From contig JAPOLI010000003.1 in assembly GCA_029977205.1 (NCBI GenBank), positions 1 to 64,000 on the forward strand: 64,000 nt of DNA. The letters are read 5' to 3'. This document shows positions 1 through 64,000 of this stretch, piece by piece; within the stretch, counting starts at the first letter, position 1; every line of letters starts with the position of its first letter. Below the pieces are notes generated by a model. The model searched no databases. It was not told the origin of the DNA and saw nothing but the letters and a program-made list of their open reading frames with translations. The DNA comes from a bacterium (GTDB lineage Bacteria > Actinomycetota > Thermoleophilia > Miltoncostaeales > Miltoncostaeaceae). A program made the translations under genes and the position numbers.

Positions 1-1
1 C

Positions 2-382
2 GGCATCATCCTGGCCGTGGTGTTCCAGCTCGCGCACTGCGTGGAGGAAGCCGACTTCACCAGCGAGGCCCGCCTGATCGCCGAGGCGGAAGAGGACGGC
101 CCGCGCGAGTGGGCACGCCATCAGGTGGAGCACACGGTCGACTTCGCCCGCTCAAGCCGGCTGCTCAACTGGTACCTCGGCGGCCTGAACTTCCAGGTGG
201 AGCACCACCTGCTGCCCACCGTATGCCACGTGCACTACCGGCGGATCTCGCCGGTGGTGGAGCAGCTCTGCATCGAGCACGGCTTCCGCTACAACGCCAA
301 CACCACCCTGGGCAGCGCACTCGGCTCACATGCCCGCTGGCTGAAGCGCATGGGAGAGAAGCCACCGACCTCACCCGTGTGA
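2..382 (+). CDS. fatty acid desaturase, C-terminal part (5' truncated by window edge)
   Basis: This is the last 126 residues of a membrane di-iron acyl desaturase; the start lies before the window. The third histidine box is visible as FQVEHHLLP near residue 67 of the fragment. The Gln before VEHH is usual in front-end (delta-5/delta-6 type) and some bacterial acyl-lipid desaturases. The fragment also contains HQVEHTVDF and the soluble tail that follows the last membrane segment. By family knowledge the enzyme inserts a double bond into membrane-lipid acyl chains using O2 and ferredoxin or cytochrome b5-type electrons. The reading frame is open to base 2, so the GTG at 17 is an internal codon, not a start. 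A 10-bp palindrome (420-429) downstream could terminate it. Regiospecificity cannot be judged from this fragment. Confidence 0.85.
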   Translation, partial: GIILAVVFQLAHCVEEADFTSEARLIAEAEEDGPREWARHQVEHTVDFARSSRLLNWYLGGLNFQVEHHLLPTVCHVHYRRISPVVEQLCIEHGFRYNANTTLGSALGSHARWLKRMGEKPPTSPV

Positions 383-469
383 CGGGCGCGGCCGTACGCG
401 ACGCACGGCGACCGGCCACCCGGCGCCGGCGGGGATGAGGATCACCCATGGGTCCGCTGCGGGTGGCCC

Positions 470-475
470 TACACT
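470..475 (+). promoter_or_regulatory. -10 box TACACT of lutA, leaderless type
   Basis: TACACT ends 7 nt before the lutA ATG at 483, so transcription would begin at or next to the start codon. No -35 is recognisable; the 10-bp palindrome ACCCATGGGT (444-453) occupies that position. Confidence 0.5.
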
Positions 476-482
476 CCCGGGC

Positions 483-1187
483 ATGCGAGTGATGCTGATG
501 CGCACCTGCCTGTCCGATGCCGTCGCGCCGTCGGTATGGAAGGCATCAAGACGGGTGCTCGAGCGCTGCGGGGTGGATGTGAAGGTACCCCGGTCGCAGA
601 CCTGTTGCTCCCAGCCGGCGTGGACCGCGGGGCACCCCGACCAGGCCCGCGCGGTCGCGCGCCACACGCTCAAGGTCTTCGCGGGCACCGAGGAGGTGGT
701 GGTGCCCTCCGGCTCGTGCGCGGGGATGGTCGTGCACGCCTACCCCGAGATGTTCGCGGGCAGGCCCGAGGAAGAGGCGGCGCGCGACCTCGCCGCCCGT
801 ACGATCGAACTCACGCAGTTCCTCGCCAAGCACGACCTCGACCCCGGGAGGGGGTCGCGAGGGCCCGTGACCATGCACGACTCCTGCCACATGCTGCGCG
901 TGATGCACGAGAGCGAGAGCCCACGTGAGGCGCTGGCAAAGGCCGGTTGCGAGGTGCGGGAGATGCAGCACACCGATCGCTGCTGCGGGTTCGGGGGGAT
1001 CTTCTCGATCACCTTCCCCGAGCTCTCCGCGCGCCTGGGCGAGGAGAAGGCGCGCGCCGCGATCGAGGCCGGGGCGCGCGAGGTGGTGTCGTGCGACCTC
1101 GGGTGCCTGATGCACATCACGGGAGTGGCCCATCGGCAGGGCATCCCCCTGCGCGCGCGGCACGTGGCAGAGGTGCTCGACCCATGA
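483..1187 (+). CDS. lutA: LutA/GlcF-type (Fe-S)-binding protein
   Basis: A 234-residue protein with two cysteine-rich (CCG) repeats: TCCSQPAWTAG near residue 41 and DRCCGFGG near residue 165. These ligate the iron-sulfur cluster in the LutA/GlcF/heterodisulfide reductase family. It is one of three subunits of the non-flavin L-lactate dehydrogenase that oxidises lactate to pyruvate. I chose ATG 483 over upstream codons because the family begins with a short hydrophobic strand (here MRVMLMRTCLSD) and because a -10 box sits just before it. The stop overlaps the lutB start by 4 nt (ATGA), so the two are translationally coupled. Family and context agree; the exact substrate (lactate or glycolate) is inferred from the lutABC order. 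Confidence 0.88.
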   Translation: MRVMLMRTCLSDAVAPSVWKASRRVLERCGVDVKVPRSQTCCSQPAWTAGHPDQARAVARHTLKVFAGTEEVVVPSGSCAGMVVHAYPEMFAGRPEEEAARDLAARTIELTQFLAKHDLDPGRGSRGPVTMHDSCHMLRVMHESESPREALAKAGCEVREMQHTDRCCGFGGIFSITFPELSARLGEEKARAAIEAGAREVVSCDLGCLMHITGVAHRQGIPLRARHVAEVLDP

Positions 1188-2599
1188 GCACGCGCAGGCG
1201 CCGTGCCGACGGCGGAGTGGCGTACCTCGACGTGCAGGGAACCCTGCGCGAGCGCACGGTCGATGCGCTTCGCGACCGCACCCTTCGCGGCAACCTCGAC
1301 ACCGCCGCCGCTAGCTGGGGCGAGGGCCGGGAGGGCATGCGGCGCGACCACGGGCTGGATGAGATGCGCGAGCGCGCTCGCGAGATCCGCCAGTCGAACA
1401 TCCGCAACCTTCCCGCACTGCTCGCCGAGATGCAGGCCAATGTGCGCGATGCTGGCGGCACGGTGGTGCGCGCAGCGGACGGCGCGGAGGCCTGCCGGTA
1501 CATCACGGGCCTGGCGAAGGCGCGCGGGGTGAAGGTGGTGGCGAAGAGCAAGTCGATGGCTACCGAGGAGATCAAGCTCAACGAGGCCCTCGACGACGCA
1601 GGCATCGAGGTGGTCGAGACCGACCTCGGCGAGTGGATCCTGCAGCTGGCGAACGAGCACCCGAGCCACATCATCGCCCCGGCCGTGCACCTCAACCGCG
1701 AGCAGGTGGCCGCGCTCTTTCGCGAGGAGGCGGGCACCGACGATGTGCCCGATGACCGCGAGGGGCTGGTGGCGCACGCGCGCGTGCGGCTTCGCGAGAA
1801 GTTCGCCGCGGCAGGTATCGGGGTGTCCGGGGTGAACCTGGGCGTGGCCTCCACCGGCACGATCTGCGTGGTGGAGAACGAGGGGAACGCACGACTCGTG
1901 ACCTCGCAGCCGCGCATCCACGTTGCCGTGATGGGCATGGAGCGGGTGGTCGCCGACTGGGACGAGGCCGCGCACATCCTGCAGGTGCTGCCCATGGCAG
2001 CCATCGGCCAGGATGCGGCCAACTACGTCAACCTCATCACGGGGCCGCGGCGCGAGGGCGAGGCAGATGGCCCCGAGGAGTTCCACCTGGTCATCATCGA
2101 TGGCGGCCGTGGGGCGCTGCGGGGCACGGAGTTCGAGGAGGCCCTCGCGTGCATCCGCTGCGGGGCGTGCCTGTACTCCTGCCCCATGTGGCGCTCAGTG
2201 GGCGGGCAGGCCTATGGCTCGCCGTACTCCGGTCCGATCGGTGCGGTCATCACCCCGCTACTCGAGGGGCCCTCCTCCCCGGCATCACGTGACCTGCCAT
2301 TCATGTCGTCGCTGTGCGGCGCGTGCGGCGAGGCGTGCCCGGTGGGTATCCCCCTGCAGGACCTCCTCGTGCGCGCGCGCGCCCGCGCGTCGTCGCCCGC
2401 CACCCGCAAGTCGGGGATCGCGTTCCGCGCATGGAGCCGGCTGTGGCGCAGGCCCGCCACCTACCGCGCCTGGATGGCGGGCTGGCGCCTCATGCTTCGC
2501 GCGCGCGGCAGGAATGGCTGGGTGACGGAGCTTCCGGGGCCCGGCGCCGGCTGGACGGAGGTGCGCGACATGCCGGCCCGCTGGCCCCCGCGCCGGTGA
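1184..2599 (+). CDS. lutB: LutB, L-lactate utilisation iron-sulfur protein
   Basis: A 471-residue protein. The first 300 residues form the LUD domain (for example AKSKSMATEEIKLNEALDDA near residue 120). Two ferredoxin-like 4Fe-4S motifs follow, CIRCGACLYSCP near residue 323 and CGACGEACPVGIP near residue 379, and a basic C-terminal tail ends the protein. This order is that of LutB/YkgF, which passes electrons from lactate oxidation toward the respiratory chain. ATG 1184 gives the 4-nt overlap with lutA; its stop overlaps the lutC GTG in the same way. Length matches the family (about 470-480). Confidence 0.92.
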   Translation: MSTRRRRADGGVAYLDVQGTLRERTVDALRDRTLRGNLDTAAASWGEGREGMRRDHGLDEMRERAREIRQSNIRNLPALLAEMQANVRDAGGTVVRAADGAEACRYITGLAKARGVKVVAKSKSMATEEIKLNEALDDAGIEVVETDLGEWILQLANEHPSHIIAPAVHLNREQVAALFREEAGTDDVPDDREGLVAHARVRLREKFAAAGIGVSGVNLGVASTGTICVVENEGNARLVTSQPRIHVAVMGMERVVADWDEAAHILQVLPMAAIGQDAANYVNLITGPRREGEADGPEEFHLVIIDGGRGALRGTEFEEALACIRCGACLYSCPMWRSVGGQAYGSPYSGPIGAVITPLLEGPSSPASRDLPFMSSLCGACGEACPVGIPLQDLLVRARARASSPATRKSGIAFRAWSRLWRRPATYRAWMAGWRLMLRARGRNGWVTELPGPGAGWTEVRDMPARWPPRR

Positions 2600-3174
2600 G
2601 CACCGCGCCAGACCAGGCCGGCGTGCTCGACCTGCTGCTGGCGTCACTCGCCCGCCGCAAGGCCACGGCACAGGTGGTTGACCGAGCGGAGGCAGGGCGT
2701 GCGACCGCGCGCTGGATGGCAGATGCCGGCGTGGCGCGCGCGGTCGTGGCGAGCGACCAGGTTGTGGAGGAGATCGGCCTCGTGGATGCCCTTCGCCGCG
2801 AAGGCATCGATGTCCTCATGTGGCCCACGGGGCTCGGTTCGCGCGAGGCCCTGGGCCTTGAGGGCCCGCTGGACGTATGCGGGGTCACGGTGCCCGCCCT
2901 CGCCGTCGCCGAGCGGGGCACCCTGGTGCTCGAGGCGTCGGGGGGGCACGGACGCGGAATCGATGTGACAAGTCGGCATCACGTGGCGCTGCTTCCCGCC
3001 GACCGCGTCGTGCGCACGCTCAGTGAGGCGCTCGCGCTGACATATGCCGATGGGCGCACTCCCCCATCGGCAGTAAGCCTGGTGTCGGGGCCGAGCCGGA
3101 GCAGCGACATCGAGAAGATCTCGACCCTGGGCGCCCACGGTGCGCTGACCGAGCACGTGGTGGTGATGTCCTGA
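2596..3174 (+). CDS. lutC: LutC, LUD-domain lactate utilisation protein
   Basis: A 192-residue LUD-domain protein, the third component of the lactate dehydrogenase. The C-terminal signature GPSRSSDIEKI near residue 165, followed by GAHGALTEHVVVM, is the conserved end of LutC/YkgG. GTG 2596 is chosen because it overlaps the lutB stop by 4 nt (GTGA) and the protein begins just before the family's first helix; an in-frame extension further upstream would lie wholly inside lutB. LutA, LutB and LutC form one coupled operon reading into the next gene. Confidence 0.88.
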   Translation: MSTAPDQAGVLDLLLASLARRKATAQVVDRAEAGRATARWMADAGVARAVVASDQVVEEIGLVDALRREGIDVLMWPTGLGSREALGLEGPLDVCGVTVPALAVAERGTLVLEASGGHGRGIDVTSRHHVALLPADRVVRTLSEALALTYADGRTPPSAVSLVSGPSRSSDIEKISTLGAHGALTEHVVVMS

Positions 3175-5081
3175 GCTTCCCGCGCAGGTGGGCGCTCCAC
3201 CTGATCGCGTTGACCGCAGTGCTCGTCATGTGGGCTGCAGCGGGCGGCATCACGTCCGCCGCCGCTGCGAGCAGTGCCGCACAGCAGTTGGCCGATCGCT
3301 ACGCCCCCGTGGTGATGCTGAAGAAGCAGTCACAGGAATGCGACGCATCAGGTGAACCGTACGGCCCTAGCTCGGTCAACCCGATCTTCGGCCAGCCGGA
3401 CTTCCTGTTCACGAACGACGGCACCACAGTGCTGACGGGCCCGACGGCCGCCGACCTCTACGAGAAGCCCCCCGGATACGCCATTGACTACCCCGGCAAC
3501 CCGCTGAACCCGGGATGCGATTACGAGCAGCTCGCGCGCCGCCTCGGGATGGGCGTGCCGCCCGCCAACCCGGTGGCGTACGCCCACGTGGTGACCCAGC
3601 CGGATGCGCCCGGGAAGCTCGCGTTGCAGTACTGGCTCTTCTACCTGTTCAACGACTACAACAACCTGCACGAGGGCGACTGGGAGATGGCCCAGCTCGT
3701 CTTCGACGCCGACACCGCCGATCAGGCGCTGCAGATCGCCCCGAGCGAGGTGGGCCTGTCGCAGCACAACGCCGGTGAGCGGGCGGCGTGGGACGACCCC
3801 AAGCTGCAGAAGGATGGCCAGCACCCGGTGATCTACCCCGGGCAGGGCTCGCACGCCAATTTCTATGGCGAGGGCCTGTGGCTCGAGCGAAGCCCCAGCG
3901 AGGGCATCGGGTGCGATGACACGCGCGGGCCGAGCGTGAAGGTGCCCACCCGGGCCGTGCTGCTGCCGTCGGGCAACCCCGGACGGGACTCATCGCTGGC
4001 GTGGATCACGTACGAGGGCCAGTGGGGGGCGCCGCTGCGCGCACCGTATGACGGCCCTCCTGGCCCGAACATGACCGACCGCTGGACACAACCCATCACG
4101 TGGCAGCAGCAGACGCGCACCGGAAGCACGGCGATTCCCGACCTCGGCGCCGACATGGTGACGTCGTCATTCTGCGCGGTCGTCGAGTGGGGCTCGAGCG
4201 TGCTCACGGACCTGGGGAACAATCCCGTGGCCACGCTGGTGGTGCTCGTGGTGCTCGCGGTGATCCTGATCATCCTCATCCGCTCCACGCGCTGGGGCGT
4301 GGTGCCCCTCGTGCCCGTCGTGCGCAGCCGGCGTGCCGGGGAGATGGTCCGCAGCGCCCTCTCGGAGATACGACGCTACCCGCTGAACGCCGTTGTGGTG
4401 GGGGTGTCCTTCATCCCCATCGCGGTGGTGGCAAGCGCGATCGGCTGGGCGATCTCGACCCTGCCCGGAACCGGACCGGTGCTGAATGAGTTGGCCCTGG
4501 AGCAGAGCCTCCTCTGGTTGGGCGCCATCTCGTTCGCCGTGCCCGGGGGAGTCATCGGGTACGTGGTGGCCATCATGCTCATGAGCGCATGGATGCGGCT
4601 GCGCGAGGCAGGCGGGGCACGGCCACCGGTACGCGACGTGCTGCGCGAGGCACGCGCGCACCTGCGTGATGTGGCGAAGTCGGTGGGGCTCCGCGCGCTG
4701 CAGATCATCCTGCTGGGGATCAGCATCGTCGGCATACCCTGGGCGGTGAAGCTGCTCATCGAGACGCAGCTGCTCACCCAGGTGTGCGTGGCCGAGGGCC
4801 GCTACGGGCGCGACTCGCGCCGCCGGGCGCGGGCACTGCTCCGGCGGTCCTGGCTGCGGGTGGCGCTGATCAGCCTCCTCGCGAGCCTCGTGCCGCTGGT
4901 GATCGCACCGATGCTCGCGATGCCCATATTGCTGCTGCAGATGCCGGTGTGGCTGGTGAACCTCGCGGGGGCGATCTTCGCGGCCGCACTCACCCCCGCA
5001 GCAGCGCTGGTGATGGTGCTGCTCTACGGCGACCGCGCGGCGGCGCTAGCCGCGCCCGCGTCGCGCGTTCGCGCGCGATAG
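3171..5081 (+). CDS. Vps62-like domain membrane protein, probable CTG start
   Basis: About 636 residues. The first 35 look like a signal peptide (SFPRRW, then a hydrophobic stretch ending AAAA). A Vps62/DUF946-like domain follows, with a recognisable LFYLFNDYNNLHEGDWE block near residue 155 and YPGQGSHANFY near residue 215. About five membrane segments begin near residue 350, with short loops and an Arg-rich segment. Function is unknown; Vps62-like proteins in bacteria are usually exported. The charged start of the signal peptide is only included if translation begins at CTG 3171, which overlaps the lutC stop as CTGA, like the ATGA and GTGA overlaps upstream. The first ordinary candidate, TTG 3210, removes the basic n-region. 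The 3' end overlaps smpB (opposite strand) by 36 nt. Confidence 0.6.
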   Translation: MSFPRRWALHLIALTAVLVMWAAAGGITSAAAASSAAQQLADRYAPVVMLKKQSQECDASGEPYGPSSVNPIFGQPDFLFTNDGTTVLTGPTAADLYEKPPGYAIDYPGNPLNPGCDYEQLARRLGMGVPPANPVAYAHVVTQPDAPGKLALQYWLFYLFNDYNNLHEGDWEMAQLVFDADTADQALQIAPSEVGLSQHNAGERAAWDDPKLQKDGQHPVIYPGQGSHANFYGEGLWLERSPSEGIGCDDTRGPSVKVPTRAVLLPSGNPGRDSSLAWITYEGQWGAPLRAPYDGPPGPNMTDRWTQPITWQQQTRTGSTAIPDLGADMVTSSFCAVVEWGSSVLTDLGNNPVATLVVLVVLAVILIILIRSTRWGVVPLVPVVRSRRAGEMVRSALSEIRRYPLNAVVVGVSFIPIAVVASAIGWAISTLPGTGPVLNELALEQSLLWLGAISFAVPGGVIGYVVAIMLMSAWMRLREAGGARPPVRDVLREARAHLRDVAKSVGLRALQIILLGISIVGIPWAVKLLIETQLLTQVCVAEGRYGRDSRRRARALLRRSWLRVALISLLASLVPLVIAPMLAMPILLLQMPVWLVNLAGAIFAAALTPAAALVMVLLYGDRAAALAAPASRVRAR

Positions 5082-5546
5082 CTCCCGCTTCATCTCGCGG
5101 TCCTTGATGGCCACGCGCTTGTCGTACTGCGTGCGCCCGCGACCGAGGCCGAGCTCGAGCTTGGCACGACCGTCCTGGTTGAAGTACATGCGAAGCGGGA
5201 TGAGCGTGACCCCGGGCTCGGACAGCCTGCCGGCGATCTTGTCGATCTCCCGGCGGTGGAGAAGGAGGCGCCGGGTGCGCTGGGGGTCGTGCCCGCGGCC
5301 GCCGGCCGGGCCGTAGTCGCTGATGTGCGCCCCCACGAGGAACACCTCGCCGTTGATCACCTGCGCATAGGCCTCGCGGATCATCGCCCCGCTCTCGCGC
5401 AGGCCCTTGACCTCACTTCCGGTCAGGGCGATGCCGGCCTCGTAGCGGTCGAGGATCTCGTACTCGTGCAGGGCCTTGCGGTTCTGCGCGATGTCCTTGT
5501 GGGCGGGCGCTTTGGCGCCGCCCGTCTTCTTGCCCTTCTTGCCCAT
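5046..5546 (-). CDS. smpB: SsrA-binding protein SmpB
   Basis: A 166-residue RNA-binding protein that delivers tmRNA to stalled ribosomes. Conserved SmpB blocks are present: NRKALHEYEILDRYEAGI, LTGSEVKGLRE (residues about 42-52) and the Arg/Lys-rich end RTQYDKRVAIKDREMKRE, which inserts into the mRNA channel. It starts with a Lys/Gly-rich leader (MGKKGKKTGG), slightly longer than usual. It follows the RNase R gene by 12 nt on the same strand; SmpB and RNase R work together in trans-translation, so the pairing is functional. The tmRNA gene (ssrA), often adjacent, is not in this window as far as I can see. Confidence 0.95.
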   Translation of the reverse strand: MGKKGKKTGGAKAPAHKDIAQNRKALHEYEILDRYEAGIALTGSEVKGLRESGAMIREAYAQVINGEVFLVGAHISDYGPAGGRGHDPQRTRRLLLHRREIDKIAGRLSEPGVTLIPLRMYFNQDGRAKLELGLGRGRTQYDKRVAIKDREMKRELSRANARRGRG

Positions 5547-5558
5547 GGGCGACGCAGG

Positions 5559-7304
5559 TTAGCGGCGCCCGGACGGGCGCCCGGCGATCTCCAGCGTCAC
5601 GCGGCCGCGCAGCGGTTGGATGTCGTGCACCCGCACGCGAACCGCGTCACCGAGGCGGAAGCGGCGACCGGTCTCCTCGCCCACGGCCTCGGCCGAGTAC
5701 TCATCGGGCATGTAGTGGTCATCAGGGATGTTGCGGAACGGGAGGAAGCCGTCGAACACCTCGTCGAAGGTGACGAACAGGCCGGATTGACCAACGCCCG
5801 TGACCTCGCCGTCGCGCGGGCGGTCCCAGTCATCCCCGTGGGTGGACTGGGCGAGGAGGTAGGCGAGGCACATGCGGTCCGCGCGGCGCTCGAGGTCGGT
5901 GGCGTCGCGCTCGCGGTCGGAGGCGTCGCGAGCTACCTCGGGCAGCAGTGCGGCGTCGGGGGCGGGCTCGCCCAGGCCCAGGGCGTGGGCGAGGGCACGG
6001 TGCACCACCAGATCGGGGTAGCGCCGGATGGGCGAGGTGAAGTGCAGGTAGGCGGGGCTCGCGAGGCCGGAGTGCGAGGTCTCATCCGGTCGGTACACGG
6101 CCTTCTGCAGCGCGCGGAGCACCATGTAGGGCAGGCTCGCCGCGCCCTCCCCGGTGCGCTCGACGTAAAGGCGCACCGCGTGCGCGGCCACGCCCGCCGC
6201 CTCACGCCGCTGCTCTGCGGTGAGGATGCCCTCCGCCAGAGGGGGCACGGGGATTCCGATGATCTCGAGGCGCTCCCAGAGGTCCTCGATGGCAACCTGC
6301 TCGGGGTCGGCGTGAACGCGGTAGAGCGCCGGGACGCGCTTGCTGATGAGGAACCTCGCCACAGCCTCGTTGGCGGCGATCATGCACTCCTCGATCAGGC
6401 TGTGCGACGCCGTCTGGGTCTCGATCTCGACGGACGCCACGCGGTCACCATCGAAGCGGAACCGGGGCTCGCCCGTGACGATGTCGAGTGCCCCACGGCG
6501 CATGCGGCGCGCACGCAGCCTGCGGGCGAGCTCCATGGCCAGGTGAACATCGGACTCCATGGCCGCATCGCCGAGGCTGGTGCTGCCCTCGAGCAGCGCG
6601 TCCACCTCGGGGTATGTGAGGCGACGGTCCGAGCGGATGAGCGAGCGGTGGAAGCCCTCACCCGAGACCGTGCCATCGGGCATGACCAGCATGTGCGCGG
6701 TGAATGCCTTCCGATCTTCACCCGGACGCAGCGAGCAGACGTCGTTGGACAGCACCTCGGGCAGCATGGGGTCGACGGTGCCCGGCAGGTACACCGAGCA
6801 GCCGCGGCGCTCGGCCTCGCGATCGATGGCGCCTCCTGCCGGGACATATCTGCTGACATCGGCGATATGCACCCAGAGGCGGATGCCATCCCCCTCCTCG
6901 GCGACGGCGATGGCATCGTCGTGATCCTTGGCGCCCTCGGGATCGATGGTGATCACGCGCTGATCACGCATGTCGCGGCGGTCGGGATCGGGCGCATCAC
7001 GCGTGCGGGCGGCTGCCTGGGCCTCCTCACGCGCCTTCGGGCCGAACCCGCGACCCAGTCCCTCGTGGGCAATGAGGGCGCGGATTGCCGCCCCGGCGCG
7101 GGTGGACGGCCCGTGGATCGCCACCACCTCGCACCCGGCGCCCTTCATCCGTGCGGTGACGAGGTCGCCGATGCGTGCGTCACCGCGCTTCGCCTTGATC
7201 AGGGGGATCTCGGGCCCGGCGTCAAATGCGGGGCGCGCGGCCATCCGGCGCCCCGCGGGCACCATCTCGGCCACGAAGGTGGCCCCCGTCCGTCCGCGAG
7301 CCAC
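5559..7304 (-). CDS. rnr: RNase R / RNase II family 3'-5' exoribonuclease, short form
   Basis: 581 residues. The RNB catalytic domain starts near residue 117 with ITIDPEGAKDHDDAIAV, whose aspartates bind catalytic Mg2+. It runs to about residue 450 (including HFTSPIRRYPDLVVHRAL), followed by an S1 domain (GEVTGVGQSGLFVTFDEV). E. coli RNase R has about 810 residues; here the N-terminal helix-turn-helix and at least one cold-shock domain are missing and only about 110 residues precede RNB. GTG 7304 is preferred because it lies 4 nt after the stop of the S41 peptidase gene; an upstream in-frame start would overlap that gene by 86 nt. It degrades structured RNA and, with SmpB next door, non-stop mRNA. 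Confidence 0.88.
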   Translation of the reverse strand: MARGRTGATFVAEMVPAGRRMAARPAFDAGPEIPLIKAKRGDARIGDLVTARMKGAGCEVVAIHGPSTRAGAAIRALIAHEGLGRGFGPKAREEAQAAARTRDAPDPDRRDMRDQRVITIDPEGAKDHDDAIAVAEEGDGIRLWVHIADVSRYVPAGGAIDREAERRGCSVYLPGTVDPMLPEVLSNDVCSLRPGEDRKAFTAHMLVMPDGTVSGEGFHRSLIRSDRRLTYPEVDALLEGSTSLGDAAMESDVHLAMELARRLRARRMRRGALDIVTGEPRFRFDGDRVASVEIETQTASHSLIEECMIAANEAVARFLISKRVPALYRVHADPEQVAIEDLWERLEIIGIPVPPLAEGILTAEQRREAAGVAAHAVRLYVERTGEGAASLPYMVLRALQKAVYRPDETSHSGLASPAYLHFTSPIRRYPDLVVHRALAHALGLGEPAPDAALLPEVARDASDRERDATDLERRADRMCLAYLLAQSTHGDDWDRPRDGEVTGVGQSGLFVTFDEVFDGFLPFRNIPDDHYMPDEYSAEAVGEETGRRFRLGDAVRVRVHDIQPLRGRVTLEIAGRPSGRR

Positions 7305-7308
7305 CTGG

Positions 7309-8484
7309 CTAGCCGCCCTCTGCGGCAAGGCGCGCGAGCGCAGCGTCCAGCGCCTCGTCTGCGGGGGTGGCTGCCGAATCGGTCGCCCGCACATCCGGGG
7401 TGACTCCGCCCTCGCCGATGTCCGTGCCCTTGGGCGTGCGATAGCCGGCGATGGTCACGCGAACAGCGCCGCCGTCCGTCGTGCCCTGGGTTACCTGGAC
7501 CTTCGACTTGCCGAACGTCGGCTCGCCGACGATCACGGCGCGACCGGTGTCCTTGAGCGCGCCCGCCACGATCTCTGACGCGCTGGCCGAACCACCATCG
7601 ACGATGACGGCCACGGGGACATCCGCGGGAATCGGGTCGCCGTTGGCCGTGAACTCCCTGCGCGGCGACGCGCGCCCGCTGGTGCTGACCACGAGCGTGC
7701 CGGGGCGCAGGAACGCGCTCGCCACGGCCACGGCCTCGTCGAGCAGCCCGCCGGGGTCACCGCGCAGGTCGAGAATGAGGGCCTGCGCACCATCGTCGAG
7801 CAGGCGCTGGGCCTCATCCCGCACCTTCTCCCCCGCTCCGCCCTCGAAGCGGTCGAGCTCGATGTACCCCACCTTCGATCCGTTGGCGGCGGTGAGCATG
7901 CGTGCCTGCACCATCGGGACCGTCACATCGCCGCGCGTCACGCGCACGGTGCGCTCGACGCCGCGGGGCGATTGGATGCGCAGGGCCACGGCGCTGCCAT
8001 CCGCCCCGAGGATCGCATCGCGGCTCTCCGCAGGGCCCCGGCGGGACACCGGCACGCCGGCGACGGCGACGATGGAGTCGCCAGCGGTGAGCCCGGCCGC
8101 GGCGGCGGGGCTGTCGGGAAACACCTCGCGGATCACCAGCGCCGTACCGGTGGTTCGCACCCGCACCCCGATGCCCGAGTAGCGCCCCTCCCGCCGTCGC
8201 TGGAGCGCGGCCCATTCGGCCGGTGTGAAGTAGGCGGTCCAGCGGTCGCCCACCTGCTCGGCGATTGCTGCCGCTCCCGCGCGTTCAAGGGCCGCGCGGT
8301 CCACGGCGCCCTCGTAGCGATCGGCGATGAGATCAGTCACCTGATCCGGCACCGACACGCTCGAGGGCTGGATGAGCGACCGGATCGGCCCGCCGAGGAG
8401 GGAGCCCAGCACGAAGACCGCGACGAGCACGAGGACCACGCCGGCGATTGCCAGCAGGCGACGTGAGCGGGGCGGCGACGGCAC
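7309..8484 (-). CDS. S41 family C-terminal processing peptidase (CtpA-like)
   Basis: 391 residues: an N-terminal membrane anchor (about 10-31), a PDZ domain (about 105-185) and an S41 serine-protease domain. The nucleophile block GGSASASEI lies at 298-305 and the general-base Lys in EPTFGKSKVQ at 321-330. Such enzymes cleave exported proteins near their C termini and often regulate peptidoglycan hydrolases. It sits between ftsEX and rnr-smpB. It probably has its own promoter, because a strong hairpin (8503-8536) separates it from ftsX and TAACAT lies 6 nt before its GTG start. Substrate unknown. Confidence 0.9.
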   Translation of the reverse strand: MPSPPRSRRLLAIAGVVLVLVAVFVLGSLLGGPIRSLIQPSSVSVPDQVTDLIADRYEGAVDRAALERAGAAAIAEQVGDRWTAYFTPAEWAALQRRREGRYSGIGVRVRTTGTALVIREVFPDSPAAAAGLTAGDSIVAVAGVPVSRRGPAESRDAILGADGSAVALRIQSPRGVERTVRVTRGDVTVPMVQARMLTAANGSKVGYIELDRFEGGAGEKVRDEAQRLLDDGAQALILDLRGDPGGLLDEAVAVASAFLRPGTLVVSTSGRASPRREFTANGDPIPADVPVAVIVDGGSASASEIVAGALKDTGRAVIVGEPTFGKSKVQVTQGTTDGGAVRVTIAGYRTPKGTDIGEGGVTPDVRATDSAATPADEALDAALARLAAEGG

Positions 8485-8490
8485 GAGCCG

Positions 8491-8496
8491 ATGTTA
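8491..8496 (-). promoter_or_regulatory. -10 box TAACAT of the S41 peptidase gene, leaderless type
   Basis: TAACAT on the minus strand ends 6 nt before GTG 8484. The -35 zone (about 8514-8519) coincides with the centre of the inverted repeat 8503-8536. Confidence 0.5.
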
Positions 8497-8502
8497 GGGC
8501 GT

Positions 8503-8536
8503 CGTGGTGGCGGCGCATGACCGCGCCGCCACCACG
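8503..8536 (-). terminator. perfect 14-bp stem hairpin after ftsX
   Basis: Arms CGTGGTGGCGGCGC (8503-8516) and GCGCCGCCACCACG (8523-8536) pair without mismatch around a 6-nt loop. It lies 8 nt beyond the ftsX stop. There is no U-run, as is common in very GC-rich actinobacteria. It separates ftsEX from the downstream peptidase gene. Confidence 0.7.
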
Positions 8537-8543
8537 GAACCCG

Positions 8544-9446
8544 TCAGACCTTGAGGAAGCGGCGCAGTGTGATCGCGCTGCCCACGGCGCCGAGCAGCGC
8601 GCCGGCCCCCACGAGGACCAGGGTGAGAAGCGGGAACGCGATTGTGCCCGCGGCCGATCCGGTCTTGGTGAGTGCGCTGTCGGCACCTGCGGCCCAGGCG
8701 TCCACGACGCCGACCTTGATCCCCCAGAGCATCGCGACCGCCACGATGGCGCCGACGAGTCCGCAGATCACACCCTCGATCATGAACGGCCAGCGGATGA
8801 ACCAGTTGGTCGCCCCGACGAGGCGCATCACCTCCACCTCACGACGGCGCGCAAAGATGGACAGCCGGATGGTGTTGCCGATCAGGAGGATGGCGGCGAG
8901 CAGCAGGATGCCGATGAGAACGAAGCCTGCCCACTGCACGAACTTGGCCGCGGTGAGCAGGCGGTCCGCGGTGCTCTCCGGGTACACGATGCCCTCAGTG
9001 GGATCGAGGGCGGGGTCGTCCTTCAGGGCCGCCACGATGACATCGGCATTCTCGGCGTCATTCGGCTTCACGTTGAACTTCGCAGGCAGCGGGTTGCTGG
9101 GCAGCTCGTCGAGGACCGAGGGGTCGCGCAGGCGCTCCTTCATGATGCGCAGCGCATCCTCCTTCGACACGTACGTGGCGGAGGCCACGGTCCCGTCGGT
9201 GCGAAGGCCGTCGATCTTGCCGCGCAGCGCATTCACCTGGGCCACGGTGGCGGTGTCGGCGATGTACACATCCACGTCGACCTTTGCCTTCTGGGAATCC
9301 ACGGCCGAGCGCACGTACATGAACGACGGGATGAAGGCGCCGAGGATGAACACGGCGATGAGGGCCGTGACCGTCGCGGCCACTGAGATGGCAGCGTTGG
9401 CGCGAATGCTGCGGAGAGCCTCGCGGAAGAACATCCCGAGCTTCAT
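8544..9446 (-). CDS. ftsX: cell division protein FtsX
   Basis: 300 residues with the FtsX topology: one membrane segment near residues 21-43, a large extracytoplasmic loop (about 45-165), then three membrane segments, with the cytoplasmic motif FARRREVEVMRLVGATNWFIRWPFMIEG between the second and third. With FtsE it forms an ABC-type complex that activates peptidoglycan hydrolases at the septum. The start overlaps the ftsE stop by 4 nt (ATGA). Length and order match actinobacterial ftsE-ftsX. Confidence 0.95.
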   Translation of the reverse strand: MKLGMFFREALRSIRANAAISVAATVTALIAVFILGAFIPSFMYVRSAVDSQKAKVDVDVYIADTATVAQVNALRGKIDGLRTDGTVASATYVSKEDALRIMKERLRDPSVLDELPSNPLPAKFNVKPNDAENADVIVAALKDDPALDPTEGIVYPESTADRLLTAAKFVQWAGFVLIGILLLAAILLIGNTIRLSIFARRREVEVMRLVGATNWFIRWPFMIEGVICGLVGAIVAVAMLWGIKVGVVDAWAAGADSALTKTGSAAGTIAFPLLTLVLVGAGALLGAVGSAITLRRFLKV

Positions 9447-10300
9447 GCCGGAACCTCCGAGGGGTGATGGTGATAGCCGCCGGACTCCGCATCACGCACG
9501 ACCTTGCCCTCCTGGAGCGCGATGACGCGCATCTGCATGCGGTCGACCGTGTGCTGGTCATGCGTTGCCACGAGGACGGTCGTTCCCGTGCGATTAATGC
9601 GGAGGAGCAGGTCCATGATGCCAAGCGAGGTATCGGGGTCGAGGTTCCCGGTCGGCTCGTCTGCGATGAGCAGCCGCGGATGGTTCACAAGAGCACGCGC
9701 GATCGAGACACGCTGCTGCTCCCCGCCCGAGAGCTCCCGCGGCAGGCGGTCATACTTCCCGTCGAGGCCTACCAGCGACAGGATCTCCGGGACGCGTAGG
9801 CGCACGTTCTTCTGGCTGTGGCCGGTCACCTGCAGGGCGTAGGCCACGTTCTCGGCGGCGGTGCGATCCGGCAGGAGGCGGAAGTCCTGGAACACGCAGC
9901 CGATGGCACGCCGCAGGTATGGGACCTTGCCGCGCCGCAGCGTTGCGAGGTCGCGACCGCCCACGATCACCTCGCCAGAGGTGGCGCGGAGCTCGCGGAT
10001 GATCAGGCGGATGAACGTGGACTTCCCCGAGCCCGAGGGACCCACCAGGAAGACGAACTCACCGGTGCCGACGCGCAGCGAGACGCCATCGAGGCCGCGC
10101 GAGTCCCCGCCGTAGGTCTTCACGACATCGCGGAACTCGATCATCGGCCCCGGACCGGGGCGGAAGATGTCGTGCTTCTGGCGCGTGCCGTCGCTGACCG
10201 CTTCGCTGAAGAGAGGCGCCACCTCGTCCGGGGACGCGGGCGCATCAGCAACCGGGACCAGCGTGAATTCGGGGCGGCCCGAGTCCTGGCCGTCGCTCAT
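9443..10300 (-). CDS. ftsE: cell division ATP-binding protein FtsE
   Basis: An ABC ATPase with Walker A GPSGSGKST (about residue 86), signature LSGGEQQR and Walker B LLIADEPTGNLD. It powers FtsX. The typical FtsE begins with an MIEFxxV strand; here MIEFRDVVKTYGG starts at ATG 10144. I report the longer form from ATG 10300 (285 residues) because GGGAG lies 7 nt upstream and the intervening 52 codons (beginning MSDGQDSGRPEF) read as acidic, protein-like sequence. If ATG 10144 is used, the protein is the usual 233 residues. The extension has no motif I recognise. Confidence 0.88.
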   Translation of the reverse strand: MSDGQDSGRPEFTLVPVADAPASPDEVAPLFSEAVSDGTRQKHDIFRPGPGPMIEFRDVVKTYGGDSRGLDGVSLRVGTGEFVFLVGPSGSGKSTFIRLIIRELRATSGEVIVGGRDLATLRRGKVPYLRRAIGCVFQDFRLLPDRTAAENVAYALQVTGHSQKNVRLRVPEILSLVGLDGKYDRLPRELSGGEQQRVSIARALVNHPRLLIADEPTGNLDPDTSLGIMDLLLRINRTGTTVLVATHDQHTVDRMQMRVIALQEGKVVRDAESGGYHHHPSEVPA

Positions 10301-10541
10301 ATGGGAACTCCCGTCAGGGGTCGAACTCTCGTCATCGGATCGGGTTTCGCCACCGTGGCGATGCCCCCTGCCGCGACGACGCGGGACGTGCAATCCCCCT
10401 TACAGGTAGCCGACCCGGCACACGCACGCATTCCGCACGGTTCCAAGGTGCCACAGTCCAAACCGCTGCGGGCACGGGACAACGCGCCCTGTGGACAAGG
10501 TGCCTGTCACCGGGTCGGGAGCCCTGTGGACACGGTGCCTG
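10301..10541. other. intergenic stretch between flavodoxin-like gene and ftsE
   Basis: This 241-bp gap holds two palindromic repeats (see 10486-10546) next to the flavodoxin-like gene. In the ftsE leader a small hairpin lies at 10347-10361 (TCGCCA/TGGCGA). I see no convincing -10 box for ftsE and no RNA gene. Confidence 0.5.
10486..10511. repeat. REP-like palindromic repeat, copy 1
   Basis: CCCTGTGGACA followed by GGTGCCTGTCACC, where GGTG and CACC are inverted arms around 5 nt. It is 24/26 identical to copy 2, which begins 35 bp further on. Confidence 0.65.
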
Positions 10542-10546
10542 TCACG
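10521..10546. repeat. REP-like palindromic repeat, copy 2
   Basis: Same unit as copy 1 in the same orientation, separated from it by 9 bp. Its last bases (GTGAC read on the minus strand) supply the TGA stop codon of the flavodoxin-like gene, so the element abuts the coding region exactly. Confidence 0.65.
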
Positions 10547-11033
10547 GAGGGGTGGGGCCTGTCGCCTCCCTGGCGATGGCGCGGGCCCAGTCCACGATCT
10601 CGTCCTTCGGGCGGTAGTCGCATTCCGCGACGCGGAGCGTGAGGCACATGGCCTTCTCCCGGGGGCGCAGGTTCGGGCTGTCAATCCGCCCCGGGAAGCA
10701 CCTGTGCTCACGCGCATCGGTCCATTCGAGGAGGCGGCCGAACTGCACAGACTCCTCATCCGCCGGAAATGGCGGCCCGGTCACCGGTCCGCTCGAGAAG
10801 ATCCAGCAGGGCATGGCTCTGAGGGCATCTGAGTGCGTGCGCGTCCATTCGCGCACGTTCTCCACCCACCGGGCCGCGTACACGGCGCCGCCGACGACAG
10901 CGATGTCATAGCCCTCTGGACCGGGTGAGTCCTCGGCGTCCCTGAGGTCGGCATCGATACCGCCCTGCCGCAGGCCGTCGACGACCCACTCCCCCATCTC
11001 GCGGGTGCCACCATGGCGCGAGCCCACCACCAC
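10542..11033 (-). CDS. flavodoxin-fold domain protein
   Basis: 163 residues with a flavodoxin-like FMN-binding start (VVVGSRHGGTREMGEWV, the phosphate loop after strand 1) and AVVGGAVYAARWVENVREW near residue 46. It resembles flavodoxin-domain proteins related to HemG (menaquinone-dependent protoporphyrinogen oxidase). The electron partner is unknown. GTG 11033 is the first ordinary start. The first beta-strand seems to begin about four codons earlier (IRALVVVGSRHGG, with ATC at 11045), just after the prfB stop, so the true start may be an unusual codon. It is downstream of prfB by 14 nt and probably co-transcribed. Its stop codon lies inside a repeat. Confidence 0.7.
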   Translation of the reverse strand: MVVGSRHGGTREMGEWVVDGLRQGGIDADLRDAEDSPGPEGYDIAVVGGAVYAARWVENVREWTRTHSDALRAMPCWIFSSGPVTGPPFPADEESVQFGRLLEWTDAREHRCFPGRIDSPNLRPREKAMCLTLRVAECDYRPKDEIVDWARAIAREATGPTPP

Positions 11034-11047
11034 GAGCGCGCGGATGC

Positions 11048-12193
11048 CTAGTCCTCCCCCACCACGGCCAGGCCCTTTGCGCGGCGCTCGAGCTCGGCCC
11101 GCATGAAGGGGTCAAGGGCACCGTCGAACACCGCCTGGGTGTTGCCGGTCTCCTGGCCTGTCCGCAGGTCCTTGACCATCGAGTACGGGTGGATGACATA
11201 TGAGCGGATCTGGCTGCCGAATCCGATCGTCATGCTCTCGCCTCGCTCGCGCGCGGCCTCCTCCTCCCGCCGTTGCAACTCCAGCTCGAGCAGGCGTGAG
11301 CGCAGCATGTTCATCGCAGTCGCGCGGTTCTGGGTCTGCGACCGCTCGTTCTGGCACTGCACCACGACGCCGCTCGGGATGTGCGTGATGCGCACGGCGG
11401 AGTCAGTCTTGTTCACGTGCTGGCCACCGGCACCACTGGCGCGGTACGTGTCCACGCGGATGTCCTTGTCCTCGATCTCCACGTCGGCCTCATCCGTGAC
11501 CAACGGGGCCACTTGAACGGCGGCGAAGGAGGTCTGGCGGCGGTTCGCGGAATCGAAGGGCGACAGGCGCACCAGCCGGTGCACGCCGCGCTCGGCGCTC
11601 ATGAGCCCGTAGGCGTTCGTGCCTTCCAGCGTGAACGTGGCGCTCTTGATCCCGGCCTCCTGGCCGTCCTGGCGGTCCTGGACCGTTGCGGTGAAGCCAC
11701 GGTCCTCGGCCCACCTGAGGTACATCCGCAAGAGCATCTCCGCCCAGTCCTGGGCATCGGTTCCGCCCTCGCCGGACTGAATGGTGACCACGGCGTCCCC
11801 GGCGTCGTGCTCCCCGCCGAAGAGGCGCGACTCCTCGAGCACGAAGAGGCGGTCCTCGGCACGTGTGAGGCCGTCGGTGATCTCCTGGGTGAACTGCTCG
11901 GTGAGGCTCCCCGCGCGCTCCTCCTCGCGCGCCAGCGCGGCGAGCTCGCCCAGGTCGGACACCTCGCCCGACAGCGCGCGGTATTCGGCCAGCCGCTGCC
12001 CGTGCCGCGCGTGCTCGGCAGACACCTTGGCGGCCCGCTCCTGGTCATCCCAGAAGTCCGCAGCGCCCATCTGTTCCTCGAGCTCGGCAATACGCGCCTC
12101 GATGACCTCCGGGTCGAGGTAATCGCCCAGGAGCTGCACTCGCTCGGCGAGCCGGCCGGCCTGCTGAGCCAGTGCGTCAGGATCGGTGCTCAT
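11048..12193 (-). CDS. prfB: peptide chain release factor 2 (RF2)
   Basis: 381 residues. The anticodon-like SPF motif (211-213, in RLSPFDSANRR) identifies RF2, which reads UGA and UAA. The catalytic GGQ (256-258, GAGGQHVNKTDSAVR) hydrolyses peptidyl-tRNA. The N-terminal coding region is one continuous frame with no CTTTGA slippery site near codon 26, so the programmed +1 frameshift that autoregulates RF2 in many bacteria is absent. ATG 12193 is 13 nt past the secA stop; secA-prfB order is typical of actinobacteria. Confidence 0.96.
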   Translation of the reverse strand: MSTDPDALAQQAGRLAERVQLLGDYLDPEVIEARIAELEEQMGAADFWDDQERAAKVSAEHARHGQRLAEYRALSGEVSDLGELAALAREEERAGSLTEQFTQEITDGLTRAEDRLFVLEESRLFGGEHDAGDAVVTIQSGEGGTDAQDWAEMLLRMYLRWAEDRGFTATVQDRQDGQEAGIKSATFTLEGTNAYGLMSAERGVHRLVRLSPFDSANRRQTSFAAVQVAPLVTDEADVEIEDKDIRVDTYRASGAGGQHVNKTDSAVRITHIPSGVVVQCQNERSQTQNRATAMNMLRSRLLELELQRREEEAARERGESMTIGFGSQIRSYVIHPYSMVKDLRTGQETGNTQAVFDGALDPFMRAELERRAKGLAVVGED

Positions 12194-12206
12194 CGGGGTC
12201 CCAGGC

Positions 12207-14849
<2,643 letters not shown>

Positions 14850-14885
14850 GCAGACATGTCCGAGCGGCCGCTGGTCAGGGGGAGA

Positions 14886-14891
14886 AGGGTA
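14886..14891 (-). promoter_or_regulatory. -10 box TACCCT upstream of secA
   Basis: TACCCT on the minus strand lies 36 nt before ATG 14849, just after the preceding gene. The same hexamer with a similar leader precedes ahcY. No clear -35. Confidence 0.35.
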
Positions 14892-14907
14892 CCAATGGCG
14901 GGGCGGC

Positions 14908-16878
14908 CTACCCCACGCGGGATGTCATCACCGACCCGCTGCGCTGGATGAGATCCGCCCACACCGCATCGTCGGTGCTGGGCCCGCCCGCCAGGCCACG
15001 CTGTGCCCGGTAGGCGGCCAGTGCGTCGCGCGTACTTGCGCTGAAGACGCCATTGATCCGGGCCCCGATGCCCTGCCCGCGGAGCAACTGCTGCAGGCGA
15101 CGCACGGCGTCGCCGCGCGAGCGCATGCCGATCACCGGGTAACGCGTGGCGCCCGGCCGCGCGAGCGACGCACGGCAGGTGAGCGGCGACGCCAGCCACT
15201 TCCACTGGCCACGGCGTGTGTTCTTCCACTCCCACCAGCTCTCCCCGCCCACGCCCGCAGCCTGCGACGCGCAGCGAAAACGGCGGATGGCCACGGCGCT
15301 CTCGCGCATGTACGTGCTGCCCAGCAGGGCGATCGGCTTGCCGTAGATGCGGTTCCACCGCATCGTCCGCTCCACCGCAAGGGCCGGGGACGCCCGGAAG
15401 GCCTTCCAGTACACCTGCGGCATCGTGAACTGCGCGGCATTCGGGCCGTTCAGGAACGCCGAGTACGGGAACCTGCCGTGCAGATCGACGTACGCGAAGG
15501 TGGTGAGCCCCACCGGATACGCCGTGCCCACGCGCGCGCGCAGTGCGCGCATGTACCGCGCGGCGCGCTGGTAGCGCGTGCGGTAGCGCTCGAACTCGAT
15601 CTCCGCATCCACCACGAGGCAGTCGGCGCCGGCCCGGACTGCCCGGGCCGCGATGGCAGCCTCGGCAACGGGCTTGCGACCGCGGACGTACTGCCACGCG
15701 CACACGCGCAGCCCGGCGGCCCGGAGGGGTCCGACGGCACGGTCGAACTGACTCCAGTACCGCGTGCCGTCGCCCGACTTGATGTGGACCGTGCGCACGC
15801 CGTTGGCCTGGGCGCGATCGATGATGTCCTGAAGCGACGGCTCTGCCCGCCCCACGTACCAGATCCACATGCCCACGCCGCGCACCGACTCGGGCAGCTC
15901 GCCTGCAGGCACCGACCCCGGGAGAGGTGCGCCGGGATCACCCGGCACGCACTCCGACGCGAATCCCCAGACTTCCCGAAGCGCCACCGGGATCGATGGA
16001 CAGCCATCCGGCATCCCCACGGCGGACTCGGCCCGGTAGGTCGTGGCGTCCACGGCCCGGAACAGCCACCACTCCGGGGCGCCGGGCTGCCCCATATCGG
16101 CCATGACCCAGGTACCACCCTCGACGGTGGCGGCGTGCATGCTGCCCGCGACCTCCTCGCCCGTGCGGCCGGCGGCCGCCCACGCCACGCGGATCTGCTG
16201 TCGGAGCAGGTCGGACACCCCGAGCTCATCGGCCGTCCCCGGGGTGGGCGGCGCGATGCGCGCCCACGCCGCCGTCAGGGCATTCACCAGTTCCTGCAGG
16301 TCTTGGGCCCCGCCGCCCGGTCGCACCGTGATGGTTCCGACCAGGCGGCCACCGCGCGATGCAACGGCCACGGTGCGCAGCGCGCCCCCGGGCATGATGG
16401 CGATCGCCACGCGTCCTCCGGGGGTGGCCTCGAGCTCGCTGTTGAGCGCCGACACGGCGCCCGCCTCCGCCAGGAGCGCGAGCACCGACCTCCGGACGAT
16501 CGCGCGTGCCGCAGGTCCGGAGGGGAAGGCAACGGCGAACGACGTGGTGCTCCCTCCGTCCGAGAGGGGCGATGTACGGGTGAGCGTGGCCACCGCCCCC
16601 TGGCCGGCGATGGCGTCGCGGAGCACGGCGAACTGCGGATCCTCCGGCGCGACGACCGCAGCCGCCAGCGCCTCACCGCCGTCTGATGCCGCCTCGACGA
16701 CCTCCCCGGCGCCACCGACCACGGGGGTGGGCGCGATGGCCTGGAGCTCGGCGACCAGCGCGGGGTCGGCGGCCACCGCTCCTCCCGCCGGCACCAGGAC
16801 GGCGAGGAGGGCGACGGCCCACCTGATCAGGTGCCGGCGCGCCTCAGGCCCCCTCGATGAGCCCGAAGTCCCCGTCAC
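14908..16878 (-). CDS. secreted glycosidase-like TIM-barrel protein with peptidoglycan-binding domain
   Basis: 656 residues. A signal peptide or anchor (about 15-36: HLIRWAVALLAVLVPAGG) is followed by an Ala/Gly-rich region of unknown fold (40-290). A glycoside hydrolase-like barrel covers about 325-545, starting GVGMWIWYVG and carrying LVVDAEIEFE, a D-x-E pair like that of GH25-type barrels. A C-terminal PG_binding_1 repeat follows (about 588-640). By domain content it should act on the cell wall outside the membrane, but catalysis is not proven. GTG 16878 overlaps the end of hpf by 35 nt; a start closer to the hydrophobic segment is possible. Confidence 0.75.
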   Translation of the reverse strand: MTGTSGSSRGPEARRHLIRWAVALLAVLVPAGGAVAADPALVAELQAIAPTPVVGGAGEVVEAASDGGEALAAAVVAPEDPQFAVLRDAIAGQGAVATLTRTSPLSDGGSTTSFAVAFPSGPAARAIVRRSVLALLAEAGAVSALNSELEATPGGRVAIAIMPGGALRTVAVASRGGRLVGTITVRPGGGAQDLQELVNALTAAWARIAPPTPGTADELGVSDLLRQQIRVAWAAAGRTGEEVAGSMHAATVEGGTWVMADMGQPGAPEWWLFRAVDATTYRAESAVGMPDGCPSIPVALREVWGFASECVPGDPGAPLPGSVPAGELPESVRGVGMWIWYVGRAEPSLQDIIDRAQANGVRTVHIKSGDGTRYWSQFDRAVGPLRAAGLRVCAWQYVRGRKPVAEAAIAARAVRAGADCLVVDAEIEFERYRTRYQRAARYMRALRARVGTAYPVGLTTFAYVDLHGRFPYSAFLNGPNAAQFTMPQVYWKAFRASPALAVERTMRWNRIYGKPIALLGSTYMRESAVAIRRFRCASQAAGVGGESWWEWKNTRRGQWKWLASPLTCRASLARPGATRYPVIGMRSRGDAVRRLQQLLRGQGIGARINGVFSASTRDALAAYRAQRGLAGGPSTDDAVWADLIQRSGSVMTSRVG

Positions 16879-17431
16879 GGCGACGGTAGATCACGCTGAC
16901 CTCGCCGCTTGCCTCGTTGCGGAACACGAAGAACGCGTGATCGACGAGTTCGAGCCGCACCGCGGCGTCCTCGGGGGTGAGCGACGGCATCTCGAAGCGC
17001 TTGCTGCGCACGATGCGGATGGGCGGCGGGCTCTCGGCGGCGTCGGTGGCCTCCTTGCCGAGGCGGTCGAGCGCCGCGATCTCGGCAGGGGTGGCAGCCA
17101 CGGCCTCGATACCCGGGCCGTGGTGGTCTTTCCTGCGCTCACGCAACCGCTGCGCCACCCGCTCGATGCGATGCGCCGCCAGGTCAATCGCGGCATACAT
17201 GTCGCTGTCGGCCTCGCGCACGCGGATGACCGGCCCCTTGGTACGTACCGTCACCTCGGCGATCTGGCTGTCGGTGATGCTCGGGTTGTGCTCCACCGAC
17301 AGCTCCACCTCGACCTGCGCGGAGTCGCTCATCGGCCCGAGCACCCTCTCGAGCTTGTGCATGCGCTTCTCGGCGTGGTCCTCGAGCGCGTCAGTGACCG
17401 GGAGGTTGCGTCCCCTCACGTGGAGTTCCAT
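16844..17431 (-). CDS. hpf: ribosome hibernation promoting factor, long form
   Basis: 195 residues: an N-terminal HPF/YfiA domain (MELHVRGRNLPVTDALEDHA to about residue 105) and a C-terminal dimerisation domain (RIVRSKRFEMPSLTPEDAA to DGDFGLIEGA). Long HPF joins 70S ribosomes into inactive 100S dimers in stationary phase. ATG 17431 is selected because the domain begins exactly there and the purine-rich AGGGGG precedes it. The gene lies 5 nt after the comF stop. Confidence 0.93.
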   Translation of the reverse strand: MELHVRGRNLPVTDALEDHAEKRMHKLERVLGPMSDSAQVEVELSVEHNPSITDSQIAEVTVRTKGPVIRVREADSDMYAAIDLAAHRIERVAQRLRERRKDHHGPGIEAVAATPAEIAALDRLGKEATDAAESPPPIRIVRSKRFEMPSLTPEDAAVRLELVDHAFFVFRNEASGEVSVIYRRRDGDFGLIEGA

Positions 17432-17435
17432 GGCC

Positions 17436-18161
17436 CTAACCCCCTGTATGGATCGTCCGTCCCCCGACTCTAGTGCCCTCGGCAGGGAGGACGACGCGCG
17501 CGAGTGACACCGCACCACGGCGCGCGCAGCCCGCGGCGCGAAGTGCATGGGCGGCGGCGGCCAGGGTGGCTCCGGTGGTGACCACGTCATCCACGAGAAC
17601 CGCATGAAGAGGCACGGGTGTCACGGCGCGGAAGGCTCCCGCAACCTGCGCGCGGCGGTCAGCGGCGCTGGAACCCCGCTGCGCAGCGCGGATGGCGGGG
17701 CGCTCGAGGCACTCCTCAACCGGCACGGCCCACGCCCGCCCAAGAGCGTTCGCGATGAGTGCCGCCTGGTTGAAGCCCCTGTCGGCGCGGCGGCGCGGGG
17801 TGATGGGGATCGGCACGAGCACCGCACCCGCGGGCGGCGGCAGGACATGCTGCACGATGAGGGCCGCGAGCGGTGCGGCCAGGCTGCGCCGCCGGGAGTC
17901 CTTGAGCGACCGCACGGCCTCAGGCATGGGCGGGTCGTACCGGAAGGCCTGCCGGGCCTGCGTGACACCGCTGATGCACTGGGGGCACGTGCGGCAGGGA
18001 GTCGGCCACGGATGACCGCATTGCTGGCAGCAGTCGGCGCCGATCACGGCCAGTCGCCGCACGCATGGGTCGCACAGCGGAGGGCCCGGCATGGCGCAGG
18101 ACGCGCAGCCCTCGCCGATCAGGATGTCCAGCGCAGCGGTGCCGATCCTTCCCAATGCCAT
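17436..18161 (-). CDS. comF: ComF family phosphoribosyltransferase-like protein
   Basis: 241 residues. The N-terminal zinc-ribbon region has CASCAMPGPPLCDPC and CCQQCG...CRTCPQC cysteine pairs. A type I phosphoribosyltransferase fold follows, with ITPRRRADRGFNQAALIA and the PRPP loop VLVDDVVTTGATL near residue 195. ComF proteins assist DNA uptake or recombination in competent bacteria; in actinobacteria the role is unsettled. Start ATG 18161 fits the family N terminus; ATG 18233 is an alternative. It runs divergently from infA and forms an operon with hpf. Confidence 0.88.
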   Translation of the reverse strand: MALGRIGTAALDILIGEGCASCAMPGPPLCDPCVRRLAVIGADCCQQCGHPWPTPCRTCPQCISGVTQARQAFRYDPPMPEAVRSLKDSRRRSLAAPLAALIVQHVLPPPAGAVLVPIPITPRRRADRGFNQAALIANALGRAWAVPVEECLERPAIRAAQRGSSAADRRAQVAGAFRAVTPVPLHAVLVDDVVTTGATLAAAAHALRAAGCARRGAVSLARVVLPAEGTRVGGRTIHTGG

Positions 18162-18239
18162 GCACGGATGATGGGCTGCCCGGACGCGCACGCGCGGGTC
18201 GGATTGCCGCAGGTGTGTGCCGGAATCACCCATCCGCGC

Positions 18240-18245
18240 TAGCGT
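18240..18245 (+). promoter_or_regulatory. -10 box TAGCGT upstream of infA
   Basis: TAGCGT places transcription initiation near 18252, downstream of the only ordinary in-frame start (GTG 18217). If real, it excludes that GTG. The opposite strand reads TAGCGC at 18236-18241, a weaker candidate for comF. Confidence 0.4.
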
Positions 18246-18284
18246 TCCCCCGACAGGGCGCGCACCAGCGCTCATCCGCGAGAC

Positions 18285-18291
18285 GAGAGGA
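18285..18291 (+). promoter_or_regulatory. Shine-Dalgarno GAGAGGA deciding the infA start
   Basis: GAGAGGA ends 6 nt before the in-frame ACG at 18298. No ATG, GTG or TTG is in frame at a suitable distance; the nearby TTG at 18293 is out of frame. Confidence 0.55.
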
Positions 18292-18297
18292 CTTGCC

Positions 18298-18525
18298 ACG
18301 GCCCCTACCGAGAAGGAGCAGGCTATTGAGTTCGAGGGCGAGGTCACCGAGGCCCTGCCCAACACGTTCTTCCGCGTGGAGCTCGATGGAGGGCACGTGG
18401 TGCTGGCCAAGCTGGCCGGGCGCATGCGCCGCAACTACATCCGTGTGAACCCCGGTGACCGGGTGAAGGTCGAGGTCTCTCCCTACGACCTCACGCGCGG
18501 GCGCATCACCTACCGCCTCAAGTAG
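18298..18525 (+). CDS. infA: translation initiation factor IF-1, apparent ACG start
   Basis: A 75-residue OB-fold protein matching IF-1 along its length: [39 protein letters not shown] and [15 protein letters not shown]-1 occupies the ribosomal A site during initiation. Normal IF-1 begins 5-8 residues before IEFEGEV, which here falls on an ACG codon (18298) with a good Shine-Dalgarno 6 nt upstream. The nearest conventional start, GTG 18217, would add 27 unrelated residues and lies upstream of the likely promoter. A sequencing or assembly error in the first codons is the main alternative. The gene is monocistronic or leads into the decarboxylase gene 5 nt later. Confidence 0.88.
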
Positions 18526-18530
18526 TCCCC

Positions 18531-20171
18531 CTGCCGGGCGACACACCCCCGACCGTCGGTGATCGGCTGATCGAGGCCATCCGGTCGGCTGGTTGCGACC
18601 GCGTGTTCGGCGTGCCGGGCGACTTCACCCTGCTGCTGAACCACCTGCTCGACCAGCAGCCCGGCCTCTTCGTGGGCACCTGCGATGAGCAGGGCGCCGG
18701 GTTCGCAGCCGACGCCTACGCACGGCTGCGTGGCATCGGCGTGGTGATGGTCACCTGGGGCGTCGGGGGGCTCAAGCTGGTGAACAGCACGGCACAGGCC
18801 TGGGCCGAGAGCGTGCCCGTGGTGGTCATCTCCGGGGCACCCGGCCTCGGCGAGCGGGCGGGTGATCCGCTCCTGCACCACAAGGTGAAGGATTTCGCGA
18901 CGCAGATGCGCGTGATGCAGGACGTCACCGAGTACGCCGCATACGTGGACGACCCACAGACCGCGCCCCGCATCATCGCCGAGGCCTTCGCGACAGCACG
19001 ACGTGAGTGCAGGCCCGTGTACCTGGAGATCCCGCGCGACATCGTGGGGGAGCCGTGCGGCCCCCTGCCGGAGATCCCGCCCCCTCCGGACGCTGAGCCC
19101 GACCCCGAGGTGCTCGCAGCGTGCCTGGACGACCTGCAGCGCGAGCTCGATGCAGCCGCGCGCCCCGCGATCATCTCCGGAGTGCTCGTCGCGCGGCTCG
19201 GTCTGCAGGCGCACCTCGACGCGATTGCACGGGCAACCGGGTATCCGGTGGCCGAGACGCTGCTCGGCAAGTCATCGGTGGGATCCGACGATCCCTGGTT
19301 CCGGGGCGTCTACGCAGGCGCGATCAGCTCCGACACCCATGTGCGGGAGTTGATCGACAACGCCGACCGCGTCCTGGTGCTGGGCGCGTACATCAGCGAC
19401 CTCAACACAGGCCTGTTCACGACGGGCCTCGAGCGCGCCCACACGATCATCTCCCACCAGAAGACCACGCACGTGGGCGTGCGCGGGTACGACGGCGTCG
19501 GGATGGCAGCGGTGATGCGGGGCCTCGTGGATCGCCTTGGCGCCACGGTGTCGGACCGCCAGCCCGGACCACGCTTGCGCCCGCCGTTCACCGCCTCGCC
19601 CGGCGAGCCGCTGAGCGCCCGCGCGCTGTTCGAGGCCCTTCGCGCGCGCCTGGGGCACGGGCACACCATCATCGCGGAGGCCGGGGACTCCCTGTTCGGC
19701 AGCGCAGACCTACGCCCCGAGGAGTCCGGGTTCCTCGCAACCGCCTACTACGCCTCCCTCGGATACGCCGTGCCGGCCGCGCTCGGGGCCGGACTCGCGC
19801 GCCCGGATCGCCGGCCGGTCGTGATCGTGGGCGACGGAGCCTTCCAGATGACGGCGCTCGAGCTCGCGGGCATGGCGCGCGCCGGGGTGCATCCGGTCGT
19901 CGTGGTCATCAACAACGGCGGCTACGCGACAGAGCGCCCGATGATGGCGGGCGCATTCAATGACGTGCCACAGATGCGCTACGCGATGTTTCCCGAGGCC
20001 CTGGGCTCGGGCAGCGGCGTGCGCGCCGACACCGAGGATGCCTTCGCCGAGGCCCTCGACACGGCCCTTGCAGACGATTCACAGCCATGGCTCATCGAGG
20101 CCATCACCCCGCCGGACGACATCAGCCCGCAACTGCGTAACCTCACGGCGGAACTCGGCAAGCGCGTATAG
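18531..20171 (+). CDS. thiamine diphosphate-dependent 2-oxo acid decarboxylase (pyruvate/indolepyruvate decarboxylase type), apparent CTG start
   Basis: About 546 residues, the usual size for this family. The N terminus TVGDRLIEAIRSAGCDRVFG is family-typical. The cofactor Glu lies in GTCDEQGAGFAADAYARL (about residue 53), the active-site HH pair in LLHHKVKDF, and the ThDP/Mg motif runs from VGDGAFQMTALEL to VVVINNGGYATER. The HH pair supports a pyruvate, indolepyruvate or phenylpyruvate decarboxylase rather than acetolactate synthase. The first standard start is GTG 18603, which would cut off the conserved first 24 residues; the only reasonable start is CTG 18531, 5 nt after the infA stop. 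The substrate is not determinable by eye. Confidence 0.85.
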   Translation: MPGDTPPTVGDRLIEAIRSAGCDRVFGVPGDFTLLLNHLLDQQPGLFVGTCDEQGAGFAADAYARLRGIGVVMVTWGVGGLKLVNSTAQAWAESVPVVVISGAPGLGERAGDPLLHHKVKDFATQMRVMQDVTEYAAYVDDPQTAPRIIAEAFATARRECRPVYLEIPRDIVGEPCGPLPEIPPPPDAEPDPEVLAACLDDLQRELDAAARPAIISGVLVARLGLQAHLDAIARATGYPVAETLLGKSSVGSDDPWFRGVYAGAISSDTHVRELIDNADRVLVLGAYISDLNTGLFTTGLERAHTIISHQKTTHVGVRGYDGVGMAAVMRGLVDRLGATVSDRQPGPRLRPPFTASPGEPLSARALFEALRARLGHGHTIIAEAGDSLFGSADLRPEESGFLATAYYASLGYAVPAALGAGLARPDRRPVVIVGDGAFQMTALELAGMARAGVHPVVVVINNGGYATERPMMAGAFNDVPQMRYAMFPEALGSGSGVRADTEDAFAEALDTALADDSQPWLIEAITPPDDISPQLRNLTAELGKRV

Positions 20172-20368
20172 ACGCTGATCCGCGGGAAAACGCTGCTCAG
20201 AACACGGTTGTGTCTTGCCATCCGAGACACGGAGTAGCGTCATCGGCGTCGGGCGTCCCCCCTTGACGGATCCCCGGCACCGGCGTTCGCGCCAGCAGGC
20301 CCCGCGGTTCTCGGCAGGCTGCGGGGCCTGTCTACGTCAGGAACGGCAGACGGCGGCCGCCACGGACC
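20172..20368. other. gap between convergent decarboxylase and mtnA genes
   Basis: 197 bp between two stop codons. It contains a small hairpin (20210-20230, GTGTCT/AGACAC), a TAGCGT that could be a -10 box (20235-20240), and a strong hairpin at 20296-20330. No tRNA-like or protein-like sequence was seen. A short untranslated transcript is possible but unproven. Confidence 0.4.
20296..20330. terminator. 10-bp stem hairpin between convergent genes
   Basis: CAGGCCCCGC (20296-20305) pairs perfectly with GCGGGGCCTG (20321-20330) around a 15-nt loop. It is well placed to stop transcription from either side. No U-run follows. Confidence 0.5.
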
Positions 20369-21445
20369 TCAGTGGTCGGCGGAATCCCAGGCGTCGCGCA
20401 GGGAGCGCTCGTAGGGCGCGCGGTGCACACCCTGCTCGGTGACGATCGCGCTCACCAGGCGCGCGGGGGTGCGATCGAAGGCGGGATTGGCCACCGGAGC
20501 GTCGGGGGATGACGCCGGACGCCCGAACAGGGCGAGGCCGCGGACCTCATCCGCCGCCCTCTCCTCCACCGGAATCTCCGCGGCGGAGGGCATCGAGAGG
20601 TCGAGCGTTGACGTCGGCGCCGCCACGATGAAGGGGATGCCGTGCTCGCGGGCGAGGATCGCGACCCCGTAGGTGCCGATCTTGTTGACCACATCCCCAT
20701 TGGCCGCGATCCGGTCGGCCCCCACCACCACGTGCGTCACGCGCCCCTGTGACATCAGCATCGCCGCCATGTTGTCGCTGATCAGGGTGAACGGGATGCC
20801 ATCCTGGGCCAGCTCCCAGGCCGTGAGCCGCGAGCCCTGCAGCAGCGGGCGGGTCTCATCCACGATCACCGTTACCGTCGGGTCAGCCTCATGCGCGGCA
20901 CGGATCACACCGAGCGCCGTGCCGTAGCCACCCGTGGCCAGCGCGCCGGCATTGCAGTGCGTGAGGATGCTGGCCCCGCGGATGAACAGCGGCACGGCGT
21001 GGAGCCCCATGGCGTGGCAGCGATCCACCTCATCAGCGTGGATCGCCCGCGCTGCGTCTGCGAGCTCCGCCGCGATCTCGTCGGGCGTGCCCTCGTGGTC
21101 GGCCACGATTCCGGCCATGCGGTCCACGGCCCACGCGAGGTTCACTGCCGTGGGACGCGCGTCGCGCAGTTCAGCGATGGCGCGGCCCATCTCCGCGTCA
21201 AACGACTGGCGCGTGGAGCTCGTGGCGGCCGCGCCATGAGCCGCGAGCGCCACGCCCATCGCTCCGGCGACACCGATGGCAGGGGCTCCGCGCACCACCA
21301 TGGCCTTGATCGCATCCACCACCTCGGGCCAGGCCGTGAGCGTGACGTGCACGACGTCGCCGGGGAGGCGCGTCTGGTCGAGCATGACCACGGCACCGTC
21401 ACGGAGGGCCAGGATGTCCTCGGGGGCGAGGCCGGGCGGAGGCAT
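20369..21445 (-). CDS. mtnA: S-methyl-5-thioribose-1-phosphate isomerase
   Basis: 358 residues of the eIF2B-like isomerase family. Typical MtnA blocks are MVVRGAPAIGVAGAMGVAL (about 48), ILTHCNAGALATGGYGTALG with the catalytic Cys (about 158) and VVVGADRIAANGDVVNKIGTY with the catalytic Asp (about 240). It isomerises methylthioribose-1-phosphate to the ribulose form in methionine salvage. It is 53 nt downstream of ahcY, linking two branches of sulfur-methyl metabolism. AGGGG lies 5 nt before ATG 21445. Confidence 0.92.
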   Translation of the reverse strand: MPPPGLAPEDILALRDGAVVMLDQTRLPGDVVHVTLTAWPEVVDAIKAMVVRGAPAIGVAGAMGVALAAHGAAATSSTRQSFDAEMGRAIAELRDARPTAVNLAWAVDRMAGIVADHEGTPDEIAAELADAARAIHADEVDRCHAMGLHAVPLFIRGASILTHCNAGALATGGYGTALGVIRAAHEADPTVTVIVDETRPLLQGSRLTAWELAQDGIPFTLISDNMAAMLMSQGRVTHVVVGADRIAANGDVVNKIGTYGVAILAREHGIPFIVAAPTSTLDLSMPSAAEIPVEERAADEVRGLALFGRPASSPDAPVANPAFDRTPARLVSAIVTEQGVHRAPYERSLRDAWDSADH

Positions 21446-21498
21446 GCTGCCCCTGCCCGACCCCGCCCCCGGGTCGATACCGCCTGACTCGGCGGTGC

Positions 21499-22767
21499 TC
21501 AGGTGCCCTGATCCCAGGACGCCAGGTACTTCTCCTGCTCCTCGGTGAGGGCATCAATCTCCACGCCCATCGAGTAGAGCTTGAGCCGGGCGATCTCGGC
21601 GTCGATCTCCTCGGGCACCACGTAGACGGTGTTCTCGAGGGAGGCCGCGTTCTGGGCCATGTACTCAGCCGACAGCGCCTGGTTGGCGAAGCTCATGTCC
21701 ATCACAGCGGCCGGGTGACCCTCGGCGGACGCCAGGTTCAGCAGGCGGCCTTCTGCCAGCAGGTACACCTTGCGGCCATTGCGCAGCGAGTACTCCTGCA
21801 CGAACGGACGCACCTCACGCGAGCCGTCTGCCAGCTCGTCGAGGCCGGGGATGTCGATCTCGACGTTGAAGTGACCGGTGTTGGCGATGATCGCGCCATC
21901 CTTCATGTGCTCGAAGTGCTCGCGGCGCAGGACGTGGATGTTGCCGGTGGCGGTGATGAAGACATCACCCTCCTTGGCGGCATCGGCCACGGTCATCACC
22001 TCGAAGCCATCCATGACCGCCTCGAGGGCAGCAAGCGGATCAACCTCGATCACGATGACGTGGGCGCCCATTCCCTTGAGGCGCGAGGCCAGGCCGCGGC
22101 CGCACCATCCGTACCCGCCGACCACGCACTTGCGCCCGGCGATCAGGATGTTGGTCGCGCGGAGAAGGCCGTCAAGCGTGCTCTGGCCGGTGCCGTACCG
22201 GTTGTCGAACATGTGCTTGGTGTTGGCCTCGTTTACGGCGACCACGGGGAAGGCCAGCTTGCCCTCGGCCTCGAGGGCCTTGAGGCGGATTACGCCGGTG
22301 GTGGTCTCCTCCGTGCCGCCGATGATGCCGTCGAGCATCTCGCGGCGGTCCCCGTGGAGAACACCGATCACGTCGGCGCCGTCGTCCATGGTGATCTGCG
22401 GCGCGTGATCGATGGCCGCAGTCAGGTGCGAGTAGTAGGTGTCCTCGTCCTCGCCCTTGATCGCGTAGGTCGAGATTCCGTACTCCTGGACGAGCGCGGC
22501 AGCGACGTCGTCCTGCGTGGAGAGCGGGTTGGACGCCACGAGCACCACGTCCGCACCACCCGCCTTGAGCGTGCGGGCGAGGTTGGCGGTCTCCGTTGTC
22601 ACGTGGAGGCATGCCGAGATGCGCAGTCCCTCAAGGGGGCGCTCCTTCTCGAAGCGCTCGCGAATCTGGGCGAGCACGGGCATGTCCCGATCGGCCCACT
22701 CGATGCGCTGGCGACCGAGGCCGGCCAGGCCGAGATCGGCCACGTGGTGGTTGGCGGTTGTCGACAC
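21499..22767 (-). CDS. ahcY: adenosylhomocysteinase
   Basis: 422 residues. SAHH signatures are present: [30 protein letters not shown] and the NAD-binding [19 protein letters not shown] (about 218). It hydrolyses S-adenosylhomocysteine to adenosine and homocysteine, keeping methylation running. Length is that of the short bacterial/archaeal form. GTG 22767 is set by AAGGGA 7 nt upstream. A TACCCT -10 box (22801-22806) gives a short leader, too short for a SAH riboswitch, and I see none. Confidence 0.95.
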
Positions 22768-22800
22768 AGATAAATCCCTTGTTCGCTTGGAAGCGCCGGG

Positions 22801-22806
22801 AGGGTA
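22801..22806 (-). promoter_or_regulatory. -10 box TACCCT upstream of ahcY
   Basis: Minus-strand TACCCT, 33 nt before GTG 22767, with AAGGGA (22775-22780) as ribosome site in the leader. Confidence 0.4.
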
Positions 22807-22846
22807 CCAGCGCCCCCGGCCCAGACCGCCGTTCTTCCCGCGCCTC

Positions 22847-22870
22847 GGTGCCTGTCACCCTGTCCACAGG
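22847..22870. repeat. REP-like palindromic repeat, copy 3
   Basis: GGTGCCTGTCACC followed by CTGTCCACAGG. On the minus strand this has the same order as copies 1 and 2 (CCTGTGGACA, then the GGTG-N5-CACC unit), but with the 5-nt centre inverted. It lies in the gap between ahcY and the PGI/PMI gene. Confidence 0.6.
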
Positions 22871-22879
22871 GACGAACTG

Positions 22880-22915
22880 CCCTTTGGGGTGGCGGGTTTG
22901 TCCCTTGGGGTGCGC
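22880..22915. repeat. short imperfect direct repeat beside REP-like copy 3
   Basis: CCCTTTGGGGTGGCG (22880-22894) and CCCTTGGGGTGCGC (22902-22915) repeat a self-complementary core (CCC-TT-GGG). They are probably part of the same accumulated repeat cluster. Confidence 0.45.
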
Positions 22916-22951
22916 TTTGCGGGGCGGTGCGTGCGGGAGATGGGGCGGCGG

Positions 22952-24052
22952 CTAGATCGAGCCGCTCTCCCCGGCGTTGAGGCGCTGATTTCCCGTGGTG
23001 GCGAGGCCCTCCTTCAGGGTGCCGATGCTGTCAACCGGGTTCGGGTCGACCCTCCGGAGGCACGCGGCGTAGAGGGAGACGTAGTCGCCGAGCAGCACGA
23101 GGTCGATGACACGGGCCAGGAGGGTGTCCCCCTCCCCCTCGATCGTGAGGACGTCCGTGACGCTCGACCGGATGATCTCGCGCGTCAGGGCGAGACGGCG
23201 CTCCACCTGGCGGTGCTGGCGCGGATCGCGGAGCATCACCACCTGCGCCTGGTCGCCGAATGCGCCCGCCTCCTCCCAGCCCACGATCTCGTTGTGGTTC
23301 ATCTCGGGGAGGGCAGCCCAGAACGCCGGTTGCTTGGCGTTCTCGTTGAACTGGCACTTCCAGCGGAATGCCACGCCGGCCGTCACCTCGGCGCCATAGA
23401 CCACGGGCACCTTGTCGTAGAGGCGCATCGCCACCTGCTTGGCGGGATTGGCCTCGGTGGGGCGGTCCGGTCCGTACGCGTCGATCGCCGCGCCGATGGC
23501 GTCGCGGGCGGCGTCGAGTTCGGCGTCCTGCGGGGGGATCACCTCCAGCCGGGAGAGCAGCACCACCGCGGGAATCAGCATGTGCAACAGCGCCATGCGG
23601 GGCTGAAGCCCACCGGGAATGGGGAGAACCGGCACGCCGTGCCGCGCGTTGTACCAGCTGTCCAGCTTGCCGCCGCTCGTGATGCCGATTGCCGGCGACT
23701 CGCGCTCGAGCGCCTGCATGGCGGCAGTGAGCGTCTCCTCCGTCTCACCCGAGTACGACATGAGCATGGCGAGGGTGTGATCGCCGGCCCAGCCCGGGAG
23801 GTAGTAGCCGCGATGCACCGTCAGCGGGATGCGCGTGCTCTCGTAGTACGTGCTGGCGATGAGGTCGCCGGCGATCGCCGAGCCACCCATGCCGCAGATG
23901 ATGACGTTGCTGATGGCATCAGCGCCGAAGGGCAGCTCGAGGGCCTCCGCCCCCGCACGGGCGGCGTCGAACACCTCGACGGACCCCGCGAGGCCATCGA
24001 GGAGACCCGCGCGATCGGTCGCCAGCACTTCGGGAAGGTCGAGTTCGGCCAT
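22952..24052 (-). CDS. bifunctional phosphoglucose/phosphomannose isomerase-type SIS protein
   Basis: 366 residues. The SIS sugar-isomerase domain starts with NVIICGMGGSAIAGDLIAS (about 48) and has LMSYSGETEETLTAA (about 97). The C-terminal half carries FNENAKQPAFWAALPEMNHNEIVGW, a block characteristic of the bifunctional PGI/PMI family of archaea and actinobacteria. It interconverts fructose-6-P with glucose-6-P and mannose-6-P and so feeds the sugar-nucleotide genes upstream. Its own leaderless promoter (TAGCCT, 7 nt before ATG) lies in the 17-nt gap after the nucleotidyltransferase gene. Confidence 0.9.
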   Translation of the reverse strand: MAELDLPEVLATDRAGLLDGLAGSVEVFDAARAGAEALELPFGADAISNVIICGMGGSAIAGDLIASTYYESTRIPLTVHRGYYLPGWAGDHTLAMLMSYSGETEETLTAAMQALERESPAIGITSGGKLDSWYNARHGVPVLPIPGGLQPRMALLHMLIPAVVLLSRLEVIPPQDAELDAARDAIGAAIDAYGPDRPTEANPAKQVAMRLYDKVPVVYGAEVTAGVAFRWKCQFNENAKQPAFWAALPEMNHNEIVGWEEAGAFGDQAQVVMLRDPRQHRQVERRLALTREIIRSSVTDVLTIEGEGDTLLARVIDLVLLGDYVSLYAACLRRVDPNPVDSIGTLKEGLATTGNQRLNAGESGSI

Positions 24053-24059
24053 GGGGAGG

Positions 24060-24065
24060 AGGCTA
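24060..24065 (-). promoter_or_regulatory. -10 box TAGCCT of the PGI/PMI gene, leaderless type
   Basis: Minus-strand TAGCCT ends 7 nt before ATG 24052 inside a 17-bp intergenic gap. Confidence 0.45.
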
Positions 24066-24069
24066 CCGG

Positions 24070-25134
24070 TCAGTCCGCGGCAACGGAGGCGCCCGTCGGG
24101 ATCGACTCCGGCCCGACCACCACGGAGCCGGGGGCGATCGTGGCGCCGTCCCCGACGACCACCAGGTCCTCGAGCCGGGCGCCGTCACCCACGGTGACGT
24201 CACGGCCGAGGACGGATCCGGCGATCGCGGCACCGGCGCCCACGCGGGACCCGCTGCCGATCACGGATGACCCCACCCGAGCAGCCGGGCCAATCGCGGC
24301 CCCCGGCCCCACGCACGCCCCGGGCTCGATCGTCGCCGCGGAGTCCACCTGGGCGTCCGGAGCGATCCATGACGATCCGGGCGACGGGATGAATCCCACG
24401 GCGCCCGCGAGCACGTCGAGGTGCGCATCGAGATATGAGGCCGGAGTGCCGATGTCACGCCAGTAGCAGTCCGACGCGAGCGCACCGACGCCCCCGCGCT
24501 CCGCGAGCAACGGGAACGTGTCCCGCTCGATGGAGACCTGCTCACCACGCGGAATCGCCGCGCGCGCGCCCGGGGTGAGCACGTAGGTACCGGCGTTGAT
24601 CCGGTACGGCTCACCGGGGATGAGTTCGTCGGGGCCGGGCTTCTCGACGAAGGCACTCACGCGCCCATCGGCGTCGGTGCGCACCAGGCCGAAGGCGCTG
24701 GGGTCCTCCACAGGCGTCAGCGCGATGGTGGCCTCGGCGCCGAGGCCCCGGTGATGCGCGACGAGCGCTGCGAGGTCGAGGTCGGTGAGGATGTCGCCAT
24801 TCAGCACGAACACGTCATCTTCCGTGAGGAGGTCCTCGGCGTTCGCGATCGCACCGGCGGTGCCCAGGGGCTCCGGGTCCACGACGTATCCCATCTCCAG
24901 GCCCCGCGCCGCGCCATCCCCGAAGTACGCCTCGATCTCGCGCGGGCGGTAGCCGCATGAGAACACGATGCGGTTCACGCCGGCACGTGCCAGGTGATCG
25001 ACCTGCCGCTCCACGAAGGGCAGGCCCATGAGCGACAGCATCGGCTTCGGGATGGTGTCGGTGAGGGGCCGCATGCGCGTTCCCTGGCCGCCGACGAGGA
25101 TGACGGCCTGGGTGACTCCCGCGTCCCCGCTCAC
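24070..25134 (-). CDS. sugar-phosphate nucleotidyltransferase with left-handed beta-helix
   Basis: 354 residues. The N-terminal nucleotidyltransferase domain starts AVILVGGQGTRMRPLTDTIPKP (the GG-x-GTR nucleotide loop, about 11-20). The metal-site Asp is in FVLNGDILTDLDLA. From about residue 250 hexapeptide repeats form a left-handed helix ending near the C terminus. The family makes GDP-mannose, UDP- or dTDP-glucose-type donors; the order PGI/PMI - nucleotidyltransferase - dehydrogenase suggests envelope polysaccharide precursors. Exact nucleotide and sugar are unknown. The start overlaps the dehydrogenase stop by 4 nt. Confidence 0.88.
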   Translation of the reverse strand: MSGDAGVTQAVILVGGQGTRMRPLTDTIPKPMLSLMGLPFVERQVDHLARAGVNRIVFSCGYRPREIEAYFGDGAARGLEMGYVVDPEPLGTAGAIANAEDLLTEDDVFVLNGDILTDLDLAALVAHHRGLGAEATIALTPVEDPSAFGLVRTDADGRVSAFVEKPGPDELIPGEPYRINAGTYVLTPGARAAIPRGEQVSIERDTFPLLAERGGVGALASDCYWRDIGTPASYLDAHLDVLAGAVGFIPSPGSSWIAPDAQVDSAATIEPGACVGPGAAIGPAARVGSSVIGSGSRVGAGAAIAGSVLGRDVTVGDGARLEDLVVVGDGATIAPGSVVVGPESIPTGASVAAD

Positions 25135-26429
25135 GAGGGGGCGACCCGCCCCATGCCCTCGTAGGCGAAACCGGCCGCGACAGCCGCGACGGGGTCAAGG
25201 GCGTTGCGTCCGTCCACCAGCACGGCGCCGCGCATCACCCGGGCCACCTTCGCCCAGTCGAGCCCGGTGATCTCCGGCCATTCGGTCACGAGCACCACGG
25301 CATCGGCGCCGGTCACGCACTCCCACGGGTCGTCGAAGAACTCCACCCCGCGCACCGTGTGCCGGGCGGCCTCGATGGCCACCGGGTCATATGCGCGCAC
25401 GTTCGCCGCCTCGGCGAGAAGGCGCGCGGCCAGCACCACGCTCGATGCCTCGCGCATGTCATCGGTGCCCGGCTTGAACGCGAGGCCCAGCAGCGCGATC
25501 TCGCGGCCCTCGAGGTCACCCAGATGCCTCTTGAGCTTGCCGACCACCCTGCGTTTTTGCAGCTCGTTGACCTCGATGACCGAGGTGAGCAGCTGGAAGT
25601 GGTACCCGCTGTTTCCGGCCAGCTGCTTGAGCGCGCTGACGTCCTTGGGGAAGCACGACCCGCCGAAGCCGACGCCCGCCGAGAGGAACTTCGGGCCGAT
25701 GCGCGCATCGAGCCCCATGCCCTCGGCCAGCGCGCGCACGTCGGCGCCGGCGGCCTCGCACACCTCGGCGATCGCGTTGATGAACGAGATCTTGGTCGCC
25801 AGGAAGGCATTGGAGGCGTACTTGATCATCTCGGCGGTGGGAACAGCGGTGCGAAGGATCGGCGCGCCGAGCGGCTCATAGAGCTCAGCCACCCTGTCGC
25901 CATCTGCCGCGCGGAAGTCACCGATCACCACCCGATCGGGGCTCAGGAAGTCGCTGATGGCAACTCCCTCTTTCAGGAACTCCGGGTTGGAGCAGTAGCC
26001 CACATGCTCAAGGCCGCGCTTGTCGAGCTCCGCGCGCACCCGCTCGCCTGTTCCCACCGGAACGGTGCTCTTCATCACCAGCACGTGATCAGCGCTGGCA
26101 CCGGTGGCCTCCAGCTCATCGAGCACGCCCATCACGCGCGAGAGATCGGCGTCCCCTGAGTGGGTGGGCGGGGTGTCGACCGCGATGAAGACGATCTGCG
26201 ATGCCTCGAGCATCTCGTTGAGATCCAGCGTGGCGCGCAGGCGGTCGGCGCACTCGTGCATCAGCTGGGACAGGCCCTCCTCGTGGATCGGCGGCTGGCC
26301 CTCTTTGATCATGCGGACCTTGGACTCGTCGATATCGCGCAGGGTCACCTGGTGGCCCATCGAGGCCAGACAGGCCCCGGTCACCAGGCCGACATATCCG
26401 GCCCCGATCACTCCGATGCGCGCAGGCAT
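25131..26429 (-). CDS. UDP-glucose/GDP-mannose 6-dehydrogenase family protein
   Basis: 432 residues. The NAD-binding GVIGAGYVGLVTGACLA is at residues 5-21. The central domain has NPEFLKEGVAI, and the catalytic Cys is in GFGGSCFPKDV (about 258). The C-terminal UDP-binding domain has LGLAFKPGTDDMREA. It oxidises the C6 alcohol of a sugar nucleotide to the acid in two NAD-dependent steps (UDP-glucose to UDP-glucuronate most commonly). The start overlaps the LCP gene stop (TGATG), so they are coupled. Confidence 0.93.
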   Translation of the reverse strand: MPARIGVIGAGYVGLVTGACLASMGHQVTLRDIDESKVRMIKEGQPPIHEEGLSQLMHECADRLRATLDLNEMLEASQIVFIAVDTPPTHSGDADLSRVMGVLDELEATGASADHVLVMKSTVPVGTGERVRAELDKRGLEHVGYCSNPEFLKEGVAISDFLSPDRVVIGDFRAADGDRVAELYEPLGAPILRTAVPTAEMIKYASNAFLATKISFINAIAEVCEAAGADVRALAEGMGLDARIGPKFLSAGVGFGGSCFPKDVSALKQLAGNSGYHFQLLTSVIEVNELQKRRVVGKLKRHLGDLEGREIALLGLAFKPGTDDMREASSVVLAARLLAEAANVRAYDPVAIEAARHTVRGVEFFDDPWECVTGADAVVLVTEWPEITGLDWAKVARVMRGAVLVDGRNALDPVAAVAAGFAYEGMGRVAPS

Positions 26430-28306
26430 CAGGGTGTGTAGGCGTCCTGCTGAATGGGGATCTCCACCGGCTTCGCCCCCGGGCGCAGGGTGGCGCGATT
26501 CACCGGGCGCACCGACTTCGCGATGGCGTACATCGTCTCCGGCGAGAGGGCGTAGTCAAGGGTGTTGGAGATCCAGTACGTGATGCCGTCCTTCTGCCAG
26601 GCGAGGCGCATGAGGTTCTTGCCATCGTAGAACGTCGAGTACTCGCGCCCCCCGCTCTTCACGACGCCCGTGCGGCCCTCGAGCAGCGGCGGATCCGCCC
26701 AGTCGAGCACCTGATAGCCCCAGTAGGTGCCCTGCGGGATGCGGAAGACCATCTTCAGGGCCTGCGGCCCCTCTCCCCCGGTGTTGACGCGGTACGCGCG
26801 CACGATCTTGAGCTCCGAGCCCGTGGGCACGCGCGTCGGCACCATGATCTTGAGGCCGGTGCCCTTCTGGATGCGCTTGCCGAGGCCCACGAGCGAGGTG
26901 GTGTCCACCACGTAGGCCGCAGGCTTTGACTTCTTCTTCGCCTTCTTCTTGGTCACGAGCGCGCCGTCGTACGACTCGCCCACCGTGACCCGCACGTCGA
27001 GCCCGTCAGGCGTACCCGAGCGCGGCAGCGCGGCCAGCACCGCTCCGGACCCGAACAGCGCCGCCACGTTCTTGGCCGCCTCGCGCTGCCCATCCGCGTA
27101 CGCCACCACCGTCTCGGGCTTGCCGAAGGAGTCGGCGTTGCCCCCGGAGACGGCGTCGTACCCGCGCGCGCGCAGCTGGTCGGTGGCCTTCTCGGCGTCG
27201 AGGAGCCGCCCGTTGCCGTTGACCACCTGCACCTTCACCGAGTTGGGCCTCACTACCGCCGATGCCGAACCCTGCTCGAACTCGGGGTGGAGCCACGCGT
27301 CGACCTTCGCCTCGATCTCCCCAGGAGCCACGTCAACCACCGAGGCGCCGCCACGCATGTTTGGCCTGCCGGAGATGCTGTTTCGCGCGATGCGGTCCTT
27401 GTCTGTGGTCATCGCCTGCTCGAGGATGCCCAGCAGGCGCGGCACCGACCGCACGTTGGTGGTGATGTTGGTGGCGAAGATCTTGGCGTAGGCGGGGATC
27501 TCCGGCAGGTTCCCGAACCGATTGGTCTGTCGCTTGAGCTCCGACAGGAATGCCTGCTGGCGCGCGATCCGGGCGAAGTCCGAGTCGGTGTGGCGATACC
27601 GGACGTAGTCGAGCGCATCCACGCCGTTCATGCGCTGATACCCGGGCGACAGATCGATCTCCTCGTAGTCGTCAATGCCGTCGCCGGGGACGTTCTTGTG
27701 GAAGTACTTCCGGTCGACGTCGAGGTACACGCCGCCCACCTGGTCCACGAGCTTCACGAACCCGTCGAAGTCGATGTTGACGAAGTAGTTGATCGGCTGG
27801 CCCGTCAGCTTCTTGATCGTCTCGATCGTCTTGCCGGGGCCTCCCAGCGAGAACGCGCCGTTGATCTTGCCCATCCCTGAGCCCGGGATGTTCACGTAGA
27901 GGTCACGCGGGAATGACAGCATCGAGATGAACCCGCGATCGCCATCCATGCGCAGCAGGATCAGCGAGTCGGCACGGCCGGGGTCGCCACCGCCTTCGGC
28001 GCCCGCGCGCTTGTCGGATCCGATGAGGAGGATGTTCACGGGCTCCCCGGGTACGTCGGGGTCGACGGCCTTCTGGGCGTCCTTCACGAGCTGGGTGTCG
28101 GGGCTCGCCTGCTCGAGGGTGTTGCCCAGCAGCTGGTAGCTGGCCACCGCGAGGCCCGCTCCTGCGCCCACGATGAGGATTGCCACCCACATGAAGACCC
28201 AGGGCCAGCGGCGGCGCTTGCGCGGCACGCGGAACCAGCGTGCCGGGCGCTCGGCCTGATCCACCTCCACGTCGTCTGCCTTGGGGTCCATGGGGTCGTC
28301 GCTCAT
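26429..28306 (-). CDS. LytR-CpsA-Psr (LCP) family protein with LytR_C and DUF4367-like domains
   Basis: 625 residues. A basic cytoplasmic N terminus (KRRR) precedes one membrane anchor (about 33-56). The LCP catalytic domain (about 85-270) has SFPRDLYVNIPGSGMGKIN and DALDYVRYRH motifs, with Arg/Asp ligands for the polyprenyl-pyrophosphate substrate. A LytR_C domain (about 355-430, VKVQVVNGNG) and a C-terminal DUF4367-like domain (about 500-605, LMRLAWQKDGITYWISNTLD) follow. LCP enzymes attach wall polymers to peptidoglycan, fitting the sugar-nucleotide genes beside it. The extra DUF4367-like tail is unusual for this family. A Lys-rich linker (KKKAKKKSK) precedes it. Confidence 0.85.
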   Translation of the reverse strand: MSDDPMDPKADDVEVDQAERPARWFRVPRKRRRWPWVFMWVAILIVGAGAGLAVASYQLLGNTLEQASPDTQLVKDAQKAVDPDVPGEPVNILLIGSDKRAGAEGGGDPGRADSLILLRMDGDRGFISMLSFPRDLYVNIPGSGMGKINGAFSLGGPGKTIETIKKLTGQPINYFVNIDFDGFVKLVDQVGGVYLDVDRKYFHKNVPGDGIDDYEEIDLSPGYQRMNGVDALDYVRYRHTDSDFARIARQQAFLSELKRQTNRFGNLPEIPAYAKIFATNITTNVRSVPRLLGILEQAMTTDKDRIARNSISGRPNMRGGASVVDVAPGEIEAKVDAWLHPEFEQGSASAVVRPNSVKVQVVNGNGRLLDAEKATDQLRARGYDAVSGGNADSFGKPETVVAYADGQREAAKNVAALFGSGAVLAALPRSGTPDGLDVRVTVGESYDGALVTKKKAKKKSKPAAYVVDTTSLVGLGKRIQKGTGLKIMVPTRVPTGSELKIVRAYRVNTGGEGPQALKMVFRIPQGTYWGYQVLDWADPPLLEGRTGVVKSGGREYSTFYDGKNLMRLAWQKDGITYWISNTLDYALSPETMYAIAKSVRPVNRATLRPGAKPVEIPIQQDAYTP

Positions 28307-29418
28307 GCGCGGGCTCCGCCGTCACGCCCGTCGCAGACCACGGGCGCCAACGCACCCGCCCGGGCGGCGAATCCGGCCAGCGACCGCCGGTAGGAGAGCA
28401 GGCTCGGGATGTCCACGTACTCGTCCGGCCCATGGTGGCCGGCGCCCACCGGCCCGAACTCGACCGCCGGCACGCCGGCCTCGATGAACGACACGCCATC
28501 CGACGCCCCGTCCCGCCCCACGGACGTGCACGCGCCGTGGTGCTCGGCGCCGCAGTCCACGAGCGCGCGAACGAGCGGATGGTCCGGGTCGGTGTCGGCG
28601 GGAGGACGGCTGATGGTCACCTCGATCGATGTCGCACCCACCTCGCCGGCCTGCCGCAGGATCTCCGCAGGGTCCTGCCCCGGGAGGTAGCGCACATCGA
28701 CGTCCATGCGGCAGAGGTCGGGAACCTTGTTCACGGCGTCGCCACCCGCGATGCGCCCGAGGCTCACGGACGGACGCGGGAAGAGCGGCGTGGATGCCCG
28801 CGTGAAGGGAAGCGACTCCAGCCGGCGATACACCTCGAGCGCCCGCAGCACCGCGTTGTCGCCAAGCCACGGGGTGCTGCCGTGCGCGGCCCGCCCCTCG
28901 ACCTCGACGGCGAGGATCATGACGCCCTTGGCCTGGACGCCAACCTGCATGTCGGTCGGCTCGCCGCACACGACGAGATCCGCACGGAGTCCCCTGTCCA
29001 CGAGCATCTCCGTGGCATTCGCCCCCGGCTGTGCACGCTCCTCGTCGGGAACGATCACCAGTTCCACCTGGACGTCCTCCGGCGGGGCGTCCACGAGGTC
29101 GGCCGTGGCGAGCATCATCGCCGCCAGGGCCGCCTTCATGTCGTAGGCGCCGCGGCCGACGAGGCGATCGCCGTCGATGCGCGGAGCGAACTGCCCGGGG
29201 TGCCCGGGCACGACGTCGATGTGCCCGTGGAAGATGATTCGCACCGCCCCGGAGCCCGCGCGCGCGATGAGTGCCTCGCGATCCCCGAGGTCATGACGGG
29301 TCAGGTCGACGCCCCGCCCCTCAAGCCACCCGGCCACGAAGTCCATCGCCACCGCGAGGCCCGCCGGGTCAGAGGTGTCATGGGCGATGAGCCGCTCCGC
29401 AAGACGGACTTCATCCAC
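28303..29418 (-). CDS. M20 family metallopeptidase (ArgE/DapE-like)
   Basis: 371 residues. The metal ligands are visible in FHGHIDVVPG (about 62), GAYDMKAALAAM (about 90) and PDEERAQPGA (about 122); a dimerisation lid domain is inserted at about 155-270. The family hydrolyses N-acyl amino acids or dipeptides (ArgE, DapE, carboxypeptidase G2). Substrate cannot be assigned. GTG 29418 is chosen because a TATGCT -10 box ends 6 nt upstream and the protein starts at the usual first helix. The stop overlaps the LCP start (ATGA), so peptidase and LCP gene form one transcript. Confidence 0.85.
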   Translation of the reverse strand: MDEVRLAERLIAHDTSDPAGLAVAMDFVAGWLEGRGVDLTRHDLGDREALIARAGSGAVRIIFHGHIDVVPGHPGQFAPRIDGDRLVGRGAYDMKAALAAMMLATADLVDAPPEDVQVELVIVPDEERAQPGANATEMLVDRGLRADLVVCGEPTDMQVGVQAKGVMILAVEVEGRAAHGSTPWLGDNAVLRALEVYRRLESLPFTRASTPLFPRPSVSLGRIAGGDAVNKVPDLCRMDVDVRYLPGQDPAEILRQAGEVGATSIEVTISRPPADTDPDHPLVRALVDCGAEHHGACTSVGRDGASDGVSFIEAGVPAVEFGPVGAGHHGPDEYVDIPSLLSYRRSLAGFAARAGALAPVVCDGRDGGARA

Positions 29419-29424
29419 GTGGCC

Positions 29425-29430
29425 AGCATA
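29425..29430 (-). promoter_or_regulatory. -10 box TATGCT of the M20 peptidase gene, leaderless type
   Basis: Minus-strand TATGCT ends 6 nt before GTG 29418. Upstream lie two direct copies of GACGGTAT (29480-29487 and 29503-29510), spaced 23 bp, that could bind a regulator. Confidence 0.5.
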
Positions 29431-29514
29431 GCCAACGACCCGGGCGTGGCCGCATGCCCCGGGTCCACCGCTCCCCCCGATACCGTCGCTGCATGCGGGC
29501 AAATACCGTCCGCG

Positions 29515-29530
29515 GCGCGGCGCGCCGCGC
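29515..29530. repeat. 16-bp perfect palindrome upstream of the M20 gene
   Basis: GCGCGGCGCGCCGCGC reads the same on both strands. It lies between the MFS stop and the M20 promoter, 11 bp from another palindrome. Confidence 0.5.
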
Positions 29531-29541
29531 GTCACGCCATC

Positions 29542-29557
29542 CCGGTGGCGCCACCGG
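29542..29557 (-). terminator. 16-bp palindrome just after the MFS gene
   Basis: CCGGTGGCGCCACCGG starts 4 nt beyond the MFS stop codon. As RNA it forms an 8-bp stem without a proper loop (or 6-bp with a GCGC loop). Probable terminator, no U-run. Confidence 0.4.
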
Positions 29558-29561
29558 CCCC

Positions 29562-30782
29562 TCAGGACCGGATCGAGCGGATGTCCCTGTCGATGTCAGG
29601 CACCGGATGCATGATGGTCCACGCCCCCCACGCCAGCAGGCAGAGCGCGGCCACGCCAAGACTCCACCCGATGCCGATCGCCCCGGCCACGGCCCCGAAC
29701 GCCACCGACCCGAGCGCGATCGGCGTGATCACCGACAGCTGGTAGAAGCCGAGCATCCGGCCCAGGAGCTCCGACGGCGATGACAGCTGGATCGCCGTGT
29801 TGGTGAGCGTGAGGATCCAGATCCAGAACGCGCCGGCGGCCAGCATGCCGATGACGGTCAGCCACAGGAACGGCGAGGCGGCGACCACGCCCAGCGCCCC
29901 GCCGAACGCCAGCGTGGCGATGGGCAGGGCCAGGTACCGCGGCAGCCCGCGCCCCGAGAGCGTCTGGAGCAACCACGCACCGAGCAGCGCACCCGCCCCC
30001 ATCCCCCCAAGGATCACGCCGAGCGCCACGGGGCCTCCGCCCAGGCGACGCGCGACCACCGGGGCAAGCTCCTGGATGGGCCCGGCGAACAGCATGAACA
30101 GGAACATGCCCGTAAGCAGGCGACGGGCGGCACGATCCGTGGCCGCGTAGCGCAGGGCGTCGGCAAGGGCTGCGGGCACCTTGCTGCCCTGCGCGACATG
30201 GGGTGAGAGCAGCAGCGCGATGACCAGGGCCATGAATGAGAGCGCATTCACGAGGAAGCACCAGCTCGCGCCGGCGAAGGCGAGCACCACTCCGCCCAGG
30301 ATCGGACCCACGGCCCGCGCCACATTGATGCCGGCGGCATTGAGTGCCACGGCCTCCTGAAGTCGCGCCGTCGGCACCAGGGCGGGCACCAGCGCAAGCA
30401 CCGACGGCAGCCCCACCGCGAAGGCCGCCCCCATCACCGTGGTGGCGATGAAGATGGCGGCAACCGATAACTGCCCCGCAAACGCGAGCCCCGCCAGCAC
30501 CAGTGCCCCGGCCGACTCGACCGAGAAGGTGATCAGCCCCACACGACGCCAGTCGTAGCGATCGGCGAGCTTGCCGCCCCATGTGGAGAGCACAAAGGCG
30601 GGCGCACGGTAGGCCAGCGCGAGCAGGCCGACCATCGTGGCGCTCCCGGTGATCTGCAGCACCAGCCAGCCCGCCGCGACGGCCTGGAACCAGGTCCCGC
30701 CATTGGAGAGCACGCTGCCGATCCATACGCGGCGGAAGGCGGGCACGGTGAGTACCGCGGGGATCCGGAGGGCGCCCTGCAT
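29562..30782 (-). CDS. MFS transporter, enterobactin-exporter-like (MFS_3)
   Basis: 406 residues with about 12 hydrophobic segments. The N terminus has FRRVWIGSVLSNGGTWFQAVAAGWLVL, and the loop 2-3 motif GGKLADRYDWRRV (about 70-82) is the MFS signature. The MFS_3 subfamily exports small molecules such as siderophores or drugs. No substrate clue comes from the neighbours. ATG 30782 has a TACGGT -10 box 6 nt upstream, so the message is probably leaderless; it follows the terminator of the ATP synthase-mdh operon. Confidence 0.85.
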   Translation of the reverse strand: MQGALRIPAVLTVPAFRRVWIGSVLSNGGTWFQAVAAGWLVLQITGSATMVGLLALAYRAPAFVLSTWGGKLADRYDWRRVGLITFSVESAGALVLAGLAFAGQLSVAAIFIATTVMGAAFAVGLPSVLALVPALVPTARLQEAVALNAAGINVARAVGPILGGVVLAFAGASWCFLVNALSFMALVIALLLSPHVAQGSKVPAALADALRYAATDRAARRLLTGMFLFMLFAGPIQELAPVVARRLGGGPVALGVILGGMGAGALLGAWLLQTLSGRGLPRYLALPIATLAFGGALGVVAASPFLWLTVIGMLAAGAFWIWILTLTNTAIQLSSPSELLGRMLGFYQLSVITPIALGSVAFGAVAGAIGIGWSLGVAALCLLAWGAWTIMHPVPDIDRDIRSIRS

Positions 30783-30788
30783 CGCGAC

Positions 30789-30794
30789 ACCGTA
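30789..30794 (-). promoter_or_regulatory. -10 box TACGGT of the MFS gene, leaderless type
   Basis: Minus-strand TACGGT ends 6 nt before ATG 30782, just past the terminator hairpin at 30825-30846. Confidence 0.5.
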
Positions 30795-30824
30795 ACGCAG
30801 GCGCACGGGGCCCGGAAACGCGAT

Positions 30825-30846
30825 GGGGGGCCTTTTCAGGCCCCCC
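30825..30846 (-). terminator. GC-rich hairpin ending the atp-mdh operon
   Basis: GGGGGGCC (30825-30832) pairs with GGCCCCCC (30839-30846) around loop TTTTCA. It is 48 nt beyond the mdh stop and before the MFS promoter. Confidence 0.7.
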
Positions 30847-30894
30847 ACGCAACGGGAATTCTACCGGCAGGCCAGGCGGCCCCACGCATGCCGG

Positions 30895-33799
<2,905 letters not shown>

Positions 33800-34713
33800 C
33801 TACGTGAGGGCATCCGCTCCCGCGACCACCTCAAGGATCTCCTGGGTGATTGCGGCCTGGCGGGCCCGGTTCATTGCAAGGGTGAGGTCTGCGATCAACT
33901 GCTCGGCGTTATCCGAGGCATTGCTCATCGCCGTACGCCGGGCGGCGTGCTCGGCGGCGGCGCTCTCGAGGAGCGCCCGGTAGATGGTCGTGTCGATGAA
34001 GGTGGGGAGCAGCCGCTCGAGCAGCACCGCGGGCTCGGGCTCGAAGTCGGCGATCGCCTGCGAGAGACCCGAGCCCTCGGTCTCGGCGTCAGCCTCGGCC
34101 GGCTCCTCGTCGCCCATCACCAGATCCCGGGGAACGGGCAGCAGCTGCTGGCTCACCACGCGCTGCTCGACCACGGACTTGAACTCGTTGTAGACGAGGA
34201 CCACGCGGTCGGTCTCCCCGTCGAGGAACCGCGTGGACACGAAGTCAGCGATGACATGCGCGTCGGCATACGAGGGATCGGATGAGAACCCCTGGAAATG
34301 GTGATCCACCTCGCGCCCGCGGAAGCGCAGCGTGCCGCCACCCTTCTTGCCCACGGCCGTGAACACGACGTCCTCGAAGCCCTCTGCGGCCAGCTCGTCC
34401 GCGGCGGCGAGCGCCAGGCGCACGACGTTCACGTTGAAGGCCCCCGCCAGGCCGCGGTCACCGGTGACCGCGATCACGGCAGCGCGGCCGCGCTCTTCGC
34501 GCTCGGCCATGAGGGGAAGGCCGGACACGTTGCCGGCGCGGCGTGCGGCGCCGGCCATGAGCTCGGACATCCCCTTGGCGTACGGACGGAGCGCCTCGAT
34601 GCGCAACTGCGCACGGCGCAACTTGGCCGATGCCACCAGCTCCATCGCGCGGGTGATCTTGCTCGTCCCGGTGACCGAGACGATGCGCTGCTTGATGTCC
34701 TGCTGGCTCGGCA

Positions 34714-34714
<1 letters not shown>
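33800..34714 (-). CDS. atpG: ATP synthase gamma subunit
   Basis: 304 residues. N-terminal coil QQDIKQRIVSVTGTSKITRAMELVASAKLRR and C-terminal coil LTLAMNRARQAAITQEILEVVAGADAL are the two conserved ends that form the rotating shaft. The middle Rossmann-like domain has VTGDRGLAGAFNVNVVR. GTG 34714 overlaps the atpA stop (TAGTG). An acidic insertion (EEPAEADAETEG) lies near residue 205. Confidence 0.95.
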
Positions 34715-36234
<1,520 letters not shown>

Positions 36235-36282
36235 CGGTAGGTGTTCCTCTTTCCTGGATTGATGCGTGCGAAGCGGATGGGC

Positions 36283-36840
36283 TCAGGCCTCGATCGCGCT
36301 CGCGAGATCGACGGGTGCAGACTCGAGGGAGCGGCGCATCTCCTCGAGGCGGGTGCGAAGTGAGGCATCGACGACGACCTCGCCGACGCGGAGCACGAGC
36401 CCGCCGATGATCGACGGGTCAACGGTCTCCTCGAGCTCGGCGTCGCGGCCGGTCTGGGCGCGCACCTTGGCGCGGATCTGCTCGCGCAACTCGGGCGTGA
36501 GCGGCACGGCGGTGACGGCGGTGACCACCACGCGGCCCTCGGCCACGTCCACGCGCCGGCCGTACGCCTGCGACATGTCACCGATCTCACCGATCCGACC
36601 GCGATCCACGAGCACCTGGGCGAACCCGGAGGTCACCGGGTGGGCGCCCTCCATGATCTCCGCGATCGCGGCGCGCTTGGCGGCGTCCGGAAACTCCGGG
36701 TTGAGCATGGCGGCACGCAGGTCGGTGCCGTCGGCCATGGCCTCTGCCAGGTCCGCCAGCTCCGTGCGCACGCGGTCGACGGCGGACTGCGCCTCGGCCG
36801 CCTCATAGAGCGCATCGGCATATGTCGCCGCGACGCTCAT
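36283..36840 (-). CDS. atpH: ATP synthase delta subunit
   Basis: 185 residues. It starts VAATYADALYEAAEA, has the mid-domain EMMEGAHP-like block and the conserved C-terminal VDPSIIGGLVLRVGEVVVDASLRTRLEEMRRSL. It links the F1 head to the peripheral b stalk. The start overlaps the atpF stop by 1 nt (TGATG). Confidence 0.93.
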   Translation of the reverse strand: MSVAATYADALYEAAEAQSAVDRVRTELADLAEAMADGTDLRAAMLNPEFPDAAKRAAIAEIMEGAHPVTSGFAQVLVDRGRIGEIGDMSQAYGRRVDVAEGRVVVTAVTAVPLTPELREQIRAKVRAQTGRDAELEETVDPSIIGGLVLRVGEVVVDASLRTRLEEMRRSLESAPVDLASAIEA

Positions 36841-37397
36841 CAGCCCTTCTGCAGTCCGCTCAGGTCGGCATCGGCGAGGGCCTCTTCCACCAGGCGGCGG
36901 TGGTCCTCATCCGACAGCGACTTCCGGGTGACCTTCTCGGCAGCCGTGATGGCCAGCACCACGACGTCGTCACGCACGCCTGCGACCGCTGCCCGCGCCT
37001 GGGCATCGATCTGGACCTGCGTGTCGCCGACGATGCGCTCGCGCTGCTCCTGCGCCTGGCCGACGATCTCGGTCTTCTGGCGCTCACCCTCGCGGCGTCC
37101 GGCCTCGCGCAGCTCGTCCGCCTCGCGGCGTGCGTCAGCCAGCTGGACCTTGTACTCCTCGAGAAGGCGCATGGCCTCGTCGCGGCTCATCTCGGCCTCG
37201 TCGATGCTCGCCGCGATCTTCGCCCGGCGCTTCTCGATGGCCTCGCCGACCGGTCCGAAGACGAACTTCTTCAGGATGAACAGCGTGATGAAGAACATCA
37301 CGACGGTCCAGATCATCAGGCCGGGGCTCGCCGACAGGAGGGGGTTGCCCCCTGCCTCGGCCCCGACGTACTGGACGTGTTCGAGCGGGTTCATCAC
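36840..37397 (-). CDS. atpF: ATP synthase b subunit
   Basis: 185 residues. One membrane helix near residues 27-45 (LMIWTVVMFFITLFILKKFVF) is followed by a long charged coiled coil (KRRAKIAASIDEAEMSRDEAM onwards), the peripheral stalk. It is immediately after atpE (stop and start are adjacent). Only one b-type gene is present, so the stalk is likely a b homodimer. Confidence 0.95.
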   Translation of the reverse strand: MMNPLEHVQYVGAEAGGNPLLSASPGLMIWTVVMFFITLFILKKFVFGPVGEAIEKRRAKIAASIDEAEMSRDEAMRLLEEYKVQLADARREADELREAGRREGERQKTEIVGQAQEQRERIVGDTQVQIDAQARAAVAGVRDDVVVLAITAAEKVTRKSLSDEDHRRLVEEALADADLSGLQKG

Positions 37398-37643
37398 CTA
37401 GACCAGGAAGAAGGCCACGAAGCCCATGAGGAGGGCGTAGAAGGTGATGGCCTCGGTGAGCGCGAGGCCCAGGAACATGAGTCCCATGATCTCGCCGCGG
37501 AGCTCGGGCTGGCGCGCCACGGACTCCACCGTCTTACCCATGAGGTAACCCACGCCTGCACCCGGGCCGATCGCGCCGAAAGCGGTCGCGAGGCCGAGCG
37601 TCAGGACCTTTGCCGCGTCAACAACATTGCCTTCAAGTGCCAC
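37398..37643 (-). CDS. atpE: ATP synthase c subunit
   Basis: 81 residues forming a two-helix hairpin. Helix 1 has the glycine motif AFGAIGPGAGVGYLMG; the polar loop is RQPE; helix 2 has the ion-binding Glu in LALTEAITFYALLMGF. The residue after that Glu is Ala, and helix 1 lacks the Gln of Na+-type rotors, so H+ coupling is expected. GTG 37643 is preceded by AAGGGA. Confidence 0.96.
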   Translation of the reverse strand: MALEGNVVDAAKVLTLGLATAFGAIGPGAGVGYLMGKTVESVARQPELRGEIMGLMFLGLALTEAITFYALLMGFVAFFLV

Positions 37644-37685
37644 TAGTCCGTCCCTTGTGTCGGTTGAGTTCGGATCTGGTTGGAA

Positions 37686-38630
37686 TCAGTGCGCGTGCTC
37701 GACGGCGAAACCGATGTAGATGCCGCTGAGCATCGCAAAGATGAATGCCTGCAGTCCTGCGATCAGGACCCATTCGAAGAAGTAGAAGAAGAGGCCGAAC
37801 GGAATCGCCACCAGCCCGACGAAGCTGCCGAGCAGGATCGCGAAGCCTGCGGCCATGATGATGAGGAGGTGCCCCGCGAGGAGGTTCGCGAACAGACGCA
37901 CCGAGAGGCTGACCAGGCGCAGGATGCTCGACATGAACTCGAGCACGAAGACCACGCCCTTCATGAAGGGGTTGATGTCCCCGCTCGGCACGAAGGTCTT
38001 CAGGTAGCCCAATGGTCCGTGGGACCGGATTCCCTCGTAGTTGAAGATGATGAACGTGCAGATCGTCAGCGCGAGGGTGACGTTGAGGTTCGCGGTGGCC
38101 GCGTAGAGCGACAGGTCCGGAATGAACCCGATCGCCGACTCCTCCCCGCCGGGCAGCGGGATGAAGCTGATCAGGTTGTTGATCCCAATGAAGATGAACA
38201 GCGTCGCCACGTACGGGAAGTACCGGGCGAACACCTTCGGCGGCAGGGTGGCCTTGGCGATGGACTCCTCGGTGAACTCATATGCGATCTCGAGGATGTT
38301 CTGGCCGTCGCCGAGCCGGTCGGTAAGCCCGCGGCGCACCACCAGGAGGCCGAAGATGATGGCGATCGCCGACGAGAGCACCAGGTACATCACTGCCTTG
38401 GTGATCGAGAGGTCGAGCGGGCCCAGCTGGATCGACAGCCATGGGTGCAGGCCGAACTCGTTCTGCGGCTTGAACTCCTCGAGCGACTGCACCTCGGGAG
38501 CCATGACGATCGCGAGGATCGACCAGACCGCGAGGAAGGCCACGGCACCCCAGCCCACCCACTTGATCGTGGAGTTCTTCTTGCGCGGCGCGGGCGCTGC
38601 TGCCTGGTCGATACCGGCGTCGGTGCTCAT
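37686..38630 (-). CDS. atpB: ATP synthase a subunit
   Basis: 314 residues, about six membrane segments. The essential Arg is in LSVRLFANLLAGHLL (about 238), and the family end GLQAFIFAMLSGIYIGFA is present. The N terminus carries an extra hydrophilic leader (MSTDAGIDQAAAPAPRKK) before the first helix. It conducts protons against the c ring. The start overlaps the atpI-like stop by 4 nt. Confidence 0.96.
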   Translation of the reverse strand: MSTDAGIDQAAAPAPRKKNSTIKWVGWGAVAFLAVWSILAIVMAPEVQSLEEFKPQNEFGLHPWLSIQLGPLDLSITKAVMYLVLSSAIAIIFGLLVVRRGLTDRLGDGQNILEIAYEFTEESIAKATLPPKVFARYFPYVATLFIFIGINNLISFIPLPGGEESAIGFIPDLSLYAATANLNVTLALTICTFIIFNYEGIRSHGPLGYLKTFVPSGDINPFMKGVVFVLEFMSSILRLVSLSVRLFANLLAGHLLIIMAAGFAILLGSFVGLVAIPFGLFFYFFEWVLIAGLQAFIFAMLSGIYIGFAVEHAH

Positions 38631-39058
38631 GCAGCGTCCTCCGCGGCGACCCGGCGCTTCTTGTCGCGAATCCCGAAGAGAATCGATCGGCTGAGTAGGT
38701 CGACCGTGAAGGCCACCGCGAACACGCCGGCGGCCACCAGCCCGATGGTCTCGTCAACCCTCAGGGCAACGACGAAGAGGATGGCCACCACGATGATGGC
38801 CCGGCCTATCGAGGAGATCCCGGCGATGCCGACGGCCTGCGTCGGCTCCATCCGGTGCGCCATCCGCGTGATCGCGATCTGGGCGCCCCAGCTCGCGGTG
38901 AAGAGGACGACGCCGATGAACCAGCCCATGAACGGCCCACCGAGGAGCCAGACGAACGGCAGCTCGATCAGCAGGGTGATGAAGCCCAGGGTCGCGAGGA
39001 TGAACTCGAGCACATCGGGTCGGTCCGACTGGGGAACAGCGGCCACGGCGCTGCTCAC
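38627..39058 (-). CDS. atpI: AtpI-like ATP synthase assembly protein
   Basis: 143 residues with four predicted membrane segments (about 18-40, 45-63, 82-103, 108-125). It shows weak AtpI/UncI similarity and the usual position upstream of atpB. AtpI helps assemble the c ring in some bacteria. Identity rests mostly on position and topology. Confidence 0.7.
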   Translation of the reverse strand: MSSAVAAVPQSDRPDVLEFILATLGFITLLIELPFVWLLGGPFMGWFIGVVLFTASWGAQIAITRMAHRMEPTQAVGIAGISSIGRAIIVVAILFVVALRVDETIGLVAAGVFAVAFTVDLLSRSILFGIRDKKRRVAAEDAA

Positions 39059-39176
39059 GCCTCCTGCTCACTCGGTCGACCTACGCAGACGGGTGCTATC
39101 TCGTGCCTCCTCGAGGACTCGCATCACGCCACGACGACCCGGACGCGACGACGCGCCGGGTGCGGCGAACGAGGGC

Positions 39177-39182
39177 ACTATA
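39177..39182 (-). promoter_or_regulatory. -10 box TATAGT of the ATP synthase operon
   Basis: Minus-strand TATAGT lies about 120 nt before the atpI-like start, just past the hairpin of the upstream glycosyltransferase gene. It is the best -10 in the gap; no -35 is evident. Confidence 0.5.
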
Positions 39183-39233
39183 CGCACCGCCCGCAGCCGA
39201 GATGCCGCATGCCGCCGGAGTACCGGCCCGGGT

Positions 39234-39249
39234 CGGGACGAACGTCCCG
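39234..39249 (-). terminator. hairpin after the glycosyltransferase gene
   Basis: CGGGACG (39234-39240) and CGTCCCG (39243-39249) form a stem with a short loop, 9 nt past the gene's stop. Confidence 0.4.
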
Positions 39250-39257
39250 GCGCCCGG

Positions 39258-40382
39258 CTACGGGCGGTTCGCCACCCGCTCGCGCGACCGGCCGCGATGG
39301 CGGCGGACAATGGTGACCACGGGCTCGCTCCGCCACTTGAGGATCTCGAGGACGTAGACCAGATAGACGGCCCCGGCGATGCCCGCGGCGGCGATCAGCG
39401 CGAGCAGGGCAGTCCAGCCCGCATTCCAGTCGCCGGGCGCATTCATGTACGGCACGAACCGCATCGCGAGGGCGAGAATCGCCATCAGCCCGGTCCATGC
39501 GTAGATGGCCAGCACGGTGCGCCTCTGGCTCCACCCGATGGCGAGGAACCGGTGGTGGAAATGGCTCTTGTCGGCCGAATAGACCGGCGCGCCGTGCTTG
39601 ATGCGCTTGAGGATCACGAACGACGTGTCAAGGATCGGGATCGCCAGCACGATGAGCGGGAGCACGATCGCGATGGCGGCCGCGCTCTTCATCACCCCGC
39701 TGATGGCGATGCCGGCCAGCATGAAGCCGAGGAACATCGACCCGCCGTCGCCCATGAAGGTGCGCGCCGGGTGGAAGTTGAACCGCAGGAATGCCGCGGA
39801 CGCCCCCGCCAGGGCCGCCGCGAGGATCGCCGCATCCGCGCGACCGAGCGACGCCGCGATGATCGCGAACGTGGTGGAGCCGATGGCCACCACCCCGGCG
39901 GCAAGCCCGTCCATGCCGTCGGTGAAGTTGATGATGTTGGCGATCGCGACGAACCACAGGACGGTGAGCGGGTACTGCGCGGCGCCGAGGTCGAAGGCGC
40001 CGGCGAACGGCAGCGTCAGGTGGTCGATGGTGAGCCCTGCGGCCACGGGGATGCAGGCGCAGGCCACCTGCCCGGCGAACTTGACCACCGGCTGCATCCC
40101 GAGGATGTCGTCCGCGATGCCGAGCGCGGCGATGAGCACCGCGCCTGCGATGAGCCCGCGCGCACCCGGCTCGATGGGCAGGAACCACAGCGCGGGGACG
40201 AGGAACCCGATGACGATGGCGACGCCGCCCAGACGTGGGATCGGGCGGTCGTGGATGCGCCGTGCCGAGGGCTCATCGACGGCCCCGACCCGCCGCGCCA
40301 GCGCCATCGTGGCGGGCGTCAGGATCAACACGACAATGGCCGCGGCGATCGCGCTGAGTATCGGGATCAGCGTCGTGGTCAT
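39258..40382 (-). CDS. undecaprenyl-phosphate sugar-1-phosphate transferase (WecA/TagO/MraY family)
   Basis: 374 residues, about ten membrane helices. Signature cytoplasmic motifs: DEPSARRIHDRPIPRLGG (about 36), LGIADDILG (about 86), NIINFTDGMDGLAAG (about 150), GDGGSMFLGF (about 212) and SHFHHRFLAIGWSQRR with the HxH motif of WecA/TagO-type enzymes. It loads the first sugar phosphate onto undecaprenyl phosphate for teichoic-acid or arabinogalactan-like wall polymers. MraY differs in the last motif. The wecA-like gene before atpI is a recurrent actinobacterial order. Confidence 0.9.
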   Translation of the reverse strand: MTTTLIPILSAIAAAIVVLILTPATMALARRVGAVDEPSARRIHDRPIPRLGGVAIVIGFLVPALWFLPIEPGARGLIAGAVLIAALGIADDILGMQPVVKFAGQVACACIPVAAGLTIDHLTLPFAGAFDLGAAQYPLTVLWFVAIANIINFTDGMDGLAAGVVAIGSTTFAIIAASLGRADAAILAAALAGASAAFLRFNFHPARTFMGDGGSMFLGFMLAGIAISGVMKSAAAIAIVLPLIVLAIPILDTSFVILKRIKHGAPVYSADKSHFHHRFLAIGWSQRRTVLAIYAWTGLMAILALAMRFVPYMNAPGDWNAGWTALLALIAAAGIAGAVYLVYVLEILKWRSEPVVTIVRRHRGRSRERVANRP

Positions 40383-40417
40383 GGGATTGCGTGGCCGATC
40401 ATGGCCACCGGGGTGTC

Positions 40418-40423
40418 ATTCTA
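40418..40423 (-). promoter_or_regulatory. -10 box TAGAAT of the glycosyltransferase gene
   Basis: Minus-strand TAGAAT, 35 nt before ATG 40382, in the gap after the SDR gene. Confidence 0.4.
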
Positions 40424-40465
40424 CGAGTGAGCAGCCGGTACCTGCGCCGCGCCGGGCACCGGGTG

Positions 40466-41260
40466 TCAGTGGCGCGGCCGGTGGTACAGCCCCGCGCCCC
40501 ATGCCGAGATGGCCTCGCCGAGGAACCCGGTGAGGGGGATCGTGATGGGCGCCAGCGGACCGCTGGCGACCACGGGATTGCGCCGGCGGCGATCGAGCAC
40601 CCGGATCACCCGCGCGGCCACGGACCCTGCGGACTCGGTCGGCATCAGGCGGGGGAGCTCCTTGCCCCAGCCCATCCGGTGGAACGCCGTGCGCACCGGC
40701 CCCGGGCAGATCGCGAACGCCCGCACCCCGGTTCCCCGCAGTTCCTGGTCGAGGCCCCGCACGAAGCGCATCTCAAACGCCTTCGTGGCGGCGTAGGTCG
40801 ACATGTACGGGATCGCCTGCGTCGCGGCCGCGGACGACATCACCACGAGATCGCCGCGCCCGTTGGCAACCATGCCCGGAAGCACATGCGAGGCCAGGTC
40901 CACCACCGCCACGCAGTTGAGCCGCACCTCGCGGACCTCGGTCGCGCGGTCGAGGTCGGTGAACCGCCCCTGGGTTCCGATTCCCGCGTTCAGCACCGCG
41001 ACCTCGAGCGGCGCGCGCAACTGGTCGAGCACGCCGCGCACCGCGACCCGCCCCTCCTCGCGCGAGAGATCGGCCGCCACCCCGCGCACGTCCACGCCGT
41101 GCTCGCGCCGCGCCTGCTCCGCGAGGGCGGCCAGCCGGTCACCCCGGCGGGCCACCACCACGAGCGGATGCCCACGGCGCGCGAGGCGCAGGGCCACCTC
41201 GGCGCCAATGCCCGCGCTCGCCCCGGTGACGAGCGCCCAGCCGCGCCGCTCGGATGCCAC
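40466..41260 (-). CDS. short-chain dehydrogenase/reductase
   Basis: 264 residues. The cofactor loop TGASAGIGAEVALRLARRG is at residues 13-31, NAGIG lies near residue 91, and the catalytic Ser and YxxxK are in MSSAAATQ and STYAATKAFEMRF (about 155). The basic residue after strand 2 (VVARRGDR) suggests NADP(H). It most resembles SDR_c1 enzymes with a broad range; the substrate is unknown. It follows glyA by 48 nt on the same strand. Confidence 0.88.
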   Translation of the reverse strand: MASERRGWALVTGASAGIGAEVALRLARRGHPLVVVARRGDRLAALAEQARREHGVDVRGVAADLSREEGRVAVRGVLDQLRAPLEVAVLNAGIGTQGRFTDLDRATEVREVRLNCVAVVDLASHVLPGMVANGRGDLVVMSSAAATQAIPYMSTYAATKAFEMRFVRGLDQELRGTGVRAFAICPGPVRTAFHRMGWGKELPRLMPTESAGSVAARVIRVLDRRRRNPVVASGPLAPITIPLTGFLGEAISAWGAGLYHRPRH

Positions 41261-41308
41261 GGTCAGCGGTCCCGCCGCGACGGCGCAAGCGGCCGGGGCG
41301 CCGCCACC

Positions 41309-42601
41309 TCAGACGCGGGCGGTCTCGGCGATGAGCTGGGGATAGAGCGGGAAGCGGTCGCCCACGGCCTTGCTGCGCTGCCGCAGCGCATCGAGATCGG
41401 CCTCAGTGGTCTCCGGCGTGAGGGCCTCGGCGATGATCCCGCCGACCTCCCGCAGCTCGTCCGGGCCCATCCCGCGGGTGGTCAGCGCTGCGGTGCCGAT
41501 GCGCACGCCCGAGGTCACGGTGGGCGGGCGCTCGTCGAAGGGCACGCCGTTCTTGTTGACCGTGATCCCGGCGCGCTCGAGGCGCTCCTCGCCGTCCACG
41601 CCGGTGAGCGGTGTCTGGGAGAGGTCCACGAGCACCAGGTGGTTGTCGGTGCCGCCCGTGACGAGTTGGATGCCGCCCGCGAGCAGGGCCTCCGCCATGG
41701 CCTGGCAATTGTCGACCGTGCGCTGCTGGCGCTCGCGGAACTCCGGGGTGAGGCACTGGCCGAACGCGATGGCCTTCCCGGCGATCACGTGCATCAGCGG
41801 ACCGCCCTGCAGGCCCGGGAATACCGCGCGATCGATTGCGCTCCCGAACTCCTCATCGCACATGATGAACCCCGACCGGGGACCACCCAGCGTCTTGTGC
41901 ATCGTCGAGGTGACGACGTGCGCGATGCCCACCGGGCTCGGGTGCACGCCCCCGGCCACGAGGCCCGAGATGTGAGCCATGTCCACCATGAGCCGCGCGC
42001 CCACCTCGTCCGCGATCTCGCGGAAGGCCGGGAAGTCAAGCGTGCGCGGGTACGCGCTGGCACCGGCGACGATGAGCTTCGGGCGCACCTCGAGCGCCTG
42101 TGCGCGGATGTCCTCCATCTCGAGCCGGTGCGAGTCGGGGTTCACCCCATACCCGTGGAACTCATACATGCGGCCCGAGAAGTTCACCTTGAGGCCGTGG
42201 GTGAGGTGGCCGCCGTGCGCGAGCGACATGCCCATCACGCGGTCGCCGGGCTCCAGCAGCACGCTGTAGGCGGCCTCGTTGGCGGTGCTGCCGGAGTGCG
42301 GCTGCACGTTGACGTGGTCGCAGCCAAACAGCTCCGTGGCCCGCGCGATGGCGAGGTCCTCGACCTCGTCCACCACCTCGCAGCCGCCGTAGTAGCGCTT
42401 GTGGGGAAGCCCCTCGGCGTACTTGTTGGTGAGCACCGACCCCACGGCCTGCAGGATCGCGATACTCGTGAAGTTCTCGCTGGCGATCATCTCGAGCGTC
42501 TCGGCCTGGCGCTCCAGCTCGCGCCTGAGAAGGCCGGCGACGGCCGGGTCGGCCTCCGACACGTCCTGGGACAGCTGGCTCTCGGAATCGAAGAAACTCA
42601 C
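41309..42601 (-). CDS. glyA: serine hydroxymethyltransferase
   Basis: 430 residues. The PLP Lys is in [15 protein letters not shown] (about 230), with the substrate/PLP motifs IASENFTS (about 38), [13 protein letters not shown] and [13 protein letters not shown]. It converts serine and tetrahydrofolate to glycine and methylene-THF. GTG 42601 is chosen from the GGAG 8-9 nt upstream and the family N terminus; the longer frame to 42640 would start within the promoter region. No glycine riboswitch fits in the 46-nt gap. Confidence 0.95.
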
Positions 42602-42639
42602 TCGCGCGCTCCGGCTCTCGACTGCTGACGGATGCGGCA

Positions 42640-42645
42640 AGGATA
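42640..42645 (-). promoter_or_regulatory. -10 box TATCCT upstream of glyA
   Basis: Minus-strand TATCCT directly follows the prmC stop and gives a leader of about 32 nt. A 12-bp palindrome at 42665-42676 in the end of prmC overlaps its -35 zone. Confidence 0.4.
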
Positions 42646-42647
42646 AA

Positions 42648-43514
42648 TCACGAACCGGGGGAGGCGGGGGCCCCCGGCGGGGCCGAACGGCCCCAGATGA
42701 CCCGGGTGATCCCGGCGAGGTCGGCGCGACGCCCCAGATCGGCGAAGCCCGCCGTGGCGAGTATCCCCTCCACGGCCTCGGCCTGCCCTTCGCCCACCTC
42801 GAGCACCAGCCACCCCCCCGGCGCGAGCGCGACGGCGGCCTCGGCGGCCACGCGGGCGTGATCCTCCGTTCCCACCGGGCCGGCCACGAGCGCCTGCTCG
42901 GGCTCGTGGCGAAGGGCCGGGTACCTCTCCAGGTCGGCGGGCACCAGGTACGGCGGATTGCTCACCACCAGGTCGAACGGCTCGCCGACGACGGCCGTCA
43001 TGCCGTCGCTCTCCAGCAGGCGCACCCGGTCGACCAGCTCCGGAGCCGCGGCGAGGTTGCGCTGCGCCACCGCGAGGGCCGCGGCGCTCTGCTCGAGGCC
43101 CACCACGGTCACATCAGGGCGCAGGTCCGCGACCGAGAGGGCGATCGCGCCCGAGCCCGTGCCCCAGTCGACGATCCTCGCGCCCTCGGGCGCCACCTCC
43201 ACCACGACGTCGACGACCACCTCGGTATCGGGGCGGGGCACGAGCACGTCGGGGGTCACCTCGAGGTCGAGTCTGCCGAACGCACGCCGCCCGGTGATGT
43301 GGGCCACGGGCTCCAACTCCCCCCTGCGCGCGATCAGGGCACGGCAGGTGGCCATCTCATCATCGGTCAGCGGCCGGTCCGCCTCGGTGTAGAGGGCGAT
43401 CCGCTGAAGCCCCAGCGCATGCCCGATCAGCACCTCGGCATCAAGGCGCGGGGAGTCCGACCCCCTGCCCGCGAGCCACTCCGTCGACCTCTGCAGCACC
43501 TCGGCCAGTCTCAC
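42648..43514 (-). CDS. prmC: peptide chain release factor N5-glutamine methyltransferase
   Basis: 288 residues. N-terminal helical domain with [22 protein letters not shown]-binding loop [16 protein letters not shown] (about 115) and the catalytic NPPY in [12 protein letters not shown] (about 182). It methylates the GGQ glutamine of RF1 and RF2, both encoded in this window. GTG 43514 fits the family start. It is directly downstream of prfA, as in most bacteria. Confidence 0.95.
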
Positions 43515-43612
43515 GCCCGACAGGATGCCAGCCGCCCCGACAGGGGTGGAACCCGGCCGCACCCGCATCCGCCCGAGTGCGTGGCCGACCGAAGGCAGAA
43601 GGCCGGGCGGCT

Positions 43613-44689
<1,077 letters not shown>

Positions 44690-44787
44690 ACCCTCAGCCT
44701 GATGCCTCTGGTCGTGATCCGCATGCGATCAGGCGCGGGCACGGCTGGCTTCCACCCCTGGCGGGGCGCCCGCGGCGCCCTGCGGCG

Positions 44788-44991
44788 CTATTGCGCCTTC
44801 TGCCGCTTCTTGTTGAAGCGCTCGATGCGCCCGCCGGTGTCCACGATCTTCTGCTTGCCCGTGTAGAACGGGTGGCACTCGGCGCAGATCTCGACGCGGA
44901 TCTCGGGCTGTGTGGAGCGGGTCGTGAAGTGGTTCCCGCAGGTGCAGGTGACCTCGGAGACGACGTACTCGGGGTGGATCTCTGCCTTCAC
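44788..44991 (-). CDS. rpmE: 50S ribosomal protein L31
   Basis: 67 residues, the zinc-binding (C+) type: CTCG near residue 16 and [13 protein letters not shown] near residue 36 supply the four Cys. It bridges the subunits near the 5S region. GTG 44991 follows a strong AGAGGGA site and gives the normal start [10 protein letters not shown]; the frame extends upstream without meaning. The TATCAT -10 box lies 54 nt upstream. Confidence 0.96.
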
Positions 44992-45045
44992 GTTCCCTCT
45001 CGATTCCCTCGGTGTGCGCGGCCCGGTCGGCGCCGCGGAGGCGGC

Positions 45046-45051
45046 ATGATA
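45046..45051 (-). promoter_or_regulatory. -10 box TATCAT of rpmE
   Basis: Minus-strand TATCAT immediately follows the hairpin 45052-45080, whose arms occupy the -35 zone. Leader about 47 nt. Confidence 0.5.
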
Positions 45052-45080
45052 GCGCGGCCGGGGCACAGCCCCGACCGCGC
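45052..45080 (-). terminator. hairpin between etfA and the rpmE promoter
   Basis: GCGCGG-C-CGGGGC (45052-45064) pairs with GCCCCG-A-CCGCGC (45068-45080), 12 base pairs with one mismatch and a 3-nt loop, 22 nt past the etfA stop. Confidence 0.6.
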
Positions 45081-45102
45081 CGCGGTTCATGCCCGCAGGG
45101 GC

Positions 45103-46077
45103 CTAGCCCTTACGCTGGTTGATGAGCTCGGTGAGCTGCGGGACGATCTCGAAGAGGTCCCCCACCACGCCGAAGTCGGCGAACTGGAAGATCGGGGCCT
45201 CTTCGTCCTTGTTGATCGCCACGATCACGTCGGACGTCTGCATCCCGACCTTGTGCTGCACGGCGCCCGAGATACCGCACGCGATGTACAGGTTCGGCGA
45301 GACGGTCTTGCCGGTCTGCCCCACCTGATTCGGGTGGGGGTACCACCCGGCGTCCACCGCAGCGCGCGACGCGCCGACAGCCGCGCCGAGCGAGGCGGCG
45401 AGCGCCTCGACCACCGAGAAGTTCTCGGGGGCGCCGAGGCCACGGCCGCCGGAGACGATGATGCTGGCCTCCTCGAGGCTGATCTTCCCCTCCTCCGCAG
45501 GCTTGCGGGCCGTCACCGTGGCGCGCAGGGCGTCACCGGAGATCGCCGGGGTGACCGCCACGACCTCGGCCGACCCACCGCTCTCGGAGGCCTGGAACGA
45601 GTTGGGCCGCACCAGCGCGATCTGCGGGCCGCCCGTCCATGTGCTCTGCACGAGGTTCTGGCCACCGAAGGCCGGACGCGTGGCCTGGATGCCGCTGCCG
45701 CCGGGCGCCAGGTCGGTGGAGTCGCTGTTGAGGCCCGCGCCGAGGCGCGCCGCAAGGGCGGCCGCGGTATCACGGCCCTGCACGGTGCCGCCGAAGAGGA
45801 TGGCCGAGAAGTCGTTCTCGGCCTGGAGCTGCGCGAGGACGTCCACGTGCGGGGCGGCCAGGCCCGTGCCCAGCGCCTCGTGATCGGCCACGAACACCTT
45901 CTCGGCGCCGTACGCACCGAGCTGCGCGGCCTGGTCGGCCACGCCCGAGCCGCCGACGTAGGCCGCGAGCGGCCCACCGACGGAGTCCTTGAGCTCGCGC
46001 GCCTTCGAGAGGATCTCGAGGCCTACGCGACGGAAGCCGCTGCCCTGGGGCTCGGCGACGACGAGGATGCCTGCCAT
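45103..46077 (-). CDS. etfA: electron transfer flavoprotein alpha subunit
   Basis: 324 residues. The C-terminal FAD domain has [12 protein letters not shown] (about 210), [20 protein letters not shown] (about 234) and [22 protein letters not shown] (about 254). ETF takes electrons from acyl-CoA dehydrogenases and passes them to ETF-quinone oxidoreductase. It is 32 nt after etfB, one operon. A GAAAGGAC sequence precedes ATG 46077. Confidence 0.95.
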
Positions 46078-46109
46078 GTCGTTAAGTCCTTTCGGTTCCG
46101 AGTCCGGGG

Positions 46110-46892
46110 TCAGACGATCTTCTTCTCGACCAGGAAGTCGAGAATCTGCTGGGCGCCGTTGCCGTCGTCCTTGACGACCTGGCCGGCCTGTCGTGCGGGA
46201 GGCGTCTCGACGCCGAGCACCGTGGTCTTCGCGCCGGCCTCACCGACGGTGGAGGCGTCAATGCCGGCATCCGCCAGCGACTTGACCTCCTGCGGCTTCT
46301 TCTTCGCGCCCATGATGCCCTTGAGCGACGGGTAGCGCGGCTCGTTGATGGCCTTGGTCACCGAGACCACGGCCGGCAGCGGCAACTCGACGGTGTCCAC
46401 CCCGTCGTCGCTCTGGCGCTCGACGGTGATGCTGCCGCCGTTCACGGCGAGCGAGTTGGCGGCGGTCACCCAGGCACGGCCCGAGACCTCGCCGAGAGCG
46501 GCGGCCATCACGCCCGAGCGGGCGTCGGTGGCCTCGCTGCCCAGCAGCACCAGGTCGGCGCCGGAGTCCTCCAGCACCTTGGCCAGTGCGTTGGCGGTGC
46601 CGAGGTAGTCGGACCCGGCAGCGGCCGGATCGCTCACGAGCACCAGGCTGTCGGCGCCCATGGCCAGGCCCTGCCGCAGCGACTCCACGGCCTTGTCGGG
46701 GCCCAGGGAGATGAGGATCACCTCGTCGGCGGCGCCGGCCTCCTTCAGCCGCACCGCCTCCTCCACGGCGTACTTGTCGAACTCATTCAGCATGCGGTCG
46801 CCCTCGTCACGGACGAGGCGGCCGGTGCCCGGGTCGATCCGCTTCTCGGCGGTCGTGTCCGGCACCTCTTTGACGCATACGGCGATCTTCAC
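46110..46892 (-). CDS. etfB: electron transfer flavoprotein beta subunit
   Basis: 260 residues. It starts VKIAVCVKEVPDTTA and has the ETF beta signature region from YPSLKGIMGAKKKPQEVKSL (about 190), where AMP binds. GTG 46892 is fixed by AGGAG 8 nt upstream. A TATGCT -10 box (46963-46968) predicts a leader of about 64 nt. Together with EtfA and the nearby crotonase it supports fatty-acid or amino-acid oxidation. Confidence 0.95.
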   Translation of the reverse strand: MKIAVCVKEVPDTTAEKRIDPGTGRLVRDEGDRMLNEFDKYAVEEAVRLKEAGAADEVILISLGPDKAVESLRQGLAMGADSLVLVSDPAAAGSDYLGTANALAKVLEDSGADLVLLGSEATDARSGVMAAALGEVSGRAWVTAANSLAVNGGSITVERQSDDGVDTVELPLPAVVSVTKAINEPRYPSLKGIMGAKKKPQEVKSLADAGIDASTVGEAGAKTTVLGVETPPARQAGQVVKDDGNGAQQILDFLVEKKIV

Positions 46893-46962
46893 GAAGACGG
46901 GCTCCTGGAAGTTGACATGGGCCCGCGCACGGGTGATGCACGGAACCCTGCGAACGGCGGCG

Positions 46963-46968
46963 AGCATA
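46963..46968 (-). promoter_or_regulatory. -10 box TATGCT of etfBA
   Basis: Minus-strand TATGCT, 70 nt before GTG 46892. Identical to the hexamer of the M20 gene but with a leader. Confidence 0.4.
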
Positions 46969-47026
46969 CCAACGGCGTCGGGACGGGACGCGTGGGTACG
47001 GCCACCTCGGGCCGACTGTCAGGCGC

Positions 47027-47791
47027 CTAGCCGACCCACGCCGGGGGGCGCTTCTCGAGGAATGCGGTCATGCCCTCACGGCGCTCGGGGTGGGCGAACT
47101 GCTGCGCGAACGCCTCAGCCTCCGCGGCCAGCAGATCGTCGCGTTCACCGAGCGCGGCGTGGATGAGGCCCTTCGAGAGCGCGACCGCCGACGGGGACTT
47201 CTGCGCGATTTCCTCGCCCATCGCCACGGCGGCGTCCATGAGGGCGTCCGCGGGATGCACGGCCGAGACAAGCCCGGCCGCACGTGCCTCATCGGGCCCG
47301 ATCATCGCCCCGGTGAGGATCATCCGCTTCGCGAATCCCTCCCCGCATATGCGCGGCAGCCGCTGCGTGCCGCCCCAGCCGGGCGGGATGCCCAGGGCCA
47401 CCTCGGGTTGGGAGATCTTCATCGCGTCGGATGCGAGGCGGATGTCACAGGCCAGCGCGACCTCGCACCCGCCGCCGAGCGCGAATCCGTTGATGGCGGC
47501 GATGACCGGCACCGGGAGGTCCTCGATGGCCCGGCACATCCGGTGCCCCTGGGCGGCGAACTCGCGTGCGGCGTCCACGTCCATCGCGGCCATGCGGCTG
47601 ATGTCCGCGCCGGCGGAGAACGCGCGGCCCGCGCCGGTGAGCACCACCGCGCGCACCCCGGGATCCGCGGCCGCGTCGGTGAGCCCCGCGACGAGCTCAT
47701 CGATCTGCTCGGGCGAGAAGGCGTTGAGCGCCTCCTGGCGGTCGAGCACCAGCACCTGCACGGCGCCGCGCCGCTCGCGCTGGACGGCCAC
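47027..47791 (-). CDS. enoyl-CoA hydratase/isomerase family protein
   Basis: 254 residues. Crotonase oxyanion-hole blocks AFSAGADISRM (about 60) and GFALGGGCEVALACDIRLAS (about 100) are clear. The first catalytic Glu is in SQPEVALGIPPGWGGTQRLPR. The position of the second hydratase Glu, in GFAKRMILTG, holds Arg, as also happens in some PaaF-like members, so a reaction other than classic beta-oxidation hydration cannot be excluded. GTG 47791 overlaps the stop of the mutase small-subunit gene (TAGTG), so both are translated together. Confidence 0.87.
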   Translation of the reverse strand: MAVQRERRGAVQVLVLDRQEALNAFSPEQIDELVAGLTDAAADPGVRAVVLTGAGRAFSAGADISRMAAMDVDAAREFAAQGHRMCRAIEDLPVPVIAAINGFALGGGCEVALACDIRLASDAMKISQPEVALGIPPGWGGTQRLPRICGEGFAKRMILTGAMIGPDEARAAGLVSAVHPADALMDAAVAMGEEIAQKSPSAVALSKGLIHAALGERDDLLAAEAEAFAQQFAHPERREGMTAFLEKRPPAWVG

Positions 47792-48186
47792 TAGGCGGCG
47801 ACGGCGCCCTCGAGGAACGACACCATGTCGTCCACGGGGGCACCCGGCGTATAGACAGCGGCCACGCCCATGTCGCGCAGCGCCTCGGCGTCGTCCGCGG
47901 GGATCGTCCCACCCACGATCACCAGCACGTCGTCGGCGCCCTCGGCGCCGAGCAGCTCCATGACCCGCGGAACGAGGGTCATGTGGGCTCCCGAAAGGAT
48001 CGAGAGCCCGACGGCGTCGGCATCCTCCTGCACCACAGTCGCCGCGATCTGCTCGGGGGTCTGGTGGAGGCCGGTGTAGATGACCTCCATGCCGGCGTCG
48101 CGCAGTGACCGCGCGACGATCTTGGCCCCTCGGTCGTGGCCGTCGAGTCCGGGCTTGGCGATGACTACGCGAATCGGGCGTCCCAT
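47791..48186 (-). CDS. cobalamin-binding small subunit of an acyl-CoA mutase
   Basis: 131 residues: a stand-alone B12-binding Rossmann domain. DxHxxG is at residues 15-20 (GLDGHDRG), with [20 protein letters not shown] and SILSGAHM typical of methylmalonyl- or isobutyryl-CoA mutase small subunits. It carries the cobalamin lower-ligand histidine and must pair with a separate large subunit not in this window. ATG 48186 is preferred over a longer frame. MeaB, the G-protein chaperone of such mutases, is encoded 3.2 kb away. Confidence 0.92.
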
Positions 48187-48195
48187 AGGGCGCGC

Positions 48196-48201
48196 AGGAT
48201 A
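48196..48201 (-). promoter_or_regulatory. -10 box TATCCT of the mutase-crotonase operon
   Basis: Minus-strand TATCCT ends 9 nt before ATG 48186, so the leader would be at most two or three bases. Confidence 0.45.
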
Positions 48202-48311
48202 CCGGGTGGATGCCACCCGGGTCGGCGCCGGAGGGGCGCCCCGCTCCCGTGGCCGGTGACCGCGGGGACGGGCACACTACGAGCGATCGCCCACGAACGA
48301 GGAACGACAGC

Positions 48312-49793
48312 ATGAACGTCACGAGCAGCCGCGCCACGGACCCCACCCGCATCACGGCCGATGCCCTCGTCGTGCCGGTCCCCTCTCCGCCCGGCGACCT
48401 GGACGGGCCGCTCGCGGCAGTCGATGCAGCGCTGGGCGGGCTCGTGTCATCGGTGATCGCCGACGGCGAGGTGACCGGTGCCGCGGGGCAGGTGCGTGTC
48501 CTGCACACGCGCGGCGACCTCCGCGCCAGTCGCGTGCTGCTGGCGGGGGTGGGCGACGAGCCCGACCGGGGCGCCTGGGCCGCCGCGGGACGCGCGGCCG
48601 CGCGCGCGGCACGCGACGCCGGAGCGAGGAAGGTGGCACTTTTGGCACCGGCCGACACCGACCGCGGGGACGTTCGCGCGATGGCCGAGGGGATCGCCAC
48701 CGGCGCGTGGCGACTCGAGGCCTTCCGGTCGTCGGGCGCGACGAAGGGCCGACGGCGCGAGCGGGGCATCTCCGACGTGATCGTGGGAGGCGGTGCCCTG
48801 CCGCCCGCCGGAACGCGCGCCGTGGCGGCAACCGCCGAGGCCGTGAACCTTGCGCGCGAGCTCGCCGAGACACCGGCGAACCACATGACCCCGACGATCC
48901 TCGCGAAGCGCGCCGAGCAGGTGGCGCGCGGCCGACGCGCGCTGTCGATCGACGTCCTCGGACCTCGTGAGCTCACCACCCTCAAGGCCGGGGCGCTCCT
49001 CGCGGTGGCCCAGGGGTCGGCCGAGCCGCCGCGCATGATCGTCATGCGCTACCGCCCGCCGAAGGCCGTGCGACGCAACCGCGAGGTCCTCGGGCTCGTG
49101 GGCAAGGCCGTCACCTTCGACACCGGTGGGATCTCCATCAAGCCCGCCGCGGGGATGGAGGAGATGAAGATGGACATGGCCGGCGGGGCCGCGGTGATCG
49201 CCGCCATGGGGCTCATCGCCGACCTGGAGCTGCCGACGGAGGTGCTGGCCGTCGTGCCATCCACCGAGAACATGCCGAGCAGCACCGCGATGAAGCCGGG
49301 CGACGTGTTCACCGCGATGAACGGCATGACCATCGAGGTGACGAACACCGATGCCGAGGGGCGGCTGATCCTGGCCGACGCGCTCACCTACTGCGCGCGC
49401 AAGGGCGCGACACGCATCGTGGACATGGCGACTCTCACCGGGGCCATCGTCGTGGCCATCGGCGAGGTGTACGCCGGGCTGTTCGGGTCGGACCCGACCT
49501 TCACCGAGCTCGTGCGCGAGGCGGGTGACGAGACCGGCGACCTGTGCTGGCCGATGCCGTTGCACCCGGGGTATGACCCACTGGTCAAGAGCCCCGTTGC
49601 CGACCTCAGCAACGCCGCGAAGAAGCGCCAGGCCGGGGCCGTCTACGCCGCGCGCTTCCTGCGCGACTTCACCGAGGGGCGCCCGTGGTGCCACGTGGAC
49701 GTCGCGGGCACCGCCATGCAGGGGGACCACGCATCCGGGTTCGGCGTGCGGCTTGCCGCGGATGTCGCCGCGCGGGTGGCGCGGCTTACGTGA
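48312..49793 (+). CDS. pepA: leucyl aminopeptidase (M17)
   Basis: 494 residues. The M17 metal and catalytic blocks are VTFDTGGISIKPAAGMEEMK (Lys and Asp ligands, about 270) and NTDAEGRLILADAL (about 350). The N-terminal non-catalytic domain is less conserved. It removes N-terminal residues from peptides and forms hexamers with two metal ions per site. ATG 48312 has GAGGA 9 nt upstream. It overlaps the next gene by 4 nt (GTGA). Confidence 0.95.
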   Translation: MNVTSSRATDPTRITADALVVPVPSPPGDLDGPLAAVDAALGGLVSSVIADGEVTGAAGQVRVLHTRGDLRASRVLLAGVGDEPDRGAWAAAGRAAARAARDAGARKVALLAPADTDRGDVRAMAEGIATGAWRLEAFRSSGATKGRRRERGISDVIVGGGALPPAGTRAVAATAEAVNLARELAETPANHMTPTILAKRAEQVARGRRALSIDVLGPRELTTLKAGALLAVAQGSAEPPRMIVMRYRPPKAVRRNREVLGLVGKAVTFDTGGISIKPAAGMEEMKMDMAGGAAVIAAMGLIADLELPTEVLAVVPSTENMPSSTAMKPGDVFTAMNGMTIEVTNTDAEGRLILADALTYCARKGATRIVDMATLTGAIVVAIGEVYAGLFGSDPTFTELVREAGDETGDLCWPMPLHPGYDPLVKSPVADLSNAAKKRQAGAVYAARFLRDFTEGRPWCHVDVAGTAMQGDHASGFGVRLAADVAARVARLT

Positions 49794-50482
49794 AGCGCCT
49801 CCTCACGCTCATCCTCCTCATGGCCATCGCCGCGGGCGTGGCACTCCTCATCACGCGCACCGTCGCGCGCACGGAGCTCACCGACGTGTTCACGGCCCCG
49901 GGGCCGGTGACCGATGTGTCGGTCGAGACCGGGGCGGGGGCCATCGCCGTGGATGCGGGCGCAGATGACCGGCTCATCGCCCGCGTCACCAAGGGCTATG
50001 CCTTCTTCGCCCCCGAGGTCATGACCAGCAGCACCGGTGGGACCGTGGTGCTCGACACCGATTGCCCGACCCTCGGCGTGCTCACCGGCTGCTCGGTGGA
50101 CTTCGATGTCGTGATGCCCCCGGCGGCGTCGGTGCGGGCCACGAGCACGGCCGGATCGGTGATGGTCACGGGAACGTCCGGCGCCGTCGTGGCGGAGAGC
50201 ACCGCCGGCGGGGTGGCGGTGCTGCGCTCGCGCGCGCGCGACATCCGGGCATCGAGCACGGCCGGCGATGTCCGCGTCGAAGCCGAGGGGGCGCCCGATC
50301 GCGTCGAGGCGTCCACGACCGCGGGGGGCGTCACCGTCGTGGTGCCGCGCGGCGACTACCGCATCGACGCCAGCGCGGGGGCGGGCTCGGTGAATCTCGA
50401 GGGCATCGCCGACACCCCCTCCTCCGGCCGGGTGATCATCGCCAGCGCATCAGCGGGCGACGTGACGATCCGCGCGCGCTGA
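49790..50482 (+). CDS. DUF4097-like adhesin-type beta-repeat protein
   Basis: 230 residues. A short membrane anchor (VKRLLTLILLMAIAAGVALLI) is followed by a repetitive beta region with recurring STAGxV units (STAGSVMVTG, STAGGVAVLR, STAGDVRVEA, TTAGGVTVVV), characteristic of DUF4097/putative adhesin solenoids. Role unknown; it would sit on the outer face of the membrane. GTG 49790 overlaps the pepA stop. It ends exactly next to the convergent tetR-like stop (TGA|TCA, no gap). Confidence 0.75.
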   Translation: MKRLLTLILLMAIAAGVALLITRTVARTELTDVFTAPGPVTDVSVETGAGAIAVDAGADDRLIARVTKGYAFFAPEVMTSSTGGTVVLDTDCPTLGVLTGCSVDFDVVMPPAASVRATSTAGSVMVTGTSGAVVAESTAGGVAVLRSRARDIRASSTAGDVRVEAEGAPDRVEASTTAGGVTVVVPRGDYRIDASAGAGSVNLEGIADTPSSGRVIIASASAGDVTIRAR

Positions 50483-51094
50483 TCAGGCGCCCAGGCGCGC
50501 CTCGAGGCCGTCGAGGAGCGCCTCGAGCCCGAACTCGAAGACCTCGTCCTCCCCGCGGGCGATGTCGGCGAACACCTCGGCCAGAAGCGGCTCGTCGAAT
50601 TCCGCGATCGCCGCGCTGTTCTCGATGGCCGACGCCTCTCCCATCGTGAAGCCGATCGTCCACCGTGAGACCACGCGGACGGCGCGCAGGGCGTCCTGGC
50701 GCGAGAAGCCGGCGTCCTCCATGGCGCTGAAGAGCGGCCCCACCAGGGCGGTGCTACTCCGATAGGCCACCGAGGGGCGTGCCGCGATCATGGCGACGAC
50801 GTTCGGGTGATCCGACAGCGTGGCACGGTAGGCACGCGAGAACATGGCCATGTCGTGTCGCCAGTCGCCGGTGAGGTCGAGCGCCGAGACGAACTCGGTC
50901 TGCACCAGGGCCACCACGCCGTCCATCATCTCGGCCTTCCCGCCCGGCACGTGGTGGTACAGCGACATCGCCTCCACCCCGAGCTCAGAGGCCACCGCGC
51001 GCATGCTGCAGCGCGTCACCCCTGACTCGTCGATCACCGTCAGGGCGGCCTCGACCACGCGCTCTCGCGAGAGGCGCTCGCGGTCCTCCGTCAC
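50483..51094 (-). CDS. TetR family transcriptional regulator
   Basis: 203 residues. The N-terminal helix-turn-helix is ERVVEAALTVIDESGVTRCS...ELGVEAMSLYHHV (about 11-52); the C-terminal helical domain resembles TetR_C_1 (ligand binding). The target is unknown; coupling (GTGA) to the LapA-domain gene and to meaB suggests it could regulate this operon. I see no clear operator palindrome next to it. Confidence 0.87.
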   Translation of the reverse strand: MTEDRERLSRERVVEAALTVIDESGVTRCSMRAVASELGVEAMSLYHHVPGGKAEMMDGVVALVQTEFVSALDLTGDWRHDMAMFSRAYRATLSDHPNVVAMIAARPSVAYRSSTALVGPLFSAMEDAGFSRQDALRAVRVVSRWTIGFTMGEASAIENSAAIAEFDEPLLAEVFADIARGEDEVFEFGLEALLDGLEARLGA

Positions 51095-51351
51095 GAACCG
51101 TGCTCCGTGTCCGTCTCGCGGTCACGCCCGCGGAACCGGGTGATGAGGTAGGTGACGCCGGCGCCGAGGAGCGCCGACACGAGGATGACCACGATGAGGC
51201 TCGTGGAGGTGTCGACGACCCACCAGGTCACCTCGACCTGCTGGGAGTTCGCGATGATGAACCACACGAGGAGGATCCCCGCGGCGATGCCGAGGACTGC
51301 CTTCCAGGTGCCGTCACCCCGTTGATCGGGCGGGCCGCCGTCCCTCGACAT
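51091..51351 (-). CDS. LapA domain (DUF1049) membrane protein
   Basis: 86 residues with two membrane helices (about 18-34 and 48-70) and the LapA-type NSQQVEVTWWVVDTSTSLIVVIL between them, then a charged tail. Function in this lineage unknown; E. coli LapA acts in LPS assembly control, which need not apply here. It overlaps meaB (TGATG) and the TetR gene. Confidence 0.7.
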   Translation of the reverse strand: MSRDGGPPDQRGDGTWKAVLGIAAGILLVWFIIANSQQVEVTWWVVDTSTSLIVVILVSALLGAGVTYLITRFRGRDRETDTEHGS

Positions 51352-52301
51352 CAGTCCTCCCCAGTGGATACCGGCCCGAGGATACTGTCGATGGCCGTTG
51401 CCGGGTCGATCTCGCGGGCGATCACGCGATCCACGAGCCCGTCGAGGGCCTCATCGTCGGCGCGCGCCGCCAGATCGCGGGCCAGGCGCTCGAGGGCCAG
51501 CGACCTCAGGTTGCGCCGCATGCCGTCGCGGGCCCGCTCCTCGGCACGACCCGAGGCCACCAGGTCGGCCCGATGGCGCTCGACGGCCTCCCAGGCCTCC
51601 GCCACGCCCGTTCCGTCAAGCGCCTGGGTGAGCACCACCGGAGGCAGCCAGCCGTCCGTCGGCACGAGCGTGAGGGCCGACTCCACCTCACCGGCGAGGA
51701 TGTCGGCACCCGGGCGATCCGACTTGTTGATCACCACCACGTCGGGGATCTCCATGACACCCGCCTTGATGGCCTGGATCGCATCGCCGCTCCCCGGCAT
51801 GAGCACCAGCATCACCGTCTCGGTGAGCGCCTGCACCTCGACCTCGTTCTGGCCGGCCCCCACGGTCTCGACGATGACCACGTCGAACCCGGCGGCATCG
51901 AGAATGGTCACGGCATCGCCCGTGGCCTCGGCGAGGCCGCCCAGATGCCCCCGGCTCGCCATCGATCGGATGAACACGCCGTCGTCGAGGAAGTGGTCCA
52001 CGAGGCGAATGCGGTCACCGAGCACCGCCCCCTGGGTGAACGGGCTCGTGGGATCGACGCTCACGATCGCGACGGTCAGGCCGCGGGCGCGCAGATGGCG
52101 CACGAGCGCCGCGGACAGGGTGCTCTTGCCGGCACCGGGGGAGCCCGTGATCCCCACCCGCATGGCCGTGCCCGCGCGCGGATGCAGAAGACGCATGACC
52201 TCGCGCCCATCGGGCCCGAGCGACTCGGCCATCGAGATGGCGCGGCCGATGGCACGGCGCCGGCCGGCCAGCACTCCCTCTGCGACGTCCGCGGGGGTCA
52301 T
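51351..52301 (-). CDS. meaB: MeaB/ArgK-type GTPase, mutase chaperone
   Basis: 316 residues. P-loop GSPGAGKST at 53-61, DPTSPFTQGAVLGDRIRL (switch region), ETVGAGQNEVEVQ and NKSDRPGADIL (base recognition) are all present. It protects and reloads B12-dependent methylmalonyl-CoA-type mutases, which explains the mutase subunit nearby. ATG 52301 fits the family. It is 16 nt after hisC. Confidence 0.95.
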   Translation of the reverse strand: MTPADVAEGVLAGRRRAIGRAISMAESLGPDGREVMRLLHPRAGTAMRVGITGSPGAGKSTLSAALVRHLRARGLTVAIVSVDPTSPFTQGAVLGDRIRLVDHFLDDGVFIRSMASRGHLGGLAEATGDAVTILDAAGFDVVIVETVGAGQNEVEVQALTETVMLVLMPGSGDAIQAIKAGVMEIPDVVVINKSDRPGADILAGEVESALTLVPTDGWLPPVVLTQALDGTGVAEAWEAVERHRADLVASGRAEERARDGMRRNLRSLALERLARDLAARADDEALDGLVDRVIAREIDPATAIDSILGPVSTGED

Positions 52302-52317
52302 GACCGGCGCTCCCCCG

Positions 52318-53442
52318 TCATGCCGCCTCCTGGAGCGCGTCGGCCATCGCCGCGAGCAGGCGGTCGGTGTGCTCGGGGAGGCCGACGGTGATGCGAAGCC
52401 CCCCTGGGGCACCGAAGCCACCCGTGGGACGCACGATCACCCCGCGCCGCGTGAGGGCTGCGTCGATCGCCGCGGCCCGCTGCGCGCCGACCTCCACGAA
52501 CACGAAGTTGGCCGACGACGGCAATGGGTCGAGGCCGAGGGCCCGGAGACCGTCGGCCATGCGCTCGCGCTCCGCGGTCGCCGTGGCGATCCGGCCCGGG
52601 AGATGCTCGGGCGCATCGGCCAGCGATGCCACGGCCGCCACCTGCGCCACGGCATTGACGTCGAACGCGTTGCGCACCGGCGACAGGGCCTCGGCGAGGC
52701 CGTCGGGTCCCGCCATCCATCCCACGCGCAGGCCAGCGAGGCCGTAGGCCTTGCTGAAGGTGCGCATCACCACGAGATGCCGCCCCTCGCGCAGCAGCGC
52801 CACGCCGTCGTGCGAGCCGGCCGGCAGGTACTCGAAGTAGGCCTCGTCGATCACGGGGAGCACGTGCGACGGCAGGGCGTCGAGGAACCGCCGCAGCGCC
52901 TCGTCGCTCACCACGCCGCCGGTCGGGTTGTTTGGGCTCACCACCACGGCGATCTTCGTCGCGGGGCCCACGGCACCCGCGAGGGCGTCGAGGTCGTACG
53001 CACCCCCGGCGTCGAGCGGTACCGGGGTCCACGTGGCGCCCTGGACCGTGGCGCCCTGCCGGTACGACACGAACGAGGGCCAGCACATCACGATCTCGTC
53101 ACCGGGATCGAGCATGGCCAGGCACAGGATCTTGATGAGGCTGTCCATGCCGTTTCCCACGACGATTCGCTCCTGGGGGATGCCGTGGCGCTCGGCCAGC
53201 GCATCGCGGACGTCCCAGGCGCCGGGGTCCGGGTAGAGGTTCTGCTCGCCGGCCGCGTCCCGGATCGCCTGGGTGGCCGCGGGGAACGGCGGATAGGGAC
53301 CCTCATTCGACGCGAGCTTCGTGATGGGCAGGTCACCGAGCTCGCGTCGCAGTTCTGCGAGGGGGCGCCCGGGCACGTACGGCTGCACCGACGCGAGGTT
53401 CGGCCGTATCAGCGCGTGGTCGAGATGCGACGCGTCGGGCAC
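52318..53442 (-). CDS. hisC: histidinol-phosphate aminotransferase family protein
   Basis: 374 residues of the class I/II aminotransferases. HisC-type start KLASNEGPYPPFPAATQAI, NPTGG near residue 168 and the PLP Lys in RTFSKAYGLAGLRVGW (about 232). It may also act on aromatic amino acids; other his genes are absent here. GTG 53442 has the -10 box TAGCCT 7 nt upstream, so its message is probably leaderless. Confidence 0.87.
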   Translation of the reverse strand: MPDASHLDHALIRPNLASVQPYVPGRPLAELRRELGDLPITKLASNEGPYPPFPAATQAIRDAAGEQNLYPDPGAWDVRDALAERHGIPQERIVVGNGMDSLIKILCLAMLDPGDEIVMCWPSFVSYRQGATVQGATWTPVPLDAGGAYDLDALAGAVGPATKIAVVVSPNNPTGGVVSDEALRRFLDALPSHVLPVIDEAYFEYLPAGSHDGVALLREGRHLVVMRTFSKAYGLAGLRVGWMAGPDGLAEALSPVRNAFDVNAVAQVAAVASLADAPEHLPGRIATATAERERMADGLRALGLDPLPSSANFVFVEVGAQRAAAIDAALTRRGVIVRPTGGFGAPGGLRITVGLPEHTDRLLAAMADALQEAA

Positions 53443-53449
53443 GGGCCGG

Positions 53450-53455
53450 AGGCTA
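53450..53455 (-). promoter_or_regulatory. -10 box TAGCCT of hisC, leaderless type
   Basis: Minus-strand hexamer ending 7 nt before GTG 53442. It shares two base pairs (53454-53455) with the opposing -10 box. Confidence 0.55.
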
Positions 53456-53459
53456 CACT
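53454..53459 (+). promoter_or_regulatory. -10 box TACACT of the LON-domain gene, leaderless type
   Basis: Plus-strand hexamer ending 8 nt before ATG 53468. Identical to that of lutA and back-to-back with the hisC -10 box. Confidence 0.55.
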
Positions 53460-53467
53460 CGCCGCCG

Positions 53468-54091
53468 ATGCCGGAACTCGACGACCTCGGCCTCTTCCCG
53501 CTCGGACTCGTTCTGCTGCCGGGCGAGCGCGCGCCGCTGCACCTGTTCGAGCCGCGGTACCGCCAGCTGATGGCCGACTGCGTGCTCGACGACCGCCCGT
53601 TCGTGATCCTCCAGGATCACGGCGAGGGCGCCTCCCCCATCGGGTGCACAGCACGCTTCGTGGCACTCGGTCGCCGCTTCGTCGACGGACGCATGAACGT
53701 GACCGTCGCCGGCGGACAGGTGGTCCGTGTGCTCGAGCAGACGTCCGGGCGCCTCTACTTCTCAGCATGGGTCGAGGAGGTGGCCGACACCGCACCCGAT
53801 GCGCCTGCCGAGCTCCACGATGAGGTGCGCGACCTGTTCGCGCGGCTCGTCGCCGAGGTCGCCGGCACAGACGCCGCACCGCCCATCCGCGACGACATCC
53901 CGCTGTCCTACGCCCTCGCCGGCATGATCGAGATGCCGGCCGAGCCGAAGCAGGACCTCCTCGAGTGCCGTGATGAGGAGGTGCGCCTGGCCATGGTGCG
54001 CGACATCCTCGCGGCGGCCCTCGAGGGAGCGGACCGCGAGCGCCTCGCGGCCGCCCGCGCGCGCACCAACGGCAAGGTCGCCCTGCCGTGA
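53468..54091 (+). CDS. LON substrate-binding domain protein
   Basis: 207 residues corresponding to the N-terminal domain of Lon only: LFPLGLVLLPGERAPLHLFEPRYRQLMADC (10-39) and RVLEQTSGRLYFSAWVEEV. No ATPase or protease part follows. Such proteins are common in actinobacteria, with unknown function; a role in recognising damaged proteins is a guess. ATG 53468 is fixed by family and promoter. It overlaps ygfZ by 4 nt. Confidence 0.87.
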   Translation: MPELDDLGLFPLGLVLLPGERAPLHLFEPRYRQLMADCVLDDRPFVILQDHGEGASPIGCTARFVALGRRFVDGRMNVTVAGGQVVRVLEQTSGRLYFSAWVEEVADTAPDAPAELHDEVRDLFARLVAEVAGTDAAPPIRDDIPLSYALAGMIEMPAEPKQDLLECRDEEVRLAMVRDILAAALEGADRERLAAARARTNGKVALP

Positions 54092-54927
54092 GCCCACCCG
54101 TCGCGGCCGTCGTCCCGCGGCGCATCGCCTGGGTCGAGGGCCCCGACGCACAGGCTCTGCTCCACGGACTCCTCACCGCGGACATCGCGGCGCTTCCCGT
54201 CGGCTCCGCCGTGCGCTCGCTGATCCTCACCCCGCAGGGGCACCTCGTGGCCCAGATGGCCGTTGCCCGCGACGGCGATCAGGCCTTCACGCTACTGCTC
54301 GACCCGCCGCCCGCCGCCGACGGAGTGGCGCTGATCGCCCAGCACCATGTGTCGGAGGATGCGCTTGTGCTGGGGCCGGAGGATGCGCGGGTCCTGGTGG
54401 TGAGCGACGACCTCGCGCCGGCGCTCTCCGGCGCCGGTGATCTGCACGTGCCCGGCGCAATCCCCGGCACCCTCGAAGTGCTCGCGGACGACCCCGCCGC
54501 TCTCGCAGGCAGCGCTGGCATCACGCTCTCGCCGCCCGGTGCGCTGGAGGCCGTGCGGATCGCACGGGGCGCACCGGCCACCGGCGTCGACACCGGCGCG
54601 CGCACGCTGGTGCAGGAAGCCGGGCTCGACGATGCGGTGTCGTACGAGAAGGGGTGCTACCTGGGGCAGGAGACCGTGGCGCGCCTTCACTACCGCGGGC
54701 ACGCCAACCGGCGACTCGCGCGCATCGGGCTGGACGGACCCGTCCCCGTCGGGGCGGACGTGACGGCATCCGATGCCGGGGGAACGGCCGTCGTCGGCAC
54801 CGTGACGAGCGCCGCCGAGGTTCCCGGCGCCGGGTGGATGGCCCTCGCGCTGGTGCGCCACGAGGTGCCCGACGGGACATCCGTCGGTGTCGGAGCCGCC
54901 CATGGGCAGGTACTGCCCCCGGGCTGA
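54088..54927 (+). CDS. ygfZ: YgfZ/GcvT-domain folate-binding protein
   Basis: 279 residues. The diagnostic KGCYLGQETVAR motif, with its conserved Cys, is near residue 190; the N terminus has LLHGLLTADIAALPVG. YgfZ (IbaG57 family) helps repair or assemble 4Fe-4S proteins in a folate-dependent way, useful for the iron-sulfur enzymes here. The start overlaps the LON-domain stop (GTGA). Confidence 0.88.
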   Translation: MSPPVAAVVPRRIAWVEGPDAQALLHGLLTADIAALPVGSAVRSLILTPQGHLVAQMAVARDGDQAFTLLLDPPPAADGVALIAQHHVSEDALVLGPEDARVLVVSDDLAPALSGAGDLHVPGAIPGTLEVLADDPAALAGSAGITLSPPGALEAVRIARGAPATGVDTGARTLVQEAGLDDAVSYEKGCYLGQETVARLHYRGHANRRLARIGLDGPVPVGADVTASDAGGTAVVGTVTSAAEVPGAGWMALALVRHEVPDGTSVGVGAAHGQVLPPG

Positions 54928-54938
54928 TGAGGCGGTGC

Positions 54939-54944
54939 TAGCGT
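54939..54944 (+). promoter_or_regulatory. -10 box TAGCGT, leaderless type
   Basis: Ends 8 nt before ATG 54953, in the short gap after ygfZ. Same hexamer as the infA promoter. Confidence 0.45.
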
Positions 54945-54952
54945 CGGCACCG

Positions 54953-55462
54953 ATGGGGATCACACGCGACGACCGCGCGCGCGCTGCCCGCCAGAACTGG
55001 GCGGTGCGCCTGTTCTACGACCGCGATGGCGATCTCCACGGGTGGCGCGCACTCGCCGTCGTGGCGATCCTCGCCGTGGCCGTCGTGCTCAGCACGGTCA
55101 TGGTCTCGTTCGCGGGCGCCGCCTTCGGCCCCGAGACGCTGGCACTGGGCGCGCTCATCGTCTTCCTCGCCATCAAGGTTCCTCTCCTGCTGTTCGTGTT
55201 CTGGGTGCTCATGCGCCAGGGCGGCGGGTACACGCAGAGCGATCTCAGCCCCCGCGAGCGCTCACGGGTGCTCGAGAGCCTCGTACAGCAGGCACGTGAT
55301 GCGAAGGGTCGCCCGGATGAGGCCGAGCGCCTTCGCTGGGCCGCCCGCGAGGCATGGCGGATCGCCGACGAGGCCCCTGACGACGAGCGCCAGGACGCCA
55401 TCGCCGTGGCCGTGGAGATCAGCGGCATGCGCCCGGCTCCGCAGGACCGCACCGCCGCGTGA
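54953..55462 (+). CDS. small two-helix membrane protein of unknown function
   Basis: 169 residues. A basic N terminus (TRDDRARAARQNW) precedes two membrane helices (about 35-58 and 63-88), then a soluble Arg/Glu-rich helical tail (RERSRVLESLVQQARDAKG). I do not recognise the family. ATG 54953 is chosen for the -10 box just upstream. It may be co-expressed with ygfZ but has its own promoter. Confidence 0.6.
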   Translation: MGITRDDRARAARQNWAVRLFYDRDGDLHGWRALAVVAILAVAVVLSTVMVSFAGAAFGPETLALGALIVFLAIKVPLLLFVFWVLMRQGGGYTQSDLSPRERSRVLESLVQQARDAKGRPDEAERLRWAAREAWRIADEAPDDERQDAIAVAVEISGMRPAPQDRTAA

Positions 55463-55490
55463 GAGGCGGGGCCATGGGGACCCCGGGCCG

Positions 55491-55793
55491 CTAGGCGAAC
55501 ACCAGCGCGTCGTCGATCTCGCCGTCGGCGAGCCCCTCCGCGATCTTGTCGAACGCGAGCGCGTGCACCGCGGTGGCGATGTCCTCCGCGGTCCCCTGAA
55601 GGGCCTCCGGCATGCGGGCCTGCAGGCTGACCCGCCCCACGAAGCAGGTCTTGATGGCGATGACCTGCCCGCCCTCCCGCACATCCACGTTGAACCCCCA
55701 CAGGGTGTGGGCATCGTCGGTGAGCGAGGTCCGCGGCGGCTCGGCCACCAACTCGAAGGTCCTCTCGCCCACCGTCACCTCACGTGTGCTCAC
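55491..55793 (-). CDS. hypothetical protein
   Basis: 100 residues, soluble, beta-rich start (VTVGERTFELVAEPP) and an acidic end (FDKIAEGLADGEIDDALVF). No motif recognised. Its start overlaps the gamma-glutamyltransferase stop by 4 nt, which supports it as a real, coupled gene. Confidence 0.55.
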   Translation of the reverse strand: MSTREVTVGERTFELVAEPPRTSLTDDAHTLWGFNVDVREGGQVIAIKTCFVGRVSLQARMPEALQGTAEDIATAVHALAFDKIAEGLADGEIDDALVFA

Positions 55794-57352
55794 AGATCCA
55801 CCACCCGTCCGTCGTCATCCACCCCGGCGGCGCCACCGCCCCGTCGTGGGTCACCTGCGGCGGCAAGGCCGTACGCGGTCATGCCCACCGCCGAGACGCC
55901 GCCGAAGTAGAGATTCGCCTCATCCCATTGACGCAGGTCGACGCCACTGGCCTCGAGCGCACGCACCGCCGGGGCGGGGACCCCGCCCTCCACATCCAGC
56001 CCACCGCCCTCGTGGTGCACCCGTGGCCTGCCGACCGCGTCTGCAGGGGCCAGGCCGCTGTCCACCATCCCGGCGACGACCATGAGGATCGCAGAGCGCA
56101 ACCGGTTGGAGCCCGCCGAGCCGACGGCGGCGAGCGGCTCACCATCGCGCAGGAGCAGCGTCGGCGCCATCATCGAGGTCATGCGCACGCCCGGCGGCAG
56201 CGAGCCGAACCCTGCGGGATTGAGATCGCTCTCGCCCAGCATGTTGTTGAGCAGCACGCCGGTGCCCGGCGGAACCACGCCGGAGCCGGAGCCGTTCGAG
56301 GAGGACAGGCTGGCCATCCCGCCCTCGGCATCGATGGCGCTCACGTGGGTGGTGCCGGTGGGCTTCCGCGACGGTGGCGCACCGCTGGACTCGGCCGCGC
56401 GCAGAGCCGCCCAGAAGCGCTCGAGGAAGTCCTCGTCCGCGAGCCCGTCGTGGAAGCCGGGGCCCCGCATGGCGTTGGCCGCGGCCTGCGCGCGGGCCAT
56501 CCCCGCGTAGAACTCGGCCTCGTCGGCCGGCGCGGGATGAGCGTGCAGGTCGTCGAGTGCGGCGGCAATCAGTATCCCGCCGCTCGATGGCGGGGGGTTC
56601 GTCAGCACCGTGACATCCCGGAATTCCACCTCCACCGGTGCTCGCTCGACCACGCGGTAGGTCGTCATGTCGTCATGGGTCACCAGGCCACCGGCCCCGG
56701 CGAGGTACTGGACGATGTCCTCACCCACCGCTCCTCCATACATGCACGAGGCACCCTCGCTCCCGAAGCGATCCAGCGTGCGGGCGAGGTCGTCGAATAC
56801 GAGCGTGGCGCCTGGCCCTGCCGGCCTGCCGTCTGGGGTGAACTGCGCCGCGGACGACGGGGTGTGGCGCAGCATGTCCTCAAGGATCCGGTGCAGGTAC
56901 GCGGCTTCCTCACCCACCACCACGCCCTCGCGCGCGAGATCGGCGGCCGGTCGCACCAGATCGGCCAGGGGAAGCCGTCCGAATCGCCGTGATGCCTCAT
57001 CGAGGCCCGCGAGCATTCCGGGAACGGCGACCGACGCCGGCCCGATGTGGAACACCTGCTCGGCCGCGCCGAACGGCACGGTGAATGCGTGCAGGTCCTC
57101 CGGCGCGAGGCGGCGGCCCTGCGGCCCCAGGCCGGGGACCGCCACGAAGAAATCGAGGATCGTCGCGGGGCCGCCGGGGGGCCGCACCAGGAGGAAGCCG
57201 CCTGCACCGGGGCCCGTCAGCACAGCTTCTGCCACTGCAGCGGTGAGCGCGCCGGCGATCACCGCGTCAGCGGCCGTGCCGCCACTGGCCAGCGCACGAG
57301 CGCCGGCGCGTGCCGAGAGCGGGTTGCCCGCGGCGACCGCGCCCGTGATCAC
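55790..57352 (-). CDS. ggt: gamma-glutamyltransferase
   Basis: 520 residues of the Ntn-hydrolase family. The autocleavage/catalytic Thr is in GTTHVSAIDAEGGMAS (about 338); SSNGSGSGVVPPGTGVLLNNML follows. The large-subunit start GGTAADAVIAGALTAAVAEA is typical. No signal peptide is visible, unlike secreted GGTs. It transfers or hydrolyses the gamma-glutamyl group of glutathione-like thiols or other gamma-glutamyl compounds. It starts 13 nt after ftsZ, so it probably shares the transcript. Confidence 0.88.
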   Translation of the reverse strand: MITGAVAAGNPLSARAGARALASGGTAADAVIAGALTAAVAEAVLTGPGAGGFLLVRPPGGPATILDFFVAVPGLGPQGRRLAPEDLHAFTVPFGAAEQVFHIGPASVAVPGMLAGLDEASRRFGRLPLADLVRPAADLAREGVVVGEEAAYLHRILEDMLRHTPSSAAQFTPDGRPAGPGATLVFDDLARTLDRFGSEGASCMYGGAVGEDIVQYLAGAGGLVTHDDMTTYRVVERAPVEVEFRDVTVLTNPPPSSGGILIAAALDDLHAHPAPADEAEFYAGMARAQAAANAMRGPGFHDGLADEDFLERFWAALRAAESSGAPPSRKPTGTTHVSAIDAEGGMASLSSSNGSGSGVVPPGTGVLLNNMLGESDLNPAGFGSLPPGVRMTSMMAPTLLLRDGEPLAAVGSAGSNRLRSAILMVVAGMVDSGLAPADAVGRPRVHHEGGGLDVEGGVPAPAVRALEASGVDLRQWDEANLYFGGVSAVGMTAYGLAAAGDPRRGGGAAGVDDDGRVVDL

Positions 57353-57365
57353 CGGGCGCGCCCCC

Positions 57366-58784
57366 CTAGGCGGCGGATCCGCCGTCCGGGTCGGATGATC
57401 CGGTGTCGCCCTCTACTGAGAACAGGCGCGTGGACTCCTCGCCCGGCGGGGTCACCCCTGTTGCCTCGGACGCGGGCGGCGGGGTCGGTGTGGCGGCCGG
57501 AGCGGCCGGCAGGTCGGGATCCGGCGCCGCCGCGAGCGGCGGAGCCTTCGGCTCAGGCGCGGGTGGCACGTCCGCCGAGAGGTCCGGCGCCTCGGGTGGC
57601 TCCGCGATGTCCGAGGAACTGCTGAGCGCGGCCGTGCTGTCCGGGCGCGGGCGGCGGCCGCGCTCGACCCGGGTGGCGGGCGTGCGCGAGCCGATGCCCG
57701 CCATGCTCGTGCCGCGGGCCGGGGTGCCGGAGAGACCGGCGGCGATGACGGTGACCCAGACCTGGTCGTCCAGCTGGTCGTCGATCGTGGCGCCGAAGAT
57801 GATGTTGGCGTCGGGGTCAGCGGCATCGGCCACAACCTGCGCAGCCTCGGTGACCTCGACGAGCGACATGCTCGGGCCGCCGGTGATGCCCAGGAGGATC
57901 CCCCGGGCGCCGTCGATCGGGGTCTCGAGCAGGGCCGACGAGATCGCGGCGGTGGCCGCGTCGGTGGCACGGCTGCCGCCCGTGGCGTAGCCGATGCCGA
58001 GCAGCGCTGTGCCGGCGTCCTTGAGGATGGTGCGCACGTCGGCGAAGTCGACGTTGATGAGGCCCGGGAGGGTGATGAGGTCGCTGATGCCCTGGACGCC
58101 CTGCCGGAGAAGGTCGTCGGCCACCGCGAACGCCTGGATCACGCTGGTCCCGCGCTCGAGCACGCTCATGAGGCGATCATTCGGGATGACGATGACCGTG
58201 TCGGCCGCGTCGCTGAGGTGCGTGATGCCCTGATCCGCGGTGTTGGCGCGCTTGTTGCCCTCGAAGCCGAACGGGCGCGTGACCACCGCAACGGCCAGTG
58301 CCCCGAGCTCGCGGGCCACCTTTGCGACCACGGGCGCGCCGCCGGTGCCGGTGCCACCACCCTCGCCGGCGGCGATGAACACCAGGTCGCTGCCGCGCAG
58401 CACGCGGCGCAGGTGCTCCTCGCTCTCGCGGAAGGCCATCTCGCCAAGGGCCGGGTCGCCGCCGGTGCCAAGGCCACGGGTGACCTCGGCCCCCACGGGG
58501 ATCACCACGTCGGCGCGACTGCTGTCGAGGGCCTGGCGGTCGGTGTTGATGGCCACGAACTCGACGCCGTGCACGCCGGCCTCGATCATGCGGTCTACCG
58601 CGTTGCAGCCACCGCCGCCGACGCCGACCACCCGTACCACGGCCTGGCCCTCCGCGCGCAGGGGCACCTCCTGACGGGTCTCGGCCGGGGCTTCGGACTG
58701 CATGCCCTGCGCGCCGCCCTCGCCCGGGGTGGTGCTCCTGAAGAGGTCCGCGAGCGGACCCTCGCGCATGGACTGCTTCTTCAC
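57366..58784 (-). CDS. ftsZ: cell division protein FtsZ
   Basis: 472 residues. The tubulin signature GEGGGTGTGGAP lies at 140-151 and the T7 loop NVDFADV at 244-250; the core runs about 48-350. An unusual 47-residue N-terminal extension and a Pro/Ala-rich tail of about 120 residues flank it. The tail ends without the usual acidic/hydrophobic conserved peptide (the last residues are GSSDPDGGSAA), though TRLFSVEGD lies near the end. FtsZ polymers place and drive the septum. GTG 58784 overlaps the ParA stop (GTGA); ATG 58769 is an alternative. No other dcw genes are near. Confidence 0.95.
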   Translation of the reverse strand: MKKQSMREGPLADLFRSTTPGEGGAQGMQSEAPAETRQEVPLRAEGQAVVRVVGVGGGGCNAVDRMIEAGVHGVEFVAINTDRQALDSSRADVVIPVGAEVTRGLGTGGDPALGEMAFRESEEHLRRVLRGSDLVFIAAGEGGGTGTGGAPVVAKVARELGALAVAVVTRPFGFEGNKRANTADQGITHLSDAADTVIVIPNDRLMSVLERGTSVIQAFAVADDLLRQGVQGISDLITLPGLINVDFADVRTILKDAGTALLGIGYATGGSRATDAATAAISSALLETPIDGARGILLGITGGPSMSLVEVTEAAQVVADAADPDANIIFGATIDDQLDDQVWVTVIAAGLSGTPARGTSMAGIGSRTPATRVERGRRPRPDSTAALSSSSDIAEPPEAPDLSADVPPAPEPKAPPLAAAPDPDLPAAPAATPTPPPASEATGVTPPGEESTRLFSVEGDTGSSDPDGGSAA

Positions 58785-59629
58785 GAGGCCAGTCTAAGGC
58801 TCGGCCCGGACTGCGGCCTCACGTCACGCACCGGGCGGCGCATCCTCTCGAGGTCGTCGGTCCATACGCCATCGCGCTCCAGCACCTCGCGACCCAGCTG
58901 GCGATACCACCGGGCAGCCTGCCCGGTGCTGTCGTACGCGAGGATGCTCTTGCCCTGCACGGGCGCCTCTGCGAAGCGCACCGTCTTGCCGACGCGCGTG
59001 CGGAACACCACGTCGCCGAAGTTGTCGATGAGCACGTCCACCGCCTCCCGGCAGTGCATCGTGCGCCCGTCGTACATCGTCGGGAGGATCCCGAAGATCT
59101 TCACCTCGGGGTTGAGGTGCTCGCGCACCTGCTCGAGGGTCTGCGTGAGCTGTGCGAGGCCGCGCAGCGAGAGGTACTCGCACTGCACCGGCACGATCAC
59201 GCCCTGTGCGGCGACCATCGCGTTGATGGTGAGCAGCCCCAGCGAGGGCGGGGTGTCCATGATGATGTAGTCGTACTGGCTGCGCACCGGCTCGAGGGCG
59301 CGCTGGAGGGCGCGCTCCCGGCCGATCATGCTCGACAGCGAGAGCTCCGCCCCGGCAAGCTCGATGCCGGCGGGCGCGATGTCGATCTCGCGCACCTGGA
59401 TGATGTCCGTGATCGGAAGGCTCTTCACGAGGACGTCGTACATGCCGTCGCGCAGGCTCTCGACGTTGATCCCCTGGCTCATCGACAGGTTGCTCTGCGG
59501 ATCGAGGTCGACCACCAGCACCCGCTGGCCCTTCTCATGGAGGGCCGCGGCAAGGCTCAGCGAGGACGTGGTCTTCGCGACCCCGCCCTTCTGGTTCGCC
59601 ATCGCAAGAACGCGTGCCTGACGCGCCAT
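58781..59629 (-). CDS. ParA/Soj-type ATPase, coupled to ftsZ
   Basis: 282 residues. The deviant Walker A KGGVAKTT (14-21) with the signature Lys, DLDPQSNLSMSQG (about 38) and the Walker B region YDYIIMDTPPSLGLLT (about 117) identify ParA. No parB follows; the next gene is ftsZ, overlapping by 4 nt. ATG 59629 has a perfect GGAGGA 6 nt upstream. Either a chromosome-segregation ParA with parB elsewhere, or a PomZ/MipZ-like positioning factor for FtsZ. Confidence 0.92.
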   Translation of the reverse strand: MARQARVLAMANQKGGVAKTTSSLSLAAALHEKGQRVLVVDLDPQSNLSMSQGINVESLRDGMYDVLVKSLPITDIIQVREIDIAPAGIELAGAELSLSSMIGRERALQRALEPVRSQYDYIIMDTPPSLGLLTINAMVAAQGVIVPVQCEYLSLRGLAQLTQTLEQVREHLNPEVKIFGILPTMYDGRTMHCREAVDVLIDNFGDVVFRTRVGKTVRFAEAPVQGKSILAYDSTGQAARWYRQLGREVLERDGVWTDDLERMRRPVRDVRPQSGPSLRLAS

Positions 59630-59934
59630 CTGAAGTCCTCCAGGGAGTGTGCCGGTGCGCCTCACGTTTCCACGCGGGCGCGCCGACTCCTCCCGCCGCA
59701 TGGTCACTGGACGCACGGAACCTGCAGCGGTGGCCGAACGGGGCCCCCGGAGTACCCCGATTCGCCCGCCCCATGGACGATTCCGACCCCGCCGTCGATC
59801 CACCGCACGACGGCCACGCAGGATGCACTCACGCGGCGCACCGTGGCAGCGGGGATGACGTCACTCCGACATGCGCCGCGGCGTGGCCGATGGCCACCAC
59901 GGCGATCACGCCCCGCCCCGGACCGGCTTCCGGG
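59630..59934. other. non-coding gap between parA and the response regulator gene
   Basis: 305 bp. Contains the parA ribosome site (59636-59641) and presumably its promoter, but no convincing -10 box. No tRNA, parS-like 16-mer, protein-like frame or strong hairpin was seen. The frame upstream of ParA is open for 58 codons but reads as Arg/Gly-rich nonsense. Confidence 0.5.
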
Positions 59935-60606
59935 CTACTCCGGCGGGAGCTCGAGCCTCCGCTCGCCCGCCCATGCCGCGGCCTGCGACCGGCGCTGGAA
60001 GCCGAGCTTGCGAAGGAGTTGCGACACATGGTTGCGCACCGTCTTCTCGGAGAGGTGCAGCACCTCGCCGATGGCGCGATTGGTGTAGCCCTCGGCGATG
60101 AGGGCGAGCATGCGGCGCTCGCGGTCGGTGAGGCCGGCAAGTTCGGCCTCGGCCTGCTTCGCAGAGAGCTCGCGGAACTGGCTGAGGAGGGCCCCGGTGG
60201 CGCGCGGGTCGAGCGTGGACGCGCCGGAGGCGGCATCGCGGATGGCCTGGGTGAGGCGCTCGGCATCGGCCTGCTTGAGCAGGTAGCCGGACGCGCCCGC
60301 CATCACGGAGCCGACGATCGCCTCCTCGTCCGAGTAGGAGGTGAGCATCACGACCCGGATGTCCTCGTTCTCCTGCTTGATCCTGCGGCAGGCATCCACG
60401 CCGCTGCCATCGGGCAGCCGTATGTCCATGAGCACGACGTCGGGCGTGAGCTGCGCTGCCATCTGCACCGACTCGGCGACCGAACCGGCCTCCCCCACCA
60501 CGCGGAATCCGCCCGTGTGCGAGAGCAGCGAGCGCAGGCCGAGCCGCACGACATGGTGGTCGTCCACGATGAGGACGCGTATCGGGTCGGTGGAGCTGGG
60601 CGTCAT
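59935..60606 (-). CDS. NarL/LuxR-family response regulator
   Basis: 223 residues. The receiver domain has acidic pair DD at 15-16, the phospho-acceptor Asp 61 (VLMDIRLPDG) and Lys in GYLLKQA (about 110). A GerE/LuxR helix-turn-helix (LTDRERRMLALIAEGYTNRAIGE, about 148) ends it. It resembles DevR/DosR regulators. It is coupled (ATGA) to the histidine kinase upstream. The stimulus is unknown. Confidence 0.92.
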   Translation of the reverse strand: MTPSSTDPIRVLIVDDHHVVRLGLRSLLSHTGGFRVVGEAGSVAESVQMAAQLTPDVVLMDIRLPDGSGVDACRRIKQENEDIRVVMLTSYSDEEAIVGSVMAGASGYLLKQADAERLTQAIRDAASGASTLDPRATGALLSQFRELSAKQAEAELAGLTDRERRMLALIAEGYTNRAIGEVLHLSEKTVRNHVSQLLRKLGFQRRSQAAAWAGERRLELPPE

Positions 60607-62072
60607 CGGGTGACCACCTCGTCTGGGATCCCCGGCGTCGTGGCCGGCATCTCGGTTGCCTCTACATCATCCAGCGGAACGGCGAGCACAACGCGCGTGC
60701 CGCCCGCGGGATTCGGTTCGACAACCAATCGGCCGCCGAGCCAGCGCCCGCGTTCCTGCATGTTACGGACCCCGTTCCCGTGCCCGGGGTCCGATCGGTC
60801 GGCGTCGGCGCCGGGGAGCCCGCGACCGGTATCGGCGATGGTCAGGTTGAGCTCATCCGGGTGGAACTCCAGGGCCACCTCCACTGTGCAGGGGCCGGCG
60901 TGCCGCGCCACGTTCGCCAGCGCCTCGCGCGTCACGTGCCGCAGGTGCTCGCCGGCGTCATCGGGCAGTGGCCCTGACGTCTCGATGCCGGTCACCGAGT
61001 ACGCGACCTCGATCTGCGTATCAGCCTCGAACTCGGCGACGGTGCGGTCGACGTCGGAGGAGATGCCGGCCGGACCCCCGTCGCGCGCCTGCAGCCCGCG
61101 GATATACCCACGCAGGCCGTCGATCGTCGCGTTGAGGCTTCGCACGACCGTCCGGAGCTCATCCCCCGCATCCGGGTCGGACGTGTTCATCGCGATGGCC
61201 TCCAGGTGCAGGCCCGAGGCGTAGATCGACTGGATGGTCCCGTCATGGAGGTCGCGGCCGAACCGCGCGCGCTCTTCAGCCACCGCCCGGGCGCGCTCGA
61301 GCCCCTCCTCGCGCTGCGCCGCCTCCACCTCGAAGATGTCGAGAAGCTTGATGAACGCGAGGAGCAATATGAGCGCCACGAGTCCCCGCACCACCTCGAG
61401 CGGCAGCCCGGTCGCGTCGAACCATGCGACTTCGTTCGCGATACCACCCGGAGCCCACGACGCCGGCTCGACGATGAACCCACCGACCACCGCGTATGCC
61501 AGGAACGCCCACGAGGCCAGGGCGGCGTATGGGCGGATCCCGGTCATGCCCTCCCGCGTCAGCTCATCGCGCTGGACCCACATGCCGTACGCCGCGAGCA
61601 GCGCGCCGGGGATCACGAAGACGTAGCGCGAGAGCGCGGCCGTGCTGGCCTCCCACTGCAGCACGGTCCACCCCTCCTCGCTCGCGAGGATGGTGGCGAG
61701 CACGAGAATCCCTCCCCACGCCACCACCGATGCGGCGGTCAGCGGCGCGAGATGGCGACGCGTCCATGGCACGAGACGCAGGCCGAACTGCAGCAGGAAG
61801 ACCACGGCGACCGTCTGCATGATCGCGCGGACGATGACCAGCGCCTCGATCACGCCCGGCCCGAGGTAGGTCGCCTGGATGGGGATGAACACGTATCCCC
61901 ACACCACCAGCCCCGACAGGAACGCGAACGAGGCCAGCCAGATCAGCGATGAGGTCAGCGCGAGGCGCGTCGCGCGACGGCGCTGGAGCCAGAGCGCGAA
62001 GCCGAGCGCGAAGAGCACCACCCCGTGGGCGAACACGAGGAGCGTGTCGTTCTGCTCGAAGAATGTCTCCAT
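60603..62072 (-). CDS. HisKA_3-type membrane sensor histidine kinase
   Basis: 489 residues. About seven membrane helices fill residues 10-246, with very short loops, so the signal is probably sensed in the membrane. The dimerisation/phospho-acceptor box has FGRDLHDGTIQSIYASGLHLE with His 276; the HATPase domain follows (HVTREALANVARHAG, DTGRGLPGADADRSDPGHGNG). This kinase class works with NarL-type regulators, here the next gene. A TAGAGT -10 box lies 30 nt upstream. Confidence 0.92.
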   Translation of the reverse strand: METFFEQNDTLLVFAHGVVLFALGFALWLQRRRATRLALTSSLIWLASFAFLSGLVVWGYVFIPIQATYLGPGVIEALVIVRAIMQTVAVVFLLQFGLRLVPWTRRHLAPLTAASVVAWGGILVLATILASEEGWTVLQWEASTAALSRYVFVIPGALLAAYGMWVQRDELTREGMTGIRPYAALASWAFLAYAVVGGFIVEPASWAPGGIANEVAWFDATGLPLEVVRGLVALILLLAFIKLLDIFEVEAAQREEGLERARAVAEERARFGRDLHDGTIQSIYASGLHLEAIAMNTSDPDAGDELRTVVRSLNATIDGLRGYIRGLQARDGGPAGISSDVDRTVAEFEADTQIEVAYSVTGIETSGPLPDDAGEHLRHVTREALANVARHAGPCTVEVALEFHPDELNLTIADTGRGLPGADADRSDPGHGNGVRNMQERGRWLGGRLVVEPNPAGGTRVVLAVPLDDVEATEMPATTPGIPDEVVTR

Positions 62073-62102
62073 GAACCACCCTGCTCCCGTGCGGGGCTGG
62101 CC

Positions 62103-62108
62103 ACTCTA
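62103..62108 (-). promoter_or_regulatory. -10 box TAGAGT of the two-component operon
   Basis: Minus-strand TAGAGT, 30 nt before ATG 62072, between the small gene and the kinase gene. Confidence 0.35.
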
Positions 62109-62113
62109 GTGCG

Positions 62114-62368
62114 TCAGGAGCCTGCGAGCTCCTCGAGGTGCGCCCGCATCTCCTCCAGGGCGTCCGCCTGCGCGGCCTCCACGACCTCGGGCTCCTCGAG
62201 GAGCGCCCGCCGCTCGGTGACGTCGAGGTGGTTGGTCACGTACGGGTCGTTCATGACCTCGGCCAGCGCACGGCCCTGGGACAACTGCGCCGTCACGTAC
62301 TCGATGAGCCGCTTATGCGCGGCACTGTCGTCCGTGATCATGCTGGCGATGATGTCCTTGATGCTCAT
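62114..62368 (-). CDS. small hypothetical protein coupled to htpX
   Basis: 84 residues, acidic, mostly helical (SIKDIIASMITDDSAAHKRL...LEEMRAHLEELAGS). No family recognised. The start overlaps the htpX stop by 4 nt (ATGA), which supports expression with the protease. It could be an HtpX partner, but that is only from position. Confidence 0.6.
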   Translation of the reverse strand: MSIKDIIASMITDDSAAHKRLIEYVTAQLSQGRALAEVMNDPYVTNHLDVTERRALLEEPEVVEAAQADALEEMRAHLEELAGS

Positions 62369-63267
62369 GCGATGGCCTCCTGGGACTGGGCCGGCATCGT
62401 GGCGCCCATGGCGCGAAGGCGCCTGATCCGCTCATCCATCGGCGGGTGAGTGGCGAAGAGTCGCGTGATGCCGGCGCCGTGGAACGACGCGAACGGGTTG
62501 ACGATATACATCTGCGCCGTCGCGGGATTCGGATCCATCGGGATCCGCTCGGCGCCCATCTGCAGCTTCTCGAGCGCGCCGGCGAGGGGCTCGCTCTCGC
62601 CCATGAGCTCGGCACCCGTGCGATCGGCCTCGTACTCGCGACCGCGGGAGATGGCCATCTGGATCATCACCGCGCCGATCGGCGCGATGATCATCGCGGC
62701 CAGTGCGGCCCAGCCACTCACCCCGTCATCACCGTCACCGCCACCGAAGATCAGCGAGAACTGCAGCCAGTTGGCGATGGCGGCAATCGCACCGGCGGCC
62801 ATGGCGGCGACGCTCGCGATCAGGATGTCGCGGTTCTTGATGTGCGCCATCTCGTGGGCAAGCACGCCCTCGAGCTCGCGCGGGGTCAGGGCATGCTGGA
62901 TGCCCTGGGTCACGGCGATTGCGGCATGCTTCGGGTTGCGACCGCACGCGAAGGCATTGGGCTGCTGGTCCGGCGTCACGTAGACGCCCGGCTTCGGGCA
63001 GCCGGCCCTCTGGGCCAGTCGCTCGACCATCGCGTGGAGTTCAGGGGCCTCCTCGGGCGAGACCTCCACCGCCCGGGACATCTTGATCGCCATCTTTCCG
63101 CTGCCCCAGTACATGGCGAAGTTCATGCCGACCGCGAATACGACCATGACGATCAGGCCCGTGGAACCGCCGATGAGCCCGCCCAGCAGCACGAGAACCC
63201 CCGTGAGGGCGGCCATGAGGAGCGCGGTCTTGAAGTAGTTCCATCCGGTTGTGGCGCCGGAGCCCAT
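62365..63267 (-). CDS. htpX: HtpX-like M48 membrane metalloprotease
   Basis: 300 residues. Two N-terminal membrane helices (about 14-33, 36-54), zinc motif HEMAH at 138-142 (VLAHEMAHIKNRD), two further helices, and the third ligand Glu in GREYEADRTGAEL (about 214). It degrades misfolded membrane proteins. GGAGGA sits 3 nt before ATG 63267; the TATACT -10 box is shared back-to-back with the divergent lipoprotein gene. Confidence 0.95.
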   Translation of the reverse strand: MGSGATTGWNYFKTALLMAALTGVLVLLGGLIGGSTGLIVMVVFAVGMNFAMYWGSGKMAIKMSRAVEVSPEEAPELHAMVERLAQRAGCPKPGVYVTPDQQPNAFACGRNPKHAAIAVTQGIQHALTPRELEGVLAHEMAHIKNRDILIASVAAMAAGAIAAIANWLQFSLIFGGGDGDDGVSGWAALAAMIIAPIGAVMIQMAISRGREYEADRTGAELMGESEPLAGALEKLQMGAERIPMDPNPATAQMYIVNPFASFHGAGITRLFATHPPMDERIRRLRAMGATMPAQSQEAIA

Positions 63268-63315
63268 CTTTCCTCCGAATTTGCTTTCCGCGCGGGGAAA
63301 ACCCGCACTCGTGTC

Positions 63316-63321
63316 AGTATA
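63316..63321 (-). promoter_or_regulatory. -10 box TATACT of htpX
   Basis: Minus-strand TATACT, 48 nt before ATG 63267, overlapping the opposing -10 box by TATA (63318-63321). Confidence 0.55.
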
Positions 63322-63323
63322 AG
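63318..63323 (+). promoter_or_regulatory. -10 box TATAAG of the lipoprotein gene, leaderless type
   Basis: Ends 7 nt before ATG 63331; shares TATA with the htpX -10 box on the other strand. Confidence 0.5.
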
Positions 63324-63330
63324 AGCGTTG

Positions 63331-63948
63331 ATGAAGCGATCCCGGCGAGCAGCCATTGTGTCTCGGTTAAGGCCTGTGGCCCTCGTGGCGGCGATCGCCG
63401 CGGTGCCGTTCGTCGCGGGCTGTGGGCTCGGAGGAGCCCCGGATCAGGCGGACCTCGGCACCAATCCGGCCTTCGTCGTGCGCGTGCTCCCCACGCGTCC
63501 CGGTCTCGAGATCGCCGGGCCGGAGACGGCGACGGGCCCCGGCGAGTTCGACCGCGCGACGCTGGGAACCTCGGTGCCCGCGCTTGCTGCGAGCGCCCGC
63601 GATGGCGGCCTGCGCGCCGCGGCGACACGTAGATGGACCGGGCCGGATGGCGCTGGCCTGATAGCCGTCGCGAGCCTCTGGGACGACAACGAGCCCGCAC
63701 GGTCCATCGGCGGCCAGGTGGCGCGCGAGGCCGTTCCCGACGGAACACCCTGGACGCCGTCGCAGTACCCGGGGTCGCAGGGCTACCGATCGGCGACGGC
63801 GCGCGCGCTCAACGTGGTCACGGGCAACACCGCGCTCCTCGTGATCGCGAGGGGCCCCGTGGATGACGCCGCGGTCCTCCGGACCGTCGAGCTCATGCAG
63901 AAGGCATCGAACCGGGAGGACACGCAGGGGGCGGTGGACGGTGGGTAG
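63331..63948 (+). CDS. putative secreted lipoprotein, unknown function
   Basis: 205 residues. Basic n-region (MKRSRRAAIVSRLRP), hydrophobic core and lipobox FVAGC with the Cys at residue 31, the site of lipidation. The mature part (GLGGAPDQADLGTNPAF...) matches no family I recognise. ATG 63331 is fixed by the signal peptide and promoter; the upstream open frame is antisense to htpX and not coding. The next gene starts 8 nt before its stop. Confidence 0.75.
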   Translation: MKRSRRAAIVSRLRPVALVAAIAAVPFVAGCGLGGAPDQADLGTNPAFVVRVLPTRPGLEIAGPETATGPGEFDRATLGTSVPALAASARDGGLRAAATRRWTGPDGAGLIAVASLWDDNEPARSIGGQVAREAVPDGTPWTPSQYPGSQGYRSATARALNVVTGNTALLVIARGPVDDAAVLRTVELMQKASNREDTQGAVDGG

Positions 63949-64000
63949 GGAACTCCAGCGCACCTATCGCGGACGCGCGTGGCGCCAGGAGGACCCGGAT
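63941..64000 (+). CDS. start of an unidentified gene, truncated at window end
   Basis: From GTG 63941 an open frame runs to the window edge (20 codons, VGRELQRTYRGRAWRQ onwards). It overlaps the lipoprotein gene by 8 nt, the tight spacing usual here. Too short to identify. Confidence 0.35.
   Translation, partial: MGRELQRTYRGRAWRQEDPD

Follow-up and report, generated by a model that had tools for sequence, protein, structure and literature searches.

The window, meaning the whole 64,000-nucleotide stretch of DNA analysed, originates from an uncultured member of the actinobacterial class Thermoleophilia. It contains two divergent genes, namely hisC and a gene encoding a protein with a stand-alone LON substrate-binding domain, which are separated by a gap of only 25 bp (53443-53467, gggccGGAGGCTACACTCGCCGCCg). 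A home-made gene caller working without any promoter information selected the same start codons for both genes. Reading the sequence by eye, we found no Shine-Dalgarno-like motif at the usual distance from the start of either hisC or LON. The features of the locus are listed in Table 1.

A preliminary description had proposed that the two genes are served by divergent leaderless promoters with overlapping -10 boxes, and on re-reading of the sequence its coordinates, the 25-bp gap, and the box spacings (8 nt on the plus strand and 7 nt on the minus strand) proved exact. The -10 hexamers TACACT and TAGCCT lie on opposite strands and overlap in TA, which is one of the traits of a bacterial bidirectional promoter. 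The two boxes also stand 7 and 8 nt before start codons in a genome enriched for such boxes at 6-9 nt, which is the pattern of leaderless TANNNT promoters.

Table 1. Genes and promoter features of the hisC-LON region, in positions of the window.
Feature	Position	Strand	Remarks
hisC, histidinol-phosphate aminotransferase	52318..53442	minus	PF00155; TIGR01141, 283.7 bits (cut-off 276.55)
Stand-alone LON substrate-binding-domain protein	53468..54091	plus	PF02190, E 6e-17
hisC start codon GTG, probable transcription start	53440..53442	minus	same position in all tight genomes
LON-domain gene start codon ATG, probable transcription start	53468..53470	plus	
Predicted bidirectional core AGGCTACACT (ANNNTANNNT)	53450..53459	unstranded	identical in 17/17 tight-gap genus members
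Predicted LON -10 box TACACT	53454..53459	plus	8 nt before ATG, within the 6-9 nt leaderless peak
Predicted hisC -10 box TAGCCT	53450..53455	minus	7 nt before GTG
TA pair common to both -10 boxes	53454..53455	unstranded	
Invariant segment GGAGGCTACACTCGCCGCC	53448..53466 (19 bp)	unstranded	19/19 columns in 17 genomes
Variable spacer between hisC start codon and core	53443..53447	unstranded	5/5 columns vary

Leaderless promoters in the genus

We examined the position of TANNNT hexamers relative to called start codons in stretches of approximately 1.26 Mb from three genomes by using the simple home-made gene caller, which missed or misplaced some starts (for example, that of aat in G018) and in the same genome placed a gene across the aldehyde dehydrogenase/pdxH site. 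Of the 773 called starts in G018, 120 were preceded by the hexamer at a distance of 6-9 nt, as were 51 of the 356 in G008; elsewhere it occurred approximately once per position. No -35 signal was detected in 180 aligned leaderless boxes. Leaderless promoters are, as judged from these sequence patterns, common in the genus, and because TANNNT peaks at 6-9 nt, both hisC/LON boxes are placed where leaderless promoters sit.

The commonest spacing between box and start codon in the genus was 6 nt. The hisC spacing (7 nt) and the LON spacing (8 nt) exceed this value by 1-2 nt, so transcription may start 1-2 nt upstream of the codon. Position 53467 is C in 4 of 17 relatives, which leaves the A of the ATG as the sole purine 6-9 nt after the LON box and fits a LON transcription start at the codon itself. 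Each predicted message is likely to begin at its own start codon.

Three directional leaderless promoters near the locus retained TANNNT while their middle bases varied (TATCCT/TATGCT; TAGCGT/TACCGT/TACGTT/TAGGTT; TAGACT/TAGGCT). An A at the position that completes a reverse box was present in only 14 of 180 leaderless boxes, bidirectional cases included.

Conservation of the hisC/LON core

The LON gene adjoins hisC in 18 of the 20 genomes of the genus. Among the 18 genomes with the locus, 17 have the tight 25-bp gap, the hisC GTG and LON ATG at the same positions, and an identical segment at 53448-53466; the distance of 7 nt between the GTG and TAGCCT is fixed in all 17. In these tight genomes, only 2 of 32 fourfold-degenerate sites within the first 60 codons of hisC and LON were invariant, and the LON proteins of the relatives are 77-91% identical to that of the query. 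The invariance runs past the two boxes, into GG at 53448-49 and CGCCGCC at 53460-66. Because the invariant segment is longer than the boxes need, an additional bound factor is possible.

The proposal of two leaderless -10 boxes sharing TA thus received comparative support, as the TA was kept in 17 of 17 genomes with the 25-bp gap. Loss of the shared TA in relatives that keep the gene pair had been named beforehand as refuting, and it was not seen; the TA was kept even in G008, the genome in which the hisC start has moved.

Two irregularities were noted among the genomes compared. The LON open frame of L019 (G006:C38:3117) is split at residues 177/178, by either a frameshift or an assembly error. 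In addition, several public metagenome-assembled genomes of this Thermoleophilia genus (L047, L052, and L055) carry the title Bifidobacterium breve, apparently a misnaming.

The same layout at other gene pairs

Scanning also revealed the shared-TA layout, flanked by start codons, at three other divergent gene pairs that the genus conserves. Between aat and hemB, ACGATACACT was present in 19 of 19 genomes. A pair of small uncharacterised genes had the layout in 16 of 17 genomes, as AGGATAGAGT in 15 and as AGGATAAAGT in one, and the aldehyde dehydrogenase/pdxH pair had AGGCTACCGT in 10 of 14. The four bidirectional cores have in common only A...TA...T and the distance to both start codons.

We also counted the motif without regard to orthology. 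Over 1.26 Mb, 6 of 71 occurrences of ANNNTANNNT had a start codon at 6-9 nt on each side together with open frames of at least 80 codons, at least one of the six lying inside a gene, and the same test on most rearranged variants of the motif gave 0-1%. The genus-wide raw count of CAYN{6,9}ANNNTANNNTN{6,9}RTG was not clearly above that of a reversed control. Counts alone therefore prove nothing, and conservation at each locus was used instead. Sites that were not bidirectional pairs were left out, namely an SOS-like palindrome, a site before a zinc-transporter-like gene, the palindrome GCGATGGTACCGTCGC, and sites with co-directional called genes or inside a gene.

Several further sites are described here in their own right. 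An RNase D-like/ABC-F pair (L228, upstream of the RNase D start; orthologues L229-L245) carries GCCTAATSTTAGG between its two start codons, an overlap of the class TAATSTTA in which two leaderless hexamers overlap by 4 bp. This overlap is kept in most of the genus and is broken or split in G012 and G014, and the pair was not counted among the shared-TA pairs. The palindrome CGAACATATGTTCG, which resembles the actinobacterial SOS (LexA) box, lies between possible divergent start codons at G018:C1:377886, G012:C54:755, and G015:C166:3498. A conserved near-palindrome, GCGATGGTACCGTCGC, resembling an operator or a strong promoter, lies just before a gene near rsmI at G018:C3:59980, G008:C7:15959, G012:C67:8306, and other positions. 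A conserved site containing CATTCTCAT, possibly a Zur site overlapping a promoter, precedes a gene similar to those for zinc ABC-transporter binding proteins at G012:C60:21001, G008:C5:80528, and G013:C25:2943.

Half-boxes where a start codon lies farther away

The hisC start of G008 has shifted and lies approximately 50 bp from the LON start. The final T of the hisC box (A at 53450 on the plus strand), which is kept in 17 of 17 tight genomes, is lost there (TAGCCA), and the LON box TACACT and the shared TA are intact. A tree of concatenated proteins placed G008 nested within the genus and tight genomes in both main clades, so the change in the hisC half-box is probably a loss. At the small-gene pair, one start of G018 lies approximately 65 bp away; the half-box of that gene is gone and the TANNNT of the other gene remains.

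The third case concerns G002, G003, G010, and G016, in which the pdxH start is farther away. The pdxH half reads TACCCC in this group, versus TACCGT, and the aldehyde dehydrogenase half AGGCTA is kept. The genomes of the group that are included in the tree fall in a clade sister to the rest, so the unmerged state may be original rather than the result of a loss. Whether the state is original or a loss, the case ties the half-box to the adjacency of the start codon.

In total, 62 tight cases had both halves, with the qualification that "tight" required the full motif between the starts and that tight gaps with one half broken would be scored as "other". The rows scored as "other", when read by eye, all had a start farther from the core (6 of 6). 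The evidence from relocation consists of three separate cases only, each of which was without exactly the half of the relocated gene.

Probable origin of the proposed shared promoter

The two genes also diverge in most of the family's other genera, where hisC and LON have separate TANNNT boxes 6-9 nt from each start, the hisC box lying 8-9 nt from its start; in a few genomes of these genera, one of the two boxes was not recognised. The gap is 38 bp in g10, which is closest by LON protein, 53-90 bp in others, and far longer in g4. On the evidence of these sequences, the layout most likely arose when a gap in which two separate leaderless promoters were already present became shorter, and such shortening suffices to explain the overlap. 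The genomes of this genus measure 1.0-2.0 Mb and those of the rest of the family 1.4-4.5 Mb; general genome compaction is therefore plausible.

A shared TA was also read by eye in genus g8 (L155 and L158), where ATCGTATAGT lies 8-9 nt from hisC and 16-19 nt from LON. Because g8 is distant from this genus, its fusion is probably independent, with one mRNA predicted to carry a short leader.

Discussion

The findings strongly suggest that the hisC/LON gap is a single bidirectional promoter formed by two fused leaderless promoters, with both mRNAs being leaderless, a reading to which we assign a probability of roughly 0.86. Under the mechanism that we propose, in which the start sites, the identity of the sigma factor, the low occupancy, and the direction of evolutionary change are what we infer, the housekeeping sigma factor would recognise a TANNNT -10 box in ANNNTANNNT on each of the two strands. 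In one orientation, the polymerase would open the TA and begin transcription at the LON ATG or no more than 1-2 nt from it; in the other, it would start at or near the hisC GTG. The leaderless hisC and LON mRNAs would then be translated from their 5'-terminal start codons. Once the gap had shortened, purifying selection from both genes would hold the layout.

Two polymerases cannot occupy the overlapping boxes at once, and the preliminary description had argued from this that the overlap forces a trade-off between the two genes. That argument was unsupported. The mechanism with the best support is the one demonstrated experimentally for Escherichia coli and Salmonella, where the polymerase can bind in either orientation to a -10 region that is nearly symmetric (PMC12825309, PMC10268837). 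All five bidirectional promoters of E. coli tested in vitro had basal activities too low for competition, and lowering transcription in one direction barely affected the other; competition arose only on strong activation of one side (PMC12825309). At hisC/LON there is no sign of an activator, nor are the two genes related. Binding of the polymerase would be mutually exclusive, and firing is probably too rare for either gene to be limited by its neighbour.

The unchanging core could instead mean that the overlap is a selected regulatory device, in which polymerase exclusion couples the genes for a trade-off or for noise control. In keeping with this idea, the cores of four gene pairs are almost invariant throughout the genus, and activating one side of a bidirectional promoter in E. 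coli produced polymerase competition and reduced noise (PMC12825309). Nevertheless, we consider the idea unlikely, for the partners are unrelated (hisC/LON domain, aat/hemB, and aldehyde dehydrogenase/pdxH), hisC and LON can be separated without loss of either gene, as in G008 and other genera, and the need for two half-boxes already predicts invariant box positions. It is similarly doubtful that shared-TA promoters are a stable, selected architecture joining unrelated housekeeping genes in which the exclusion itself is useful; if it were, the benefit could be, for example, lower expression noise or a fixed ratio, rather than the overlap being a by-product of gap shortening.

Alternatively, LON alone could have a promoter here, with hisC transcribed from elsewhere and GGAGG acting as an extended -10 or another LON element. 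In favour of this, the LON box is kept almost throughout, G008 and the majority of other genera included, and extended -10 elements exist in actinobacteria (PMC3898074). This explanation is decidedly improbable, because in G008, where hisC moved, the upstream half changes while LON and TACACT are kept, and because AGG stands upstream of only 2 of 180 leaderless boxes, with A at that position in 14. Moreover, the hisC GTG keeps its fixed 7 nt from TAGCCT in every tight genome, and hisC in other genera has its own TANNNT at 8-9 nt. Even less probable is that the 19-bp segment serves chiefly as an operator for a transcription factor, with incidental -10-like hexamers. The conservation of GG and CGCCGCC outside the hexamers would be accounted for, but the four cores have nothing in common beyond A...TA...T and the start-codon distances, and there is no inverted repeat beyond the box symmetry, unlike in same-pattern sites such as GAACATATGTTC. 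Finally, GGAGG (53448-53452) is a perfect anti-Shine-Dalgarno match and could serve LON on a longer mRNA starting inside hisC, but TACACT stands between it and the LON start. As a Shine-Dalgarno site for LON it was rejected: it ends 15 nt before the ATG, whereas such motifs peak at 4-10 nt in the genus with little or no excess at 15, and it is lost in G008 while the LON start is unchanged. We give this last explanation almost no weight.

The concept of the bacterial bidirectional promoter was reportedly introduced by Warman et al. in 2021 in Nature Microbiology. The promoter that we propose resembles the bidirectional promoters described since (Middlemiss et al. 2023, PMC10268837; Warman et al. 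2026, PMC12825309) in its near-symmetric -10 region read on both strands, close divergent starts, mutually exclusive polymerase binding, and location, which is often between divergent genes. The divergent starts of bacterial bidirectional promoters lie 7-25 bp apart. The commonest spacing in E. coli is 18 bp (PMC12825309), whereas the hisC/LON boxes share only TA. With transcription beginning 7 bp from both boxes the predicted starts would be 23 bp apart, and with transcription beginning exactly at the codons, 26 bp; by geometry, hisC/LON fits the 23-bp class, one of the common E. coli spacings (PMC12825309). Since both products are predicted to be leaderless, the whole intergenic region would be one promoter, unlike in the E. 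coli cases.

The locus is also comparable with actinobacterial leaderless promoters, which have TANNNT approximately 10 nt before the start codon, no evident -35, a start codon at the expected start site, and both GTG and ATG starts (PMC3898074, PMC3160421). Such promoters are described as directional (PMC3898074, PMC3160421), whereas hisC/LON would be two of them fused head to head through TA. Closely juxtaposed divergent promoters are reported in Mycobacterium tuberculosis, where the divergent genes prpD (Rv1130) and Rv1129c both have leaderless mRNAs; these are a regulator/target pair, unlike hisC/LON, and the available part of the account does not describe overlapping -10 boxes for them (PMC3898074). 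The EcoRV restriction-modification promoters are similarly divergent with overlapping polymerase sites, but they are under the control of a C protein, and the EcoRV C transcript is not leaderless (PMC5333194). Both ingredients, bidirectional promoters and actinobacterial leaderless TANNNT promoters, are thus known. A search of the literature, most subscription papers being outside its scope, yielded neither an account of conserved shared-TA leaderless/leaderless pairs nor any start-site maps for Thermoleophilia.

Bidirectional promoters are common in start-site maps; their reverse direction may be under selection to a greater or lesser extent, or may simply follow from the symmetry of the -10 box. 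A half-box that is kept with an adjacent start and absent with a distant one, in a layout found at four unrelated loci, provides comparative evidence that both directions are selected. Point mutations would be expected to silence one gene at a time. Little DNA may suffice for two bacterial genes: at this locus, 25 bp would hold two promoters and two translation starts.
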